Below, one piece after another: positions 1-64,000 of a stretch of 64,000 nucleotides of DNA. Position numbers and translations under genes: made by a program. Each line of letters begins with the position of its first letter. Position 1 is the stretch's first letter. The stretch covers positions 1-64,000 of the forward strand of contig NZ_JAKCFB010000010.1 of the NCBI RefSeq assembly GCF_024198235.1, read 5' to 3'. The stretch comes from Myxococcus dinghuensis (GTDB lineage: Bacteria > Myxococcota > Myxococcia > Myxococcales > Myxococcaceae). A model generated the notes under the pieces. The model worked only from the letters and a program-made list of their open reading frames with translations, had not been told where the DNA came from and searched no databases.

Positions 1-1871
1 CGCCGCCGAAGCCGGCGGTGGCGGCTCCCGTGGCCCCGGCGCCCGCGCCGGTCGCGGAGCCCGTGGCGCCCGTCGCCGCTCCCCGGCCTCCGCCGGTGGA
101 GGCCGCGGCGCCCGGTGCGCACGCGGCGATGAAGACGGAGGAGGAGGCGCCCAGCGCGGCCAAGTCCGCCATCGCCGACCGCACCATCCGCGTCAACGTG
201 GAGGTGCTCGACTCGCTCGGGTTGCTCGCGGGTGACCTGCTCGTGGAGAGCGCGCGGGGACGGCTGCGCAGCTCGGAGACGGAGGCGCTGTTCGAGCGCT
301 TCAGCCGCCTGGGGGACCGCTTCCTGCGGCTCGCCGAGCAGATCGACATCTCCACGGAGGTCCGCTCGCTGCTCGACCGCGTGGAGAGCGACCTCCACAT
401 GCTGCGCGACGACGCCTTCCGCTTCGTGCGGCGCAACGACGACGGCATCAACACGCTGCACGGCAACCTGTCGAAGATGGCGGACCACGTGGCCGAGGCC
501 CGGCTGGTGCCGCTGTCCACGGTGTTCGACGCCTTCCCGCGCGCGGTCCGCGACATGGCCCGCACGCAGGCGAAGGAGGTGGACCTGCTCATCGAGAACG
601 CCGACATCGGCGTGGACCGGTCCATGCTCGGCGACGTGCGCGACGCGCTGGTGCACCTGCTGCGCAACGCCGTGGACCACGGCCTCGAGTCGCCGGACAC
701 GCGTCAGCAGCTGGGCAAGCCGCTGACGGGCCGCGTGCGCATCCGCGTGCGCGTCGACGGCGACATGCTCCACATCGAGGTGGAGGACGACGGGCGCGGC
801 ATCGACCCGGAGCGCCTGCGCCAGGTGGCCATCAACAAGCGGCTCATCACCGCGGTGCACGCCGCCGCGCTGTCGGAGCGCGAGGCCATCGAGCTCATCT
901 TCCGGCCCGGCTTCTCCACGCGCGAGCAGGTCAGCGAGCTGTCCGGCCGCGGCGTGGGCATGGACGTGGTGAAGCGCAAGGTGGAGACGCTCGGCGGTTC
1001 CGTGGGCGTGTCCAGCCGCATCGGCCGCGGCACCACCATCACCCTGCGCCTGCCGCAGTCGCTCGCGTTGATGAAGGTGCTGCTGGTGCGCCTGGGCGAC
1101 GACGTCTACGGCATGCCCGCCGCGGACGTGGAAGCGGTGATGCGCGTCAAGCCGGAGGACCGGCTGGAGATCTTCGGCACCCTGGCGGTGCGGCACCGGG
1201 GCAAGCCCACGGCGCTCGTGGCGCTGGGGCCGCTGCTGGGCCTCAACGGCGGCAACCGCTTCGACCGCCCGCCGGCGGTGGTGGTGCGCCACGGCGAGGA
1301 CCACGCGGCGCTCGTCGTGGATGGCTTCGTGGACGAGCGCGAGGTGGCGGTGAAGCCCTGCGGCGGCGAGTTCCTCAAGGGCGCGCCGTTCATCGCGGGC
1401 ACGGCCGCGCTGGAGGACGGCCGCATCGCGGTGCTGCTGCACGTGCCGGACATCATGGCGGAGGTGCGCCGCATGGCCCGCCCCGTCACCCAGGCCCCCG
1501 CGGCCAAGCGCCTGCGGGTGCTGCTGGTGGACGACTCCCCCATCGCCCGGGCCACGGAGGGCGCGCTGGTCAAGGCGCTCGGCCACACCGTGGAGGAGGC
1601 GCAGGACGGCGAGGAGGCCTACGGCAAGGTGCAGAACAACACGTACGACCTCATCCTCACCGACGTGCAGATGCCGAAGATGGACGGCTTCTCCCTGGCG
1701 CGGCGGCTCAAGTCGACGCCCGCGGTGGCGCGCATCCCGGTCATCATCCTGTCCTCGCTCGCGTCGCCGGAGGACAAGCGGCGCGGGCTGGACGCGGGCG
1801 CGGATGCGTACCTCGTCAAGGGGGAGCTGGGCGTGGAAGTCCTCGCGCAGGCCATCGACCGGCTGACCTGA
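1..1871 (+). CDS. frzE: FrzE-type CheA histidine kinase with C-terminal receiver (5' end outside window)
   Basis: Hybrid chemotaxis kinase of the Frz pathway, which phosphorylates response regulators to set cell-reversal frequency. The frame is open to the window edge, so the HPt domain is missing; the visible part starts in a Pro/Ala-rich linker. Counting from the GTG at 18: dimerisation region about 40-180, N-box 213-222 (HLLRNAVDHG), G1 motif near 257 (DDGRGID), G2 motif near 310 (GRGVGMD), CheW-like domain about 345-485, receiver about 503-617 with phosphoacceptor D549 in TDVQMPKMDG. The CheA-CheY fusion, the long Pro/Ala linker and the following cheB- and cheR-like genes match the frzE-frzG-frzF order known from Myxococcus xanthus. 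Identity as FrzE rather than another myxobacterial CheA-CheY rests mainly on this order. Confidence 0.9.
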   Translation, partial: PPKPAVAAPVAPAPAPVAEPVAPVAAPRPPPVEAAAPGAHAAMKTEEEAPSAAKSAIADRTIRVNVEVLDSLGLLAGDLLVESARGRLRSSETEALFERFSRLGDRFLRLAEQIDISTEVRSLLDRVESDLHMLRDDAFRFVRRNDDGINTLHGNLSKMADHVAEARLVPLSTVFDAFPRAVRDMARTQAKEVDLLIENADIGVDRSMLGDVRDALVHLLRNAVDHGLESPDTRQQLGKPLTGRVRIRVRVDGDMLHIEVEDDGRGIDPERLRQVAINKRLITAVHAAALSEREAIELIFRPGFSTREQVSELSGRGVGMDVVKRKVETLGGSVGVSSRIGRGTTITLRLPQSLALMKVLLVRLGDDVYGMPAADVEAVMRVKPEDRLEIFGTLAVRHRGKPTALVALGPLLGLNGGNRFDRPPAVVVRHGEDHAALVVDGFVDEREVAVKPCGGEFLKGAPFIAGTAALEDGRIAVLLHVPDIMAEVRRMARPVTQAPAAKRLRVLLVDDSPIARATEGALVKALGHTVEEAQDGEEAYGKVQNNTYDLILTDVQMPKMDGFSLARRLKSTPAVARIPVIILSSLASPEDKRRGLDAGADAYLVKGELGVEVLAQAIDRLT

Positions 1872-1881
1872 GGAGCCACGT

Positions 1882-2910
1882 TTGGGCGGCACGGCTGCGG
1901 TGGTCATGGCGTTCCGGGTGCTCATGGTGGGCAAGGGGCTGCGCGCGCTCGCGGCCCGGGGCCTGTTCGACGGGGACTCGCTCGTCCCGGTGGGGCCCGC
2001 GGAGGTGGACTTCGCCAACGCGCTCGTCGCCACGCAGCGCCACTTCCCGGACGTGCTCCTCATCGACCTGACGGGCCTGGAGGCGCTGGAGGCCATCGCC
2101 CAGGTGATGGAGGGCCGGCCGGTGCCGGTGCTCGCGCTGCATCCGGGCGCGCTCTCCGGTCAGGAGGCGTTCCAGGCCGTGGCGCTGGGGGCCCTGGACG
2201 TCATCGAGCGCCCCGCGAACCCGGGGCCGGAGTTCTGGGCCCACGTGGCCCGCAAGCTGGTGCTGCTGGCCCAGGTGAAGGCCGTGCGCCAGACACAGAC
2301 GCGGTCCGGGACCCGGACGCCGCGTGAGGAGCCGCCGCAGGCTCCGTATCCGCTCGTGGCCATCGCCGCGTCGCTCGGCGGCCCCAAGGCCGTTGCCCGT
2401 GTCCTTGGAAAGATTCCACGAGACTTTCCCGCGCCCATCGCCTACTGCCAGCACATCAGCGAGGGCTTCACGGAGGGGCTCGCGCACTGGCTGACGATGG
2501 AGACGGAGCTGGCGGTGAAGGAAGCGGAGCACGGCATGGTGATGGTGCCGGGGGCGGTGTACATCGCTCCGTCGGGAAGTCACCTGTTGGTGCGACCCGA
2601 GGGCCGGCTGGAGCTGGACTCCGGTCCGCCGCTGAGGGGCTTCCGCCCATCGTGTGACATGCTGCTCACTTCGGCGGGTGAAGCCTTCGGCCCGCGGTGT
2701 ATCGGCGTCATCCTGACGGGGATGGGGCGTGACGGGGCGCGAGGCTTGAAGGAGATCCGGGAGCAGGGTGGGCGGACCATCGCGCAGGACGAGGAGACCT
2801 CCGCGGTGTGGGGCATGCCTCGCGAGGCGGTGTTGCTCGGAGCGGCGCAGGAGGTGCTGCCGCTCGGGCAGATCGGCCCCACGCTGCTGCAGTGGGTGGA
2901 CGCGTGCTGA
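1882..2910 (+). CDS. frzG: FrzG, CheB-type methylesterase
   Basis: Predicted protein-glutamate methylesterase that removes methyl groups from the FrzCD receptor for adaptation. The CheB catalytic triad is visible: S164 in AASLGGP, H191 in CQHISEG and D284 in TGMGRDG. The N-terminal 130 residues look like a degenerate receiver: the acidic pair is replaced by MVGKG although DLLLID-like strand residues remain, so phosphoregulation is doubtful. TTG at 1882 is preceded by AGGAG at 1871-1875, overlapping the end of frzE; GTG 1900 or ATG 1906 are alternatives. It overlaps the start of frzF by 7 nt, consistent with translational coupling. Confidence 0.88.
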
Positions 2911-4841
2911 ATGTGAGCAACAAGGTGCTTCAGCAGCTCGCCGCGCTCCTCCTGGAGAACGCGGGGCTGAAGATCACCCCGGACGGGTTCCACAGCCTCC
3001 GGCTGGCGCTGTCGACGCGCATGCCGGTGTTGGGCGTGGAGGAGCCGGAGAAGTACCTGCAGCGGCTGACGGGCCCCGGTGGCGAGGAGGAGCTGCGCGC
3101 GCTGCTGCCGCTCGTCACGGTGGGGCACACGGAGTTCTTCCGCGACGGGAAGCAGTTCCGCGCGCTGGAGAAGAGCGTGCTGCCGGACCTGCTGGCGCGC
3201 GCGCGGCGGGAGATGCGCAAGGTCTCCGTGTGGTCCGCGGGCTGCGCCACGGGCGAGGAGCCCTACAGCGTGGCCATGGTGCTGGCGGAGCTGGGCGCGC
3301 TCGCGGTGGAGGTGGACCTGTGGGCCACCGACCTGAACCTGGCCGCGGTGGAGGCCGCGCGGCAGGGGCGCTTCAACTTCCGGCGCAGCGCGGGCATCCA
3401 GCCCGAGCGCCTGGCGCGCTTCTTCCGGCCCACCGAGGACGGACACGAGGCCCTGCCCACCCTGCGTGAGTACATCCGCTTCGACGGGCAGAACCTCGCG
3501 GTGCCCGTCTTCGACAAGGTGGCGCTGTCGTCGCTGGACCTCATCCTCTGCCGCAACGTCATCATCTACTTCGACCTGCCCACCATCCGCGGGTTGATGG
3601 ACCGCTTCCTGAGCGTGCTGCGCCCCGGTGGCCTGTTGTTCCTGGGGTACTCGGAGAGCCTGTTCAAGGTGTTCGATCGGTTCGAGATGATCGAAGTGGA
3701 CGGCGCGTTCGTGTACCGCCGTCCGCCGAGCGACCGCGCGTACCGGCCGCCGCCGCTGCGCATCCACCCGTACCCCGGGCAGGAGTCCATCGAGCGCAAG
3801 CCGGAGGCAGAGCCCTTCTCGCCCGCGGTGTACGCGCGTCCGGCCATCGAGCCCGCGGGAGGCCGGTCTCGTCCGGCGGCGCCCGAGCTGCCTTCTCGCG
3901 CCGTGGCGGGGCTCACCGGCTCCTTCCCCGCCGTGGCTCCGCTGCCCGCGCTCAGCACCGGTCAGCCGCGCATGGGGACGTTCCCCGCGGTGCCGCCGAA
4001 GCCCGCGCGCGCGCCCGGCGCGACGGGGACGTTCCCGGCCGTGGGGACACCCGTGGTGCCCGCGCGTGTGTCTGGCGCGACGGGGACGTTCCCGGCCGTG
4101 GGCGCGCCCGCCGTGGCCGCTCCGGCGGCGACGCATCCGCCGGCCGCGCAGGCCCGGACCAACGACCTGGGCCGCCCGCGCATCACCCTCGAGCTGCCGG
4201 CCGTGGGCGCGGAGGCCGCGGGTCGCACCACCCGCGCGACGGTGGAGCTTCCCGCCGTGGGCGCATCCGCGCGCATCGTCACCGGCGAGGCGCCCGTCCC
4301 CGCGGCGTGGCCGCAGTTGCTGCCTCCCGCGGAGCGCCTGGCCATGGCGGTGCGGAAGATGACGCAAGGGGACTTCGCCGGGGCCATCTCCGGGGTGGAG
4401 CGCCTGCTGGTGGACGAGCCGAGCGACCTGGACGCGCTGCTGACGCTGGGCAACCTCTTCTCGCTCACCGGGCGCATCCCCGAGGCGCGCGAGGTGTTCG
4501 CCCAGGCCATCCAGCGGGAGCCGCTGTGCGTGGAGGCCCGCGTGTTCGGCGGCGTGGCGGCGTTGCAGGCGGGGGAGTTGAAGGAGGCGCGCTCCGAGCT
4601 GGGCAAGGCGCTCTTCCTCGAGCCCACGCTGGCCATCGGTCACTACCTGCTCGCCCAGGTCCAGGAGCGCAGCCAGGACGCGGACGGCGCCCGCCGCAGC
4701 TACCGCAACGCGATTGCCCAACTGCGCTTCCCTCAGCGCACGCTGGCGGGGCACTACCCGGAGATGCCCGACTCGGCGGAGGCCATCTCCCGCGCGGCGC
4801 GCTATGCGCTCGCCGCGTTGGAGGAGCAGCCTCCGCACTGA
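2904..4841 (+). CDS. frzF: FrzF, CheR-type methyltransferase with TPR tail
   Basis: Predicted SAM-dependent methyltransferase that methylates FrzCD. Residues 1-75 form the CheR N-terminal helical domain; the SAM-binding motif is near 105-130 ([12 protein letters not shown]), with LCRNVIIYF near 215. The CheR part ends about residue 275. A low-complexity Pro/Ala linker (about 280-470) contains six copies of a PAV motif (GSFPAV, GTFPAV three times, ELPAV twice). The last 150 residues look like tetratricopeptide repeats, as in M. xanthus FrzF. The start is GTG 2904 (overlaps frzG) or GTG 2913; neither has a strong ribosome site. Gene order supports the Frz assignment. Confidence 0.88.
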
Positions 4842-4859
4842 GCCGGAGGCGGGGCGCCC

Positions 4860-5180
4860 TCAGTCCAGGGAGCCCTTCACCTGGTCCAGCGTCTTGCTCG
4901 GGTCCAGCACGGAGCCGAACTTCTTCTGGAGGTAGGACTTGGCCTGGCTGCGCAGCAGCATGCCCGGGTCCGTGCCCTCGCCCTCGACGGCCTTGTCGGT
5001 GATCTTGAAGGACGCATCCAGCTGGATGCCCATCACCTTGCCGGCGATCCGCGCGCCCTCGCCCTGCCAGTCCGCCTTCACGCCGTACTTGGTTCCCCAG
5101 TACTGGAGAAGCTGCTCGACGCGCTTCTTCACTTCGTCCTTCGGGAGGGAGTGGGGGATATCGAACTTCATCATGCCCAT
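4860..5180 (-). CDS. Polyhydroxyalkanoic-acid-system family small protein
   Basis: A 106-residue soluble protein resembling the PHA_gran_rgn family (polyhydroxyalkanoic acid system proteins). It has the family's pattern: a short N-terminal HxLPKDEVKKRVE helix, a central region with KADWQGEGARIAGKVMG, and a C-terminal SYLQKKFG helix. The family is found near polyhydroxyalkanoate genes, but none are adjacent here, so the cellular role is unknown. ATG 5180 is preceded by AGGAG with 7-nt spacing; two further ATGs lie within the first four codons. The gene converges on frzF with 18 nt between the stop codons. Confidence 0.65.
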   Translation of the reverse strand: MGMMKFDIPHSLPKDEVKKRVEQLLQYWGTKYGVKADWQGEGARIAGKVMGIQLDASFKITDKAVEGEGTDPGMLLRSQAKSYLQKKFGSVLDPSKTLDQVKGSLD

Positions 5181-5284
5181 GGCACGGCTCCTGACGTCGG
5201 TGTCCCATCCCTGCGTTTAGTGGCGATGGGACGGGAAGGAAACCGTCGTGTCACCTCTGGGCGCTTCGATGTCAACAGGCTTGC

Positions 5285-6751
5285 TCACGGCTTCGGGGCC
5301 CCGCGCGCTCGCTTGAGCTTGACGGGCGGGTCTCCAGGGCGCCCCCAGCGCGCCATGTAGGGCGCCAGGTCGTATTTCTCCGCGGTGCGCGGCGAGCTCA
5401 TGGGCCGCACCTTCCCCAGCACCTTGCGCTCCTGGAACGGGCGATCATGCAGCCCGAGCACCCACATGAAGTTGGCCACGCTCGCCGGGTCCCTCCCGTC
5501 CACCGCGTACTTGTCGTTGAGGTGCGCGATGCGCTGGAGGCCCTCGTCCGGCGTGCGGCTCCACTCGAGGATCTTCTTCCCCCACAACATGCGCAGGTAG
5601 TTGTGGATGCGGCCCCGCGCCACCAGCTCGCGCTGCGCCGCGTTCCACAAGCCGTCCGCGGTGGTCGCGTGCTCGAGCTGCTCCAGCGAGTACAGGTGTT
5701 CGCGGGGATCCTTCTGGTGGTGGGTCAGCGTCTCGCGCGCCCAGCCCGGCAGGGACTCGACGGAGAGCTGCCGGTTCTCCGGCGTGTGGAAGCAGAAGTT
5801 GAAGCCCAGCTCCCGGCGCACCAGCAGCTCCTCGAGGAAGCTGCGCACGGAGGGGTCGTCCGTGCCACGCGCGCGGATGGCGGCGCGGGCCGCCTCGCCG
5901 GCGAAGAGGTTTCCCCAGTGGAAGAAGGGAGACAGGCCCGACTGGTGCGCGAGGCCGGGGTCGTTGCGGCCGGTGTCGTAGCCCTGGAGCTTCTCGTGCA
6001 GGAAGGCGTCGAGCGCCTTGAGCGCCGCCTTGCGCCCGCCGCGCTCCGCCAGCGGTGTCACCGCGTGGTCGATGTGGAAGCCGTCGAGGTTCGCGCGCGC
6101 GTGCTTGGCATCGGCCAGCTCGAAGCCCGGCTCCAGCTTGCGCCCCGCCGAGGCCGCCTCGAGTGGCCGCGCCGCGAGGGTGCGGCCGAGGTACTCGGGC
6201 CACAGCTTCTGCAGCTTGGGGCGCAACGTATAGGCCCCGGCCTGCAGCGAGGGGATGCGCTGCATGGGCACCACGCAGGACGCGTCCACCGCGAACAGCG
6301 GCACGTTCAAGGCCCGGGCGGCGCCGCGCAGGTGGCCGGGGATGATGTACGTGGGGAAGAAGTCGGAGACGATGGCGGCGGCGCGCCGCCCCAACTGGCC
6401 GATGCGTGGATGATGCTGGCGCGACGTGCGCGGCAGCTCCAGCCAGTAGGGCAGGCCGCGGGATGCACAGGCCGTGGCCATGTCCGCCATGCCCTCGAGG
6501 GCCCACGCATGGAGCCGGTCCGACGCGTGGGGATAGTCCGGGCGGATGGCCTGGTAGACGACGACGGGCAGCGCCAGGTGGTTGCCCAGCGCGATGGCCA
6601 CGTCGAGCGCGTGGTTCTCCTCCACGCGATGGTTCACCATGCACCAGTAGAGGACGAAGTCCCGACCCTCGTCGGGGAGGGGGACGTCCTTGATGACCAG
6701 CAGACGAGCGGAGTCGACACCGAGCTCGGACCACGAGAACCCGTTGGGCAT
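5285..6751 (-). CDS. phr: Class II CPD deoxyribodipyrimidine photolyase
   Basis: Light-driven flavoenzyme repairing cyclobutane pyrimidine dimers; 488 residues, typical for the class. The N-terminal Rossmann part contains the DFVLYWCMVNHRVEENHAL segment characteristic of class II enzymes. The C-terminal FAD domain has SGLSPFFHWG, RRELGFNFC, WGKKILEW, and ASVANFMWVLGLHDRPF followed by VLGKVRPMS, all close to class II signatures. The ATG at 6751 fits the family N-terminus. It stands alone, divergent from the secreted protein at 6936, with 184 nt of shared upstream DNA. Confidence 0.88.
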   Translation of the reverse strand: MPNGFSWSELGVDSARLLVIKDVPLPDEGRDFVLYWCMVNHRVEENHALDVAIALGNHLALPVVVYQAIRPDYPHASDRLHAWALEGMADMATACASRGLPYWLELPRTSRQHHPRIGQLGRRAAAIVSDFFPTYIIPGHLRGAARALNVPLFAVDASCVVPMQRIPSLQAGAYTLRPKLQKLWPEYLGRTLAARPLEAASAGRKLEPGFELADAKHARANLDGFHIDHAVTPLAERGGRKAALKALDAFLHEKLQGYDTGRNDPGLAHQSGLSPFFHWGNLFAGEAARAAIRARGTDDPSVRSFLEELLVRRELGFNFCFHTPENRQLSVESLPGWARETLTHHQKDPREHLYSLEQLEHATTADGLWNAAQRELVARGRIHNYLRMLWGKKILEWSRTPDEGLQRIAHLNDKYAVDGRDPASVANFMWVLGLHDRPFQERKVLGKVRPMSSPRTAEKYDLAPYMARWGRPGDPPVKLKRARGAPKP

Positions 6752-6935
6752 GATGCCCAGGGATGCCCGAGCCCGGAGCGCGTCGCGAGAGAATTGTAGT
6801 GCGCTCGGACAAATGGTCGCCTGCCGACGCTCGGGGGCGAACGTCCTGCCCGCGGGGTGGGGGAAGGGTCATGCAAAAACCAGCACGCCCGCGCCGGTTG
6901 TGGTCTTCTGCATGGTGGACCCAAGGAGTCCTTGC

Positions 6936-8159
6936 GTGTCATTTCTGAGAAGCTGGATCCACCTCTCCGCCGTCACCCTCGCGTTCGCGCTGCCGCAGGC
7001 CGCGCGCGCCCAGACCTATCCGTCGCAGGGCTACCCGGAGCCCGCGCCGGCGCAGCCCGCGTATCCGTCCGCGCAGGGTGAGGACCCGGTCGAGCCCTCC
7101 ACCTCGCGGATGGACGAGGACCCGAGCCTCGCGCCGCCCTCCGCGCAGCAGCCCCTGGACGCCCCGCCAGTGACGGCTCAGCCGCAGGGGATGTCGGAGG
7201 CGGGCGAGGGCCCGGCCACCACGAGCGATGCGCCCGTCCTCCGTCCGGAGCCGACGCCCCTGCGCACCGCGCCCTCGACGACGTTCGCCACGGAGGAGAA
7301 GCGCGTGGGCTCGCCGCTCCAGCCGGTGTCGGTGGACAACGGGGCGATCCTCGACGGACAGCGCCGCCAGGGACCGTTCCTGTCGGGCCCGGGCAGCTTC
7401 AAGTTCATTGCCCACCACACGACACTCGGCGCGCTGGGTGGCTTCTTCACCCAGGCGTTCGCCAACGACTTCAGCTTCGACAAGAGCTCGCGCGAGGCGA
7501 TGCTGGCGGGCACGCTCATCGGCGCGGGCCTGGGCTTCGGCGCGTCCTCGTGGTGGCAATTCAACAACTGGGTGGACCGGCCGATGGCGTCCTTCACCAT
7601 CGGCAACTCGGTGGTGGGGGGCATGTTCATGGCGGGCTTCATGGACCTGTTCTCCCAGGACGCGGGCGTGCTGACCTGGTCGGCCTTCCTGGGGGCGGAG
7701 CTGGGCGCGTGGCTCACCGCGGGCCTGGGTGGCGGGCAGTTGCCGCTCAACGACGGCCTGCTGGTGTCCTCGGGCGCGGGCTGGGGCGCGGCGTACGCGG
7801 CCCTGCTGCTCGCGGTCGTCCACTTCTCAGGGACGGACATCTCCTCGAAGACGTGGCGGGACGCGCTCCTGCTGGCGCCTGGCATCGGCGCCGGCGCGCT
7901 GGCGTTGGCGACCATGCGGTATGACCCGACGCCGTCGCAGATCCTCCGCGCGGACCTGTTCGGCGCGGGCGTGGGCGGCGCGGTGCTGCTCATCTCCGGC
8001 CTGGTGCTGGGCGGCTTCAACCAGTCCACGCCCTACGTGCTGTCGTTCCTCGGCTCCGCGGGCGCCATCACCACGGTGAGCCTGCTGTGGGAGGAGAGCG
8101 TGGACCGCTCGTCGCTGAAGTCGGCGAGGGATCGGCAGTACAAGAACGTCTGGTGGTAG
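6936..8159 (+). CDS. Unknown protein with signal peptide and glycine-rich membrane region
   Basis: Not recognised. GTG 6936 is chosen because AAGGAG at 6923-6928 gives 7-nt spacing and the product starts with a classic signal peptide ending in ARA-Q near residue 25; ATG 6912 is the alternative. Residues 26-140 are a Pro/Gln/Ala-rich linker. From about residue 150 to 400 there are some eight hydrophobic, Gly/Ala-rich segments (for example LAGTLIGAGLGFGASS and FGAGVGGAVLLISGLVLGG), suggesting a multi-spanning membrane domain. The protein ends in a short charged tail. It lies between the photolyase (divergent) and a DUF1015-like gene. Confidence 0.75.
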   Translation: MSFLRSWIHLSAVTLAFALPQAARAQTYPSQGYPEPAPAQPAYPSAQGEDPVEPSTSRMDEDPSLAPPSAQQPLDAPPVTAQPQGMSEAGEGPATTSDAPVLRPEPTPLRTAPSTTFATEEKRVGSPLQPVSVDNGAILDGQRRQGPFLSGPGSFKFIAHHTTLGALGGFFTQAFANDFSFDKSSREAMLAGTLIGAGLGFGASSWWQFNNWVDRPMASFTIGNSVVGGMFMAGFMDLFSQDAGVLTWSAFLGAELGAWLTAGLGGGQLPLNDGLLVSSGAGWGAAYAALLLAVVHFSGTDISSKTWRDALLLAPGIGAGALALATMRYDPTPSQILRADLFGAGVGGAVLLISGLVLGGFNQSTPYVLSFLGSAGAITTVSLLWEESVDRSSLKSARDRQYKNVWW

Positions 8160-8183
8160 ACGGCCCGGGGAGCAGGCGGGCAC

Positions 8184-8232
8184 GCGCCATGGCACGGCGG
8201 GGCATCCAGCACCACCTTCCCCGCCATGGCGC
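8184..8232 (+). repeat. Inverted repeat covering the start codon of the DUF1015-like gene
   Basis: GCGCCATGGC at 8184-8193 and its exact reverse complement GCCATGGCGC at 8223-8232, separated by 29 nt. The right arm contains the ATG at 8226. GC-rich stretches just inside the arms (GGCGGGG, CCCCGCC) could pair as an alternative stem. A hairpin in the mRNA would hide the start codon. Confidence 0.5.
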
Positions 8233-9371
8233 GCGTCCATCCGTTCCCGGCCTTGTTGACCTCACTTGGGCACTCGCTGGAGCCCAGCGGCTACGTGCCG
8301 CGCAGCAACGCGGTGCCCCAGCCGTCGCATGTCCGGCCGCTGCTCGAGGCGGCCAACCCCAGCGCCGAGCTGCGGCGCCAGCGGGACTCGGGGGCCCTGC
8401 TGCGCGACACCCGGCCCGCGCTGTACCTGGTGGAGGTGCACAGCCCCGCCGGGAAGCTGGCGGGTCCGCCGGTGCGGTACCTGCTCTGCGCGCTCCAGCC
8501 GGATGCGGGCGCCCCGTTGGAGCACGACCCGTACCGCCCCCGGGCCTGGGAGGCCGAGCCGGCCGTCACGCTGACGGCGGATGACCATGGCGTCTTCCGT
8601 GGGCTGCTCGCCGAGGCGAGCGAGCGCTCGGTGGTGGTGTGGGAGGGGCAATACGACGGGCACTCCCTGTCGCTGCGGCGCATCGAGCCTTCGCCCGTGT
8701 CCAAGCGCATCCAGGCGGTGCTGGACGAGGCGCCCATGCGCCCGCTGACCGCGCTGAACGAGCGCGGGCCGACGCTCGCCGCGGTGGTGCCGCTGGCGGA
8801 CCCGGGGTTGGAGTTGCGGCCCATCCACCGCGCGTTGAAGGGCGTGGACACGTTCAAGGAGGAGACGTTCCTCACGCTGGTGACGGCGTATGCGCGGGTC
8901 TACGAACTGGACGCGCCGCTGGACACGCCGCGGGGGCAGGTGGCCGCGCGCGAGCGGTTGGCGACGATGATTTCGGGCCAGCACGCGGTGCTGCTGGTGC
9001 TGCCTGGAGGTCGGGGGCGCATCCTGCGTTTCCGGCAGGGGCTGGACCTGGCGCACCTCAAGGGCGCGCCGCGCAACCCGACGCTGCGGAGCCTGGACCT
9101 GGCGCTGCTCAACGCGCTGGTGTTGAGGACGGTGCTGGGCATCCAGGACCCGGAGGCTCCGGGACATCCCCAGGTGTTCCCGGTGCAGGGGTTGGAGGCG
9201 CTGGTGCAGGGGGTGGAGTCGGGGACGTTCCAGGCGGGCTTCGCGCTCAATCCGCCTCCGGTGTGGGAGGTGCGCGCGGTGATGGAGGCGCAGGCGACGT
9301 TGCCCCCGCGGACGTTGCGTGTGGAACCCCTGCCGCCCGCCGGCCTTCTGTTCCTCGACACGGAAGCCTAG
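8226..9371 (+). CDS. DUF1015-like protein
   Basis: A 381-residue soluble protein resembling the DUF1015 family. Supporting features are the order of blocks: an N-terminal RSNAVPQPSHV region, a central HRALKGVD/FKEETFLTLV block, SLDLALLNALVLRTVLGI near 295-312, and the closing AVMEAQATLPPRTLRVEPLPPAGLLF, which matches the family's usual AVADAGEXMPPKST ending in pattern but is diverged. DUF1015 proteins have no settled function and are sometimes found with amino-acid metabolism genes. The downstream methyltransferase starts 9 nt after its stop, so the two are probably co-transcribed. Start ATG 8226 has no clear ribosome site and sits in an inverted repeat. Confidence 0.6.
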   Translation: MARVHPFPALLTSLGHSLEPSGYVPRSNAVPQPSHVRPLLEAANPSAELRRQRDSGALLRDTRPALYLVEVHSPAGKLAGPPVRYLLCALQPDAGAPLEHDPYRPRAWEAEPAVTLTADDHGVFRGLLAEASERSVVVWEGQYDGHSLSLRRIEPSPVSKRIQAVLDEAPMRPLTALNERGPTLAAVVPLADPGLELRPIHRALKGVDTFKEETFLTLVTAYARVYELDAPLDTPRGQVAARERLATMISGQHAVLLVLPGGRGRILRFRQGLDLAHLKGAPRNPTLRSLDLALLNALVLRTVLGIQDPEAPGHPQVFPVQGLEALVQGVESGTFQAGFALNPPPVWEVRAVMEAQATLPPRTLRVEPLPPAGLLFLDTEA

Positions 9372-9380
9372 CTTTGCCTT

Positions 9381-10178
9381 GTGAGGCTGCTGACACGAGG
9401 CCTGCCGGAGGAGTGGCCCCGGCGCGTGCGGCTCGAGCTCCAAGCGGGGCCCGGGGAGACCCTCGATTCGATTTGCGGGGGCGCGGTGCAGGTGCTCCAG
9501 CGGCGGCTGGGGTATCGCTTCACGCTGGACCCGCTGATGCTGGCGCACTTCACGGTCCAGGAGGGTGGGGCGCCGCGGGGCCGGCTGATGGACCTGGGGA
9601 CGGGCTGCGGCATCATCCCCCTCGTGCTCGCGCGGCGGCTGGGATTGGAGGACATCACCGCGCTGGAGCTGCAACCCGGGCTGTTCTCGCTGGCCGAGCG
9701 CAACGTGTACCTGAACAGCTGCGAGCGCGCGGTGACGCTGGTGCATGGTGACCTGCGCCGCGTGGAGGAGCAGTTCCCCGGGGGCCGCTTCTCGCACGTG
9801 GTCTGCAATCCGCCGTACCGGGCGCGCGCCACCGGGCGCACGAGCGCGTCCGAGGAGAAGGCGCTCGCCCGGCATGAAATCACCTGTGAGTTGAAGGACG
9901 TGCCGCGCGCGGCGGCACACCTGCTGGAGCCGCGCGGTGGACTCTTCCTGGTGTACCCGTCGTCACGCTTCAGCGAGCTGGTGTCGGTGCTGCGCGCGCA
10001 CGAACTGGAGCCGCGCACGGTGCGTTGGATTCATCCCCGCGGGGACCGGCCCGCGAAGCTGGTCCTGCTGCACGCGGTGAAGGGAGGCCGGGCGGACTTG
10101 ATGGTGTTGCCGCCGCTCGTCGTCCATGCCGACGACGAGCACGCCTTCACGGCGGAGGTCCGCGCGATGGTGGTGTGA
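9381..10178 (+). CDS. tRNA1(Val) (adenine37-N6)-methyltransferase-like protein
   Basis: SAM-dependent N6-adenine methyltransferase of the TrmN6/YfiC type, predicted to modify A37 in tRNA1(Val). Seen: RFTLDPLMLAHF near 50-60, SAM motif I DLGTGCGIIPLVLARR near 70-85, the acidic loop ALELQPG, and catalytic NPPY at 143-146 followed by an Arg-rich loop as in the family. Length 265 is usual. GTG 9381 is the start, 9 nt after the upstream DUF1015-like gene. The exact substrate is inferred from family resemblance only. Confidence 0.75.
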   Translation: MRLLTRGLPEEWPRRVRLELQAGPGETLDSICGGAVQVLQRRLGYRFTLDPLMLAHFTVQEGGAPRGRLMDLGTGCGIIPLVLARRLGLEDITALELQPGLFSLAERNVYLNSCERAVTLVHGDLRRVEEQFPGGRFSHVVCNPPYRARATGRTSASEEKALARHEITCELKDVPRAAAHLLEPRGGLFLVYPSSRFSELVSVLRAHELEPRTVRWIHPRGDRPAKLVLLHAVKGGRADLMVLPPLVVHADDEHAFTAEVRAMVV

Positions 10179-10202
10179 GCGCGGTAGCCCGAGGCTCGGG
10201 GT

Positions 10203-10235
10203 GGGGGCCGCGAATGCTCCGCGGCACCAGGCCCC
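10203..10235. terminator. Hairpin between convergent genes (possible bidirectional terminator)
   Basis: GGGGCC and GGCCCC flank an inner CGCG/CGCG pair in the 73-nt gap between the methyltransferase stop and the minus-strand gene end. No U tract follows, so intrinsic termination is uncertain. Confidence 0.3.
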
Positions 10236-10251
10236 AGCCTTCATCGTTGGT

Positions 10252-13200
10252 TCATTGTAGCGACGCGTCCGCCTGATCCTGGGGCGTCGCGGGCGCGCTT
10301 GCCGGGGCGGGAGTGGACCCGTTGGAGACCTGCGGGAGGAGCACGGCGGCGGATAGATCGATGAAGCGCGCGAGGTCCGCCTCCGCGGTCGCCGCGAGCG
10401 GGTGCCCGTTCTCTTGGTAGCAGCGGCGGCGAAGCGTGAGCGTCCGCCCATCCCAGGACACATGTGGTTCCTGAGCTGCAAGCAGCTCCACGCACAGCCC
10501 CTTCCAGTCCAACGCGAGGGCCAGGTCCATTCGGGCATCCTGGCGGGGCTGGGTCAGGGCCTCTGCCGCGAAGGGCTGGGCGAGGAGGTCGAAGAGCTTG
10601 CGTCCGAGGGCCTTGTCCGCGCGGGCGATCAAGGGGAGTTGCTTGAGGACGCTGCGGGTGAAATCGAGCGGGGACCAGGGATGCTTCCTCATCGTCACGA
10701 AAGCGCGTTCGAAGAGCTGCGCGGCATCCGCCGCGCGCTTCTGGCGCAGTCGCAGCATGCCCTCGCACAGGTCGGCCTCCACCGGGAGGGTGGGGCGCAC
10801 GGCTGTGATGAGCGGGAGCGCGGCCTCGTCCCCGAGGTCCGCCAGGCCGAAGGCCAGCGTCATCGTCTCCTTGGGGCCTCGGGGCTCCCATGGCTTCTCG
10901 CGCCACCTCGCGAGCGCCGCGGGCACCGCCCCACGGCGCCAGGTGTCGATGAAGGTCTGGCGTTCCACGAAGGCGGGGCTCGGTCGGGGGGGCTTCGCGT
11001 TCGGCGCGAAGCCGTTCCATGCGCGGAGCTGCTCCACGCGGTCCCAGTCCACGGCGCCTTCTACATTCAACGGGTGGTCGGTCCCCAGGGTTCGCGAGGA
11101 TGCCCACAAGGCCTCGACGGAGAATCCCGTCGTGCGCCCGAGGCTTCGCGGGAAGGCGAACTCGATGAACGAGAGGTCGTCGGTGTTGACGAAGTCTGCG
11201 CCCGCCTCGGCGGCCTGGGCCGTCAGCCCCGGATTGGCGACGAAGCGTGCGAGCACGCCCTCCGCCTCGTCGGTGCGCCACACGTCACGCAACGCGGACT
11301 GATAGGGGACTTCGGTCAGGCGCGAGCGGATCCGGGCGATGTCATGGACCAGCGGCTTGCGCGTCGCGACGAGCAGGAGATCAACGCTGTGGCTCTGCCA
11401 CGTCTCGACGTATTCGAATTCGCTGGCGAGCGTGGCGTAGGCGCTGTGGATGGTCATCGCGTCCACCTCGTAGGCCTGGAGCCACTGGATGAAGATTCCC
11501 CCTTCGGCCAGCCGTCCCTTGACCGCCTGGTAGAAGTCCCGTGTGAAGAGGCTGGCGATGCCAGCGCGATAGGGATTGGACGGTTCGGAGAAGATGATGT
11601 CGTAGGTCTGCTTGCTGGCCAGCAGCACCTCGCGTGCGTCGCCGCTGAAGACGTGGACCTTGGGGTTGTCGAGGACGTTCGCGTTGACGCTGGCGCTGCG
11701 GCGGGCGACCTCGAGGATGGCGGGCTCGATCTCCACCACGTCCACGCGTTCTACCTGCGGGACCTGACCGATCCAGCCCGCCGTACTTCCCGTTCCTAGA
11801 CCGATGACGAGGCCGTTGCGGGGGTTGGGGTGGAGCAGGGTGCCGAGCAATCCGCTCATCACCTGCGTCGGCGCATCACCAATGGTGTTGCCGTCCGACT
11901 TGCCGTTCACGATGAACGCCAGGCCGCTGGTCGCGGAGAGGCCCACGCTGCTTTCGACTCCCTCCGTCTCCCAGGTGATGATGCTCTTGTGGTACTGCCG
12001 CCACGCCTCGATCTGATTGAGGTTCGAGATCTCCAGGCCCGAGCGGCCCGCGCCGACGCCGCCGTGTCGCCAGGCGGACGTCGGGCCTTCGGCGGTCAGG
12101 AGCAGGAACGCGAGTCCGGCGACGAGTACGGGCCCCAGGACTGCCCCGTAGCGTCGTTCGCTCCGTAGTGACACGACCGCGGACGCCAGTCCGAGGGTGG
12201 CGAGGAGGCCCGCCACGAGCTGCCACGTCCCAGGCGCGGTCAGCAGGGGCAGCACGCCGAAGCCCCCCGCAAGCGAGCCCGTGATGGAGCCCGCTGTGTT
12301 CCACACGTAGATCTGCCCCACCTGCTTGCCGACGTTCTGTCCGCCCCGTCCCATAAGCGCGAGCAGCAGCGGGAACTGGACTCCCGAGATGAACGCGGCC
12401 GGTAGCACGACGACCGTCGCGATGAGCACCCAGCCCAGCACCATGCCGCTGAAGCCGACGTTGCCGAGCGGCCGAAGGAGCGCCGCGGTGACGGCGAGCC
12501 GATCCCCTAGCGCGAACGGCAGGGCGATGAACGCCGCCTCGGCGGCGCAGCTCAGTGCGAACCCCGTCAGCGTGGGTTGGCGGAAGCGGAACCCGAAGGC
12601 GTAGGCCGCGCCGCCGAGCCCGATGCCGAACAGGGCCATCGCGAGGATGAGGCCGAAGGTGAAGGTCGTCCCGCCGAGGATGGGCCCGAGCATCCGGTAC
12701 CAGACCAGCTCCATCAGCAGGAAGGTGAACCCCGTGATCGCCGCCGCGAGCAGGACGAAGGGCTGTGGCGGAAGGGAGCCCACGGTGGATGGTGCCGCGG
12801 CTGGCGCGTCCGGGGTCGTGGGGACGGGCTCTCTCGAGGCCGTGGGCGTCGCCTCCATCGAGCGGCTGGTGCTGCGCGCGACGATGGCGACCAGTGCGTT
12901 GAGAAGGCAGGCCAGCCAGAGGGTGTTCCGGTTGCCGAACACCTCGAGGAGGAAGAAGGTCGAAAGGACTGCGCCGGTGACCGCCCCCAGCGTGTTCACG
13001 CCATACAGGATGGCGAGGTTGCGCCGGTGCGGGTCGTCATCCGACTGGACGGCCCGCGCAGCCGCAGGGAGCGTGCCGCCCATGAGGATCGTGGGCGCGG
13101 CGAGGACGAGCGCGGACAGCAGCAGCCGCGCGCTCGTCCCGAAGAACATGCCCAGGCTCACGGTGCCGCCCAGACCGAGATAGGCCGAGCGCACCAGCGC

Positions 13201-13476
13201 GACGAGGAACGGGCTGACGGCCGCGCTCGCAGCGATGAGCAGCTCCAGGTTCGCGTAGAACCCCAGCGGCTTCGTCTGTCGATCCGCGCGCCCCCCGAGC
13301 AACGCGCTGCCGAGTCCGAGTCCCGCCATGAAGATGGCGAGGACCGCCGCTGAGGCTGCGGTGCTCGCGCCGAAGATGAGCCGGAACTCCCGGAGCCAGA
13401 CCGTCTGATAGATCAGGGCACACAGCCCCGAGCCGAACAGGAGGGGCGCGACTTTCGACAGGCGGGAACGCGTCAA
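10252..13476 (-). CDS. Multi-spanning membrane / spermidine-synthase-like fusion protein
   Basis: About 1074 residues. The N-terminal 490 residues contain roughly 12-14 hydrophobic segments in an MFS-like layout (starting LLFGSGLCALIYQTVWLREF). Residues about 540-800 form a spermidine-synthase-like Rossmann methyltransferase (GLGTGSTAGWIGQVP, DVVEIEPAI, IFSEPSNPYRAG, LFTRDFYQAV). The last 270 residues look helical and are unassigned. The polyamine-site motif GGGDGG is replaced by GLGTGST, so true aminopropyl transfer is doubtful. The start is uncertain: TTG 13476 fits the usual family N-terminus (MTRSRLSKVAPLLFG), but the frame stays open to GTG 13593. A strong AGGAGG near 13541 has no in-frame start behind it. 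Confidence 0.75.
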   Translation of the reverse strand: MTRSRLSKVAPLLFGSGLCALIYQTVWLREFRLIFGASTAASAAVLAIFMAGLGLGSALLGGRADRQTKPLGFYANLELLIAASAAVSPFLVALVRSAYLGLGGTVSLGMFFGTSARLLLSALVLAAPTILMGGTLPAAARAVQSDDDPHRRNLAILYGVNTLGAVTGAVLSTFFLLEVFGNRNTLWLACLLNALVAIVARSTSRSMEATPTASREPVPTTPDAPAAAPSTVGSLPPQPFVLLAAAITGFTFLLMELVWYRMLGPILGGTTFTFGLILAMALFGIGLGGAAYAFGFRFRQPTLTGFALSCAAEAAFIALPFALGDRLAVTAALLRPLGNVGFSGMVLGWVLIATVVVLPAAFISGVQFPLLLALMGRGGQNVGKQVGQIYVWNTAGSITGSLAGGFGVLPLLTAPGTWQLVAGLLATLGLASAVVSLRSERRYGAVLGPVLVAGLAFLLLTAEGPTSAWRHGGVGAGRSGLEISNLNQIEAWRQYHKSIITWETEGVESSVGLSATSGLAFIVNGKSDGNTIGDAPTQVMSGLLGTLLHPNPRNGLVIGLGTGSTAGWIGQVPQVERVDVVEIEPAILEVARRSASVNANVLDNPKVHVFSGDAREVLLASKQTYDIIFSEPSNPYRAGIASLFTRDFYQAVKGRLAEGGIFIQWLQAYEVDAMTIHSAYATLASEFEYVETWQSHSVDLLLVATRKPLVHDIARIRSRLTEVPYQSALRDVWRTDEAEGVLARFVANPGLTAQAAEAGADFVNTDDLSFIEFAFPRSLGRTTGFSVEALWASSRTLGTDHPLNVEGAVDWDRVEQLRAWNGFAPNAKPPRPSPAFVERQTFIDTWRRGAVPAALARWREKPWEPRGPKETMTLAFGLADLGDEAALPLITAVRPTLPVEADLCEGMLRLRQKRAADAAQLFERAFVTMRKHPWSPLDFTRSVLKQLPLIARADKALGRKLFDLLAQPFAAEALTQPRQDARMDLALALDWKGLCVELLAAQEPHVSWDGRTLTLRRRCYQENGHPLAATAEADLARFIDLSAAVLLPQVSNGSTPAPASAPATPQDQADASLQ

Positions 13477-13646
13477 AGTGGATCTCGCGAGGGAGGCCCT
13501 GGGGGAGGGCCAGTGAACCCCCGTGAGTCTGACAGAAACCTCCTGGGACCAGCCACGTTCCTCGCTCTGCGGACAACCGCCAGGGCGACACACGGGCCGG
13601 GCGCAGATCGGGGCAGGGTCAATCCCTACCCTCCTTGCTTGCGGGT

Positions 13647-14849
13647 CTATTCGCCCGATGGCGCCGCCGCGGCGCCTTGCGTGGAGGCGTCGGAGGCCGC
13701 CGGGGGAGCGGGCTCCTCGCTCGGTGCCTGGGCGGCCGCCTCCTCCTTCCGCCCCTCACGACAGAAGGCCAGGCGCTCCTGGATGATGGACAACGGCACC
13801 GCCATCTCCAGCGTGAACGAGTCCCCGTCCGGTCGCACCTTGGCGAAGTCGAGCAACTGGGCCAGGTCCTTGTCCTTCTTGTCTCCACCCGCCTGGGCCT
13901 GCAGGCGCGCCAGGGACAGGGCGGCGCCGAGCGACTTGCCCAGGTCCTCCACCTCGCTCGAGTTGGCGCCCGTCACCTCGGCGACCAGCGCGACGTCCGA
14001 GCTGGCGTCCATGTGCAGTTCCACGTTCTGCGCCACGGCGCGCAGCCGCTCGGCCAACTGCGCCTGCTCGGGCGGGAACAGGCGCGCGATGTGCTCCACG
14101 GACAGCACGCCGTACATCTCGCCGTAGGTGCTGTTCTCGGTGAGCAGGGGCGGCTCGTCGCCGCCGCGCCCCTCCACCCGGTCGATGGCCGCCTTCACCT
14201 CGTCCGGTGACTCACCCACGACGAGCAGTTGGTTGTTCCACGTCCCGATGGAGCCGCCTCCGCGCCGGCGCACGGTGGTGCCGTCCTTCTGGGGCACGGT
14301 CGTGTCACCGGGCTCGTACACCCGGGCGCTCTCGCCGTAGTCGAACGACGTGCGCTCGCCCAGGAGCTCCTTGAACTTCGCGTTCTCGAAGTTGCCCGAC
14401 AGCATCATCCCCTCGTCGGTGACGACCAGCCGGTCCAGGTCCTGGAGCGGGTCCACGCCGCTCGCCTTGCGGAACTCGTCCAGCTGCTTGCCGCCGTCCC
14501 GCATGAGGCAGTCCAGCAGCAACGCGCCGATGGGCGAGTGCCTCAGCGCGTTCGCCTCGATGACCACCGCCGTCTTGCCCTTGCCCCGGGGGAGGGCGGC
14601 GAGCAGCGGATCCCTCGGCCGCGCCGGCTCCTTCTCCGCGGTGCCCGCGTCCACCGGTGGCGGCGCGACCTGGGTCCTGCGGCGCTCGGCGCGCTCGCGC
14701 TCCGGGGCGCGCATCCGCCGGGGGAACTCCACCTTGGGGGCCTCCGGGCGCGACTCCTCGCCCTGGCCCGTGAACATCAGCAGCGCGGCGAGCGCGAACA
14801 AGAGCCCCGCCACCCCCAGCCACAGCTTCCGCTTCTGGCGCTTCTCCAC
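13647..14849 (-). CDS. Membrane-anchored unknown protein linked to ABC exporter genes
   Basis: Not recognised; 400 residues. GTG 14849 is 1 nt from the upstream permease stop, so the gene belongs to that operon. Residues 8-28 form one hydrophobic segment (LWLGVAGLLFALAALLMF), giving a short cytoplasmic KRQKRK tail and a large extracytoplasmic part. A Pro/Arg/Glu-rich stretch (30-85) precedes a mixed alpha/beta domain (90-370) with blocks such as TAVVIEANALRHSPIGALLLD and NNQLLVVGESPDEVKAAID. The C-terminus is Ala/Pro/Glu-rich. A possible role is an accessory or substrate-handling factor for the exporter, from context only. Confidence 0.7.
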   Translation of the reverse strand: MEKRQKRKLWLGVAGLLFALAALLMFTGQGEESRPEAPKVEFPRRMRAPERERAERRRTQVAPPPVDAGTAEKEPARPRDPLLAALPRGKGKTAVVIEANALRHSPIGALLLDCLMRDGGKQLDEFRKASGVDPLQDLDRLVVTDEGMMLSGNFENAKFKELLGERTSFDYGESARVYEPGDTTVPQKDGTTVRRRGGGSIGTWNNQLLVVGESPDEVKAAIDRVEGRGGDEPPLLTENSTYGEMYGVLSVEHIARLFPPEQAQLAERLRAVAQNVELHMDASSDVALVAEVTGANSSEVEDLGKSLGAALSLARLQAQAGGDKKDKDLAQLLDFAKVRPDGDSFTLEMAVPLSIIQERLAFCREGRKEEAAAQAPSEEPAPPAASDASTQGAAAAPSGE

Positions 14850-14850
14850 G

Positions 14851-15687
14851 TCAGTAGTCCTTTCCCTCGAACCGCCAGAATCCCACCGCGAGCGCTCCCA
14901 GCCCGAACACGAAGACCCCCAGCAGCAGGGTCCCCAACGAGCGGACCTCCAGGGGCGTGGACGCGGAGATGTGGCCCGCCGCCTCGGCCAGCGCGGACAG
15001 TCGCGGCAGCATCACCGTCACCGCCATGAAGAGGGTCCGGCTCACGCCCTCCTCGAAGAACGTCGAGATGTCCTGCCGGTGCCCGGCGACGATGCCCCCC
15101 ACCAGCAGCGCGAAGCCCGCCGCCGCGCACAGCGCCGCGCTGCGCACCAGCGTCGCCGTCGTCAGCATCACCGCGTACACCGCCGCGAAGCCCACGCACG
15201 CCATCAACCCCGCGATGAGCGGCCCCGCCGTCCAGTATCCCGCCTTCACGCCGAAGATGACCACCAGCCCCGTGGTGCCATACAGCGTGCCGCCCAGCGC
15301 GAGCGTCATCACCCCGAGGAACGTGCCCGCCATCAACTGCCAGCGTTGGATCGGCAGCGCCAGCAGGTGCTCGATGCGCCCGGGGGACATCAGCCCCGGC
15401 GCGAAGTCCGAGCACGCCACGATGCCGAAGAGGATGCCGCCGTAGAACACGATGAACGCCGCGCCCTGGTACACGGGCCGCAAGGCCACGTCGACCGACT
15501 GGATGCTCGAGCGCAGCTCGTTGCCGAACAGCCGCGACGCCGCCAGCGCCCCGTCGATGACGTCCAGGCGCAGGCTCATGGCCACCACCGCGAGCACCAG
15601 GGTGATGCCCACCAGGAACGCCAGGATGAACTTCCGTGAGATTGCCTCGCGCAGCACGTAGCCCGCGATTCCGAACACCGGCCTCAT
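14851..15687 (-). CDS. ABC-2 type transporter permease
   Basis: Integral membrane subunit of an ABC exporter; 278 residues with about six hydrophobic segments (for example FILAFLVGITLVLAVVAMSL near 20-40, and LLLGVFVFGLGALAVGFWRF at the end). The GGILFGIVACSDFAPGLMSPGRIEHLLALPI stretch is typical of ABC-2 permeases of the NosY/gliding type. ATG 15687 overlaps the stop of the ATPase gene by 4 nt (ATGA), so the two subunits are translationally coupled. Substrate unknown. Confidence 0.82.
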   Translation of the reverse strand: MRPVFGIAGYVLREAISRKFILAFLVGITLVLAVVAMSLRLDVIDGALAASRLFGNELRSSIQSVDVALRPVYQGAAFIVFYGGILFGIVACSDFAPGLMSPGRIEHLLALPIQRWQLMAGTFLGVMTLALGGTLYGTTGLVVIFGVKAGYWTAGPLIAGLMACVGFAAVYAVMLTTATLVRSAALCAAAGFALLVGGIVAGHRQDISTFFEEGVSRTLFMAVTVMLPRLSALAEAAGHISASTPLEVRSLGTLLLGVFVFGLGALAVGFWRFEGKDY

Positions 15688-16607
15688 GCCGCCACCCCCG
15701 TCCGCGCGCGCACCGTCCCCAGCAACACCGACTCCAGGTCCATGCCGTCCCGGCGCAGCTCCACCAGCAACGCCCCCGTCGCGCGGGCCCGGTCCAACGC
15801 CGCGTTGAGCGCCCCCGGGTCCGTGGCCTCGACGTGGAACACCCCGTCCGCGCCCCCGGCGACGAAGCCCGCCTCCGCCAGCCTGGGCGCGTCCACCCCC
15901 GGCGCGAAGCGCGCCACCCAGCGCGAGTCCCCGCGCACCAGGTCCTCCATCCGCCCCTCGCGCACCACCTGCCCGTCCGCGAGGATGGCCACGCGATCAC
16001 ACACGCGCTCCGTCTCCGCCAGCAGGTGCGAGTTCAGGAAGAGCGTCGCGCCCCGCTGCACCTCCTCCTGGAGGATGCGGCGCACCTCCATGCGCCCCAT
16101 GGGGTCGATGCCGTCCGTCGGCTCGTCGAGGATCAAGAGGTCCGGCTTCCCCAGCAGGGCCGCCGCAAGCCCCAGCCGCTGCCTCATTCCCTTGGAGTAC
16201 CCACCAATCTTGCGCGTCACCGCGTCCCCCAGCCCCACGCGCTCGAGCATGCGCAGGTTGCCGGCCGGGTCGGGCGGGAGGCCCTTGAGCTGGACGACGG
16301 TGCCGAGGAACGCGGTGGGCAGCCACGCGTTGGGCAGGTGGAGCCGCTCGGGCAGGTAGCCGATGCGGGCGCGGACGGCGGTGTCCTCCGGGGAGCCCCC
16401 CAGCACCCGTATCGTCCCGTGCGAGGGCTGGACGATGCCGAGGATGCTCTTGATGAACGTCGTCTTCCCGGCCCCGTTGGGGCCGATGAGGCCGAACGCG
16501 CTCCCCCGGGGCACCGTCAGGGTCATGCCCCGCAGGGCGATGTTCCCCGTCTTCCGGAACGGGCGGTGGTACGTCTTGCGCAGGTCCGTCACTTCGATGG
16601 CAGGCAT
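15684..16607 (-). CDS. ABC transporter ATP-binding protein
   Basis: ATPase partner of the permease that follows; 307 residues. Visible motifs: Walker A GPNGAGKTT near 44-52, Q-loop region ARIGYLPERL, signature YSKGMRQRL near 140 (YSKGM in place of LSGGQ, common in this subfamily), Walker B LLILDEPTDGIDP near 160, and switch His in LNSHLLAE. The C-terminal 90 residues form the usual extension of exporter ATPases. ATG 16607 gives MPAIEVTDLRKTY; the open frame upstream has no family-like sequence. First gene of a minus-strand operon running to at least 13647. Confidence 0.85.
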   Translation of the reverse strand: MPAIEVTDLRKTYHRPFRKTGNIALRGMTLTVPRGSAFGLIGPNGAGKTTFIKSILGIVQPSHGTIRVLGGSPEDTAVRARIGYLPERLHLPNAWLPTAFLGTVVQLKGLPPDPAGNLRMLERVGLGDAVTRKIGGYSKGMRQRLGLAAALLGKPDLLILDEPTDGIDPMGRMEVRRILQEEVQRGATLFLNSHLLAETERVCDRVAILADGQVVREGRMEDLVRGDSRWVARFAPGVDAPRLAEAGFVAGGADGVFHVEATDPGALNAALDRARATGALLVELRRDGMDLESVLLGTVRARTGVAA

Positions 16608-16866
16608 GCTGTCTGTCACGGTCAGGACTGTAGACGAGCGGGCCAGCCGATGATTGCCTCCGAGAGGCCTCGCGGAGGAGCCGGGCGGCCGGGCGCGCGT
16701 GAGGATTCCCGCGACGCCCTCTTCGCGGCGCTGGGAAACCCCTTTCGCACGCCTGCCGTCCCTGCCGCGCCGCGATACCCCGTCCTTTCGCCATCTTGGC
16801 GACAACGGTTCGCTGGTCCGGCTCCTGCAATCTCCTCCGGGCACACCCCAACGTAGGAGAAGCGGG

Positions 16867-17076
16867 ATGACGTCCGAGGATCGCGTCGAGCAGCAGCGTG
16901 AAGAGGCCCGTCGGGAGCTGGCCGCGGCGGAGCAGGGGCTGGCCGCTGGCACGGAGGCGGCCCGCGTGCGCTACGCCAGGGCGCTGCACGAGGCGGACAT
17001 CGCGGAGGTGCGGGCCCAGCGCCACGCCCGGGAGCGCCACCGGCATCAGTCCAGCTGGCGGCTCGCCGCAGGCTGA
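16867..17076 (+). CDS. Small charged coiled-coil protein
   Basis: 69 residues, not recognised. ATG 16867 has AGGAG about 8 nt upstream, a good ribosome site. The sequence is almost entirely Glu/Arg/Ala/Gln-rich (VEQQREEARRELAAAEQGL), predicting one long helix or coiled coil, with a His/Arg-rich C-terminal end. It is divergent from the ABC operon across about 260 nt and lies 62 nt before hemB. Confidence 0.55.
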   Translation: MTSEDRVEQQREEARRELAAAEQGLAAGTEAARVRYARALHEADIAEVRAQRHARERHRHQSSWRLAAG

Positions 17077-17114
17077 GCGGCCGGGCGGCCACACGGAAAC
17101 GATGAAGGCCGGGC

Positions 17115-17136
17115 GTCGGCGGTTTATACCGCCGAC
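17115..17136 (+). promoter_or_regulatory. Perfect 9-bp inverted repeat immediately before hemB
   Basis: Arms GTCGGCGGT (17115-17123) and ACCGCCGAC (17128-17136) with loop TTAT, ending 2 nt before the hemB ATG at 17139. It occupies the position where a Shine-Dalgarno sequence would be. It may be a repressor operator or an RNA hairpin; the TTTATA inside could also serve as a -10 box of a near-leaderless transcript. Confidence 0.5.
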
Positions 17137-17138
17137 CC

Positions 17139-18107
17139 ATGGCCCATCCCGTCCACCGCCCCCGCCGCCTGCGTCGTTCTCCCGTCCTGCGTGAGATGGT
17201 GCGTGAGACGCGCCTCGATCCGGGGGACTTCATCTATCCCCTGTTCGTGGTCGAGGGGCGTGACGTGCGCCGCCCCATCTCCTCCATGCCGGGCATCTTC
17301 AACCTGTCCCTCGAGCACGCCGTGGCCGAGGCCCGCCAGGCGAGGTCGCTGGGCGTCCCCTCCGTCATCCTGTTCGGAATCCCCGACCACAAGGACGCGC
17401 AGGGCTCCCAGGCGTACGCGCGTGACGGAATCGTCCAGCGCGCCATCCGGGAGATCAAGAACGCCGAGCCCGACCTCCAGGTCATCGCCGACGTGTGCCT
17501 GTGCGAGTACACCGACCACGGCCACTGCGGCATCCTGGAGGAGGGCCACGTCGTCAACGACGCCACGCTGCCCCTGCTCGCGCAGATGTCCGTCACCTGC
17601 GCCCAGGCCGGCGCGGACATCATCGCCCCCTCCGACATGATGGACGGCCGGGTGGGCGCCATCCGCCGCGCGCTGGACGAGGTGCGCCTGACGGACGTGC
17701 CCATCCTCTCCTACGCCGCCAAGTACGCCTCCGGCTACTACGGGCCCTTCCGCGAGGCCGCCCAGAGCACCCCCAAGTCCGGCGACCGCCGCGGCTACCA
17801 GATGGACCCCGGCAACCTGCGCGAGGCCCTCAAGGAGGTCGCCCTGGACGTGGAGGAGGGCGCGGACATGCTCATGGTCAAGCCCGCGCTGGCGTACCTG
17901 GACGTCATCCGCGCCGTGCGCGAGCGCTTCGACCTGCCGCTGGCCGCCTACAACGTCTCCGGCGAGTACTCCATGCTCAAGGCCGCCGGGATGAACGGCT
18001 GGGTCGACTACGAGCGGGTCATGCTGGAGACGCTCACCGGCATCAAGCGCGCCGGCGCCGACCTCATCATCACCTACCACGCGCTGGAAGCCGCGAAGCT
18101 CCTGTAG
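17139..18107 (+). CDS. hemB: Delta-aminolevulinic acid dehydratase (porphobilinogen synthase)
   Basis: Condenses two 5-aminolevulinate molecules to porphobilinogen in haem and B12 biosynthesis; cytosolic. 322 residues, normal length. Zinc-site cysteines C120, C122 and C130 in [13 protein letters not shown] match the Zn-dependent enzymes. Schiff-base lysines are K195 ([10 protein letters not shown]) and K248 ([10 protein letters not shown]). The C-terminal [14 protein letters not shown] block is typical. ATG 17139 has no ribosome site because a perfect hairpin ends 2 nt upstream. A hairpin with bulges follows the stop. Confidence 0.95.
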
Positions 18108-18139
18108 GCAACATCCCGACGCGTCGCGCGCGGGTTGCC
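18107..18139 (+). terminator. Possible terminator hairpin after hemB
   Basis: GGCAAC and GTTGCC pair around an imperfect CCCG/CGGG and CGCG core, starting at the last base of the hemB stop codon. Only a short T-containing stretch follows. Confidence 0.4.
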
Positions 18140-18182
18140 GCTTGATCCGCCGCGGGCGTTGCGTCCAAATAGCTCGCGCACG

Positions 18183-18689
18183 ATGCCCACCAAGAAGCGT
18201 CCCAGACGCAGGTCGGAGAAGCCCCCGCCCCAACGCCGGCGAGGGCAGTCGGGACGGCGCCCCGGAAGCGGGCGCGCCCCCGTGGTTCGTACCCCCGAAC
18301 CGTTGCAGTACAAAGTGGTAGAGCTGTCCACGGTGGACGAGGGCGCGCTGGAGCGGGCCCTGAACGAGTGGACGGCGAAGGGCTGGAACCTGGATGGCGT
18401 GCAGTTCGCGATGCGCGATGCCTCCAAGCGGCCGGCCATGGCGTTCATCTTCTTCACCCGCCCAGGAGCCGCCGCCGCCGAGCCGGATGTCCACACGGCC
18501 CGGGAGAAGCTGGTGCGCCTGGCGCAGCCGGAGCCCTTCGTGGCGCCGGTGGGGGGGAATGACTGGGAGACGGACGCCGGTTCTCCACCGCCGTTCCAGC
18601 TGAGCGCGCGCGAGCGCCTGGCGAAGCTGGCGGGGCTGGACGAGCCGGAACCCCTCGAGGAGGGTCTGACATTGGAGCCCGAGGAGTGA
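18183..18689 (+). CDS. DUF4177-like protein with basic N-terminus
   Basis: 168 residues. The first 40 are very basic (KKRPRRRSEKPPPQRRR), possibly nucleic-acid contacting. Residues 40-95 read YKVVELSTVDEGALERALNEWTAKGWNLDGVQF...MAFIFFTR, which follows the DUF4177 pattern (YKxV..LN.xxxxGWxLxxV..xFxF). The rest is acidic and Pro-rich. Function unknown. The next gene starts inside its stop region (GTG 18686), so they are co-translated. Confidence 0.5.
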   Translation: MPTKKRPRRRSEKPPPQRRRGQSGRRPGSGRAPVVRTPEPLQYKVVELSTVDEGALERALNEWTAKGWNLDGVQFAMRDASKRPAMAFIFFTRPGAAAAEPDVHTAREKLVRLAQPEPFVAPVGGNDWETDAGSPPPFQLSARERLAKLAGLDEPEPLEEGLTLEPEE

Positions 18690-19327
18690 GTGCCCAGCGA
18701 GAGCGGGTCCTCATGGCGGCCAGTCGCGGTGGCGGCAGGGCGCTGAGGCTCGTGGTGGAGGACACCGCGCCGGTGTCTCCGTATCCCAAGGCTTCCCTGC
18801 TGCTGCGCCTGGGCGCGCGCCTCGTCGACGTGGGCGTGGCGTGGGGCCTGTACGTCGTGTGCGGCGCCGCCGGCATGGTGGTGGCGCTGCTGTTCCTGCT
18901 GCTCGCGGACGGGATGCTCCAGGGGCAGAGCGTGGGCAAGCGCATCTTCGGCGTGAAGGTGATGCACCTGCCGACGCGCTCGGCGGCGCGTCACCGCGAC
19001 AGCACGCTGCGCAACGCGCCCCTGGCGCTCGTCGTGTTGCTGGGGATGATGCCCGCGCCGCTGGGCAACGTGGCCGCGGTGGCGGGGCTCTTCGTCATCG
19101 GCGGCGTCGAGGCGTGGCGCGTGTTGAAGGATCCGCTCGGCTGGCGGCTGGGCGACACGTGGGCGCAGACGCAGGTGGTGGATGGGAAGGTTGTGGCGGG
19201 CGCAACCGTTGCAGCTCGCGACCCCGTGGCGCATCAGCGCGCTCCGGGCAGACTCATGTCCGCGGCAAAAGTGCGCCGCGGTCGCTCGCTCAAGAAGAGA
19301 AGGGGGCTACCGTGCGCATCGCGCTGA
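18686..19327 (+). CDS. RDD family membrane protein
   Basis: 213 residues with an RDD-type domain: LLLRLGARLVDVGVAWGLY near 35-53 (Arg then Asp of the family name), a second hydrophobic segment near 55-72, then DGMLQGQSVGKRIFGVKVM near 75-95 and the STLRNAP motif, followed by a third hydrophobic segment. RDD proteins are small membrane proteins with proposed transport roles. GTG 18686 overlaps the upstream stop by 3 nt. The basic C-terminal tail overlaps the start of the ATP-grasp gene by 16 nt. Confidence 0.65.
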   Translation: MSAQRERVLMAASRGGGRALRLVVEDTAPVSPYPKASLLLRLGARLVDVGVAWGLYVVCGAAGMVVALLFLLLADGMLQGQSVGKRIFGVKVMHLPTRSAARHRDSTLRNAPLALVVLLGMMPAPLGNVAAVAGLFVIGGVEAWRVLKDPLGWRLGDTWAQTQVVDGKVVAGATVAARDPVAHQRAPGRLMSAAKVRRGRSLKKRRGLPCASR

Positions 19328-21531
19328 CCCACAACCTCAGGCTGTCTGATTCGGAAGAGGAAGCGGAGTTCGACACCCAGGAGACGGTCAACGCGCTCGC
19401 CGCGGCGATCGAACGGCTGGGCCACCGGCTGGAGCGCTTCGAGGTCAGCGGTCCCGCCTCGCGCACCGTGGCGCGGCTGGAGGCGTACAGCCCCGACCTC
19501 ATCTTCAACACCGCCGAGGGCCGCCGCGGCCGCTTCCGCGAGGCGTTCTATCCCGCGCTCTTCGACGAGCTGGGCTTCCCGTACACGGGCTCGGACGCGT
19601 ACGCGCTCGCGGTGACGTTGGACAAGCAGCTCACCAAGCTCATCCTCACCAAGCACGGCATCCGCACGCCGGGCTGGCAGTACGTGGAGAAGCTCAGCGA
19701 GCTGACGGCGCAGGACCTGCGCTTCCCCGTCATCGTGAAGCCCAACTTCGAGGGCTCCTCGAAGGGCATCACCCAGGACTCCATCGCGGAGACGCTGGAC
19801 GAGGTGCGCGTCAAGGTCGCCGCCGCGCTGGAGAAGTACCCCGCGGGCGTGCTGGTGGAGGAGTACATCTCCGGCCGCGACCTGACGGTGCCGTTCCTGG
19901 CCGCCGTGGACAACGACTACGACGGCGTGCTCACGCCCGTGGAGTACGTGGTGGACCCGACCGTGACGGCGGGCCGGCGCTACGCCATCTACGACTACGA
20001 GCTGAAGACGAAGAAGGAGAACGCCGTCAGCGTGCGCGCGCCCGCGCAGATCCCGCCCCGGACGGCGGAGGACGTGCGGAAGATGGCCCAGCGCATCTAC
20101 CAGGCGCTCGACTGCCGCGACCTGGGGCGCATCGACTTCCGGCTCAGCGACGCGGGCGTGCCGTACTTCCTCGAGATCAACGCGCTGCCCAGCCTGGAGC
20201 CGGGCGCGGGCATCTACGCGTCCGCGGAGCTGGACGGGCTGCACCTGGACGGCGTCATCAACTCCATCATCCAGAGCGCGGCGAAGCGCTACAAGATCAA
20301 GGACTCCGCGCGGCGCCAGGGCAAGCCGGCGCGCAAGACGGGCCCGCTGCGCGTGGGCTTCACGTACAACGTCAAGCGCGTCAAGCCGAGCGCCCACGGC
20401 GAGTCGGTGGAGGACAGCGAGGCCGAGTACGACTCGCCCAACACGCTCCAGGCCATCCGCGAGGCCATCGCCTCGTGGGGGCACGAGGTCATCGACCTGG
20501 AGGCCACCGCGGAGCTGCCCACGGTGCTGTCGAGCACGCCGCTCGACATCGTCTTCAACATCGCCGAGGGCTTCAAGGGCCGCAACCGCGAGAGCCAGGT
20601 CCCGGCCATGCTGGAGCTGCTGGACATCCCGTACACGGGCAGCGATCCGGCCACGCTCTCCATCGCGTTGGACAAGGCGCTGGCGAAGAAGATCGTCCGC
20701 CAGGCGGGCATCCTCACGCCCAACTTCCAGTTGATGGCCACGGGCAAGGAGCGGCTCAACAAGGAGTTCACCTCCTTCCCGCTCATCGTGAAGCCGGTGG
20801 CGGAGGGCAGCTCCAAGGGCGTCGTCACCAAGAGCGTCTGCCACAGCGAGGCGGAGCTGCGCGAGGTGGTGCGGGAGATCGCCGGCAAGTACCAGCAGCC
20901 GGCGCTCATCGAGGAGTACGTGGGCGGGCGCGAGTTCACGGTGGGCCTGCTCGGCGAGCGGCGCCCGCGCGTGCTGCCGCCCATGGAGATCGTCTTCCTC
21001 GACAAGGAGGAGAAGAACCCCGTCTACAGCTTCCAGCACAAGCTCGACTGGACCGACCGCATCCGCTACGACGCGCCGGCCAAGCTGGAGCCCGCGCTGC
21101 TGGAGAAGCTGCGCACGGCGGCGCGCAGCTCGTTCATGGCGCTGGGGTGCCGCGACGTGGCGCGCATCGACTTCCGCATGGACGACAAGGGGCGCATCTA
21201 CTTCATCGAGTGCAACCCGCTGCCGGGCCTCACGCCGGGGTGGAGCGACCTGGTCCTCATCGCGCAGGGCGCGGGCATGGACTACCGCACGCTCATCGGG
21301 GAGATCATGGCCCCCGCCATCCGCCGCTACAAGGAGCGCGAGGCGCGCCGCGCCGCCTCCGAGCACTCGGTGGTGCCCGTGCTCCACAAGGTGCCCTCGC
21401 TGCCCGAGGAGCCCGGCACGCCCGCTCCGTCGCCCGTGCTGCCCTCCGTCGTGGCCACCCCCGGCGGCGCGCCCAACGGCCATGGCCCGGTGAACGGCGA
21501 GGTGATGCCGCGCCTGGAGCTCAAGTCCTGA
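19312..21531 (+). CDS. Tandem duplicated D-Ala-D-Ala-ligase-like ATP-grasp protein
   Basis: 739 residues from GTG 19312 (GGGGG lies just upstream). Two full ATP-grasp units lie in tandem: copy 1 about 1-335 and copy 2 about 344-680. Each has the Ddl-type N-terminal strand (RIALTHNL, RVGFTYNV), FNTAEG/FNIAEG, PYTGSDxxxL, PVIVKPNFEGSSKG / PLIVKPVAEGSSKG, EEYxxGRxxTV, and the metal-binding end RIDFRLSDAGVPYFLEINALP / RIDFRMDDKGRIYFIECNPLP. Both active sites look intact. The C-terminal 60 residues are Pro/Ala-rich. The likely chemistry is ATP-dependent peptide-like ligation; substrate unknown, and this is probably not the main cell-wall Ddl. Confidence 0.85.
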   Translation: MRIALTHNLRLSDSEEEAEFDTQETVNALAAAIERLGHRLERFEVSGPASRTVARLEAYSPDLIFNTAEGRRGRFREAFYPALFDELGFPYTGSDAYALAVTLDKQLTKLILTKHGIRTPGWQYVEKLSELTAQDLRFPVIVKPNFEGSSKGITQDSIAETLDEVRVKVAAALEKYPAGVLVEEYISGRDLTVPFLAAVDNDYDGVLTPVEYVVDPTVTAGRRYAIYDYELKTKKENAVSVRAPAQIPPRTAEDVRKMAQRIYQALDCRDLGRIDFRLSDAGVPYFLEINALPSLEPGAGIYASAELDGLHLDGVINSIIQSAAKRYKIKDSARRQGKPARKTGPLRVGFTYNVKRVKPSAHGESVEDSEAEYDSPNTLQAIREAIASWGHEVIDLEATAELPTVLSSTPLDIVFNIAEGFKGRNRESQVPAMLELLDIPYTGSDPATLSIALDKALAKKIVRQAGILTPNFQLMATGKERLNKEFTSFPLIVKPVAEGSSKGVVTKSVCHSEAELREVVREIAGKYQQPALIEEYVGGREFTVGLLGERRPRVLPPMEIVFLDKEEKNPVYSFQHKLDWTDRIRYDAPAKLEPALLEKLRTAARSSFMALGCRDVARIDFRMDDKGRIYFIECNPLPGLTPGWSDLVLIAQGAGMDYRTLIGEIMAPAIRRYKEREARRAASEHSVVPVLHKVPSLPEEPGTPAPSPVLPSVVATPGGAPNGHGPVNGEVMPRLELKS

Positions 21532-21541
21532 CGCCCGGGCG

Positions 21542-21565
21542 GGCCCGGGCTCTGTTGCCCGGGCC
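21542..21565 (+). terminator. GC hairpin after ATP-grasp gene
   Basis: Perfect 9-bp stem GGCCCGGGC / GCCCGGGCC with loop TCTGTT, 10 nt after the stop codon. No U tract; a terminator or mRNA-stabilising hairpin. Confidence 0.5.
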
Positions 21566-21632
21566 GGTGCCAGGCGGGCCTTCACCGTCCGGAGTGGTTG
21601 ACGGTAGGTGATGGTCCGCTAGTGTGCCCGGC

Positions 21633-23021
21633 ATGGTGCACATCCCCGAGTACAACGGACCGCGCGTCAGGGCTCGTGAGCTGGGCCTCCCGCTGGGGCG
21701 CTTCAAGCCCGGGAAGTACAACGCCATCACGGACGTGGAGGGGGTGCTCGTCGGGCACTGCACGCTCATCCAGGGCGAGGGCCCGCTCAGGCCCGGTCAT
21801 GGCCCCGTGCGCACGGGTGTCACGGCCATCATGCCCAACAAGGGCAACATCTTCATGGAGCGGATGACGGGCGGCGGCTTCGTGCTCAACGGCGCGGGCG
21901 AGGTCTCCGGCATGACGCAGCTCATGGAGTGGGGCCTCATCGAGACGCCCATCCTCCTGACGAACACCATGGCGGTGGGCGCGGTGTCGGACGGCGTGGC
22001 GCGCCACCTGGTGGAGCGCTACCCGGGCATCGGCGACGAGCACGACGTCATCATCCCCGTGGTGGGCGAGTGCGACGACTCGTGGCTCAACGACATCTCC
22101 GGCCGCCACGTCCGGGAGGAGCACGTCTTCGAGGCCATCCGCAACGCCACCAGCGGCCCCGTGCAGGAGGGCAACGTGGGCGGCGGCACCGGCATGGTGA
22201 CGTGTGACTTCAAGGGCGGCATCGGCACCGCGTCGCGCAAGCTCCCGGAGGTGCTGGGGGGCTACACGCTGGGCGTGCTGGTGATGTCCAACTTCGGGAA
22301 GATGCACAACCTGCGGGTGGGCGGCCTGCCCGTGGGCGAGGTGCTGGCGGAGAAGTTCAAGGGCACGCCCAAGCGCGGCATGACGTACGGCTCCATCATC
22401 GCCGTCGTCGCCACGGACGCGCCCCTGCTGAGCCATCAGATCAACCGCCTGTGCAAGCGCGTGGGCCTGGGCATCGGCCGGGTGGGCAGCTACGCGGCGC
22501 ACGGATCGGGCGAGATCGTGGTCGGCTTCTCCACCGCGAACATCATCCCGCGCCGCACCCAGAAGATGGTCTACAAGCTGAAGCTCCTGCTGGATCAGCG
22601 CCTGGACCCCCTCTACGAGGCGGTGATGGAGGCGACGGAGGAGGCCATCCTCAACGCCATGTGCATGGCCACCTCGATGACGGGGGTGAACGGCAACCAC
22701 TGCCCGGCGCTCCCCCTGGACGAGGTCCGCAAGTTCGTGGACGCCTGCAAGCCCATCTTCGCCGCGGTGAAGAAGCGCCCCCAGCAGAGCAGCGCCCCGG
22801 CCTCCAAGGACCGCCCCCCCGACGAGGACCGCGAGGGGGAGGTGACGGTGTCCTCCGCCCGCCCCACCCAGGTCCGGGGCGCGGAGGGCATCCCGTTCCC
22901 CACCCGGCCCGCCCCGGAGGACGACGAGGGCGCCGGGACGGCTCCGGAGGCCTCCGACAGCCCCCCCGGAACGACTCCGGAGGGTTCCTCTTCCGGGAGC
23001 CCTTCCGGTTCTGATAGTTAA
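21633..23021 (+). CDS. P1-family peptidase (DmpA/L-aminopeptidase D-esterase type)
   Basis: Self-processing N-terminal nucleophile hydrolase of MEROPS-type P1 fold; releases N-terminal residues from short peptides. The conserved N-terminal block NAITDVEGVLVGHCTL, the MTGGGFVLNGAGEVSG glycine-rich loop, LTNTMAVG and the nucleophile region AAHGSGE with S292 are seen. Residues 1-375 make a complete family member. The last 85 residues are an unusual Pro/Ser/Gly/Glu-rich low-complexity tail. ATG 21633 is preferred to GTG 21624; neither has a clear ribosome site. Confidence 0.85.
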   Translation: MVHIPEYNGPRVRARELGLPLGRFKPGKYNAITDVEGVLVGHCTLIQGEGPLRPGHGPVRTGVTAIMPNKGNIFMERMTGGGFVLNGAGEVSGMTQLMEWGLIETPILLTNTMAVGAVSDGVARHLVERYPGIGDEHDVIIPVVGECDDSWLNDISGRHVREEHVFEAIRNATSGPVQEGNVGGGTGMVTCDFKGGIGTASRKLPEVLGGYTLGVLVMSNFGKMHNLRVGGLPVGEVLAEKFKGTPKRGMTYGSIIAVVATDAPLLSHQINRLCKRVGLGIGRVGSYAAHGSGEIVVGFSTANIIPRRTQKMVYKLKLLLDQRLDPLYEAVMEATEEAILNAMCMATSMTGVNGNHCPALPLDEVRKFVDACKPIFAAVKKRPQQSSAPASKDRPPDEDREGEVTVSSARPTQVRGAEGIPFPTRPAPEDDEGAGTAPEASDSPPGTTPEGSSSGSPSGSDS

Positions 23022-23069
23022 GGCCCCCTTTTTCATAGAGGCTCCCTTTCCGGAGCACAGGAGTCAGCG

Positions 23070-23189
23070 ATGGCCCGCAGCAAGAGCAAGCACCGCCGCG
23101 TGCAGATGAAGATCAAGCAGGCCTGGAAGAAGCGGGCCAAGAAGAACAAGGCGGAGGCCAAGGCCGCCGCCGAGGGCAAGAAGAAGTAG
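23070..23189 (+). CDS. 39-residue Lys/Arg-rich small protein
   Basis: Short gene with AGGAG at 23059-23063, 6 nt before ATG 23070, ending TAG at 23187-23189. The product is about half Lys/Arg (MARSKSKHRRVQMKIKQAWK, then an alternating Lys/Ala/Glu stretch ending EGKKK), likely a single basic amphipathic helix. The composition suggests RNA, DNA or ribosome binding; no function is known to me. It is 48 nt after the P1 peptidase and is closed by a strong hairpin, which supports it as a genuine gene. Confidence 0.6.
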   Translation: MARSKSKHRRVQMKIKQAWKKRAKKNKAEAKAAAEGKKK

Positions 23190-23204
23190 GCAGCGCCCCG
23201 TGCT

Positions 23205-23232
23205 GGCGACCCGTGGTGAATCCCGGGTCGCC
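23205..23232 (+). terminator. Hairpin after the 39-residue gene
   Basis: Perfect 9-bp stem GGCGACCCG / CGGGTCGCC with a 10-nt loop, 15 nt after the stop. The rest of the gap to 23413 shows no other feature. Confidence 0.5.
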
Positions 23233-23412
23233 GTGACGGACAAGGGTAGGACACGCCTCCTCGATGCCGGCCGCATCGCCGGGGAGGGCCCCCGAACGTC
23301 CACTAGTCACGAGCGCGTCACCCCAGGTACCAGGGCCGGACTTCCCGGAGGGAAGTACGAGCCATAGGTTGCTGGCGGTCGGTGGGCTCGTCGGGCGGGG
23401 CGGGGTGGGGCG

Positions 23413-24573
23413 GTGGCTGATTCACGGCGGTGGTCGAACTTCGTGTTCGCGGGGCTGTTCGCGCTCGCGTTGATTCTGTTCTCCAGGATCCTGTTGCCGT
23501 TCCTGATGCCCGTGCTGCTGGGCGGCTTCCTGGTGGTCCTTTTCCAGCCGGTCCAGGACTTCCTGTGTCAGCGGTTCCCGGGGCGCCGGCCGCTGTGCGC
23601 GGGCCTGTCCACGTCGACCGTGTTCCTGCTCATCCTGGTGCCGCTGGCGCTGGTGGGTTGGATGGTCGCCCGCGAGGTGCTCCAGTTCGTGGGCCAGGCG
23701 CAGGACCTGCTGGAGCGGGTGGACCTGCGGCACCACTTCCTCTCCAGCCTGCCCCGGAGCCTCGCCCGCTACGTGCGGTTCGACCCGGAGAGCGCGGAGG
23801 CCGAGCGCTCGCTGATGGCGGCGGTGACGGGCGGCGCGGCGCTGCTCAAGGACCTGGTGGGCGCGGGCACGGAGCTGCTCGTCAACATGTTCCTGATGAC
23901 CGTGTCCATGTACTACTTCTTCCTGGATGGTCGTCGGCTGGTGCGGGAGGTGACGCGGCTGGTGCCGTTGGATCGCCGCTACTTCGACGCGTTCTCCCGT
24001 GAATTCACGGACGTGGCCTACGCCATCGTCTACGGCAACACCGTCACCGCGCTCGTCCAGGGGGCGGTGGGCTTCGTGGGGCTGCTCATCGCGGGAGTCC
24101 CCCACGCGGGCGTGTGGGGCGCGGCCATGGTGCTGGTGGCGCTGGTCCCGGTCGGCGGCACGGCGTTGGTGTGGGGGCCCATCGGCGTGGTGCTCATCGC
24201 CGTCGACCGGGTGAGCGAGGGTGTCTTCCTGCTGGCGTGGGGGGCCTTCCTCGTGGGGACCATCGACAACGTCATCCGCCCCCGGCTGTGCGGGGCGCGC
24301 ATGGCCCTGCACCCGCTGCTCGTCTTCCTGTCCATGTTCGGCGGCCTGGCCGTGTTCGGGATGATGGGGCTGCTGGTGGGCCCGCTCATCGCCTCCATCT
24401 TCATGGCCATGGTGCGCATCTACCGGCGGGACTTCCTGGGCATCGGCCGGGCGGGGCACGTGGCGGCGGAGATGGGCGAGCCGGGGGACGGGGCCGAGGG
24501 CTCGGACCTCGTCCCGGCCGCACCGTCCGTGTCAGCGACGGTGGTGGGCGGGGCCGCGCACCTCAATGCCTGA
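23413..24573 (+). CDS. AI-2E family (PerM/TqsA-like) membrane transporter
   Basis: 386-residue polytopic membrane protein. Hydrophobic segments: 10-50 (two), 60-85, then a soluble loop to about 160, followed by five or more segments to 345, the layout of the AI-2E transporter family. The conserved GVPHAGVWGAAMVLVALVPVGG and DNVIRPRLCGARMALHPLLVFLSMFGGLAVFG stretches are diagnostic. Members export diverse small molecules or ions, so AI-2 transport is not implied. GTG 23413 gives MADSRRW, directly before the first membrane segment. Confidence 0.8.
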   Translation: MADSRRWSNFVFAGLFALALILFSRILLPFLMPVLLGGFLVVLFQPVQDFLCQRFPGRRPLCAGLSTSTVFLLILVPLALVGWMVAREVLQFVGQAQDLLERVDLRHHFLSSLPRSLARYVRFDPESAEAERSLMAAVTGGAALLKDLVGAGTELLVNMFLMTVSMYYFFLDGRRLVREVTRLVPLDRRYFDAFSREFTDVAYAIVYGNTVTALVQGAVGFVGLLIAGVPHAGVWGAAMVLVALVPVGGTALVWGPIGVVLIAVDRVSEGVFLLAWGAFLVGTIDNVIRPRLCGARMALHPLLVFLSMFGGLAVFGMMGLLVGPLIASIFMAMVRIYRRDFLGIGRAGHVAAEMGEPGDGAEGSDLVPAAPSVSATVVGGAAHLNA

Positions 24574-24631
24574 GCCGTCCTCTGGGGAGCCTGGACTTCG
24601 CGTGCGGGCTGGGTGAACCTTCCAGTCCGGA

Positions 24632-26404
24632 ATGAACATCCAACACGCGAGGGCCCGCTGGGGCCTCATCCTCCTCCTGGCCGCGTCGTTGGCGGCTCCG
24701 CAGGCAGCAGCGGCGGTCGTCAAGAAGAAGCGCGCGAGCCCCGCCCAGGTCAGCAAGGCCAAGGCGAAGGTGAAGGCGACGACGCCACGCAAGGCGGAGA
24801 CGGCGGCCCCGAAGGAGGCTCCCCCGAGCGTCGTGGTGTTGACGGTGGAGGGCGACAAGGGCGGCAAGCTGCGCGCGCAGTTGGAGTCCTCGCTGCGGCG
24901 CTCGCGACAGGCGAAGGTGGCCTCGCTGAAGCAGTACGGCGCCATCGGCAAGCAGGGCGGCCTCAAGGGCCCCGTCGTCTTCACGGAGGCCCCGCTCGCC
25001 AAGGCCGCTCCCAAGATGAAGCTGGACGGCGCCGTCACCGGCCGGGTGGAGGGCGCGTCGCTGTCGCTGCGCGTCCTGGACGCGAGCGGCGCGGTGGTCT
25101 CGGACGAGTCGTTCCAACTGACCCGCGGCAAGCTGTCCACGGCAGACGCCAACGCCGCCGCGCTCGCCATCTCGAACGCGCTGCGCGCGCCGCCGCCGAC
25201 GGTCTTCGAGTCGCCGTCGAGCGTGACGCCGTCGGAGCCGCTGGAGCCCGCGACGCCCGTGGCCGAGGCCCCGGTGAAGCCGGTCCCCGCGCCGCCCGCG
25301 CCGCCTTCCGTCGAGGCCCCCAAGCCCCAGGCTCCCACGACGGTGGCGGAGCGCCCGGCGGAGGCCCCGCGCCCGCTGCCTCCGGAGCCGCCCAAGCCCG
25401 TCGAGCCCGTGAAGGAGCCGCCGAAGCCGCGCCCGTCGGAGGCGCTGGCGATCGCGCCCCAGCCGAAGGACGGCCCTCCGCCCATGGAGGAGGAGCCGGA
25501 GTCGCACACCACCACGGACCCCTTCCTCGCGGTGGGCGTGGACACGGGGTCGGGTGGCACGGTGGGCAGCGAGCCCGTGCGTCCGCCGATCGCCCGGTTG
25601 ACGGTGGGCGGCACCACCACGTGGCGGAGGTACTGCGCGCGTCCCGGCGTGAAGTCGTGCGGTGAGTTCGACAAGAAGCCGGAGGCGGAGCAGCTCGGTG
25701 ACCGCTCCGACTACGACTCGTCGGTGCCCTATCTGGGCATCTCCGCGGAGCTGGAGCTGCTGCCGTTGGCCCGGAGCACGTCGGCCGTGCGGGGCCTGGG
25801 CGCGGTGCTCGGCTACCGCCGCGGTTACGCGTCCACGAACGTGACGCTCTACAACGAGGTCGGTCAGGGGGGCACGCACGAGGTGGTGGCCACCGACTCC
25901 GTGCTCACGGCGCAGGCGATGTACCGCTACTACTTCGGCCGCGGCGACTCGCGCGCCTCGCTCGGCTACGCGGGCGTGAGGGCGGGGCTCCTGACCCGCT
26001 CGTTCGACGTGGACGAGTCCGCGGAGAGCCCGCTGTCGGGCACGCACCGGCTGTTCCCGTCCGCGGGCCTGGAGGTCTCCGTGCCGCTGATGCGGTGGGT
26101 CCGCCTGGAGGGCGCGGGGCAGATCTTCATCAGCCCCAAGCCCGGGACGGGCTTCAGTGACGAGGGCGGCGAGCTGAAGCTGGAGGTCAGCGACTACGGC
26201 ACGGCGGTGTCCACCTTCGGCTGGGAGGCAGAGCTGGGCGCGTCCGGTGAAATCTGGGGCCCGTTCGGCTATTCGGTCCGCTTCAAGCTGTCGCGGTTCA
26301 AGGACACCTTCACCGGCGCCGGCGCGCGCTTGGGCTGGGAGAACGGCGGCGTCGCCGAGGACACGTACTCCAGCATCCACTGGGGCATCACCGCGTCGTA
26401 CTGA
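24632..26404 (+). CDS. Secreted two-domain protein with Pro-rich linker and barrel-like C-terminus
   Basis: 590 residues, not assigned to a family. The N-terminus is a signal peptide (RWGLILLLAASLAAPQAAAA). Residues 60-190 form a domain resembling proteins that score LTVEG-like outputs with a KLDGAVTGRVEGASLSLRVLDASG motif seen in other myxobacterial secreted proteins. Residues 195-310 are a Pro/Glu/Ala linker. Residues 310-590 are rich in alternating hydrophobic/polar strands and aromatic ends (YRYYFGRGDSRASLGYAGVRAG, ending SSIHWGITASY with terminal aromatic), suggesting an outer-membrane beta barrel. Its 3' end overlaps the convergent nucleotidyltransferase gene by 17 nt. Confidence 0.65.
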   Translation: MNIQHARARWGLILLLAASLAAPQAAAAVVKKKRASPAQVSKAKAKVKATTPRKAETAAPKEAPPSVVVLTVEGDKGGKLRAQLESSLRRSRQAKVASLKQYGAIGKQGGLKGPVVFTEAPLAKAAPKMKLDGAVTGRVEGASLSLRVLDASGAVVSDESFQLTRGKLSTADANAAALAISNALRAPPPTVFESPSSVTPSEPLEPATPVAEAPVKPVPAPPAPPSVEAPKPQAPTTVAERPAEAPRPLPPEPPKPVEPVKEPPKPRPSEALAIAPQPKDGPPPMEEEPESHTTTDPFLAVGVDTGSGGTVGSEPVRPPIARLTVGGTTTWRRYCARPGVKSCGEFDKKPEAEQLGDRSDYDSSVPYLGISAELELLPLARSTSAVRGLGAVLGYRRGYASTNVTLYNEVGQGGTHEVVATDSVLTAQAMYRYYFGRGDSRASLGYAGVRAGLLTRSFDVDESAESPLSGTHRLFPSAGLEVSVPLMRWVRLEGAGQIFISPKPGTGFSDEGGELKLEVSDYGTAVSTFGWEAELGASGEIWGPFGYSVRFKLSRFKDTFTGAGARLGWENGGVAEDTYSSIHWGITASY

Positions 26405-27200
26405 CGCGGGACGAGGGCAGGGCGCGCGCGGCCTCCCAGACGGGGCGCAGCGCTTGGCCCGTCTCGCTCACCACCTCCGAGAGCTGCTCGGGGCGTCCCT
26501 CGGGTTCGGCCCGCCGGTAGCGGGCCCACTTCTCCAGGCTCCACGGGCTCTGGCCGAACTCACCCGAGACGAGCCGCTCCATCAGCTCCAGCGAGTCCCC
26601 ACGCGAGTCGAACGCCAGCCGCAGGGCGCGGGGCAGCGCGTCGAGCTCCAGCGGCGCGTGGCGCAGCAGCAGGCAGGCATCGAACAGATCCTTCGGGCGG
26701 AAGCGGCCCTTGCCTCGCTCGAAGAGGCTGTGGACCTTCCACGCGAGCAGCGTCTCCGGTCGGCACGCGAGCACGCGCGCGGGCGCGCCGTCCTCGGAGG
26801 TGTAGTCGACCCAGGCGGGCGCGGGCTCCATGGGGTCGCCGAAGCCCGTGTCGATGCGCAGCTCGAAGGGGGTCTCCACGCCCGGCAGGAGGGTGCGCAC
26901 GTGGATGCGGACCCCCGGGAAGGGGGTCTCCGCCCAGATGACCTCGGAGCGTGAGTCTCCGAAGGAGAAACCGTCCCCGGCGTCCACGCGGAAGAGGGCC
27001 TCCAGGCGCGCGACGGTGGCCCCTTCGTGGAAGGGGAAGCGGGCCAGGAAGTCGAGGTCCTCGATGGGACGCGGCACCGCGCCGCTCCACAGGCGCATCA
27101 TCAACCCGCCGCGGAGCACGAGCGCGGGGGCGTCCGGCATGCGGGCGAGCCGGCGCAGCACCGCGACGGATGCGCGCAGGGGCACGTCGTGCGCGTTCAT
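26388..27200 (-). CDS. AbiEii/AbiGii-type nucleotidyltransferase
   Basis: 270-residue member of the DUF1814/AbiEii nucleotidyltransferase family. Seen: VLRGGLMMRLW near 28-38, the D-x-D metal site D48/D50 in PIEDLDFLARF, a third acidic strand near 110-120, and the family block KVHSLFERGKGRFRPKDLFDACLLL around 155-180. In AbiE systems such enzymes add nucleotides to tRNA 3' ends. No AbiEi-like antitoxin is adjacent. Instead it is last in an operon with an RNA ligase and an ITPase-like protein, overlapping the latter by 4 nt. Activity is inferred; the context suggests RNA-end metabolism. Confidence 0.75.
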   Translation of the reverse strand: MNAHDVPLRASVAVLRRLARMPDAPALVLRGGLMMRLWSGAVPRPIEDLDFLARFPFHEGATVARLEALFRVDAGDGFSFGDSRSEVIWAETPFPGVRIHVRTLLPGVETPFELRIDTGFGDPMEPAPAWVDYTSEDGAPARVLACRPETLLAWKVHSLFERGKGRFRPKDLFDACLLLRHAPLELDALPRALRLAFDSRGDSLELMERLVSGEFGQSPWSLEKWARYRRAEPEGRPEQLSEVVSETGQALRPVWEAARALPSSRVSTTR

Positions 27201-28381
27201 GGCGCGTCCTCCAGCCAGCCCCGGTCGAGCGCGTGGTTGGAGTCGTACACGGTGAACTCGCGCAGCCGCTGCGTCAGCGTGTGCCCTTGCGAGGCGAGGT
27301 CCTCGACCAGGGACTGGAAGCGCGCGTCGGCGTTCGCCTTGCCCAGGCCGTGGACGCGCAGCGTGACGAAGCGCTCCCCGCTGCCGTCCGCGCGGAGCTT
27401 GCGCGCGTTGCGGGACAGGTGCGCGCCATGGCGCTCACAGCGGGCGCGCAAGGTCTCCAGGTCCGTGCCGCTCGCGGGGATGACGACCTTCACGTGGAAC
27501 TCGAAGTAGTTCGTCGGCTGGGCGCGCGCCGTCGCGTCGTCCTCCGGCATGTCCCGGTTCTTCCCCAGGGCCTCGAGCTTCATGCGCGTGACGTCGAACC
27601 CCTGGGCCGCGAGTCCTCGGGCCAGCTCCCTCACCTCCACCAGCGCCTGTCGCCGCGTGCCGTGGTGGTACGAGGACGTCATGGGCTGGAAGGGCTCGGC
27701 GCCGCGGCCCAGCTCGATGAAGAGGCACTTCACGCCCGCCGTGTCGCAGCACGCCCGGAAGCGCTGCAGCTCCTCCTCCGAGCGCGCGGACACGGTGACG
27801 TGGGCCTCGTAGGCGCCACCCTGGGACGGTGGGCGCAGCCGGTCCGCCAGCTCCAGGTAGGGCCGCTGGCGCATGTTGAGGATGAACTTGTTGCGCGGCA
27901 TCTCCCCGAGCGTGCGTTGGTAGCCATCCGGCAGCCACGCGCGATCCCACCCGTAGCCGCCCTCGCCGCGCGGCGCCGAGAGCAGCGTGCCCTCCAGGGC
28001 ATCCTCGAAGAGGGCGACGTGGTCGGGACGGCCGTCCTCCGAGAGCGCCACGGTCACGCGGGTGCGCCCCCGGCGTCCGCCGTACCGGGCGAGGAACGCG
28101 GACTCTCCCTGCTCGAGCAACGCCTTCTTGAACGCGGCGCCGGTGAAGGTGGGGCCGCCCTCCAGCTCCAGCGCGGTGGCCTCCACGAAGCACGGCGCGC
28201 CGAGCACCTGGTACGCCGCGAGCACCTTCCGCGTCGCGAGCGTGCCCAGGTCGACCGGAGCGGGCTCGGGCTCCTGGCCGGGCAAGGCGAGCTTCCGCCA
28301 CGCGATGTCGATGCCCGCGAGCAGCCGGGCGACTTCCTCGCCCTTGTAGCGATTGCCAGTGATGAAGGTCGCGCGTGTCAC
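27197..28381 (-). CDS. ITPase (Ham1/RdgB)-like protein with duplicated unknown C-terminal domain
   Basis: 394 residues. Residues 1-185 follow the Ham1/ITPA fold: FITGNRYKGEEVARLL, TLATRKVLAAYQ, FVEATALELEGGPTFTGAAFKKAL, FEDALEGTLLSAPRGEGGYGWD and TLGEMPRNKFILNMR. By eye the catalytic Asp of the EDT/DDS motif is Ala68 here, so pyrophosphatase activity is uncertain. Residues 190-390 are two similar copies of an unknown roughly 95-residue unit beginning YEAHVTVSARSEEELQRFRA and YFEFHVKVVIPASGTDLETL. GTG 28381 has GGGAGA upstream inside a tiny hairpin, 18 nt after the RNA ligase gene. Confidence 0.7.
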   Translation of the reverse strand: MTRATFITGNRYKGEEVARLLAGIDIAWRKLALPGQEPEPAPVDLGTLATRKVLAAYQVLGAPCFVEATALELEGGPTFTGAAFKKALLEQGESAFLARYGGRRGRTRVTVALSEDGRPDHVALFEDALEGTLLSAPRGEGGYGWDRAWLPDGYQRTLGEMPRNKFILNMRQRPYLELADRLRPPSQGGAYEAHVTVSARSEEELQRFRACCDTAGVKCLFIELGRGAEPFQPMTSSYHHGTRRQALVEVRELARGLAAQGFDVTRMKLEALGKNRDMPEDDATARAQPTNYFEFHVKVVIPASGTDLETLRARCERHGAHLSRNARKLRADGSGERFVTLRVHGLGKANADARFQSLVEDLASQGHTLTQRLREFTVYDSNHALDRGWLEDAP

Positions 28382-28384
28382 GAC

Positions 28385-28400
28385 GACATCTCCCGATGTC
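28385..28400 (-). promoter_or_regulatory. Small hairpin presenting the ribosome site between two operon genes
   Basis: On the minus strand GACATC, loop GGGA and GATGTC form a perfect 6-bp stem. The GGGA loop plus next bases is the ribosome binding site for the GTG at 28381. It overlaps the last base of the RNA ligase stop codon. Confidence 0.45.
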
Positions 28401-29146
28401 TAGGGCGAGGAGTCTTCCGGGCGCCAGTTCCAGTGGGGCGGCTGGCCGGAGTGGTCTGGCAGCAGCCACCCGTCCACCTTGCCGGGGCGTACATACTTGG
28501 CCAGCAGCTCCACCCTGACGCCCTCGGGCAGGCGCCGTTCGAGCCGCCACACGGCCCCCTCCACCGGGTCGCGCGCACCGTGGAAGCCGCCCGCGTCCAG
28601 TCGCGCCATCGCGGCCCCGACGCCCAGGGGCGAGCCCTCGTGGACGAGCCCGGGAACGGGGATGCCGACGGCGCCCAGTCGAGCGGTGACTTCGCTCCAG
28701 GGCGCGCGTCCCTCCTCGCGCAGCAGGTCGAAGGCGACGAAGGGCTCGTGCGTCAGCGCGTAGCGGGTGCCATGGGCGAGGGCCAGCCACTCGCCGACCA
28801 CCCGCTCCCCTGGCTGGAGGACGTCCAGGAGGCGGCGCGCGTTCCGGTCGACCCACGTGGCCCACAGTCGCCGTGCCTCGTTCGGAGAGTGGGCCGCCAG
28901 CGTGCCCTCCCGTCCCAGCGCGAACAGCGAGTCCCCCACGCGGGCGGCGGCGACACACGAGCCGTCCAGCTTCTCCAGGACGACGACGTGGTCGCGCGCG
29001 TCGCGTGCGCGGTCGGTGAGGACTCGCGCCAGGGCGGGTGACAGGTGTCGGTCCGCGGGGCCCGTGCGTGAGCCGGGCAGGTGTGGAATCGAGCCGTAGG
29101 CCCGACGTCCCAGCGGGCGGAAGTCGGGAGGGGGAAGCGGTGTCAC
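28400..29146 (-). CDS. RNA ligase family protein (Rnl2-like)
   Basis: Predicted ATP-dependent polynucleotide ligase; 248 residues from GTG 29146 (VTPLPPPDF); the frame is open further upstream but that part is Arg/Pro/Ser junk-like. Nucleotidyltransferase motifs in order: motif I VVVLEKLDGS with adenylated K59, motif III-like GERVVGEWLALAHG with E119, motif IIIa FVAFDLL (136-142), motif IV EGAVWRLE (196-203) and motif V VELLAKYVR with K217. A separate C-terminal specificity domain is absent. It heads a three-gene minus operon with an ITPase-like protein and an AbiEii-type nucleotidyltransferase, suggesting RNA repair or modification. Confidence 0.78.
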   Translation of the reverse strand: MTPLPPPDFRPLGRRAYGSIPHLPGSRTGPADRHLSPALARVLTDRARDARDHVVVLEKLDGSCVAAARVGDSLFALGREGTLAAHSPNEARRLWATWVDRNARRLLDVLQPGERVVGEWLALAHGTRYALTHEPFVAFDLLREEGRAPWSEVTARLGAVGIPVPGLVHEGSPLGVGAAMARLDAGGFHGARDPVEGAVWRLERRLPEGVRVELLAKYVRPGKVDGWLLPDHSGQPPHWNWRPEDSSP

Positions 29147-29201
29147 GCTCGCGAGGGTAACACCGCTCCCCGACCGACGGGGCGCATCCCCACGTCTCGA
29201 C

Positions 29202-29813
29202 TCAGAACGACGCCGCGGGGGCGCGAGCACGCCGTGAGAACCCCCTCGAGACGGAGTCGCAGTAGGCGGGCCGGGCGCCCTCCGTGACGCATTCTCCGCA
29301 GCCCTCCTCGAGGCAGCGGCTGGCATCCATCGGGAAGTCCGGAATCATCGTCGAGGCGAACGTTCCATAGGGGCTTCCGTAGCGGCCGTTGGACGCAGAG
29401 GCGCACCAGCGGGGTGGGTCTCCTCCCTCGCACTCGGGGCGCTCGCCGGGCAGGCAATACGCCTGCAACGCGCCCGCGTCCCGGAACTCCGGGGCCAGGG
29501 TGTGGTTCATCACCACGACGTCCGGCGCGTTGCCGGAGGCGACGGCGACGCGCAGGGCGTCACGCAACTGCGCTTCGTCGTCGAACTGGGAGACCACCAC
29601 GGTATTTCCCGTCTGGGATTCATGACGCTGGGCCGCGTTGCCGAAGGCCACCTCGGGCATTCCTCCGAGCGCGTGCCACACCGCGAGGGTGGCGGGGTCC
29701 TCCGCCAGCGCGGCTCCTGCCTGGAGACACGTCGCCAATGCCGCCCACTTCCAGCGCTTCCTGCTCAGGACCTCCCCCCGTGTCCGTTCGAGCCCCGTGC
29801 CAATTCCTTCCAC
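29202..29813 (-). CDS. Short secreted protein resembling the N-terminus of a solute-binding protein
   Basis: 203 residues from GTG 29813; start uncertain. A signal-peptide-like stretch (WKWAALATCLQAGAALA) lies at about 21-38. Residues 42-120 read like the first domain of an extracellular sugar-binding protein (AVWHALGG, SQTGNTVVVSQFDDEAQLRDALRVAVASGNAPDVVVM, FRDAGALQAY), but the second lobe is missing. The C-terminal half has six Cys in a short span (CLPGERPEC, WCASAS, CLEEGCGEC), suggesting disulfides or a metal site. It may be a truncated binding protein or a specialised secreted factor. No permease genes are nearby. Confidence 0.5.
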   Translation of the reverse strand: MEGIGTGLERTRGEVLSRKRWKWAALATCLQAGAALAEDPATLAVWHALGGMPEVAFGNAAQRHESQTGNTVVVSQFDDEAQLRDALRVAVASGNAPDVVVMNHTLAPEFRDAGALQAYCLPGERPECEGGDPPRWCASASNGRYGSPYGTFASTMIPDFPMDASRCLEEGCGECVTEGARPAYCDSVSRGFSRRARAPAASF

Positions 29814-29862
29814 CCGGTGGGGCGGCGCGGATGTGGCCCGCGAGTATGGGATGGCATTGCTC

Positions 29863-29886
29863 GAATCACAGCTTGATTCGCTGTGA
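29863..29886. promoter_or_regulatory. Overlapping dyads upstream of the short secreted protein
   Basis: GAATC...GATTC (29863-29879) and TCACAGC / GCTGTGA (29866-29886, 7-nt spacer) overlap in a locally AT-richer patch 50 nt upstream of the minus-strand start at 29813. Possible operator. The remaining gap to 30027 shows no gene I can support. Confidence 0.35.
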
Positions 29887-30026
29887 GAGGAATTGTCCGT
29901 CGCCCCTGCCGACGTGGGCGTGATGCCCGAGATGAAGGCAGTCGTGGGCCATGGCGCCAGATGACGCGGGAACTCTCGGAGCTGGATGGCGGGGGACGGC
30001 GGTGGGCCTCGGGGCCCGGATGTCTG

Positions 30027-30359
30027 CTATTGCGCGCGGGGCGCGGGCTTGCGCGGCTCGCGCGCGTCGCGGCGTTGCTGGGCGATGCGGTGGCGGGCCC
30101 ACTCCGGCACCAGCTCCAACTCCTCGGGGAAGAACAGGTCCTCGCCGAGCCCGTCGACGCGGACCTGGATGAGCGGGTCGGTGGGGTACTGGTGGATGGG
30201 GTCGTCGTAGACGAGCGCCACGACCACGCCCATGCGCCCGAGGAAGCCCGGGGTGATGGTGCCGTCGTTGGAGGCGCTGACGACCTTGACGTGCTCGCCG
30301 ATCCTCACGGGCGCGCCGTCCACGTCACTGCTCACGATGAGAGAAGGATCCTGGTTCAT
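30027..30359 (-). CDS. Small protein in ECF-sigma operon (unknown)
   Basis: 110 residues, not recognised. ATG 30359 overlaps the upstream gene's stop by 4 nt (ATGA), so it is the third gene of the sigma-factor operon. The core (IGEHVKVVSASNDGTITPGFLG, RMGVVVALVYDDPIHQYPTDPLIQ, VRVDGLGEDLFFPEELELV) is rich in short beta strands, SH3-like in feel, followed by a basic, Arg-rich tail. No signal peptide or membrane segment, so presumably cytoplasmic. Confidence 0.65.
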   Translation of the reverse strand: MNQDPSLIVSSDVDGAPVRIGEHVKVVSASNDGTITPGFLGRMGVVVALVYDDPIHQYPTDPLIQVRVDGLGEDLFFPEELELVPEWARHRIAQQRRDAREPRKPAPRAQ

Positions 30360-31021
30360 GGGGCATAGGAGCGGGGTTTGAGGGAGCGTGACGACACGAG
30401 GGCCATGAGCGCGAGCAGCGCCCAGGCAATGAGGTGATAGGAGGCGACGTGGCGCCAGTCCTGCTCGCAGGCCAGTTCGCCAACGAACGCACCGGTCGTG
30501 CCCACGGACAATCCCGCGCACAGCGCGCGCAGGGGCTGGAACACGGCGCCTCGCAGGGCGACCAGGGCGACCACCAACGGAATGAGGCCGAGCGCGAGGT
30601 GGCTGGCGGTGCAGACCCACGCGGGCAAGGTCGGCGCCGTATTCGGCGTGCCTCGCGCGAGCACGAGCGTGGCCGCGCAAGCCATGGCGAGCCCCACGCC
30701 CCAGCGACGCAGGACGCGCCCTCGCGGAGACAGGGCCGCCCAGGCGCAGACGGTGCTCGTCCCCAGGAGGAGGGCGAGCAGCGGCGCCCGGCCCAGCAGC
30801 GTCCCGAGGCTCAGCGCGCCGCCCAGCACCATCACGAGGGCGGCCACCAGCGCCAGTCCTCCCGAGGAGGCCACCAGCCACGCCACCTGTGTCCGCCAGC
30901 GGCGCACGGGCCGGTCCTGCGCGAGCTCTCCACGCGCGGCGGCCAGGGCTCGTTCCAGCGAGGCCGCCTGCGGACGAGGCGCCTCGGTGAGCAGGGCGTC
31001 GATGTCGACGGGCGGCTTCAT
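30356..31021 (-). CDS. Six-segment membrane protein, probable anti-sigma factor (DUF1109/NrsF-like)
   Basis: 221 residues: about 60 soluble N-terminal residues (with LERALAAARGELAQDRPVRRW), then about six hydrophobic segments to the C-terminus. This topology, and overlap of its ATG with the stop of an ECF sigma gene (ATGA at 31018-31021), match DUF1109-type membrane anti-sigma factors and the CarR-like arrangement of myxobacteria. The soluble N-terminus would hold the sigma factor at the membrane. Family assignment is by topology and context, not by a clear motif. Confidence 0.6.
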   Translation of the reverse strand: MKPPVDIDALLTEAPRPQAASLERALAAARGELAQDRPVRRWRTQVAWLVASSGGLALVAALVMVLGGALSLGTLLGRAPLLALLLGTSTVCAWAALSPRGRVLRRWGVGLAMACAATLVLARGTPNTAPTLPAWVCTASHLALGLIPLVVALVALRGAVFQPLRALCAGLSVGTTGAFVGELACEQDWRHVASYHLIAWALLALMALVSSRSLKPRSYAP

Positions 31022-31575
31022 GCCTCCGCCTCCAGCCCATCCAGCAACTCCCGGAGCCGCTCGTAGCCCCGGTGCGCGCGCAGGCGCGCCGCGCCCGCGC
31101 TGATGCCCCGCAGGGCGGCGATCTCGTCGAACGACCAACCCTCCACCTTGCTGAGCACCACCGCCTCGCGGTGGTCCGGTGGAAGTTGTTGGAGCGCGTC
31201 GAGCAGGTGTCGGCGGAGGGAGGGGTCCCCGGAGGGCGGGGACGCGGAGGTGGGTTCCGCGCTCCCTTCATCGGACGCATGCGCGTCCACGTGGCGTTGG
31301 TGGCGCAGCGAGTCCCGGGCGGCGTTGGCCGCGATGGTCATGAGCCAGGGCACGAACCGTGTTCCCGGGTCATAACGCCCCCGGGCTCGGATGACGGACA
31401 GGAAGGTGGTCTGCAAGAGGTCCTCGGCGAGCGGCGCGTCGCGCACCATGCGCGTCAGGAAGCCCTGCACGCGCGCGGCATGGCGCGCGAACAGCGCCTC
31501 GAAGGCGTCTGGTGCTCCGTCGCAGAACCGTTCCATGAGCTCTTCGTCCGAGGGACTCCCCATCACCCGGCTCAT
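31018..31575 (-). CDS. ECF-type RNA polymerase sigma factor
   Basis: 185 residues. Region 2: DAFEALFARHAARVQGFLTRMVRDAPLAEDLLQTTFLSVIRARGRYDPG, with the WLMTIAANAARDSLRHQ region 2.4 segment near 75-92. An acidic linker follows, then region 4 (LLDALQQLPPDHREAVVLSKVEGWSFDEIAALRGISAGAARLRAHRGYERLREL). ATG 31575 is used; ATG 31563 is an alternative. It leads an operon with a membrane anti-sigma-like protein. The stimulus is unknown. Confidence 0.88.
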   Translation of the reverse strand: MSRVMGSPSDEELMERFCDGAPDAFEALFARHAARVQGFLTRMVRDAPLAEDLLQTTFLSVIRARGRYDPGTRFVPWLMTIAANAARDSLRHQRHVDAHASDEGSAEPTSASPPSGDPSLRRHLLDALQQLPPDHREAVVLSKVEGWSFDEIAALRGISAGAARLRAHRGYERLRELLDGLEAEA

Positions 31576-31602
31576 GGACGGCCTGCTCCGAAAAGTGTTT
31601 CC

Positions 31603-31632
31603 GGCGGAGTTTCCCCGGTGGGGTACTCCGCC
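31603..31632 (-). terminator. Long inverted repeat between metallophosphoesterase and ECF sigma gene
   Basis: Outer arms GGCGGAGT / ACTCCGCC (8 bp) plus inner CCCC/GGGG around an ACC loop, followed on the minus strand by a short TTTT. Either terminator of the metallophosphoesterase gene or an upstream regulatory dyad of the sigma operon. Confidence 0.5.
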
Positions 31633-31705
31633 AACTCATTGATTTGACGAGGGTCGGGTCGGGAGGTGGCGGAGAAGGAGGCGGTCCGCCGCGTGTCCCG
31701 GGGGC

Positions 31706-32893
31706 TCAGGTGGCCGTCAGCACCAGGCGGGCGATCTCCGGCGGCGCGGCCACCCGCATCGGCGGGCCGACGAAGCCGCAGCCCCGGCTGACGTAGAGCA
31801 GGGAGCCCCCGGTCCGGCTCAGTCCGGCGTTGCGGTCGCCCCAGATGACGTCCCCCACGAGGTTGCCGGGGAACATCTGTCCGCCGTGGGTATGGCCGGA
31901 GAGCTGGAGCCCCACGCCCCGCAGGGCGACCTCGTCGAAGTTGGAGGGCTGGTGCGCCAGCAGCACGCTGGCCCGGTCCGGTCTCACGCCGCGCAGCGCC
32001 GCGTCCAGGTCGTACCCGGGCTCGCCCATGCGCACGGCGCTCCAGTCGTCCACGCCCGCCAGGTCGAAGGACCCGCCCGCGTCGCCGATGGAGACGCTCC
32101 GGTTGCGCAGGACGTTGATGCCCATCCGCTCCAGGAAGGCCACCCACGCGTCCGCTCCGGAGTAGTAGTCGTGATTGCCGGTGACGAAGTACACGCCGTG
32201 GCGCGCGCGCAGCGCACCGAGCCCGGCGACGAAGGCCCCCAGGCGCTCCACCGAGCCGTCCACCAGGTCGCCGGTGATGGCGATGAGGTCGGGGGAGAGC
32301 GCGTTGGTGCGCGCCACCAGCTCGTCCACGAAGCGGCGCTCGAGCAGGTCGCCCACGTGGATGTCCGTCAGTTGCACCAGGGTGAAGCCATCCAGCGTCC
32401 GCGGCAGGCGGGGCAGGGGCACGGGGATGTCGCGCACGTCGGGCGGATGGAAGGCGCGCCACGCGCCGTAGCCGCTGACGGAGATGCCCGCGAGCCCCGC
32501 GCCCAGCGCCAGCCCCTGGGAGAGCAGGGCGCGGCGCTCCGGAGAGGTCGGCGCCTCGGGCTCGGGCGGGTGGCGTCGCCGGGCACGCCACGCGACGAAG
32601 CGCCGGGGCAGGTCCAGCGCGAGCGTGAAGAACAGCACGTACATCACCACGCCCGTCCACGACAGCAGGCCGATGCCCAGCACCCGGCTCGCCTCCGCCG
32701 GCAGCATCCAGTCGAGCACCCGGAAGCCCACGGTGCCGCCGAACCCCAGCGCGAACACGACCTGGGCGAACCGCCGGAGCCCAGCGCGGGGCGTCACGTC
32801 GCGGACGAGGCGCCGGTAGAGGTAGACGTGCGCCACAGCCAGCAGGGAGAGGACCGGGACGAGGAAGAGGAGGAGGCTGAGCCAGCGGGGCAT
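31706..32893 (-). CDS. Membrane-anchored metallophosphoesterase (YaeI/YkuE type)
   Basis: 395 residues from ATG 32893 (AGGGA 7 nt upstream). Four to five hydrophobic segments occupy residues 1-115; a Pro/Glu/Arg linker and an SQGLALGAGLAGISVSGYG segment, like a twin-Arg-less anchor, precede the catalytic domain (about 165-395). Metal-ligand motifs: TDIHVGD, ITGDLVDG, GNHDYY, LAHQP and SGHTHGGQ, the full calcineurin-like set. Family members hydrolyse phosphodiesters such as UDP-diacylglucosamine or lipid intermediates; the substrate here is unknown. Confidence 0.85.
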   Translation of the reverse strand: MPRWLSLLLFLVPVLSLLAVAHVYLYRRLVRDVTPRAGLRRFAQVVFALGFGGTVGFRVLDWMLPAEASRVLGIGLLSWTGVVMYVLFFTLALDLPRRFVAWRARRRHPPEPEAPTSPERRALLSQGLALGAGLAGISVSGYGAWRAFHPPDVRDIPVPLPRLPRTLDGFTLVQLTDIHVGDLLERRFVDELVARTNALSPDLIAITGDLVDGSVERLGAFVAGLGALRARHGVYFVTGNHDYYSGADAWVAFLERMGINVLRNRSVSIGDAGGSFDLAGVDDWSAVRMGEPGYDLDAALRGVRPDRASVLLAHQPSNFDEVALRGVGLQLSGHTHGGQMFPGNLVGDVIWGDRNAGLSRTGGSLLYVSRGCGFVGPPMRVAAPPEIARLVLTAT

Positions 32894-33070
32894 GGCACTT
32901 CCCTGAATAGCGGATGCCGGGGTGGGGCGCCCGCCCATTCGGCCGGACGGGGTGGTTCATGTCGGCAGGCAGGCGATCACGCTTCCGCTTTCGTGGGATG
33001 CCCCGTCGGGGCAGGCTGTGGCCCTCGTTCATCACCGGTCTCCGGCCATCCTTCCCAAGAGGTCCTCACC

Positions 33071-33556
33071 ATGCTTCGCACCCTGCTGCTCTGCGCCTTC
33101 CTCCTGCCCCTGGTGGGATGTGGAGATGACTCCAACGGCCCCTCGTCGGGCAACCCGGACAATGGAGATCCGACGAAGGTGACGTACGCGGAGAGCCTGG
33201 GCGTCGACCTGGCGGCGATGAACCGGCTGTCCAGCGGCCTCTACATCCAGGACCTGGGCGAGCCGGGGACGGGGGCGGAGGCGACGAACGGGACCGTCGT
33301 CGCGGTCCGTTACACGGGGTGGCTCCCGGACGGCGCGGAGTTCGACGGCTCCGGCGACGGACCGGCGCTGTCCTTCGTGCTCGGGCGGGGTTCGGTCATC
33401 AAGGGGTGGGACCAGGGCATCGCCGGCATGCGCGTGGGGGGCAAGCGCCGCCTCGTCATCCCCTCGTCGCTGGCGTACGGAGCGTCCGGCGTCCCGGGCG
33501 CCATCCCCGCGTACTCGGTGCTCATCTTCGACACGGAGCTGGTGTCGGTCCGCTGA
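33071..33556 (+). CDS. FKBP-type peptidyl-prolyl isomerase lipoprotein
   Basis: 161 residues from ATG 33071. A lipoprotein signal peptide ends at LLPLVGC (Cys17). An Asn/Gly/Ser linker follows. The FKBP domain has VVAVRYTGWLPDGAEFDGS, FVLGRGSVIKGWDQGIAGMRVGGKRRLVIPSSLAYG and PAYSVLIFDTELVSV, with the usual Tyr, Phe/Asp and Trp active-site residues. It would fold proline-containing proteins on the outer side of a membrane. Divergent from the metallophosphoesterase gene, sharing 177 nt upstream. Confidence 0.9.
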   Translation: MLRTLLLCAFLLPLVGCGDDSNGPSSGNPDNGDPTKVTYAESLGVDLAAMNRLSSGLYIQDLGEPGTGAEATNGTVVAVRYTGWLPDGAEFDGSGDGPALSFVLGRGSVIKGWDQGIAGMRVGGKRRLVIPSSLAYGASGVPGAIPAYSVLIFDTELVSVR

Positions 33557-33703
33557 GCGCACGGCCCGCCCCGTAGCGGCTTCCTCGCCTTCGATGTGGG
33601 GAGAGGGATGATATACGGGGAGTCACGTCTTCCGGGACCCAGGGGCCCGTCTCGAGTGCCTCGCGTGGGACAGCCCCACGGCCCGGAACGGGGGAGACGC
33701 GCG

Positions 33704-34882
33704 ATGTCACGGGCCGAGCCGGAAGTGGTGGAGGAGGGCGGGGGGACGCTCCAGGCGCTCCAGGCGCTGTTGCTGATGGAGTCGCCCGACATGGCGGCGC
33801 GGTTCTACGAGGAGCTGAGCGCGGCGCAGCGGGAGCGGCTCCTGCGGGACGCCGCGCAGGTGTCGCCGAGGGATCGCCAGCGGCTCGCGGAGGTGCTGCG
33901 GTGGGCGCGGGACTTCTCCGGGGCCGCGTCGCTCCTGCAGGGCTGCGACATGGACGCGCGTGTCGCGGAGCTCTACCTCCTGGACGGGCAATACGTGGAG
34001 GCGGCGGAGGCGTTCCTGCGCGCGGGTGACGTGGAGCGCGCGGCGGCGGCCTTCGAGCGCGGCGGCGCGCTGGAGCGGGCGCTGGAGGTGTACCGGGGCC
34101 TGGGCGCGCGTGAGTCGGTGGCGAACTGCCTGGTCCGCCTGGGGAGGCCCTTCGAGGGCGCGCAGCTCTACCGAGAGCTGGGGCAGCTCCACGCGGAGGT
34201 GGACGCGCTGGGGTGTGTCCCCGTGGGCGACGTGCGGCACGTGGAGTCCGTGCTGCGCATGTGCAAGCTGCTCGACGCGGAGGGGTACACGCGCCGGGCT
34301 CTGGCGCTCCTGGCGGACACGGTGCGTGGCTCGGAGGGCGCCCGGGGGGACCCGGCGCTGGTCGCGGAGAAGGCGAGGCTCTTGCGGCGCATGGGCATGG
34401 ACGCGGAGGCGGAGGCCGTCATCGCGCGCCTCCCCGCGCCCACCCCCGAGCAGGACGCGAGTGGCTACGACTACCTCAAGGCCATCCCCATCTTCGGCGA
34501 GCTGTCGCTGGCGGACATGAAGGACCTCCACCGCGTGGCACGGCAGGTGCTCCTCCCCGCGGGGAGTGTCCTGCTGGAGAAGGGGACGCTGGGCGTGGGC
34601 CTCTTCGTGCTCCTGGAGGGCAGCGTCGACGTGTTCAGCGGCGCGGAGCCGGACGCCCGGCACCTGAACACCCTGGGGCCGGGGGCCTACCTGGGGGAGA
34701 TCTCCCTCGTCCAGGACGCGCCCGTGTCCGCCCGGGCGAAGGCGCGCACGACGGTGCGGGCGCTGCGCATCACCCGCGCGGGGTTCCAGCACTACCTGGA
34801 CACGCACGAGGCCGCGGCGCTGCGCATCTACCGGCTGTTCACCCAGAACCTCGCGGCGCGGGTGCGGGCCCTGAGCATCTAG
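33704..34882 (+). CDS. TPR-like protein with C-terminal cyclic-nucleotide-binding domain
   Basis: 392 residues from ATG 33704 (GGGGGAG upstream); the open frame before it lacks family-like sequence. Residues 20-245 are helical repeats of TPR character (for example AELYLLDGQYVEAAEAFLRAGDVERAAAAFERGGALERALEVY). Residues 255-385 form a cNMP-binding domain: LPAGSVLLEKGTLGVGLFVLLEGSVDVFSG, GAYLGEISLVQDAPVSARAKA, RITRAGFQHYL. There is no DNA-binding helix-turn-helix, so it is a signalling or scaffold protein rather than a CRP regulator. The ligand is unknown. Confidence 0.75.
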   Translation: MSRAEPEVVEEGGGTLQALQALLLMESPDMAARFYEELSAAQRERLLRDAAQVSPRDRQRLAEVLRWARDFSGAASLLQGCDMDARVAELYLLDGQYVEAAEAFLRAGDVERAAAAFERGGALERALEVYRGLGARESVANCLVRLGRPFEGAQLYRELGQLHAEVDALGCVPVGDVRHVESVLRMCKLLDAEGYTRRALALLADTVRGSEGARGDPALVAEKARLLRRMGMDAEAEAVIARLPAPTPEQDASGYDYLKAIPIFGELSLADMKDLHRVARQVLLPAGSVLLEKGTLGVGLFVLLEGSVDVFSGAEPDARHLNTLGPGAYLGEISLVQDAPVSARAKARTTVRALRITRAGFQHYLDTHEAAALRIYRLFTQNLAARVRALSI

Positions 34883-35032
34883 CGCTCGGCGTACTTCGGT
34901 CGTCAGGCGGGCCTCGGCTCTCGCGTCGGCGGTCGTCGGCTCCGGTTGGCTTCCTGTCGCCGGGGCATGAGATGCTCGAGCCTTCGGTCGAGTGCGGCCT
35001 GCCACGGAGCCTCGACGCGCGTGGGGGAAGCC

Positions 35033-36907
35033 ATGAACGGCCGTCTGGAGTTGCGGAGCGTCACCTGTTGGGTGGCGCTGTCCGTGTTGTTGGGGGCCGT
35101 GGTGTCGTGCGTGAAGCGCCCCGTGGACTACGAACGGGAGTTCGCGCGGACCCTCGCGCCGACGAAGCTGGAGACGCAGACGCCTTCGGCCTCCCAATCC
35201 CTCAGGCCGCTCCGGGTCCGGGTCTATGCCGACTCGGACTATCGAGACCAGGTGCTGCGCTGGCGCAGCACCGTCGTCGCCCAGCTCCAGCGCGCGAGCG
35301 CGGTGGTCCGGGGCCCGCTCGGCGTCGTCTTCGAGCTCGAATCGACCCGGGAGTGGGCGCATCGCGGTGTCGAGGGGGAGCTGGAGAAGTCCCTCGTGGA
35401 GCTGGAGACCCTCGACCCGGGCGAGGACGTGGACCTCGTCATCGGCTTCGTGTCGTCGCTCAAGTTCTTCTCCTCGTCGCAGCACGAGCTGGGCATGGCG
35501 CGGATGTTCGGGCGCCACTGCGTGCTGCGGGAGATGGGCAATCCGGAGGAGGTCCGCGCCATCATGGGCGTGCTGACGCACCTGCCGGAGGCGGAGCGGG
35601 AGTCGCTCTATCACGAGCGCAAGCTGCACAAGGAGACCTCCGTGTTGCTGCACGAGTGGGCCCACACGCTCGGGGCGTTCCATGTCGGCAACTCGCACTG
35701 GATGATGTTCCCCTCCTATGCGCCCAACCAGGGCGCGTTCGCGCCCCAGACGATGGAGCTGCTGGCCACCAGCCTCCGGCATGCTTCGAATGGACGCCGC
35801 GACGCGGCGGCGGCGAAGGCCTGGGCCACCGAACTGGGGACGTGGATCAGCTCCACCACGTGGCCGGACTGGGAGGGCCCGGAGAAAGACGCCGTCGTCG
35901 ACTGGCTCGCGAAGGTGCGCGAGGGCAAGGTCCCGCTGGGGCCGCGCCACCAGGCTCCGCCCATGGCGAGAGATGACCAGAAGCGATTGGAGGAGATCCT
36001 CTCGCTGGACCAGCAGGGGCGCGTCGAGATGGCCGCGCAGCAGGTGGAGCCCCTCGCGCGGCGCTACCCGGAGGACGCGCGTGTGCAGGGCATCGTCTGC
36101 TACCTGGGCACGCGCGCGGCGCCCACGCTGCCCGCCACGCGCGAGCAGTGCGAGGCCACCGCGGAGCACTTCCGGGACGCGCCGCAGGCGCCCTTGCATC
36201 TGGCGGCGTTGGACCTCCGGGGGGGGCGTCCCCTCGAGGCGCAGGCGCAACTGCTCCGCGCCCGTCAGCGCATGGCGGCCCAGCCCGCGACGCCCGCGGC
36301 GCTGTGGAACGACCTGGCCGCGTTCTTCAAGGAGACCGGCGCGGTGACGTACACCGAGCAGGCCCTGGAGCGGGCCGCCGGTGGCCGGGACTTCGAGGCG
36401 CTGCGGAGCTGGACCTCGCAGACGCGGCGGTGGTTGGCACTTCCGACGGATGTGTCGCGGAGCGGCGTGGCGATGGAGCGCGAAGGGGAGCTGGTGCGCG
36501 CCGCCAAGGAGGTGGAGGTGGCTTTCGACAAGGGGCCCACGTCGAAGGTCCAGTCGCGCCTGGCTTGGATGAAGCGGGAGTTCCCACGCGCGGCGATCCT
36601 GCACGTGTTCGACTGTGAGGTGCATCTGCGCGCGGGGCGCCTGGGACCGGCGCGCGCCGCGTGTCGGGAGGCCGTGGCCGCGCATGACGAGGCGGTGCAG
36701 GCGCACTTCATCCTGGGGTGGTTGGCGACCAACGCGGGCCGGCGCGCGGAGGCCCGCGAGCACCTGGAGCGCGTCGTCACGCTCGAGCCCCGTCACATGG
36801 AGGCCTGGCGGCTCCTGGCGGACCAGTACCGCGCCGTGGGGATGGCGGAGGCGCTGAAGCAGCTCCAGACGCGCTACCGTGAAGAATTCGCCGCCGAGCT
36901 GCGGTGA
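35033..36907 (+). CDS. Metzincin-like zinc protease lipoprotein with TPR tail
   Basis: 624 residues from ATG 35033 (GGGGGAAG upstream). A hydrophobic N-terminus ends in GAVVSC, a plausible lipobox (Cys23). Residues 60-250 include the extended zinc motif HEWAHTLGAFH at 207-217 (HExxHxxGxxH), followed by a Met-containing turn HWMMFPSYAP, as in metzincins. The rest (about 320-624) consists of TPR-like helical repeats (ARREAREHLERVVTLEPRHMEAWRLLADQY). Likely outer-surface or periplasmic peptidase; substrate unknown. Starts 150 nt after the cNMP gene on the same strand. Confidence 0.7.
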   Translation: MNGRLELRSVTCWVALSVLLGAVVSCVKRPVDYEREFARTLAPTKLETQTPSASQSLRPLRVRVYADSDYRDQVLRWRSTVVAQLQRASAVVRGPLGVVFELESTREWAHRGVEGELEKSLVELETLDPGEDVDLVIGFVSSLKFFSSSQHELGMARMFGRHCVLREMGNPEEVRAIMGVLTHLPEAERESLYHERKLHKETSVLLHEWAHTLGAFHVGNSHWMMFPSYAPNQGAFAPQTMELLATSLRHASNGRRDAAAAKAWATELGTWISSTTWPDWEGPEKDAVVDWLAKVREGKVPLGPRHQAPPMARDDQKRLEEILSLDQQGRVEMAAQQVEPLARRYPEDARVQGIVCYLGTRAAPTLPATREQCEATAEHFRDAPQAPLHLAALDLRGGRPLEAQAQLLRARQRMAAQPATPAALWNDLAAFFKETGAVTYTEQALERAAGGRDFEALRSWTSQTRRWLALPTDVSRSGVAMEREGELVRAAKEVEVAFDKGPTSKVQSRLAWMKREFPRAAILHVFDCEVHLRAGRLGPARAACREAVAAHDEAVQAHFILGWLATNAGRRAEAREHLERVVTLEPRHMEAWRLLADQYRAVGMAEALKQLQTRYREEFAAELR

Positions 36908-36966
36908 TGCGCGGGGCCCCGGGGCGTTGCGCGTCGCGCGCAAGGGCTCGCGGGGCGGGCGCCGTG

Positions 36967-36995
36967 TTGACAATGGCGGGTGTCTGTCTTATCTA
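36967..36995 (+). promoter_or_regulatory. Sigma-70-like promoter
   Basis: TTGACA at 36967-36972, 17-bp spacer, TATCTA at 36990-36995. This is close to consensus and unusual in this GC-rich DNA; the predicted start is about 37001-37003, giving a leader of about 350 nt before the EF-G-like gene. Confidence 0.6.
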
Positions 36996-37004
36996 TTCCG
37001 CATC

Positions 37005-37106
37005 ATGAGGACCGTCTCCTTCACAGCCCTGCTGATTGCGCGCCCGTCCGCGCCGGCGGCGGACGTGTGCCTCGCCCCCCGTCACGAGGTTCTGCTCGAC
37101 ATTTGA
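37005..37106 (+). CDS. Possible leader peptide upstream of EF-G paralogue
   Basis: 33 codons from ATG 37005, ending TGA at 37104-37106, starting MRTVSFTALLIARPSAPAAD. It begins within a few nucleotides of the predicted transcription start, so it could be leaderless. A perfect 6-bp hairpin follows 9 nt after its stop, a layout like translational attenuators of ribosome-protection genes. No homology is known; could be chance. Confidence 0.3.
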   Translation: MRTVSFTALLIARPSAPAADVCLAPRHEVLLDI

Positions 37107-37114
37107 GCAGGCGG

Positions 37115-37131
37115 GCCGGAGTCCTTCCGGC
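37115..37131 (+). promoter_or_regulatory. Leader hairpin after the small reading frame
   Basis: GCCGGA, loop GTCCT, TCCGGC. A second perfect hairpin (GGCTCC, loop GAG, GGAGCC) lies at 37179-37193. Possible attenuator elements. Confidence 0.35.
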
Positions 37132-37352
37132 GCGCGGGTCCGCTGGTTCCCGTGTGCCGTGAAGTCCGGTTCCGCCCAGGCTCCGAGGGAGCCCTCGTGT
37201 GCCCGCATGCGTCCCTGAGCGAGCCTTCCGCGCTCCTCCGGCGTGTCGCGCGTGCGTGTGCCTGGGGCGTCCCGTGTCGGCAATCCCTCTCAACCCGCGC
37301 CTTCACCCATTCCAACCCGTGGGCCTCGCTGCCCGACGGGAACGGAGTTCCT

Positions 37353-39458
37353 ATGTCCCGCAGCACGCGTATCGAGCGGTATCGCAACATCGGCATCATG
37401 GCGCACATCGACGCGGGCAAGACGACGCTCACCGAGCGCGTCCTGTTCTTCACCGGTCGCATCCACTCCACGGGCGAGGTGCACGCGGGCGACACGGAGA
37501 TGGACTGGCTGCCGCAGGAGAAGCAGCGTGGCATCACCATCACCTCCGCGGCCACGACGGCGTTCTGGACGCCCAGGCAGGGCCCCAACGCGGGCGCGGC
37601 CCACCGCATCAACATCCTGGACACGCCGGGACACGTGGACTTCACCATCGAGGTGGAGCGCTCCCTGCGCGTCCTCGACGGCGCGGTGGCCGTGTTCGAC
37701 GCGAGCCAGGGCGTGGAGCCCCAGTCGGAGGCCGTGTGGCGGCAGGCGGACCGGTACGGCGTGCCCCGCATCGCGTTCATCAACAAGATGGACAAGGTGG
37801 GGGCCGACTTCGCGATGAGCGTGGAGTCCATCGAGGAGCGGCTCGGGGCGCGGCCCGTGGCGGTCCAGCTCCCGCTGGGCGACGGCGCGGACTTCCACGG
37901 GCTCGTGGATCTGGTCCGCATGAAGACGGTCCTCTTCGACGGCGAGGACGGGGTGTATCGCGAAGGCCTGCCCATCGCGCCGCAGGCGCGTGAGCTGGCG
38001 GAGGCGATGCGCCAACGACTCATCGAGGCGGCGGCGGACGTGGACGAACGGGTGCTGGAGAAGTTCGTGGACGGGCGGTTGGAGGACATCACCGAGGAGG
38101 ACCTCGTGCGTGCGCTGCGCGCGGGGACGCTGGCCCGGACGTTGGTGCCGGTGCTGGCCGGCTCGGCGTTCAAGAAGAAGGGAGTGCAGATGCTGCTGGA
38201 CGCCATCGTCGACTACCTCCCCGCGCCGTCGGACCTGCCGGCGGTCGAGGGGCTCGTGCCCGGCACGCAGCGGCGCGCCTCGCGCGTCCCCTCCGACGAG
38301 GAGACGCCGACCGCGCTCGTCTTCAAGCTGATGAGCGACAAGTCCGTGGGGAGCATCGTCTTCCTGCGCGTCTATTCGGGCACGCTGCGCGCGGGCACGG
38401 TGCTGGTCAACGCGGCCACCGGCAAGCGCGAGCGGGTGGGACGGCTGATGTTCATGCATGCCAATCGCAGGGAGGAGGTCTCGGAAGTCCATGCGGGAGA
38501 CATCGCGGCGGCGCTCGGCCTCAAGGGCGTGCGCACCGGCGACACACTGAGCGACCCGGAGGCACCGCTGGTGCTCGAGTCGCTCGGCGTCCCGGAGCCC
38601 GTGGTGCAGCTCGCCGTGGAGGCGCGCTCGACCGCGGAGCTGCCGAAGTTGGAGGAGGGCCTGCACCGGCTGGCGGCGGAGGATCCGTCGCTGAAGGTGG
38701 GGGTGGATCCGGAGAGCGGCCAGGTGCTGCTGTCCGGCATGGGTGAGCTGCACCTGGAGGTCGTCGTGGATCGACTGAGGACGGAGTACGGCGTGGAGGC
38801 GCGCGTGGGGCAGCCCGAGGTGGCCTACCGCGACACGCTCAAGCGCGCGGTGCGCCAGGAGTACCGCCACGCCCGCCAGTCGGGCGGGCCCGGACAGTAT
38901 GCGCGCGTGGTGCTGGACGTGGCTCCGGCGGCGCGCGGCGCGGGGCTCGTCTTCGTGGACGACACCAAGGGTGGCTCCATCCCGAAGGAGCTGGTGCCGG
39001 CCATCCAGAAGGGCGTGACGGGCGCCATGGCGCGCGGCGTGCGGGACGGCGTGGCGTTGGTCGACGTGGAGGTGCGGCTGGTGGACGGGGACACGCACGT
39101 GCGTGACTCGACCCCCCAGGCGTTCGCCATGGCGGGCTCGCTCGCGCTGCAGGAGGCGGTGAAGGCCGCGGGCGTGCAGGTGTTGGAGCCCGTGATGGAC
39201 GTGGAGGTCACCACGCCGGAGGAGTACCTGGGCGACGTCCTGGGGGACCTCGCGGCGCGGCGGGGGCGGGTGCTGGGGATGGAGACCCGGGGCAACGCGC
39301 GGCTGGTGTCGGCGCGCGTGCCCATGGCCAGCCTCTTCGGCTACGTGACGGGCCTGCGCGGCCGCACGCAGGGCAGGGCCCAGGCGAGCATGCGCCTGGG
39401 GACGTACGAGCCGCTGTCGGAGGCCCTCCAGGCCGCCCTGACGGAGGCGCGTGCGTGA
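37353..39458 (+). CDS. Translation elongation factor G paralogue
   Basis: 701-residue GTPase promoting ribosomal translocation or ribosome rescue. G motifs: [12 protein letters not shown] near 17-28, [24 protein letters not shown]. Domain IV and V blocks [48 protein letters not shown] and [17 protein letters not shown] are all present. Full length. It stands alone, away from rpsL-rpsG-tuf, so it is probably a second EF-G rather than the housekeeping copy. ATG 37353 has GGAG upstream. The long leader with promoter and hairpins suggests regulated expression. Confidence 0.88.
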
Positions 39459-39474
39459 GGTGAGGTAGGAGGTG

Positions 39475-39502
39475 GGGGGCCCCGGTTGGCCACGGGGCCC
39501 CC
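39475..39502 (+). terminator. Strong hairpin after EF-G paralogue
   Basis: Perfect 10-bp stem GGGGGCCCCG / CGGGGCCCCC with an 8-nt loop, 17 nt after the stop. No U tract. Confidence 0.55.
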
Positions 39503-39599
39503 TCCGTCCGGCGGGGACGCGCGTGACGTGCGCGCCCCCGGGCGACGCGCTAGAACGGAGGCGACATCCGAGGCCCCTCCGGAGCCTCCCCATATCGCC

Positions 39600-40466
39600 A
39601 TGGCCCATCCTCCTCGCTCGTTCTCCCAGGGGCTTCGTCGCGCGCTCCTGACTGGTTTCGTGGTCTCCTCGTCCCTGTCACTCGCCGATGAGGCGCGCTC
39701 GGAGGCGAAGGCGCCTCCTCCGGCACATGCTCCGGAGGGGAGTCCTCACTGGGGCTACGTCGACACGCTCGGGCCCACGCACTGGGGCGAGCTGCCCGGC
39801 GCCCGCACCTGCGCGAACGGCAAGGAGGAGACGCCCGTCGCGTTGGTGACGTCCTCCGCGGCCGTCGACCCGCAGCCGGCGCCGGTCTTCCGTTACGCCT
39901 CCAGCCGTGTGCGGATGGTGAACAATGGCCACACCGTGGAGTTCCAGTACGACGGTGGCAGCACGCTGCGGGTGAACGGGAAGGACTACACGCTCGCGCA
40001 GTTCCACTTCCACACCCCCAGTGAGCACACCGAGGACGGCAAGCACTTCCCCTTGGAGATGCACCTGGTGCACAAGGACGCGAAGGGCCGGCTCGTGGTG
40101 ATGGGCGTGTTCTTCGAGGTCGGGGCCCACAACGCGGTGCTCGACACGGCCTTCAGCCACCTGCCCTGGGGCGAGGGCGAGCACAGCGACCCCCAGGGCG
40201 CGCTCATCCAGGCCTCCGCGCTGCTCCCCAAGGACCCGACGTATTTCCACTACCAGGGCTCGTTGACCACGCCGCCTTGCACGGAGGGCGTCGAGTGGTA
40301 CGTGATGAAGCACCCGGTCACGTTGTCGGATGTCCAACTGGCCAGCTTCCAGCGGCTGCCCCACATCAACCCCAACAACCGGGCCATCCAGCCGCTCAAC
40401 GCACGCACCGTGTATCTGCACGCGAGCGTCGTGGAGTCGCCCGCGGTGTCCCGGGTCGAGGAGTAG
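39600..40466 (+). CDS. Alpha-class carbonic anhydrase, secreted
   Basis: Hydrates CO2 to bicarbonate, probably in the periplasm. 288 residues from ATG 39600, with an N-terminal export signal (RRALLTGFVVSSSLSLADEA). Zinc-ligand histidines are in QFHFHTPSEH and EMHLVHKD. GVFFEVG, YQGSLTTPPCTEGVEWYV and NNRAIQPLNAR are family blocks. The motif usually read as QSPI is KEETPVAL here, an unusual substitution. The ligands are intact, so activity is plausible. Confidence 0.88.
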   Translation: MAHPPRSFSQGLRRALLTGFVVSSSLSLADEARSEAKAPPPAHAPEGSPHWGYVDTLGPTHWGELPGARTCANGKEETPVALVTSSAAVDPQPAPVFRYASSRVRMVNNGHTVEFQYDGGSTLRVNGKDYTLAQFHFHTPSEHTEDGKHFPLEMHLVHKDAKGRLVVMGVFFEVGAHNAVLDTAFSHLPWGEGEHSDPQGALIQASALLPKDPTYFHYQGSLTTPPCTEGVEWYVMKHPVTLSDVQLASFQRLPHINPNNRAIQPLNARTVYLHASVVESPAVSRVEE

Positions 40467-40733
40467 GCGGGCAGGCTCCCGGTGGCACGGCCGTGGGGTA
40501 AAACGTACGGCACCCCGTTGATTCCGCGGGACTTTGGGGCGAGGAGCGGGCAGGGTCTCCCGCCGTGATTCCGGAATGGGCGGGGGGGCCCTCCTGTTCC
40601 TTCACGTTCCCAAGCGGTTCGGCCATTCGGGTCTGGCCGCGCACCGCCAGGCGCCTCCGGCTTCGAGTCGGAAGAGCGCGCTGCGCGGGCCTCCTCGTGG
40701 CGAGGAGGCGGGCTTACCGTTTCCCAGGACGAC

Positions 40734-42233
40734 ATGACTTTCGACGAACTTCAGCTTCACGAGACCCTTCTGCGAGCCGTCAATGCAGAGGGCTACACCA
40801 CCCCCACGCCCATCCAGGAGAAGGCGATTCCCCACGCCCTGCTGGGCAAGGACGTGCTGGGCGTGGCCCAGACGGGCACGGGCAAGACGGCGGCGTTCGC
40901 GCTGCCCATCCTCCAGCGGTTGTCGGCGAAGGCGCCGGCGGGCGGGGCGCGGCCGGTGCGCTGCCTGGTGCTCACGCCGACGCGCGAGCTGGCCGGGCAG
41001 GTGGGGGAGAGCTTCATGACCTACGGCCGGAACCTGCCGCTGCGGCACGCGGTGATTTTCGGCGGCGTGGGGCAGGCGGCGCAGGTGCAGTCGCTGCGCA
41101 ACGGCGTGGACGTGCTGGTGGCGACGCCGGGTCGTCTGCTGGACTTGATGGACCAGGGCTTCGTGTCGCTGCGCTCGCTCGAGGTGTTCGTGCTCGACGA
41201 GGCGGACCGCATGCTGGACATGGGGTTCATCCACGACGTGCGCAAGGTCATCAAGGCGCTGCCGCTCAAGCGTCAGACGCTCTTCTTCAGCGCGACGATG
41301 CCGCCGGAGATCGTCGACCTGTCGCGCAACATCCTCACGGACCCCATCCGCGTGGAGGTGACGCCCGTCTCCAGCACGGCGGAGACGGTGACGCAGCAGG
41401 TGTACTTCGTGGAGCGCGAGCAGAAGCGCGGCCTGTTGACGCACCTGCTGAAGGACGAGGCGCGGATTCCGCGCGCGCTGGTCTTCACGCGCACCAAGCA
41501 CGGCGCCAACCGCGTGGCGAAGCAGCTCGAGCAGGCCGGGGTGTACGCCGCCGCGATTCACGGCAACAAGAGCCAGAACGCGCGCGAGCGCGCGCTGGAT
41601 GACTTCCGCTCGGGGGACATCCGCGTCCTGGTCGCCACGGACATCGCGGCGCGCGGCATCGACATCGACGGGCTGAGCTTCGTCATCAACTACGACCTGC
41701 CCAACGTGCCGGAGCAGTACGTGCACCGCATCGGCCGCACGGGCCGCGCGGGCGCGACCGGGACGGCCGTGTCCTTCTGCGACGCCGAGGAGCGCGCGTA
41801 CCTGCGCGACATCGAGAAGACCATCCGTCGGTCCGTGCCGGTGGTCGAGGAGCATCCGTACCGCTCCGGTAGCCCGGCGCCGCGTCCCGCGGCCTCTGCC
41901 TCGGTGCAGGCGCCCTCGCGGGGGCCGGCGCCCGCGGCCCAGGCTCGCGGCGGGCGACAGGGCCAGCAGGACGGTGGTGGTGGTCGTGGCAACGCCCCGG
42001 GGAACGGCTCCCGGCGTCGTCGTGGCGGCCGCGGCCCCGGCGGCCAGGGGCGCTCCGAGGGGAACCGCTCGGCGCGTCCGGGTGGGTCGGGGGCGGGTCG
42101 CGGCAACGCACAGGCCCCTCGCGGTCCGAGCGCCGCGCCACGTCCGGCGGGTGCCAATGCGGCGCCGCAGGCCTCCGTGCCACCTCGCGCCGAGCCGCCT
42201 CCCGCGCGCCGTCAGGCGCCGAAGTGGCTGTAG
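40734..42233 (+). CDS. rhlE: DEAD-box RNA helicase, RhlE type
   Basis: ATP-dependent RNA helicase; 499 residues. Motifs: Q motif [20 protein letters not shown], Ia PTRELAGQ, Ib [58 protein letters not shown]. The core ends about residue 375; the last 120 residues are Arg/Gly/Pro/Ala-rich ([16 protein letters not shown]), a typical RNA-binding tail of RhlE proteins in high-GC bacteria. Probable role in RNA decay or ribosome assembly. Confidence 0.9.
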
Positions 42234-42248
42234 CTCGCGTGTACATCC

Positions 42249-42281
42249 CCGCCCGGTGACACATCGGTCGTCACCGGGCGG
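42249..42281 (+). terminator. Terminator-like hairpin after RhlE gene
   Basis: Perfect 12-bp stem CCGCCCGGTGAC / GTCACCGGGCGG with a 9-nt loop, 15 nt after the stop. It is followed by an AT-richer stretch (42295-42320) that leads into the next gene's upstream region. Confidence 0.6.
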
Positions 42282-42448
42282 CTGTGAACGTGCGAGTGTT
42301 GTAATTCAAGTAAATCAGGCGTAGCGTGTGGGTGTATCGAAGGCTCATGGAGTCGGGTGACTCCATGGCGCGGTGCCGTGTGCTCGAGTCCGTGAGCGCG
42401 CCGCCGCGTGCAGTCTCTCGAGTGCCACCCCATGCCGGTGCCTGACCC

Positions 42449-44290
42449 ATGAAAAAGCTCGTGTCGTTGGTGGCGTGTCTGCTGCCCCTCGTGGCGCTCG
42501 CGGACAACGCCATCGTCGGAAACCTGCGACCCGTGCAGGGCTCCATCGAGACCTATCTCGTCGAATGGGAGTCGTGGACCCAGGCCCACGACAACTACGC
42601 CAACGTCAGCTGGAGCGTCGCGGGCGGGACGCTCGTCGGCGCGGACAAGCACTCCGTGGTCATCCTGTGGGACACGGCCCCCAACAACCAGGACATCGTC
42701 GGGGGCATCGAAGTCTACGAGGACCTGGGTGGACAGTCCGGCTCCGCCGCGCTGGACGTCGTGAACCCCAACGCCAGTTCGTCGAAGTTCTGCGAGGGCG
42801 CGCTCGGACAGCCTGCCGCCTTGGTGGACTTCGGCAGTGGCCCCAATCCAGGGCCTGCGTTGCCTGTGGGGGCCACCACGTATCTCTACAACCCGAGTTG
42901 CGCGATCAGTCCGAACGAGTACACGCGCACCAACAGCTCCGTGGCGTGCAGGGCCAACTGGCACGGAATCCCGAGCGACCACACGCCGGGCGATTCGAAC
43001 GGCTACTTCCTGATGGTCGACGCGAACGAGTCCCTGGGGGAGTTCTATCGGACCACGGTCCAGGGGCTGACCTCTTCGTTCCGGTATGAGTTCTCCGCCT
43101 GGGTGGGAAACCTGGTCAACGTGGAGGTGGCTGATTGGCAAGACCCCTCCATTCAATTCGAGCTGCACAGCGGAGGAACCGTCATCGCGAGCAGCGCGAA
43201 CATCACCGTGCCGTTCACCTCGCAGTTCGCGTGGCGGAAGGTGGGCTTCATGTTCGACCTCCCGGTCGGCGTGACGTCGCTTGACGTCGTGGTCGTGAAT
43301 CGCCACGGAGAACACAACGGCAACGACCTGGTGCTCGATGACATCGCCTTCGCGCCGTGCTTGCCGCCCATCGTCGCGTCATTCCAGAGCGGCATCGTGG
43401 TGGACAAGGCGCACGTCTGCACGCGTGGCTCGGTGAGTCTCCACGGATGGTGGCCATCCTCCAGCCCGTATTCCTCTCCAGCCTTTCAATGGCAACGGAG
43501 CTACGACAAGGGTGACAGCTGGCACGACATCCCTGGTGCCACGTCACTCGCGGCTTCGTACTCGGAGCCGTCGGCGGGCATCTTCCAGTATCGATTGAAG
43601 GCGTTCGAGGCCGCGAATCCGTACCAGTCCATGGTGTCGAATTCGCTGACCCACTTCGTACAGCGGATGGTGGTGGAGCCCATGCGGGAGCCGTGGCTCT
43701 CCTGCAATGGCAGCAGCATCTCCCGCCTCCTCATCCCGAAGTTCTCCTTGGAATTCGCGGACCCGTTCCGCCCCCAGAGCCCGAGCTTCAACTGGTCGCC
43801 GGGGACGTACCTCAGCTCGACGACGGCGCAGGTGCCGACCCTCTCCCTGCCAGCGCTCGGTGCCCCGCCTGCACCGACCGACCCTCCCGCCCCCGCCGTC
43901 GTCCACGAGTACATGTTGACGGTGGCGGACAGCGTCTCGGGGTGCTCTGGCGCTGCGCCGCAGATCATCGAGCAGCGCAACCCGCGCAAGGTCGCCGTTC
44001 CCAGCGCGTTCTCGCCGGACGGCAATGGCATCAACGACCTCTTCAGGCCCCTCAACATCGAGGACTATCCCGGGTCCAGGTTCTGGGTCTTCAACCGATG
44101 GGGCGAGAACATCTTCTACTCCGAGGGACGCACGCTCCTGGACTTCTCGTGGGACGGCACCTACCAGGGCGAACACCAGCCCGTTGGTACGTATGTCTGG
44201 CGCGTGCAGCTCAGCGACTGCCACGACAACATCATCAACGGCTCGTCGGGTGGCAGTCTGCCGTACGGCAATGTGACGCTGATCCGCTGA
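42449..44290 (+). CDS. Secreted protein with gliding-motility / T9SS type B C-terminal domain
   Basis: 613 residues. A signal peptide (KKLVSLVACLLPLVALA) starts at ATG 42449. Residues 20-330 are beta-rich with a lectin or jelly-roll-like look (SFRYEFSAWVGNL, LDVVVVNRHG, DLVLDDIAFAPC); 330-500 look like immunoglobulin/PKD-type units. Residues 515-613 match the CHU_C / TIGR04131 gliding-motility C-terminal domain: VPSAFSPDGNGINDLFRP, RFWVFNRWGENIF, WDGTYQGEHQPVGTYVWRV, and the final NVTLIR. This domain is the type IX secretion sorting signal of Bacteroidetes. Sampled 60-nt lines are 57-60% GC, lower than neighbours, suggesting transfer. Confidence 0.75.
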   Translation: MKKLVSLVACLLPLVALADNAIVGNLRPVQGSIETYLVEWESWTQAHDNYANVSWSVAGGTLVGADKHSVVILWDTAPNNQDIVGGIEVYEDLGGQSGSAALDVVNPNASSSKFCEGALGQPAALVDFGSGPNPGPALPVGATTYLYNPSCAISPNEYTRTNSSVACRANWHGIPSDHTPGDSNGYFLMVDANESLGEFYRTTVQGLTSSFRYEFSAWVGNLVNVEVADWQDPSIQFELHSGGTVIASSANITVPFTSQFAWRKVGFMFDLPVGVTSLDVVVVNRHGEHNGNDLVLDDIAFAPCLPPIVASFQSGIVVDKAHVCTRGSVSLHGWWPSSSPYSSPAFQWQRSYDKGDSWHDIPGATSLAASYSEPSAGIFQYRLKAFEAANPYQSMVSNSLTHFVQRMVVEPMREPWLSCNGSSISRLLIPKFSLEFADPFRPQSPSFNWSPGTYLSSTTAQVPTLSLPALGAPPAPTDPPAPAVVHEYMLTVADSVSGCSGAAPQIIEQRNPRKVAVPSAFSPDGNGINDLFRPLNIEDYPGSRFWVFNRWGENIFYSEGRTLLDFSWDGTYQGEHQPVGTYVWRVQLSDCHDNIINGSSGGSLPYGNVTLIR

Positions 44291-44312
44291 CCGGGAGGCT
44301 CACTCCTCCCGG
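44291..44312. terminator. Bidirectional terminator-like hairpin
   Basis: Perfect 8-bp stem CCGGGAGG / CCTCCCGG with loop CTCACT, directly at the convergent ends of the secreted protein and the thioesterase. Confidence 0.5.
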
Positions 44313-44722
44313 CCGCCCATGGCGCTGATGGTGCCCTGGGCCACGGCGACCAGCGTCTCCCGTTCGGAATCCACGGCGAACACGTCGCACTGGCACACCG
44401 CCTGGCGCCGCCCCACGTGGACGGGGCGCGCCCGGGCGATGAGGCGCGTGCCGACGGCGGGGCGCACGTAGTTGATCTTGAACTCCGACGTCACCACCGG
44501 CGCCCCCTTCATCGCGATGCCACCGGCGAAGGTGAGGGCGTTGTCCGCCATGTAGCTCAGCACGCCCCCGTGGGCGAAGCCGTGCTGCTGCTTCATGTCC
44601 TCGCGCAAGGGCAGCTCCAGCACCGCCTCGCTCAGCGTCAGGCGTGTCAGCTTCGTCCCCATCATCTGGCTGAAGGACTGCTGCGCCAGCACCGCGTTGC
44701 CCAGCTCCATGAAGGACTCCAT
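44300..44722 (-). CDS. PaaI-family hotdog thioesterase
   Basis: Predicted acyl-CoA thioesterase; 140 residues from ATG 44722, which has GGGAGG about 5 nt upstream; ATGs at 44734 and 44737 are upstream alternatives. Hotdog features: LPLREDMKQQHGFAHGGVLSYMADNAL with conserved HGG, then VTSEFKINYVRPAVGTRLIARARPVHVGRR and a final VAVAQGTI strand. Divergent from a TetR regulator with a palindrome between them, so it is probably the regulator's target. The natural acyl substrate is unknown. Confidence 0.82.
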   Translation of the reverse strand: MESFMELGNAVLAQQSFSQMMGTKLTRLTLSEAVLELPLREDMKQQHGFAHGGVLSYMADNALTFAGGIAMKGAPVVTSEFKINYVRPAVGTRLIARARPVHVGRRQAVCQCDVFAVDSERETLVAVAQGTISAMGGREE

Positions 44723-44741
44723 GGCTCCTCCCATCATGATT

Positions 44742-44767
44742 AGAACATCGTTCTAGAATGACGTTCT
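44742..44767. promoter_or_regulatory. Palindromic TetR operator
   Basis: AGAAC-ATC-GTTCT is directly followed by AGAAT-GAC-GTTCT, giving two overlapping half-palindromic sites around a central TCTAGA. It lies in the 61-nt divergent gap between the thioesterase and TetR starts, ideally placed to control both. Confidence 0.65.
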
Positions 44768-44783
44768 ATAGTAGGGTGAGGGC

Positions 44784-45389
44784 ATGCGCAACCCGGGGAG
44801 CCGGAAGGAAGACGTCCTCAAGGCCGCGCTCGAGTGCTTCCTGGAGGCGGGCTTCGAGGGCACGACGATGGCGGCCATCCGCGCCCGTTCCGGAGCCAGC
44901 ACGGGGAGCATCTACCACCTGTTCGAGAGCAAGGACGCCATCGCCACGGCGCTCTACCTGGAGGTCCTGGAGGAGTACCACGAGGGGGCGTTGCGGGAGC
45001 TGCAGCGGCTGCCGGGCGCGAAGGAGGGTGTCGAGGCGCTCGTCCGCTTCCACCTGGAGTGGGCGCTCGCACACCCGAAGCAGGCCCGCTTCCTGTTGGT
45101 CGCGCGCCGCATCTCCGCCATCTCCGGCTCCGAGCCCGGCATCCGCGACCAGAACCGCGGCACCTTCGGGCGGCTTCGTGAGTGGCTGCAAGGGCACGTC
45201 CAGGCCGGGGCCATCGAGCCGATGTCGCTCGACGTCTTCCTGGCCATCGTCTACTCGCCCGCGCAGGAGCTGCTGCGCGAGTGGCTCACCGGGCGCGCGA
45301 AGTCGGACCCGAAGGCGTCCATCTCCGTGCTGTCGCGCGCCGCCTGGCGAGGCGTGGAGCGCGGCGGGGCTCCGCGCCCGGGGAAGTGA
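44784..45389 (+). CDS. TetR-family transcriptional regulator
   Basis: 201 residues from ATG 44784. N-terminal HTH: SRKEDVLKAALECFLEAGFEGTTMAAIRARSGASTGSIYHLFESKDAIATALY, a clear TetR signature. The C-terminal part (60-195) is helical, including a motif EALVRFHLEWALAHPKQARFLLVARR common in acyl-CoA-responsive TetR proteins. It is divergent from the thioesterase and likely binds the palindrome between them. Ligand unknown, possibly an acyl-CoA, from context only. Confidence 0.85.
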   Translation: MRNPGSRKEDVLKAALECFLEAGFEGTTMAAIRARSGASTGSIYHLFESKDAIATALYLEVLEEYHEGALRELQRLPGAKEGVEALVRFHLEWALAHPKQARFLLVARRISAISGSEPGIRDQNRGTFGRLREWLQGHVQAGAIEPMSLDVFLAIVYSPAQELLREWLTGRAKSDPKASISVLSRAAWRGVERGGAPRPGK

Positions 45390-45393
45390 CGCG

Positions 45394-45423
45394 GGCCCTC
45401 CGCGCGGTGGCGCGCGAAGGGCC
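45394..45423. terminator. Bidirectional terminator-like hairpin between tetR and icmF ends
   Basis: GGCCCT/AGGGCC and CGCGC/GCGCG stacked with one mismatch, loop about 6 nt, in the 45-nt gap between convergent stops. Confidence 0.5.
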
Positions 45424-45434
45424 TCGTCGCCGCA

Positions 45435-48400
45435 CTACATGTTGCGACGGTACTGCCCGCCCACCTCGTACAGGGCGCGGGAGAGCTGGCCGAGCGTGCA
45501 GACCTTACAGGCGTCCATCAGCGCGGCGAAGATGTTGCCGTTGTCCAGCGCCGCGCGCTTGACGGCCTCCAGCGCCGCCGGCGTCGTCTGGGCGTTGCGC
45601 TTCCAGAAGGCGTCGCGCGCGGAGATGGCGTAGTCCTTCTCCTCCGTCGTGGCGCGAATCACCTCGGGCGGCTGCACCGTGGGCGAGCCCTTCGGGTCGA
45701 GGAAGGTGTTCACGCCGATGATGGGCAGCGAGCCATCGTGCTTGAGCGTCTCGTAGTAGAGCGACTCCTCCTGGATCTTCGACCGCTGGTACATGCGCTC
45801 CATGGCGCCCAGCACGCCGCCGCGCTCGGAGATGGCGCGGAACTCCGCCAGCACCGCCGCCTCCACCAGGTCCGTCAGCTCCTCCACGATGAACGAGCCC
45901 TGGTTGGGGTTCTCGTTCTTGGAGAGGCCGAACTCCTTGTTGATGATGAGCTGGATGGCGAGCGCACGCCGCACGCTCTCCTCCGTCGGCGTGGTGATGG
46001 CCTCGTCGTACGCGTTGGTGTGCAACGAGTTGCAGTTGTCGTTGAGCGCCAGCAGCGCCTGGAGCGTGGTCCGGATGTCGTTGAAGGCGATCTCCTGCGC
46101 GTGCAGGGACCGGCCCGACGTCTGGATGTGGTACTTCAACTTCTGCGAGCGGTCGTTGGCGCCGTACTTGTCGCGGAGGGTCTTCGCCCAGATGCGGCGC
46201 GCCACGCGGCCGAGCACCGTGTACTCGGGGTCCATCCCGTTCGAGAAGAAGAACGAGAGGTTGGGCGCGAAGTCGTCGATGTGCATCCCGCGCGACAGGT
46301 AGTACTCGACGAAGGTGAAGCCGTTGGCCAGCGTGAAGGCCAGCTGGGAGATGGGGTTCGCCCCGGCCTCCGCGATGTGGTAGCCGGAGATGGACACCGA
46401 GTAGAAGTTCCGCACCTTCTTGTCGGTGAAGTACTGCTGGATGTCGCCCATCAGCCGCAGGGCGAACTCGGTGGAGAAGATGCAGGTGTTCTGCGCCTGG
46501 TCCTCCTTGAGGATGTCCGCCTGCACCGTGCCGCGCACCTGCTGCAGCGTCGACGCGCGGATCTTCTCGTACACGTCCCGGGGCAGCACCTCGTCGCCGG
46601 ACACGCCCAGCAGCAGCAGGCCCAGCCCGTCGTTGCCCTGCGGCAGGTCACCCTGGTAGCGCGGACGCGGCAGGCCCCGCTCCTGGTAGAGCGCGTCGAT
46701 CTTCTTCTCGACCTCCTCCACCTTGCCGTTGGCGCGGATCCACTTCTCGCACTGCTGGTCCACCGCGGCGTTGAGGAAGAAGCCCAGCAGCATCGGCGCG
46801 GGGCCGTTGATGGTCATCGACACCGACGTGGACGGGTCCGCCAGGTCGAAGCCGGAGTAGAGCTTCTTCGCGTCGTCCACGTTGGCGATGGACACGCCCG
46901 AGTTGCCCACCTTGCCGTAGATGTCCGGCCGGTGGTCCGGGTCCTCGCCGTACAGCGTCACGGAGTCGAACGCCGTGGACAGGCGCTTGGCGGGCAGCCC
47001 GCGCGAGACGTAGTGGAAGCGCTTGTTGGTGCGCTCCGGGCCGCCCTCGCCGGCGAACATGCGCGCGGGGTCCTCTCCCTCGCGCTTGAGCGGGAAGACG
47101 CCCGCGGTGAACGGGAAGGCGCCCGGGGCATTCTCACGCAGCAACCACAGGAGGATGTCGCCCCAGTCCTCGTAGCGGGGCAGGGCGATCTTCGGGATGC
47201 GCAGGTGGGAGAGCGACTCCGTGAAGAGGTCCAGCTCGATGACCTTGTCGCGAACCTGATACTGGTACTTCGCCGCCGCGTAGCGGCGCTTCGTCGCCGG
47301 CCACTCGGCCAGCAGCCGCCGGCACTCCGGGTCGAGCCGCGTCTCCAGGTCCTTGTACAGCTCCACCAGCTCGGTGAGGTACGCGGGCTCGCCCTCGACG
47401 CGCTCGGTGACGTGCACCACGTCCGACGTGTCCTTGGGCTCGACGATCTCCAGCCGCTTCTTCCCCACGTTGGCGCGCAGCGCCTCGATGGTGCCGTGCA
47501 ACTGGTACATCCGCCGGGCGATGGCCGCCTGCGCGCGGGCGAACTTGTCGTACGCCTCGCACGTCTCGACGATCTCCGCCAGGTAGCGGGTGCGCTCGGG
47601 CGGGATGATCCACTTCTTCTCGCTCATGCCGGGCGTGGCGGCCAGCTTCGACTCGAGCGGGGCGCCCGTCTTGCGCGCCACGGTGTCCATGATGGACCGG
47701 TAGAGCTGGTTCATCCCCGGGTCGTTGAACTGCGACGCGATGGTCCCGAACACGGGCACCGCGTCATCCGCGGTGGTGAAGGCGTTGTGGTTGCGCTTCC
47801 ACTGCTTGCGCACGTCGCGCAGCGCGTCCAGCGAGCCGCGCTTGTCGAACTTGTTGATGGCGATGATGTCCGCGAAGTCGAGCATGTCGATCTTCTCGAG
47901 CTGCGTGGCGGCGCCGTACTCCGCCGTCATCACGTAGAGCGAGGCGTCCGAGTGCTCGGTGATCTCCGTGTCGGACTGACCGATACCGGAGGTCTCCACG
48001 ATGATGAGGTCGAAGCCCGCGGCCTTGCAGACCTCGATGGACTCACCCACGTGCTTGGACAGGGCGAGGTTGCTCTGTCGGGTCGCCATGGAGCGCATGT
48101 ACACGCGCGAGTTGTCGATGGCGTTCATGCGGATGCGGTCGCCCAGGAGCGCGCCGCCCGACTTGCGCTTGGACGGGTCCACGGACAGCACCGCGAGCGT
48201 CTTGTCCGGGAAGTCCGCCAGGAAGCGGCGCACCAGCTCGTCGACGAGGCTGGACTTGCCCGCGCCGCCGGTGCCGGTGATGCCGAGCACGGGGACGCGC
48301 GGTCCCTGGGCGCGCGCCTTCTGGAGCGCGTCGCGCAGGGCATCACCCACGGCGGAGAAGTTCTCCGCGACGGTGATGAGCGACGCGATGCGCGAGGGCT

Positions 48401-48872
48401 CGCGCGCCGGCCGGGCCGCGAGCGCCTGCGCGAAGTCCGCGGGGCGCTTCTCGAAGTCGCACTCGGCGATGAGGTGGTCGATCATCCCCTGCAGGCCCAT
48501 GGCCCGCCCGTCGTCCGGGGAGTAGATGCGCGTGACGCCGTACGCGTGCAGCTCTTCAATCTCGCTCGGGAGGATGGTGCCGCCACCACCGCCGAAGACC
48601 TTGATGTTCGCCCCGCGCTGCTTCAGCAGGTCGATCATGTACTTGAAGAACTCGACGTGGCCGCCCTGGTAGGAGGTGATGGCGATGCCCTGGGCATCCT
48701 CCTGGATGGCGCAGTCGACGATCTCCGCCACGGAGCGGTTGTGCCCCAGGTGGATGATCTCCGCGCCAGAGGCCTGCATCAGGCGGCGCATGACGTTGAT
48801 GGCCGCGTCGTGCCCGTCGAACAGGGAGGCGGCCGTCACGATTCGCACGTGGAATCGCGGCTTGTAGGGCAT
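45435..48872 (-). CDS. icmF: Fused isobutyryl-CoA mutase IcmF
   Basis: B12-dependent mutase interconverting isobutyryl-CoA and n-butyryl-CoA; 1145 residues from ATG 48872. Order: B12-binding domain (1-150, [13 protein letters not shown]), MeaB-like G-protein chaperone domain (P-loop GTGGAGKSS near 200), linker, then the mutase TIM barrel. In the substrate site [14 protein letters not shown] carries Phe where methylmalonyl-CoA mutases have Tyr89, and [11 protein letters not shown] has Gln where they have Arg207; this pair is the known isobutyryl-type signature. Fourth gene of a minus cluster with meaB, mutB and mutA. A plus-strand frame across it is a shadow. Confidence 0.9.
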
Positions 48873-48977
48873 GGGAACGGAGGTCAACTGGACGTTTCGC
48901 ACGCCGCGTACAGTAGGAGCGCGGTGGGGGACGGGCAAGCGATTGAAGCGGGCCCGCCCGTCACACGACGCGGGCTG

Positions 48978-49961
48978 TCAAGCCCTCGATTCCGGGAGGA
49001 ATGCGCCCAGCACGCGCAGTGCGGCGGACGTCGGCGTGGCGCGTCCGGCGCGCACTTCCGCCTCCAGCGTGGGGACGAGGGCGGCCACGGTGGGGTTCGC
49101 ATGCAGGGCCGCCCGCAGGCCGTCCTGCACCATGGCCCACATCCAGCCGATCTGCTGCTCCGTGCGTCGACGCGTCAACACGCCGGACGCCTCGCGCTTG
49201 CCCAACTGGGCCTCCACGGACGTCCACAGCCGGTCGATGCCCAGGTTCTGGAGCGCGCTGCAGGTCGTCACCTCGGGCTCCGAGCCCGGCCGCATCAGGT
49301 GCAGCGCCGCGCGCAGCTCCGCGCGGGCCCGCTCGGCCTTCGTCTGGTTGTCGCCATCCGCCTTGTTGACGACGAGCATGTCCGCGACCTCGAGGATGCC
49401 GCGCTTGATGCCCTGCAGCTCGTCGCCCGCACCGGCGAGCATCAACACCAGGTAGAAGTCCACCATGTCGGCGACCACCGTCTCCGACTGGCCCACGCCC
49501 ACCGTCTCCACCAGCACCACGTCGAAGCCCGCGGCCTCGCACAACAGCAGCGTCTCGCGCGTCTTGCGCGCGACCCCGCCCAGCGTGCCGCTGGAGGGGC
49601 TCGGCCGGATGTACGCGGCCTCCTCACGGGACAGCCGCGCCATGCGCGTCTTGTCCCCCAGGATGCTGCCGCCGGACACGGTGCTCGACGGGTCGATGGC
49701 GAGCACCGCGACGCGCCGTCCCGCGCCCACCAGGTGCATGCCCAGCGCGTCGATGAACGTGCTCTTGCCCACGCCCGGCACGCCGCTGATGCCCACGCGC
49801 CGGCTGCCGCCCGTGTGGGGGAGCAGGCGCGTGAGCACCTCCTGGGCCAACGCCTGGTGGCGCGGGTGGCCACTCTCCACCAGGGTGATGGCCCGGGCGA
49901 GCACGGCCCGGTCTCCCGCGCGGACGCCGTCGACGTAGGCGTCCGCCGTCAGCAGCTTCAC
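48978..49961 (-). CDS. meaB: Methylmalonyl-CoA mutase-associated GTPase MeaB
   Basis: GTPase chaperone that protects and reloads the B12 mutase. 327 residues. P-loop GVPGVGKST at 60-68, [18 protein letters not shown] near 90-107 (switch region), [10 protein letters not shown] near 150, and the NKADGDNQ G4 motif near 200. ATG 49961 overlaps the mutB stop by 4 nt (ATGA), so the two are translationally coupled and presumably made in matched amounts. Confidence 0.92.
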
Positions 49962-52150
49962 GCCTCCTCCTCCTGCGCGGCGGCCAGCTTGCCGAGCAGC
50001 TCGATGGCCGCCTTGGAGATGACGGTGCCGGGGCCGAAGATGGCGGCGGCGCCCGCGGCGCGCAGCGCGTCGTAGTCCTGCGGGGGGATGACGCCGCCCA
50101 CGACGACCATGATGTCCTCGCGGCCCAGCTCGCGCAGGGCCTGCTTGAGCTGGGGCACCAGGGTGAGGTGGCCGGCCGCGAGCGAGCTGGCGCCCACCAC
50201 GTGGACGTCGTTCTCCACCGCCTGCCGCGCGGACTCCTCGGGCGTCTGGAACAGCGGCCCGATGTCCACGTCGAAGCCCAGGTCCGCGAACGCCGTGGCG
50301 ATGACCTTCTGCCCGCGGTCATGTCCGTCCTGGCCCATCTTCGCGATGAGGATGCGGGGCCGGCGGCCGAAGCGGGCGAGGAAGTCGTCCGCCGCCGCGC
50401 GCGCCTCGGTGATGCCCTGGGCGTCCTTGCCCGCCTCGCTCGAATACACGCCGGAGACGCTTCGCACCGTGGCCTCGTAGCGCCCGAACACCTTCTCGAG
50501 CGCGTCGCTGATCTCCCCCACCGTGGCCTTCGCCCGCGCCGCGTCGATGGCCAGCGCCAGCAGGTTGCCCTCGTTGCGGCGGCCCGCCTCCGTGAGCGCG
50601 TCCAGCCGCCGGCGCACCTCGGCCGCGTCGCGCTCGGCGCGAAGCTGCTTGAGCCGGGCGATCTGCGCCTCGCGCACCGCGGTGTTGTCCACCTTGAGGA
50701 TGTCGATCTGGTCCTCTCGCTCGGGCGGGTACTTGTTCACGCCGATGATGGCCTGCCGGCCCGAGTCGATGCGCGCCTGGGTGCGCGCGGAGGCCTCCTC
50801 GATGCGCAGCTTGGGCAGGCCCGCCTCGATGGCCTTCGTCATGCCGCCCAGCGCCTCCACCTCCTGGATGTGGCCCCAGGCCTTCTGGGCCAGCTCGTGG
50901 GTGAGGCGCTCCACGTAGTAGCTGCCGCCCCACGGGTCGATGACGCGCGTGGTGCCGCTCTCCAACTGGAGGTAGAGCTGGGTGTTGCGGGCGATGCGCG
51001 CGGAGAAGTCCGTGGGCAGGGCGATCGCCTCGTCGAGCGAGTTGGTGTGCAGGCTCTGCGTGTGGCCCTGGGTGGCGGCCATCGCCTCCACGCACGTGCG
51101 CACCACGTTGTTGAACACGTCCTGCGCGGTGAGGCTCCACCCGGACGTCTGGGAGTGGGTGCGCAGCGCCAGGCTCTTGTCGCTCTTGGGGTTGAACCCC
51201 TTGATGAGCCGGGCCCAGATCATCCGGGCCGCGCGCATCTTCGCCACCTCCATGAAGAAGTTCATGCCGATGGCCCAGAAGAACGACAGCCGGGGCGCGA
51301 ACGCGTCCACGCCCAGCCCCGCCGCGAGCCCCGCGCGCACGTACTCCACGCCGTCCGCGAGCGTGTAGCCCAGCTCCAGGTCCTGCGTCGCCCCCGCCTC
51401 CTGCATGTGGTAGCCGCTGATGCTGATGCTGTTGAAGCGCGGCATCTTCTCCGCCGTGAAGCGGAAGATGTCGCCGATGATGCGCATCGACGGGCCCGGC
51501 GGGTAGATGTACGTGTTGCGGACCATGAACTCCTTGAGGATGTCGTTCTGGATGGTCCCGCTGAGCTGCTCGGGGCGCACGCCCTGCTCCTCGGCCGCGA
51601 CCACGTAGAGCGCGAGCACGGGGAGCACCGCGCCGTTCATCGTCATCGACACGCTCATCTGGTCGAGCGGGATGCGGTCGAACAGGATGCGCATGTCCTT
51701 GATGGAGTCGATCGCCACGCCCGCCATGCCCACGTCGCCCGCGACACGCGGGTGGTCGCTGTCGTAGCCCCGGTGCGTGGCCAGATCGAACGCGATGGAC
51801 AGGCCCTTCTGTCCGGCCGCGAGGTTGCGGCGGTAGAAGGCGTTGGAGGCCTCGGCCGTGGAGAAGCCCGCGTACTGGCGCACCGTCCACGGCTGCTGCA
51901 CGTACATGGTGGCGTAGGGGCCGCGCACGAAGGGCGGCAGGCCCGGCAGCGAGCCCAGGTGCTCGACGTCCGCCAGGTCCTCGGCCGTGTACACCGGCTT
52001 GACGGGGATGCCCTCCGGCGTGTCCCAGCGCTCGGCCTGGCGCGTGCTGGCGGTGGCGCTCGCGCGCTGGGTGTCGCGCGTGGCGGCGGTGGGCTGCGTC
52101 TGGGGGGCGTCGAAGTCGAGTCCGGCGAAGTCGGGAACGTGCGTGCGCAT
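49958..52150 (-). CDS. mutB: Methylmalonyl-CoA mutase large (alpha) subunit
   Basis: Converts methylmalonyl-CoA to succinyl-CoA with adenosylcobalamin in propionyl-CoA metabolism. 730 residues from ATG 52150. Substrate-site motifs PYATMY (Tyr89 equivalent) and [13 protein letters not shown] (Arg207 equivalent) identify it as methylmalonyl-specific, unlike the nearby Icm[11 protein letters not shown] and the C-terminal B12-binding segment [19 protein letters not shown] with the DxHxxG motif are intact. ATG shares one base with the mutA stop (TGATG). Confidence 0.93.
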
Positions 52151-54021
52151 CAGGCCACTCCGAGCTGCGCGTGCAGCGAGGACAGGAGCGCGAACAGGTC
52201 CGCGCCCGCGAAGATGAACAGGTCCACTCCGGCCGCGCGGAACGCGGCCTCCTGGTCGCCGGGGCGGCCCGCCACCACGACGGCGCGCGCGCCCTTCGCC
52301 TCGAGCGCCGCGGTCAGCGCGGGCACCCACTCCGGATAGAGCGCGTCCGGGCCGGAGATGACCGCGAGCGAGGCGCCGGACTCGGCGAAGCGCTGGGCCG
52401 TCTCCGCCACGTCCGCGAAGCCGTGCTGCTCGCGCGCCTCGATGCCGCCGGAGGCGAGCGCGTTGACGACCCACGTGGAGCGGGCGGTGTGCTCGGCCAC
52501 GGTGCCCAGGCTCGCCATGAAGGCGAACGGGCGGGTGCCCTTCGCCGCGAGGTAGCGGTCGCTCGCGTCGCGCAGCGACTCGAAGGCCTCGGCCACGCGC
52601 GTGGGTGCGAGGCCCGCGCCGGAGGGCGCCGCCGGGCGGGAGGGCCGCTTCACCGGCGCCTCGCCCAGGTGGGGGAACTCACTGACGCCGACGATGGGCT
52701 GCCTGCGCGAGCGCACCGCCTTGTCGCGCGCGGCGCGCGTCTCCGCGAGGACCCGGGCGATGTCACCCTGGGCCAGGGCCTTCTCCATGCCCCCGAGCGC
52801 TTCGATGCGGCGCAGCTCCGTCCACGCCGCGCGGGCGATGTCGGAGGTGAGCTGCTCCAGGTAGTAGCTGCCGCCCGCCGGGTCCGCGACGCGGTTGAGG
52901 CTGGACTCGTCGCGCAGGATGAGCTGCGTGTTGCGCGCGAGCCGACGCCCCATCTCGTCCGGTGTCCCCAGGGGCGCGTCGAAAGGGGACGTGCTGACGC
53001 TGTCCGCGCCCGCGACGACGGCGGCGAACGACTCCGAGGTGGCGCGCAGGATGTTGACCCACGGGTCGCGCTGCGTCTTCGTCGCGCTCGCGGTCCGCGC
53101 GTGCAGCACCATGGCCTGCGCCTCGGGCGAGCCGCCCGACGCCGCGACGACCTTGGACCACAGGAGCCGCGCCGCGCGCAGCTTGGCGATCTCCGGGAAG
53201 AACTGGCCTCCCACCGACAGGGCGAACTGGATGGCGCGCGCTCCGGTCTCCGGCGCCACGCCCGCGCGCTCCAGGCCACGCAGATACTCCACGCCCGTGG
53301 CCATGGCCCATGCGAGCTCGTGCACCGACGTGGCGCCCGCGTCCGCGTAGGCGCGCGTGGACACGAGCACGGGGCGCAGGTTCGGAGCGGTCTCCCGCAG
53401 GCTCGTCACCAGGGGCGCCGCCTCCGCGAGCGTGGTGGCGGCCCCGCCCGGCAGCGCGCCGGAGCGCGCGAGGATGCCGAGCGGGTCGATGCCGAGCGAC
53501 CCCTGGAGCGCCTTGCGCGGGACGCCCACCTTCTCGGCGACCGCCAGCAACTGCGGGGCGAACACGAGGGGCGTCGCCTCCGGCTCCAGGTGGACCGGCG
53601 TCTCCGCGAGCCGGACGGGGGCGAGCAGTCGCTCCAGGTCGCCCTGGCTCCGCACGGGGATGCCCTGGGCCTCACCCAGGCACAGCCAGACGGCGAGGGC
53701 GCCCTTGTCCAGGTCCACGCGGAGCGCCTCCGCGGCGGCGACGACGTCGGGCTCGGCGTACTCCTGGCAGACGAGCCAGCCACCCTCGGTCTGTCCGAGC
53801 GGCTGCGTGCCCCGCACATACGGCGCGACACCCGGGGACTCCGGGGTCGCCTGGGCGGCGTCGGCCTGCGTGTAGAGCGGCTGGAGCGTCAGCCCGCCCT
53901 CGAGAGCGGACTGGAGCACCGTGAAGGGCTTGCCCTTCAGGTCCTTGTCCACGAGCCGGCGCCACTCGTCCACCGAGGGGGCCTTGAACTCCTGGGCGAT
54001 GTGAAGAGGCACCTGCGACAT
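52150..54021 (-). CDS. mutA: Methylmalonyl-CoA mutase small (beta) subunit
   Basis: Non-catalytic partner of MutB in the heterodimer. 623 residues. It keeps the overall mutase fold (for example [51 protein letters not shown]), but the C-terminal domain lacks the DxHxxG cobalamin motif, as in other beta subunits. It is the first gene of the mutA-mutB-meaB-icmF run. ATG 54021; upstream 285 nt are shared with the divergent ankyrin gene and show no obvious operator. Confidence 0.88.
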
Positions 54022-54306
54022 GCTGTGTCCTCGCGAATGGGGGAGGCGCCGCCAGGGGCGGGCCGTTTTCCCGTTCCCTTAGGCGTAAAGAGGCGTCGGG
54101 GCAATGGCGAGATGGCGGTAAACGTGGTGCGCACGCCACCCAGCCCTGCCAATAAGCCCGGGGCCCTCTTTCGGAGGAGGGTGGGGGCGGGGGCGCGGCG
54201 GGGAGGAGAGGCCTGCCAACAAGCCGGTGCGTCCGTCGGGGCGGGGGCTGCGGTTCTCACCACGTGCCGGGCAGGGAAGCGGTTGCATCCGTGGTGGGGC
54301 CGAGAG

Positions 54307-55440
54307 ATGTCTCGCGATGCACTCGGAGCGCGGCCACCCATGACCCAGCAGCAAGACGACCTGCTCACGCTGATCCGCAAGATCCAGAGCCATCATTTCA
54401 TCGAGACCTACGTCAAGCCGGTGCGCGAGGCGGAGTACGTCGAGCGCCTGACGGAGGAACAGGCGGAGAACGCGGTGACGCTGGCCAGCATCCGCCAGCT
54501 CCTGGACTCGGGCGTGCAATTGGACTTCGAGGACATGAACCACCACACGCCGCTGCTCAACGCCGTCACCCACAACAACGTCGAGCTGATCCAGCTCCTG
54601 ATGGCGCATGGCGCGGACATCCGCGCGCCCCACCACTACGACACCCCGCTGCACCGCGCCGCCGAGTTCGGCGCGGACCGCGTCGTCCGCTTCCTCATCG
54701 AGCAGGGCGTGGACCCACGTGTGCCTCTCCCGGGGGGCCGCACCGTCCTCTCCACCGCGCGCGGTTCGCGGCACAGCCGGAGAGTGGTGTCGCTGTTGGT
54801 GGAATTGCTCAAGCCGACCAAGTCCCAGCGTCCGCCCCCACCCAAGAAGGCGAAGGACCTTTCGGAGGAGGCCGTCCTGCGCTACCTCTCCGCCGAGCCC
54901 CCCGCGGGAGTGCGCGCCCAGTCGTGGGACAAGCTCCGGTTGCTCATGGAGGGCGTCTTCGTGGAGGCGCACTCGGTCAACCTCGACGAGTTCTACGAGG
55001 GCATCCACGAGCATGCCTCGTTCCACCCGGACCTCGTGTTCGCCGCCGTGGGCCTCATCCAGGCCGTGTCCACGCGCGCGCCCAAGGACAAGAAGGTCAA
55101 GAAGCTCTCCAACCCCATGCTGTGCCACCACGGCAACCTGGAGCTCGACGGCAAGCTGACCGTCGGCTCGCTGCTGGTGACGGGCAACCTGACGGTGAAG
55201 GGCCTCGCGACCAACTTCGAGGGGGCGCCGCTGTTCGTCGGGGGCCACTTCACGTGCGAGACCTTCAAGACGGTGGGCCCGGTCGTCATCGGTGGCGACC
55301 TCCAGGCCACACGGGTCGAGGCGTCCGGCAACGACTATGGACTGGAGGTTCGCGGCACGCTGCGCGCGGACTCGCTCGTGGTCGACAAGCACCAGGTGAC
55401 GGCCGGGCGCTTCGACGTCGAGGAGCGCGTCGACACGTGA
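54307..55440 (+). CDS. Ankyrin-repeat protein with beta-helix-like C-terminus
   Basis: 377 residues from ATG 54307; ATG 54340 is an equal alternative. Residues 60-160 contain three ankyrin repeats (NHHTPLLNAVTHNNVELIQLLMAHGADI, HYDTPLHRAAEFGADRVVRFLIEQGVDP, GGRTVLSTARG). Residues 270-375 have short repeating strands (LDGKLTVGSLLVTGNLTVKGL, APLFVGGHFTCETF, VVIGGDLQATRVEA, YGLEVRGTLRADSLVV), like a polymer-forming beta helix. No signal peptide; probably cytoplasmic. Not recognised as a named family. A perfect 12-bp hairpin follows the stop. Confidence 0.65.
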   Translation: MSRDALGARPPMTQQQDDLLTLIRKIQSHHFIETYVKPVREAEYVERLTEEQAENAVTLASIRQLLDSGVQLDFEDMNHHTPLLNAVTHNNVELIQLLMAHGADIRAPHHYDTPLHRAAEFGADRVVRFLIEQGVDPRVPLPGGRTVLSTARGSRHSRRVVSLLVELLKPTKSQRPPPPKKAKDLSEEAVLRYLSAEPPAGVRAQSWDKLRLLMEGVFVEAHSVNLDEFYEGIHEHASFHPDLVFAAVGLIQAVSTRAPKDKKVKKLSNPMLCHHGNLELDGKLTVGSLLVTGNLTVKGLATNFEGAPLFVGGHFTCETFKTVGPVVIGGDLQATRVEASGNDYGLEVRGTLRADSLVVDKHQVTAGRFDVEERVDT

Positions 55441-55443
55441 CGG

Positions 55444-55475
55444 CCCGTGAGACATGAGTACAGATGTCTCACGGG
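55444..55475 (+). terminator. Terminator hairpin after ankyrin gene
   Basis: CCCGTGAGACAT / ATGTCTCACGGG, perfect 12-bp stem with an 8-nt loop, 4 nt after the stop codon. Confidence 0.6.
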
Positions 55476-55636
55476 AGTCGAGGGCGACCGAGGTCGCCTG
55501 GGCGCAGACGGGACGGAAATTTGTTTCATTCCCGGCTCGACGAACGATGGGGGAGGGCGAGTGAGCAGGTGCGTCATGGGCTGTCGCGCTCGCCAGCTTC
55601 CCTCATGACGACGAACCTCCTAGGGTGGCCCTCCAC

Positions 55637-56170
55637 ATGGCAACCGAAGTCATCGTGCAGGCCACCCTGTTCGACTCGTTGGTCCGCTGCGCGCCCATGG
55701 ATGGTGCGCTCCGTGCCGACCTCCTCGCCGCGGGATACGACGTGGACCGGCCGCGCGCGCTCTATCCGGGCTCCGTGTTCATCGCCTGCCAGACGGTGGT
55801 GCAGCGCGCGGCGTACTCGCACCTCGGGCCGAAGGCCGCCCAGCGTCAGATGGGGCGGGACCTGGTGCGCTCGTACTTCGAGACGCTGGTGGGGCGCGTG
55901 GTGGGCATGGCGCTCAAGGTGGCGGGACCGGAGCGGGCGATGAAGCGGGTCGCGCTCAGCTTCAAGTCCGTGTTCGAGCCGGTCTACATCCAGACCCTCA
56001 TGCTGGCGCCGAGCGATTGGCGCGTCGAGTTCCGCAACTACCCCTTCCCGCATGAGTCCGCGGCGGGCACCTGCGAGGGCGCCCTTCGCCAGGCGGGCGC
56101 GGAGAACCCTTCCGTCGAAGTGGAGCGCTCCACCTCGGCGGAGGACTTCGACCTGCGCATCCGCTGGTAG
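55637..56170 (+). CDS. DUF2378 (TIGR02265) myxobacterial paralogous family protein
   Basis: 177 residues from ATG 55637 (GTG 55625 alternative). It follows the Myxococcus-Stigmatella paralogous family: an N-terminal VIVQATLFDSLVRC block, GYDVDRPRALYPGSVFIACQTVVQ, RQMGRDLVRSYFETLVGRVVGMALKV, and the C-terminal WRVEFRNYPFPHESAAGTCEGALRQAG segment. The family has many members in Myxococcaceae and no known function. Presence of a member supports the taxonomic assignment of the window. Confidence 0.75.
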   Translation: MATEVIVQATLFDSLVRCAPMDGALRADLLAAGYDVDRPRALYPGSVFIACQTVVQRAAYSHLGPKAAQRQMGRDLVRSYFETLVGRVVGMALKVAGPERAMKRVALSFKSVFEPVYIQTLMLAPSDWRVEFRNYPFPHESAAGTCEGALRQAGAENPSVEVERSTSAEDFDLRIRW

Positions 56171-56175
56171 CTCGC

Positions 56176-56202
56176 GGACGCCTCAGGGCTGGGTGGGCGT
56201 CC
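56176..56202. terminator. Possible hairpin at convergent gene ends
   Basis: GGACGCC / GGCGTCC (7 bp) with a 13-nt loop spans the gap and the last codons of the M1 fusion gene. Confidence 0.35.
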
Positions 56203-59200
56203 CCAGCGCGAGCGGCGCCTCCGTCGAGGGGGACGTCACGTTGTCCTGGGGCGTGCGGTCGATGAGCTTGTTGAGCGGATCGATCCCCACCTGGGCGGGC
56301 TTCGTCGGCACCGTGAAGGTGACCTTGGACTCGCCCTTGGGGATGCGGCGCTTCTCCAGGAACACGGCCTCGCCCTGCTCGTCGAGCGCCCCGACGTCCA
56401 TCCAGTCGTCGAACTCCAGCTCCGTCTGGTTGCCCTTGTCGTCGCTGCGGTACTTCTTGGCGAGGACCTCGAGCGTGACCTCCCAGGCGCCCTTGCCGTC
56501 GTCCCGCACGGTCGCCGACACGGCGCGGTTGTCGTAGAGGGTGATGGTCTCGAAGAGGTCCTCGAGCAGGTACTGGTACTCCGGAGGCGTCTCCTCCCGC
56601 AGGAAGCCGAGCAGCTCCGCGGAGCCGGTGTACGGCGGCCCCTGGAAGCGCACCTTCTCCACGTAGCGCTTCAGCGCGTGGTTGACGCGGTCCTCGCCGA
56701 TGAAGTCCTGGAGCGCGTACATCGCGAGGCTGCCCTTGTTGTAGTGGATGTACGGCTGGTTCTCCACGCGCGACAGGGGGACCTCCTTCTTGCGCTCCAT
56801 CGCGCGGCCCATGAGGTAGCGGTCCAGCTCGAAGCGCAGGAAGCGCTTCATCTTCGTCGCCCCATAGGTGTGCTTCAGCACCATCAACGCGGAGTACTGC
56901 GCCATCGTCTCCGACGTCATGGTGCCGCCCTGGGCCCGCGCGCCGACGACCTGGTGGGCCCACCACTGGTGGGCGATCTCGTGCGCGGTGACGTAGTAGG
57001 GGTAGTCCACGTCGTCGGGCTTGTCGTCACGCACGCGCGCGATGAAGCCCAGGGCCTCCGAGTACGGGATGGTGTTGGGGAACGCCTGCGCGAACGTCGC
57101 GTAGCGGGGGAACTCCAGGATGCGCGCCTGGCGGTGCTGGTAGGGACCGAAGTTCTCCGAGCAGTACGTCAGCGCGTCCTTCATGCCCCGCATCATCCGG
57201 TCCAGCGCGAACGTGTGCGTGGGGTGGTGGTAGATCTCCAGCCGGACGTCGTTCCACTGGTCGCGCTTCACCTCGTAGCGGGCGGACAGCACGGAGAAGA
57301 ACTTGAGGATGGGCTGGTCCATCTTGTAGCGGAAGAAGCGCCGCCCGTTCTCCGTCCACTCCTTCTCCAGGTAGCCCGGCGCCACGGCGATCTGATCCGC
57401 CGACGTGCTCACGGTGGCCTGGAACGAGACGAAGTCCGCGTCCGTGGCGATGTAGTTCTTCTCCCGGGCCTTCGGGTCGTCGCGGTCCGGCAGGCGCTCC
57501 TTGGGCGCGAGGCCGTACTCCTTGCGGTCGCCGTCGTTCTCCAACTCCGCGTCTTCCTGGTAGCCGAGCGTGGGCAGGTTCCCGTGGTTGAAGAACGTGC
57601 CGTTGCCCGCGATGTCCGTGCGGGTCCCTCCGTGCCTCAGGTCGTCCGGGGTGAACTCCAGGTCGAACACGAGGTCCGTGTCCGCGCCGGGCGCCAGGGG
57701 CGTGGGCAGCTCGAAGATGAACAGCCCCAGGGGCGCGTCACGTCGGGCCGGGGTGTCCACGCCCGCGAGGGTGAGCTTGCGCACGCGCGCGTCGGTCGGC
57801 AGCTCCATCAACACCTGGGAGATGGGTTGCGCCGTCTTGTTGCGCAGGCGGTAGGTGCCCAGCGCCTCCAGGCGCCGCTCCTCCGGATGGATGTGGATGG
57901 TCACGTCCACGTCCGTCACGCGCGGATGTGGCAGCGCGGCGAACGACTTGTAGTCCTTCTCGTACCGCGCCAGTCCGCGCTCGGTGTCCTTGGTGGTGAC
58001 GTACGGGTGGAGGATGCGCTTGTGGTACGTGAGGAACGCGCCGGTCCCCACGAAGCCGGCCAGCGCCACGGCCATGCACAGCGTCCACGCCGGGGAGCGC
58101 CGAGCCCGCGCCTCGACGAGCCGCTCCCTCCACCGTGTGCCGCGTCCCCGGATGGTGAGCAGGGAGCCGACGCCCACGAGGAGGACGGCGGCGCAGTACC
58201 AGTACAGCCGGTGCCAGGCGATGGCGGAGAGGAAGTGGCCGTACCCGTTCATGTCCGAGTAGGGCGCGGCGGGCTCCCCGCCGTAGCGCACCAGCAGATC
58301 CTCCACGCCGAACAGTCGCAGCGCGGCCTGCGCGGCGAAGTAGAGGACCATGACGAGGTAGGCCAGGTACTTCTGGTGGATGAGCACCTGCGCGAAGAAG
58401 GCGAGCACGCACAGGAGCACGTCGTGCGTGAAGTCGAGCAGCAGGAGCTTGGAGGCGTACAGCCCCCACTCGATGTCGAAGTAGCCCTGGCCCACCTGGG
58501 TGACCAGCACCGCGAGCGCCACCACCGCCTTGAGCGACAGCACCACGAGCAGCAGCGCCAGCAGCTTCGCGCCGTAGCCCACCCAGGTGGGGGCGCGGGT
58601 GGCGTCCACGATGTCGCCCAGGCCCGCGTCGCGCTCCTTCCAGACCAGCTCCCCCGCGTAGAAGGTGGTGATGATGAGCACGAACGGCGTGAACATGCTC
58701 GTCGCGACCTCCAGCACCTGCCACGTCACCGGCCAGGTGGCCGTGCCGAAGATCTGCTTGGACAGCATGACGCCCATGGGGATGAAGGCGAGCCCCGCGA
58801 CGACGAAGGACCAGTACACCGGCGAGCGGAGCACGTCCCGGAAGGCGAGCCACGCGCCGTTCAGCGCCGTGCGGACCCAGCTCCCGAAGGTGGGGACGCG
58901 CGCGGTGGTGGGGATGACGACGGCCGTAGCCTCGGGGGACTCGTCCCGTCGGGCCTTGCCGCCCCGGTGCTCTTCCACCGTGGTGCGGAAGCGCGCCACC
59001 GTCAGGCCCAGCAGCGCCGCGCCCACGGCGCTCCACAACAGGCGGTTGGCCAGGAGCAGACCGGAGAAGGGGACCAGGTCCCGGTTCCGCTCGGCGGGGG
59101 TCCAGTAGCGGGTGGCGTTGTCGAAGGTGAGGAAGCCGAACGGGTCCAGCAACGCGCCGAGCTGCTGGTTGGCCACGTCATCCATGGCGGAGCTGAGCAC

Positions 59201-59788
59201 GAGGTAGCCCAGCACCATCACCACCACGCCCACGTAGACGGGGGCCATCCGGCGGGTGAGGGCCGCCAGCGAGAAGAAGACCGCGCCCGCCAGGAACACC
59301 GTGGGCCAGACGCCCACCAGGTACGGCCAGAGGTACGCGAGCGTCTGGTGCGGCGCGAGCTGGGTCTTGTCCACCAGCCAGACGACGACGGCGCCCACGA
59401 GCAGGCCGGGGACGATGGACAGCATCAGCACCGCGCTGAAGGCGAAGGCTCCGAGGAAGCGGCCCAGCAGGTACGGGGCCTTCTTCACGTTCTTGGTGAA
59501 GATGAGCATCCACGTGCCGTGGCCGAAGTCCTGGTGCGCGGCCTGTCCGAAGATGGCCGCCACCATGAGCAGGCCGAAGAGGGCGAGCGTGGTGATGTAG
59601 TTGTAGAGCGAGTAGGGGCTGTTGGCGAGGATGCGCTCGGAGCCGGAGCTCGCGGACATGCTCTTGAAGACGCCGCCGGAGGCCATCATCAGGATGAGGC
59701 CCGCGCCGGCCAGCACCAGGGCGTAGACCCAGGTCGAGATCATCTTGACCCGGCGCCGCAGCTCGAACGTGACGAGTGCGCTGAACAT
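56183..59788 (-). CDS. ABC-2 permease fused to M1-family aminopeptidase
   Basis: 1201 residues from ATG 59788, 11 nt after the ATPase gene stop, with GAGGA upstream. Residues 1-660 hold two permease-like blocks of about six hydrophobic segments each (for example TWVYALVLAGAGLILMMASG and SVVGAALLGL-type stretches). Residues 700-1201 are an M1 metallopeptidase: HEIAHQWWAH near 933 with the second-site Glu in SETMAQYSAL about 20 residues later, and YIHYNKGSLAMYALQ. The GAMEN motif is not obvious. The zinc-site set is intact, so it is probably active outside the membrane. Works with the ATPase at 59800-60690. Confidence 0.82.
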   Translation of the reverse strand: MFSALVTFELRRRVKMISTWVYALVLAGAGLILMMASGGVFKSMSASSGSERILANSPYSLYNYITTLALFGLLMVAAIFGQAAHQDFGHGTWMLIFTKNVKKAPYLLGRFLGAFAFSAVLMLSIVPGLLVGAVVVWLVDKTQLAPHQTLAYLWPYLVGVWPTVFLAGAVFFSLAALTRRMAPVYVGVVVMVLGYLVLSSAMDDVANQQLGALLDPFGFLTFDNATRYWTPAERNRDLVPFSGLLLANRLLWSAVGAALLGLTVARFRTTVEEHRGGKARRDESPEATAVVIPTTARVPTFGSWVRTALNGAWLAFRDVLRSPVYWSFVVAGLAFIPMGVMLSKQIFGTATWPVTWQVLEVATSMFTPFVLIITTFYAGELVWKERDAGLGDIVDATRAPTWVGYGAKLLALLLVVLSLKAVVALAVLVTQVGQGYFDIEWGLYASKLLLLDFTHDVLLCVLAFFAQVLIHQKYLAYLVMVLYFAAQAALRLFGVEDLLVRYGGEPAAPYSDMNGYGHFLSAIAWHRLYWYCAAVLLVGVGSLLTIRGRGTRWRERLVEARARRSPAWTLCMAVALAGFVGTGAFLTYHKRILHPYVTTKDTERGLARYEKDYKSFAALPHPRVTDVDVTIHIHPEERRLEALGTYRLRNKTAQPISQVLMELPTDARVRKLTLAGVDTPARRDAPLGLFIFELPTPLAPGADTDLVFDLEFTPDDLRHGGTRTDIAGNGTFFNHGNLPTLGYQEDAELENDGDRKEYGLAPKERLPDRDDPKAREKNYIATDADFVSFQATVSTSADQIAVAPGYLEKEWTENGRRFFRYKMDQPILKFFSVLSARYEVKRDQWNDVRLEIYHHPTHTFALDRMMRGMKDALTYCSENFGPYQHRQARILEFPRYATFAQAFPNTIPYSEALGFIARVRDDKPDDVDYPYYVTAHEIAHQWWAHQVVGARAQGGTMTSETMAQYSALMVLKHTYGATKMKRFLRFELDRYLMGRAMERKKEVPLSRVENQPYIHYNKGSLAMYALQDFIGEDRVNHALKRYVEKVRFQGPPYTGSAELLGFLREETPPEYQYLLEDLFETITLYDNRAVSATVRDDGKGAWEVTLEVLAKKYRSDDKGNQTELEFDDWMDVGALDEQGEAVFLEKRRIPKGESKVTFTVPTKPAQVGIDPLNKLIDRTPQDNVTSPSTEAPLALGTPTQP

Positions 59789-59799
59789 GGTGTCCTCGC

Positions 59800-60690
59800 T
59801 CAGGCCTGACGGGACGCGCGCGCCAGGGCGTGGAAGTACACGTCCTCCAGGTCCGCGGTGGCGGGCTCGAACCCTGCTGGCGCGCTCTCCGCGTAGACGT
59901 GGACCAACCGCTGCCCCGCGACGCGCCGGACGGCGATGACCTCCAACTGCCTGGCGAGCGCGTCCAGTTCGTCCTGGGCCCCCACGAAGCGCTTCCAGAC
60001 GCGCCCTTGGAGCTCCTCCACCAGGCGCAACGGGTGGCCGCTCGCCACGACCCGCCCCTGGGCGAGGACGGCCATGTTCTGGCAGAGGTCCGCCACGTCC
60101 GAGACGATGTGCGTGGACAGCAGCACCACCACGTCGGTGGAGATCTCCGCCAGCAGGTTGTGGAAGCGGAAGCGCTCGGCCGGGTCGAGTCCGGCGGTGG
60201 GCTCGTCGACGATGAGCAACCTGGGGTCGCCCAGCAGCGCCTGGGCGATGCCGAAGCGCTGCTTCATGCCGCCGGAGAAGCCCCCCAGCCGGCGGTCGCG
60301 GTGCTCCCACAGGTTCGTCTTGGTGAGCAGCGCCTTCACCGCGTCATGCCGCGTCCGCCGCACGGACAGCCCCTTGAGCTGGGCGAGGTGGTCCAGCATG
60401 TCCCACGCGGTGACCTTGGGGTACACCCCGAAGTCCTGGGGCAGGAAGCCGAGCACGTCGCGCAGCCGGGACTTGTCCCTCCGCACGTCGATGCCGTCGA
60501 ACGTCATCGCGCCCGCATCGACGTCCTGGAGCGTCGCGATGCTGCGCATCAGCGTGGACTTGCCTGCCCCGTTGGGGCCCAGCAGGCCGAACATGCCACG
60601 AGGAATCGTGAGGGAGACGTCGTTCAGCGCCCGCGTGCCGTTGGGGTATGTCTTGGACACGCCTTCGAGTCGGAGCTCCATGTCGGACAT
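59800..60690 (-). CDS. ABC transporter ATP-binding protein
   Basis: 296 residues from ATG 60690 (ATG 60681 alternative). Walker A GPNGAGKST near 37-45, Q-loop GFLPQDFGVYP, signature FSGGMKQRFG near 140, Walker B LLIVDEPTAGLDP near 162, switch His in LLSTHIVSDV. The C-terminal 70 residues form the exporter-type extension. It is followed by the permease/M1 fusion gene 11 nt downstream, so they are one operon. It diverges from the GH5 gene with only about 22 nt between starts. Confidence 0.88.
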   Translation of the reverse strand: MSDMELRLEGVSKTYPNGTRALNDVSLTIPRGMFGLLGPNGAGKSTLMRSIATLQDVDAGAMTFDGIDVRRDKSRLRDVLGFLPQDFGVYPKVTAWDMLDHLAQLKGLSVRRTRHDAVKALLTKTNLWEHRDRRLGGFSGGMKQRFGIAQALLGDPRLLIVDEPTAGLDPAERFRFHNLLAEISTDVVVLLSTHIVSDVADLCQNMAVLAQGRVVASGHPLRLVEELQGRVWKRFVGAQDELDALARQLEVIAVRRVAGQRLVHVYAESAPAGFEPATADLEDVYFHALARASRQA

Positions 60691-60712
60691 GCAACCTAGC
60701 CCATCCGCTACC

Positions 60713-61963
60713 ATGGGCTCCATGTCCTGGCTTCGCGGGTGCCTCGCCTCCGTCCTCGGTTTCTGGTTGTGCGCCTGTGGCGAGGGAGAGCCGGTGATGC
60801 TCGAGGCGGTCGCGGCGGACTGCGTCAGCGCTTCGCCGCAGCGGCTCGGCAGGCTCCCGTCCGGAGGCATGGTGCTCAACGCCTACTTCCTCCAGGAAGA
60901 GGCCGCGCGCGACGTGCGCCAGGGGCGCGCGGTGTCCCCCGTGGTGGAGGAGGTGTTCGCCAAGGCCTCCGCGATGGGGGTCGTCGCGCTGCGCACCAAC
61001 GGCCACAACGAGGCGCCGGAGAAGGTGGGGGACAGCACCCTCCAGGTGGCGCCCCTCCAATACGACGAGGTGTCGCTGCGAGGGCTGGACCGGGTGTTGT
61101 CGCGCGCCCGGGCCCATGGCGTCCGCCTGGTGCTCACGCTGGGCAACTACTGGGATGCGTATGGTGGAACACGCCAGTACGTGACGTGGGCCGGCCTGCC
61201 GAACCCCGTGCAGGGCGACCCGCGCTTCTTCACCGACCCCACCGTCATCGCGCTGTATCGCGAGCACGTCGCGCGGATGCTGGAGCGGGTGAACACCGAG
61301 GACGGCATCCGCTATGGGGACCATCCGGCCGTGCTCGCCTGGGAGCTGCTCAACGAGCCCCGGGGACGTGGCCTGGACCGCGAGGGCGCGCAGCTGCGCG
61401 CGTGGGTCGACACCGTGGCGCGCGAGGTGAAGTCCCGCGCCCCGAGTCACCTGGTGGGTACGGGCGAGGAGGGCTTCGAGCCGTCCTCGGAGGGCTACGA
61501 CGCCGCGTTCTGGTCCCGCGTGGGGACGACGATGTTGCGCACGCCGGGCTCCAGCTTCACGCGCAACACGGCGTCGCCGTACATCGACTTCGCGTCGGTG
61601 CATTTCTATCCGGAGTCCTGGGGACTCGACGGGCCGGGCACGGCGGAGGCGGGGGCGCGCTGGATCCGCGAGCACGCGGCCATTGCCCGGAGCCTGGGCA
61701 AGCCGCTGTTGGTGGGCGAGCTGGGGCTGCGCAACGCGGGCGACCTGGACCTGTCCCAGCGGCGCGCGCTCTACCGGGGCTGGCTCGAGTGCATGCGGGT
61801 GTCGGGGGTGGGCGCGGGCGCGCTGTGGATGTTCGCCAACGACGCGCGCCCCGATGCCTGGGATGCCTTCACCTTCTACTTCCGGGACGGCACCACCCCG
61901 GAGGACCCCGTCAACCGATACGCGGACCTCGTCATCGAGGCGGCCGGCGCGGCCCGGCCGTGA
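60713..61963 (+). CDS. GH5-family mannanase-like lipoprotein
   Basis: Predicted endo-beta-mannanase or related glycoside hydrolase. 416 residues from ATG 60713 (ATG 60722 alternative). The signal peptide ends in FWLCAC, a lipobox-like site. GH5 signatures: NAYFLQEEAARD, LTLGNYWDAYGG, the acid/base E215 in WELLNEPRG, DFASVHFYPESWG and nucleophile E336 in LVGELGL. The product would be exposed at a cell envelope surface and degrade mannan-type polysaccharide, consistent with a predatory or saprophytic lifestyle. Starts only about 22 nt from a divergent ABC gene. Confidence 0.8.
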   Translation: MGSMSWLRGCLASVLGFWLCACGEGEPVMLEAVAADCVSASPQRLGRLPSGGMVLNAYFLQEEAARDVRQGRAVSPVVEEVFAKASAMGVVALRTNGHNEAPEKVGDSTLQVAPLQYDEVSLRGLDRVLSRARAHGVRLVLTLGNYWDAYGGTRQYVTWAGLPNPVQGDPRFFTDPTVIALYREHVARMLERVNTEDGIRYGDHPAVLAWELLNEPRGRGLDREGAQLRAWVDTVAREVKSRAPSHLVGTGEEGFEPSSEGYDAAFWSRVGTTMLRTPGSSFTRNTASPYIDFASVHFYPESWGLDGPGTAEAGARWIREHAAIARSLGKPLLVGELGLRNAGDLDLSQRRALYRGWLECMRVSGVGAGALWMFANDARPDAWDAFTFYFRDGTTPEDPVNRYADLVIEAAGAARP

Positions 61964-61973
61964 CGCGCGCCGA

Positions 61974-62006
61974 GGCCCGTCCGGAGCACCCCGCTCCGAC
62001 CGGGCC
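61974..62006. terminator. Convergent hairpin between GH5 and response-regulator genes
   Basis: GGCCCG/CGGGCC and CGGAGC/GCTCCG separated by two mismatches, loop ACCCC. Confidence 0.45.
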
Positions 62007-62020
62007 GGGGTGGGCGGGCG

Positions 62021-62800
62021 CTAGACGGAGATGAGGCCCTTGCGGATTCCCTCGGTGACGGCCTCGACGCGGTTGGTCACCTCGAGCTTCCGGTAGATGT
62101 GCTCGAGGTGGGTGCGGATGGTGGCCTTGCTGAGGCTGAGCAGGCGCGCGGCCTCGCTGTTGGAGACGCCCTTGGCGATGAGCTGGAGGATCTCCCGCTC
62201 GCGGTCCGACAGGGGCTTGAGCGGGGGCTCCTCGGAGGCGGCGGGGGCGGCGGGCTCGGCCTCCGGAGGGGGGGACGCGGCGGAGGCACCCTCCAACGGC
62301 TCGGTGGGCACGGGCGCGGTGTCCGGCTCCACGCGGAAGTGGCGCAGCAGGCGGCGGGCGAGGTTGGGCTGGATGACGGTGCCGCCCGCGCGGACCTCCT
62401 TGATGGCCTCGATGATCTTGTCGACCGGCGAGCCCTTGAGCATGTAGCCGGAGGCGCCCGCCTTCACGGCCTCCAGCACTTTGTCCTCCTCGTCGAAGAT
62501 GGTGAAGATGAGGATCTCCATCTTCGGGTAGCGCGCCTTCACCTCGCGCGTGACGTCGATGCCGCTCATGCGCGGCAGGCCCAGGTCGAGCAGGAGCACG
62601 TCGGGCTGGAGCCGGGGGACGTCCTCGAGCGCGGCCTCGCCCGACAGCGCGGTGCCGACGATGTCGATGTCCGGGTGGCCCTCGAAGAGGCGGAGCTGGT
62701 TCTTGAGGATCTTCGTCTGGTCCTCCACCACGAAGACGCGGATGGGCGTCTGGGGGGAAGTGGTGGGAGGCTGAGGCGCGTCCACGGGGGCTCCGGTCAT
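62021..62800 (-). CDS. NarL/FixJ-family response regulator
   Basis: 259 residues. Receiver (20-140) with acidic pocket VVEDQ, phosphoacceptor D72 in LLLDLGLPRMSG, conserved Thr in FTIFDEEDK and Lys in YMLKGSP. A Pro/Glu/Ala linker follows (150-195). LuxR-type HTH 195-259: LSDREREILQLIAKGVSNSEAARLLSLSKATIRTHLEHIYRKL. ATG 62800 overlaps the kinase stop by 4 nt (ATGA), so the pair is coupled. Target genes unknown. Confidence 0.9.
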   Translation of the reverse strand: MTGAPVDAPQPPTTSPQTPIRVFVVEDQTKILKNQLRLFEGHPDIDIVGTALSGEAALEDVPRLQPDVLLLDLGLPRMSGIDVTREVKARYPKMEILIFTIFDEEDKVLEAVKAGASGYMLKGSPVDKIIEAIKEVRAGGTVIQPNLARRLLRHFRVEPDTAPVPTEPLEGASAASPPPEAEPAAPAASEEPPLKPLSDREREILQLIAKGVSNSEAARLLSLSKATIRTHLEHIYRKLEVTNRVEAVTEGIRKGLISV

Positions 62801-63996
62801 GACTGGGGGCAGGGAAGGGAGAAGGCCACCTGGGCGCCATTGCCCGGTGACGCGTCGACGATGAGCTGGCCGCCGAGCTTCATGGCGCGCTCGCGCATGT
62901 TCAACAGGCCGTAGTGTCCGCGCGGTGTGCGCTGCGGGTCGAAGCCCTTGCCGTCGTCGCGGACGATGAGGTGCACGCGGTCATCGGTGTAGTCGAGCCG
63001 GACGTGCACGCTCCTGGCCTCCGCGTGCTTCACCGCGTTGGAGAGGCACTCCTGGAGGATGCGGAAGAGGGCGAGCTGCGCGTCCGGGGACAGCTTGCGC
63101 TGGCTGCCGGTGCGCTCGAAGTGGACGGGCAGGCCGGTGCGGTCGTTGAACGTCTTGGCGTAGTCCTCCAGGCCCTGCGACAGCTCGAAGTCCTCGCGCA
63201 TCATCCGCAGCGAGCGGCGCAGCTCCTCGATGGACTCCTCCGCCGTGGCCTTCAGCTCGCGGATCTCCGAGCGCAGGCCGTCCTCGCGCGCCAGGTTCAG
63301 GATGAACTCGGCCTGGATGATCATCGACGAGAGCGACGCGCCCAGGCCGTCGTGGATCTCCCGCGCCAGCCGGTTGCGCTCCTCCACCACGGCCAGCTCC
63401 TTGAGGTCTCCCTGGAGCGCGACGACCTCGCGGTGCGCGGCGGCCTCGCGCTCGTTCAGGTACACGAGCACGTAGACGATGATGAAGTTGAGCGCCAGGT
63501 ACCAGAGCAGCGTGAGCAGCTCCACCGCCGTCACCGAGCGGTTGAGCAGCAGGTCCAGCCGCGTGGTGATGGGCAGCGCGAGCAGCGGCGGGAGGATGGC
63601 CAGCGGCTTGGGGTAGAGGATGGAGAAGAGCGTGGTGAACAGCAGCTGCGTGGCGAGCAGCGGGCTCTGGAGGCCGCCGCCCACCTGGGGTTTGGCGATG
63701 AGCACGACCAGGATGACCAGGTCCATGCACAGCGTGGTGTACGTCACCCAGCGGCCGGCCTTCGGGTGGTCGATGACGAGCAGGTTCGCGACGCTGTAGA
63801 GCAGCATCGTGAAGTAGCCGAGGAACGAGAAGGCGCCCGTCAGGCCGAAGTATCCGCTCCACGTGGGCACCGCGAGGATGAGCAGGCCCAGGGTGAGGAA
63901 CATCATGCGCGCGTAGAACAGCGCGCGGGCGCGGGCCACGAACCGGTCCTGTTCCCAGGAGGCGGCGGCCTGCTCGGCGGAGACGGTGTCCGTCAA
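62797..63996 (-). CDS. DesK/NarX-type sensor histidine kinase (start at window edge)
   Basis: 399 residues from TTG 63996, but the frame is open to the window edge, so the true start may lie outside. Six or so hydrophobic segments (30-185) form a membrane sensor. A short coiled coil precedes the HisKA_3 site H215 in RNRLAREIHDGLGASLSSM, and the HATPase domain has ILQECLSNAVKHA, VRDDGKGFDPQ and HYGLLNMRERAMKLGG. It phosphorylates the response regulator encoded immediately downstream. Confidence 0.88.
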   Translation of the reverse strand: MTDTVSAEQAAASWEQDRFVARARALFYARMMFLTLGLLILAVPTWSGYFGLTGAFSFLGYFTMLLYSVANLLVIDHPKAGRWVTYTTLCMDLVILVVLIAKPQVGGGLQSPLLATQLLFTTLFSILYPKPLAILPPLLALPITTRLDLLLNRSVTAVELLTLLWYLALNFIIVYVLVYLNEREAAAHREVVALQGDLKELAVVEERNRLAREIHDGLGASLSSMIIQAEFILNLAREDGLRSEIRELKATAEESIEELRRSLRMMREDFELSQGLEDYAKTFNDRTGLPVHFERTGSQRKLSPDAQLALFRILQECLSNAVKHAEARSVHVRLDYTDDRVHLIVRDDGKGFDPQRTPRGHYGLLNMRERAMKLGGQLIVDASPGNGAQVAFSLPCPQS

Positions 63997-64000
63997 CTTG

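Follow-up and report, generated by a model that had tools for sequence, protein, structure and literature searches.

The gene at the locus and the parts of its product

The window, meaning the whole stretch of 64,000 nt of Myxococcus dinghuensis DNA that was analyzed, contains between a DEAD-box helicase gene and a 4HBT thioesterase gene an open reading frame whose product ends in a sorting domain of the type IX secretion system (T9SS). T9SS type B sorting domain proteins (TIGR04131 or CHU_C) include SprB of Flavobacterium johnsoniae and PG1035 of Porphyromonas gingivalis. The following features were recognized.

42449..44290, + strand, the gene under study: open reading frame from ATG to stop, 613 aa, for a Bacteroidota-type secreted protein with a T9SS type B C-terminal domain
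42449..42502, + strand, putative Sec signal peptide, residues 1-18, cut before D19 (by eye)
42506..42769, + strand, N-terminal region, residues 20-107, the fastest evolving part (boundaries approximate)
42770..43360, + strand, beta domain, possibly carbohydrate-binding, residues 108-304 (weak profile and PDB matches only)
43361..43978, + strand, Ig-like (by eye) and linker region, residues 305-510 (alignment A3; no family match)
43979..44287, + strand, T9SS type B C-terminal domain, residues 511-613 (profile core 516-593 at 43994-44227)
44267..44287, + strand, terminal motif GNVTLIR (alignment with Bacteroidota ends)
42265..44299, no strand, segment missing from the helicase-thioesterase spacer of relatives, an insertion (alignment with G111)
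42234..42296, no strand, imperfect inverted repeat with 27-nt arms behind the helicase gene (repeat search)
42346..42367, no strand, perfect 9-bp inverted repeat CATGGAGTC-GGGT-GACTCCATG, about 80 nt before the start codon

At the place equivalent to the imperfect repeat, the spacer of genome G111 contains a GC-rich palindrome (by eye). The perfect repeat is possibly an operator, a putative regulator site. No promoter- or terminator-like sites were found in 42100-44450. Elsewhere in the window, positions 45435-48938 (-) encode a methylmalonyl-CoA mutase fused to a MeaB-type GTPase and a B12-binding domain, which we take to be IcmF, and the adjoining gene at 48978-49961 (-) encodes a second, separate MeaB-like GTPase (by eye).

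The signal-peptide features, recognized by eye, are an MK start, a hydrophobic core, and LA-D in all seven myxobacterial rows that reach the N-terminus; the row of the G109 copy ends short of it and is left out of this count. Residues 108-304 show a weak HpiC1-like match in Pfam (E=0.042), and the galactose-binding lectin 6yf6 was a weak PDB match (E=0.023) with the alignment profile A3. CBM_4_9 is absent among the Pfam matches of the window protein at E<=10, and was found in its homologue L023 with E=6e-4, below the CBM_4_9 cut-off. An AlphaFold2 model of the window protein, built with four sequences, had a mean pLDDT of 41.2 and was too poor to use. At its N-terminus, the G109 copy (L021:4370-5548) is longer by about 390 residues, among which Ig-type repeats were recognized (Ig_3, E=4.1e-7).

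The sequence-only reading had assigned the last 99 residues to TIGR04131. The domain is indeed at the C-terminus and over both curated cut-offs, but the match spans 76-78 residues, namely 516-593 for CHU_C (53.6 bits, cut-off 27, E=2.5e-14) and 516-591 for TIGR04131 (42.8 bits, cut-off 35, E=4.2e-11). The last 22 residues occupy 11 positions of the TIGR04131 profile, leaving about 11 extra residues before the last strand, which are also present in the close Bacteroidota relatives described below. The domain lies at the extreme C-terminus, and its terminal GNVTLIR aligns with the ends of these relatives. The eight myxobacterial copies end in VTLIR in six cases, in VNLIR in the copy on contig C90, and in AILIR in G101, while the Bacteroidota relatives end in VTLIR (L023) or VLLIR (L024 and L046).

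All six further myxobacterial copies that were scored pass the TIGR04131 cut-off, and the scores of the seven range from 42.7 to 57.4 bits. Among the Bacteroidota relatives, L023 scores 50.4 bits with CHU_C, and L024 is below both cut-offs (TIGR04131 16.8 bits, CHU_C 25.2 bits). Chance matches were gauged by searching 14 well-known control genomes with TIGR04131: none had a match at E<=0.001, and the weak ones that five genomes showed at E<=1 all stayed below the cut-off. The sequence-only observation of the domain is confirmed. At 47 columns conserved in 23 other domains from the Bacteroidota order, the window protein keeps 28, the eight myxobacterial copies 27-31, the three close Bacteroidota relatives 22-24, and the defining 23 rows 29-44 (mean 39.8); this comparison, like that of domain identity below, leaves out five incomplete rows (L053, L054, L057, L059, and L073).

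Six TIGR04131 matches below the cut-off in Myxococcota lie in giant frames of 5,466-6,091 aa from six genomes, including the carrier G101, and one more (22.1 bits) lies in a 378-aa frame of G577. In these giant open frames of Myxococcaceae (L009-L014) the weak type B-like domain, which is internal in L009 (L009:1480-1780), the one read, is presumably an FlgD-like Ig domain. A CHU_C/TIGR04131 match alone must not count as proof of type IX secretion.

Distribution, relatives, and origin of the gene

The genome of the window (10.4 Mb, 124 contigs) encodes three such proteins, on contigs C2 (the window), C33, and C90. The window protein is 57% and 54% identical to the other two, which suggests that these probably arrived in separate events or came from a diverse pool. 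Eight copies, all open to the end, were found at seven loci in 6 of the 27 genomes of one genus. One carrier, G095, which has the genus code of the window's genome, is Pyxidicoccus caerfyrddinensis (its protein and flank are identical to those of L022), and another, G101, is a single-contig genome. TIGR04131 passes its cut-off in 6 of 145 genomes of the host's order, five more having weaker matches, and in 6 of 195 genomes of Myxococcota, all from one genus; the other 189 have no match over it. A search with the body only, without the domain, recovered the same eight proteins from the same six genomes, plus four weak matches (27-29 bits) in G035. Thus, body and domain go together.

Relatives in other phyla were sought by scanning 84,980 species genomes with the body alignment via two short peptide patterns. 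Of 21 stretches that fit, three encode relatives: the P. caerfyrddinensis gene and genes of two Bacteroidota metagenome-assembled genomes (MAGs), L023 (JAUZOA010000092.1) and, from Chitinophagales, L024 (JAATFP010000019.1). The scan is not exhaustive; it missed the copies of G098, G099, G101, G109, and G384. In the order to which the Chitinophagales MAG belongs, 396 genomes were scored with at most four candidates each; 232 had some body match, and two stood out with 659 and 577 bits, the MAG itself and G384 (L046); the next best reached 224 bits. The window protein shows 47% and 49% identity with the two MAG proteins and 48.7% with L046. It has the same architecture as these proteins and is co-linear with all three over its whole length, and the alignments with L023 and L024 include the end motif.

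A PorP/SprF-type gene lies directly upstream of the cargo gene in all three Bacteroidota loci. The L023 locus has two in a row, with TIGR03519 scores of 169.8 bits (farther) and 74.9 bits (nearer) against a cut-off of 90.55; the nearer one passes the PF11751 cut-off with 49.9 bits. The neighbor in L024 matches TIGR03519 at profile positions 75-290 only and below the cut-off (62.1 bits, E=5.5e-17), with no Pfam match, and the gene of L046 (G384:C3:404796-405695) reaches 75.7 bits with PF11751. None of the six neighbors scanned in the window is of the PorP/SprF type. Directly downstream of the cargo gene, L024:7618-8394 and L046:291-1124 encode similar proteins that look outer-membrane-like by eye. 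The recurrence in two of three loci suggests that PorP, cargo, and downstream protein may form a unit of which myxobacteria took over just a part.

In a tree of 39 rows (from the 30 loci of the order, L045 was left out as a duplicate of L024), the eight myxobacterial and three close Bacteroidota proteins are on one side of a branch (100/100), and 28 further proteins from the Bacteroidota order are on the other. The program warned of the long branch of L057 and the unusual letter composition of the window protein, G098, and G099. Seven myxobacterial proteins form a clade (96/92), while the G109 protein groups with the Bacteroidota three (98/87); a single myxobacterial clade is not rejected (p-AU 0.152). 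Trees of the domain only and the body only, with 34 rows after removal of the same five incomplete rows, both keep the 11-row clade (100/98 and 100/100), so domain swapping was rejected; inside the clade, the domain-only tree does not resolve myxobacterial from Bacteroidota rows. The full protein and the C-terminal domain, whose phylogenies the sequence-only reading had proposed as a check, thus both group the myxobacterial proteins with the three Bacteroidota proteins. The agreement indicates joint transfer of body and domain out of Bacteroidota, in one event or several. Because the clade contains eight myxobacterial and only three Bacteroidota proteins, the direction of transfer rests on the 28 distant proteins and the PorP linkage.

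Base composition had been described as lower in GC than the neighbors, with an AT-richer upstream region, and the counts agree: GC is 64.3% in the gene, 64.2% in the 215 nt upstream of it, and 70.7% in the window. Among stretches of the gene's length (1842 nt) taken at 50-nt steps along the window, none has a lower GC than the gene, and 60-nt lines with GC of 60% or less make up 26.7% of the gene versus 5.3% of the window. The third-position GC (GC3) is 0.869, close to the 0.88-0.95 of the genes on either side, which indicates that the gene is largely adapted to its host. The myxobacterial copies are mostly low in GC (55-67%). The lowest is the G109 copy, with 55.1% over the aligned part, which may be the most recent arrival; the C90 copy has a GC3 of only 0.71. 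Unlike the window gene, the L023 and L024 genes have 41-44% GC (GC3 0.33-0.44) and belong to genomes with SprA, PorP/SprF, and GldM.

The nearest relative at the site, G111 (86-89% DNA identity), is without any copy. It aligns up to 42264 (89%) and again from 44300 (86%), with 178 bp between. The site is empty in ten genomes (G111, G096, G102, G112, G105, G098, G099, G110, G101, and G113), where 178-798 bp separate the aligned helicase and thioesterase parts, too little for an 1842-nt gene. This comparison covered 14 of 30 loci, one being the window itself, the other 16 being short matches; G109, G104, and G095 match the thioesterase only and are uninformative on the site. The simplest reading of the empty site is a gain in the lineage of the window.

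The copies of G098 and G099 share one locus with the same neighbors. Apart from these orthologues, BLASTN of 13-14 kb around each copy revealed a common flank only between L017 and L021, over 140 bp; a shared mobile element for all copies was rejected, since the flanks at the seven loci have almost nothing in common. The C90 and G101 copies have some common sequence just before the gene (by eye). A transposase fragment (HTH_Tnp_1, L016:5169-5609) lies just before the C90 copy. In plasmids, only residues 484-613 of the query were matched by tblastn, in five records of Persicobacter, Hymenobacter, and Aureispira, which we take to be Bacteroidota. In viral contigs, 16 stretches fit the pattern, and none encodes a relative.

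The sequence-only reading had proposed that the domain was acquired from Bacteroidota, and had named closest homologues among myxobacteria with normal GC as contrary evidence. Acquisition from Bacteroidota is borne out by the whole-length homologues, the trees, the lower GC, the patchy presence, and the empty site in ten relatives; however, it concerns the whole gene and not a pasted domain, and the genome holds three divergent copies. The closest homologues of the window protein are indeed other myxobacterial proteins (54-58% identity), but these are patchy, mostly low in GC, and at unrelated loci. Judged from these comparisons, the gene very likely has a Bacteroidota origin, and its description as a T9SS type B cargo gene that arrived by horizontal transfer from a Chitinophagales-like source and is now accessory in one myxobacterial genus is supported by the sequences. 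Inheritance from an ancestor common with Bacteroidota, followed by massive loss, would fit the homologues in both phyla and the single myxobacterial clade that the AU test tolerates; set against 189 of 195 Myxococcota genomes with no match over the cut-off, the low GC, the empty site, and the best tree with G109 among the Bacteroidota, it is most improbable. Contamination of the assembly by Bacteroidota DNA has no observation in its favor and is barely conceivable, given flanks syntenic with relatives, a GC3 of 0.87 versus 0.33-0.44 in L023 and L024, and one copy in the single-contig genome G101.

Secretion machinery and conservation of the sorting domain

The T9SS is described as confined to Bacteroidota (PMC12618676, in the part available), and its genes as absent outside Bacteroidota and allied phyla (PMC11285876, in the part available). 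Type B cargo of F. johnsoniae needs the translocon and a PorP/SprF shuttle (PMC12618676, same part), and PorP-like proteins are proposed to hold type B cargo at the surface (PMC9143113, in the part available). The available part of PMC7323717, on T9SS gene transfer, contains no occurrence of myxobacteria, Proteobacteria, or other phyla. No report of T9SS-type domains in myxobacteria was found among the titles and abstract starts searched, a scope that excludes most subscription journals.

The machinery search was limited to SprA, PorP/SprF, and GldM. The genomes of L023 and L024 served as Bacteroidota controls throughout, with G384 added for PF11751 only, and G095 was entered as G147 via L022 in the carrier searches for SprA, TIGR03519, and GldM. 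SprA gave no match in the genome of the window at E<=10, was found in none of the six carriers and in both controls, and is over the cut-off in none of the 195 Myxococcota genomes. PorP/SprF was likewise found in none of the six carriers, by TIGR03519 (both controls positive) or over the cut-off by PF11751 (all three controls over it), and GldM in no carrier (both controls positive). A hidden PorP in G101, indicated by PF11751 with E=1.12 about 9 kb from its gene, was rejected on inspection by eye of the 327-aa frame, which looks like a different kind of protein. In 10 of 195 Myxococcota genomes, weak SprA matches (17.6-27 bits) at about positions 589-655 were observed in frames of 1,234-1,744 aa, such as L106; this stretch is possibly a small domain common to large envelope proteins.

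The earlier statement that myxobacteria have no T9SS is therefore upheld for the parts tested, and the search for gld and por genes that it had suggested detected none of the three in the carriers. It is highly probable that the host has no canonical T9SS, and there is no support for the domain working as a signal for secretion in the myxobacterial host. The window protein resembles T9SS type B proteins in its domain over the curated cut-offs, its LIR end, and its putative signal peptide (by eye), and differs from them in its host without detected SprA, PorP/SprF, or GldM, in having no adjoining PorP/SprF gene, and in the 11 or so extra residues.

Averaged over the 28 pairs of myxobacterial copies, the domain is 70.5% identical, compared with 62.2% for residues 108-510 and 47.9% for residues 36-107. 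The domain exceeds the body in 24 pairs; compared with residues 108-304 taken by themselves (67.6%), it is only slightly ahead. In the three pairs of close Bacteroidota proteins the values are 54.2% for the domain and 59.4% for the body, with the domain above the body in one. In the 24 pairs between myxobacteria and Bacteroidota they are 56.8% and 48.9%, with the domain above the body in 20. Since the domain exceeds the body between phyla too, part of this conservation belongs to the family as a whole, and the copies may have diverged to a large extent before the transfer.

The divergence of the G098 and G099 copies, which share their locus, happened in myxobacteria. Their domains differ by three changing and nine silent differences on 235 and 74 sites (pN/pS 0.105, p=2e-4), and their bodies have a pN/pS of 0.308; the difference between domain and body in changing and silent codons (3:9 vs 34:35) is not significant (p=0.21). 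In many other pairs, divergence is too high for reliable counts at silent sites, so the dN/dS reading uses this pair only. The domain evolves faster than the body in some pairs, such as the C90 and G101 copies (dN 0.211 versus 0.174). The sorting domain is probably under constraint, as far as these substitution patterns tell. Since no other region is better conserved on average, and purifying selection acts on it in the one pair that diverged in place, the domain shows no visible decay although no T9SS was detected to read it.

Possible roles of the orphan sorting domain

The reading that we favor, with somewhat better than even confidence, is a lectin- or adhesin-like protein that is exported by Sec, released by a native route, and keeps its former sorting domain for other reasons. 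The protein would be exported to the periplasm by Sec and fold there, and would leave by a myxobacterial route, most likely the type II secretion system. Once released, it may act as a lectin or adhesin. The former sorting domain would be retained for folding, stability, or binding, not for reading by a T9SS.

The type II system of Myxococcus xanthus carries MYXO-CTERM proteins to the surface, and releases TraA when the latter is without its own sorting tag (PMC11980579, in the part available). By analogy, release by the type II system or vesicles, rather than a stay in the periplasm, might be tentatively suggested. MYXO-CTERM (TIGR03901) is similar to the sorting domain in being a C-terminal tag, and decides surface placement in myxobacteria through the type II route (PMC11980579, same part). 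However, the end of the window protein has neither a transmembrane helix nor an Arg-rich tail (by eye), and TIGR03901 is absent among its matches, TIGR04131 being the only one at E<=10 with filters that drop most matches above about 0.1.

The gene could instead be useless or selfish cargo, its product staying in the periplasm and its sorting domain decaying. The lack of any detected T9SS part in the carriers and the patchy presence of the gene are in line with such a passenger, but eight open copies, a domain that is on average the best-conserved region with purifying selection in G098/G099, and three divergent copies kept in one genome make it unlikely. A myxobacterial outer-membrane protein, unlike recognizable PorP/SprF, might also read the domain and bring the protein to the surface for display. 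Conservation is seen in the NGDG-ND region and at the LIR end, and the five conserved motifs (A-E) of F. johnsoniae type B domains are each required for secretion (PMC12618676, in the part available). Against such re-purposed sorting stand the absence of a partner by the PorP profiles and flanks with almost nothing in common at the seven loci, where neighbors were annotated around the window only; it is considered rather improbable.

A further possibility, which we regard as a long shot, is that the domain still binds PorP/SprF-type shuttles, but those of Bacteroidota prey or neighbors. It would then be a putative targeting module, by which the lectin-like protein of a predatory myxobacterium docks on gliding Bacteroidota, or jams their secretion and gliding surface. 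This would explain both the well-conserved signal without a detected machine and the repeated gathering of divergent copies.

Transfer between phyla of a T9SS cargo gene, without the matching machine, is well supported, and the orphan signal is unexpectedly conserved. A T9SS cargo gene has crossed, with its sorting domain intact, into a phylum with no SprA over the cut-off. The orphan domain separates the role of a secretion signal from a structural or binding role, two roles that are hard to part inside Bacteroidota, and the orphan cargo gene is a natural system for studying what the domain does without the machine.
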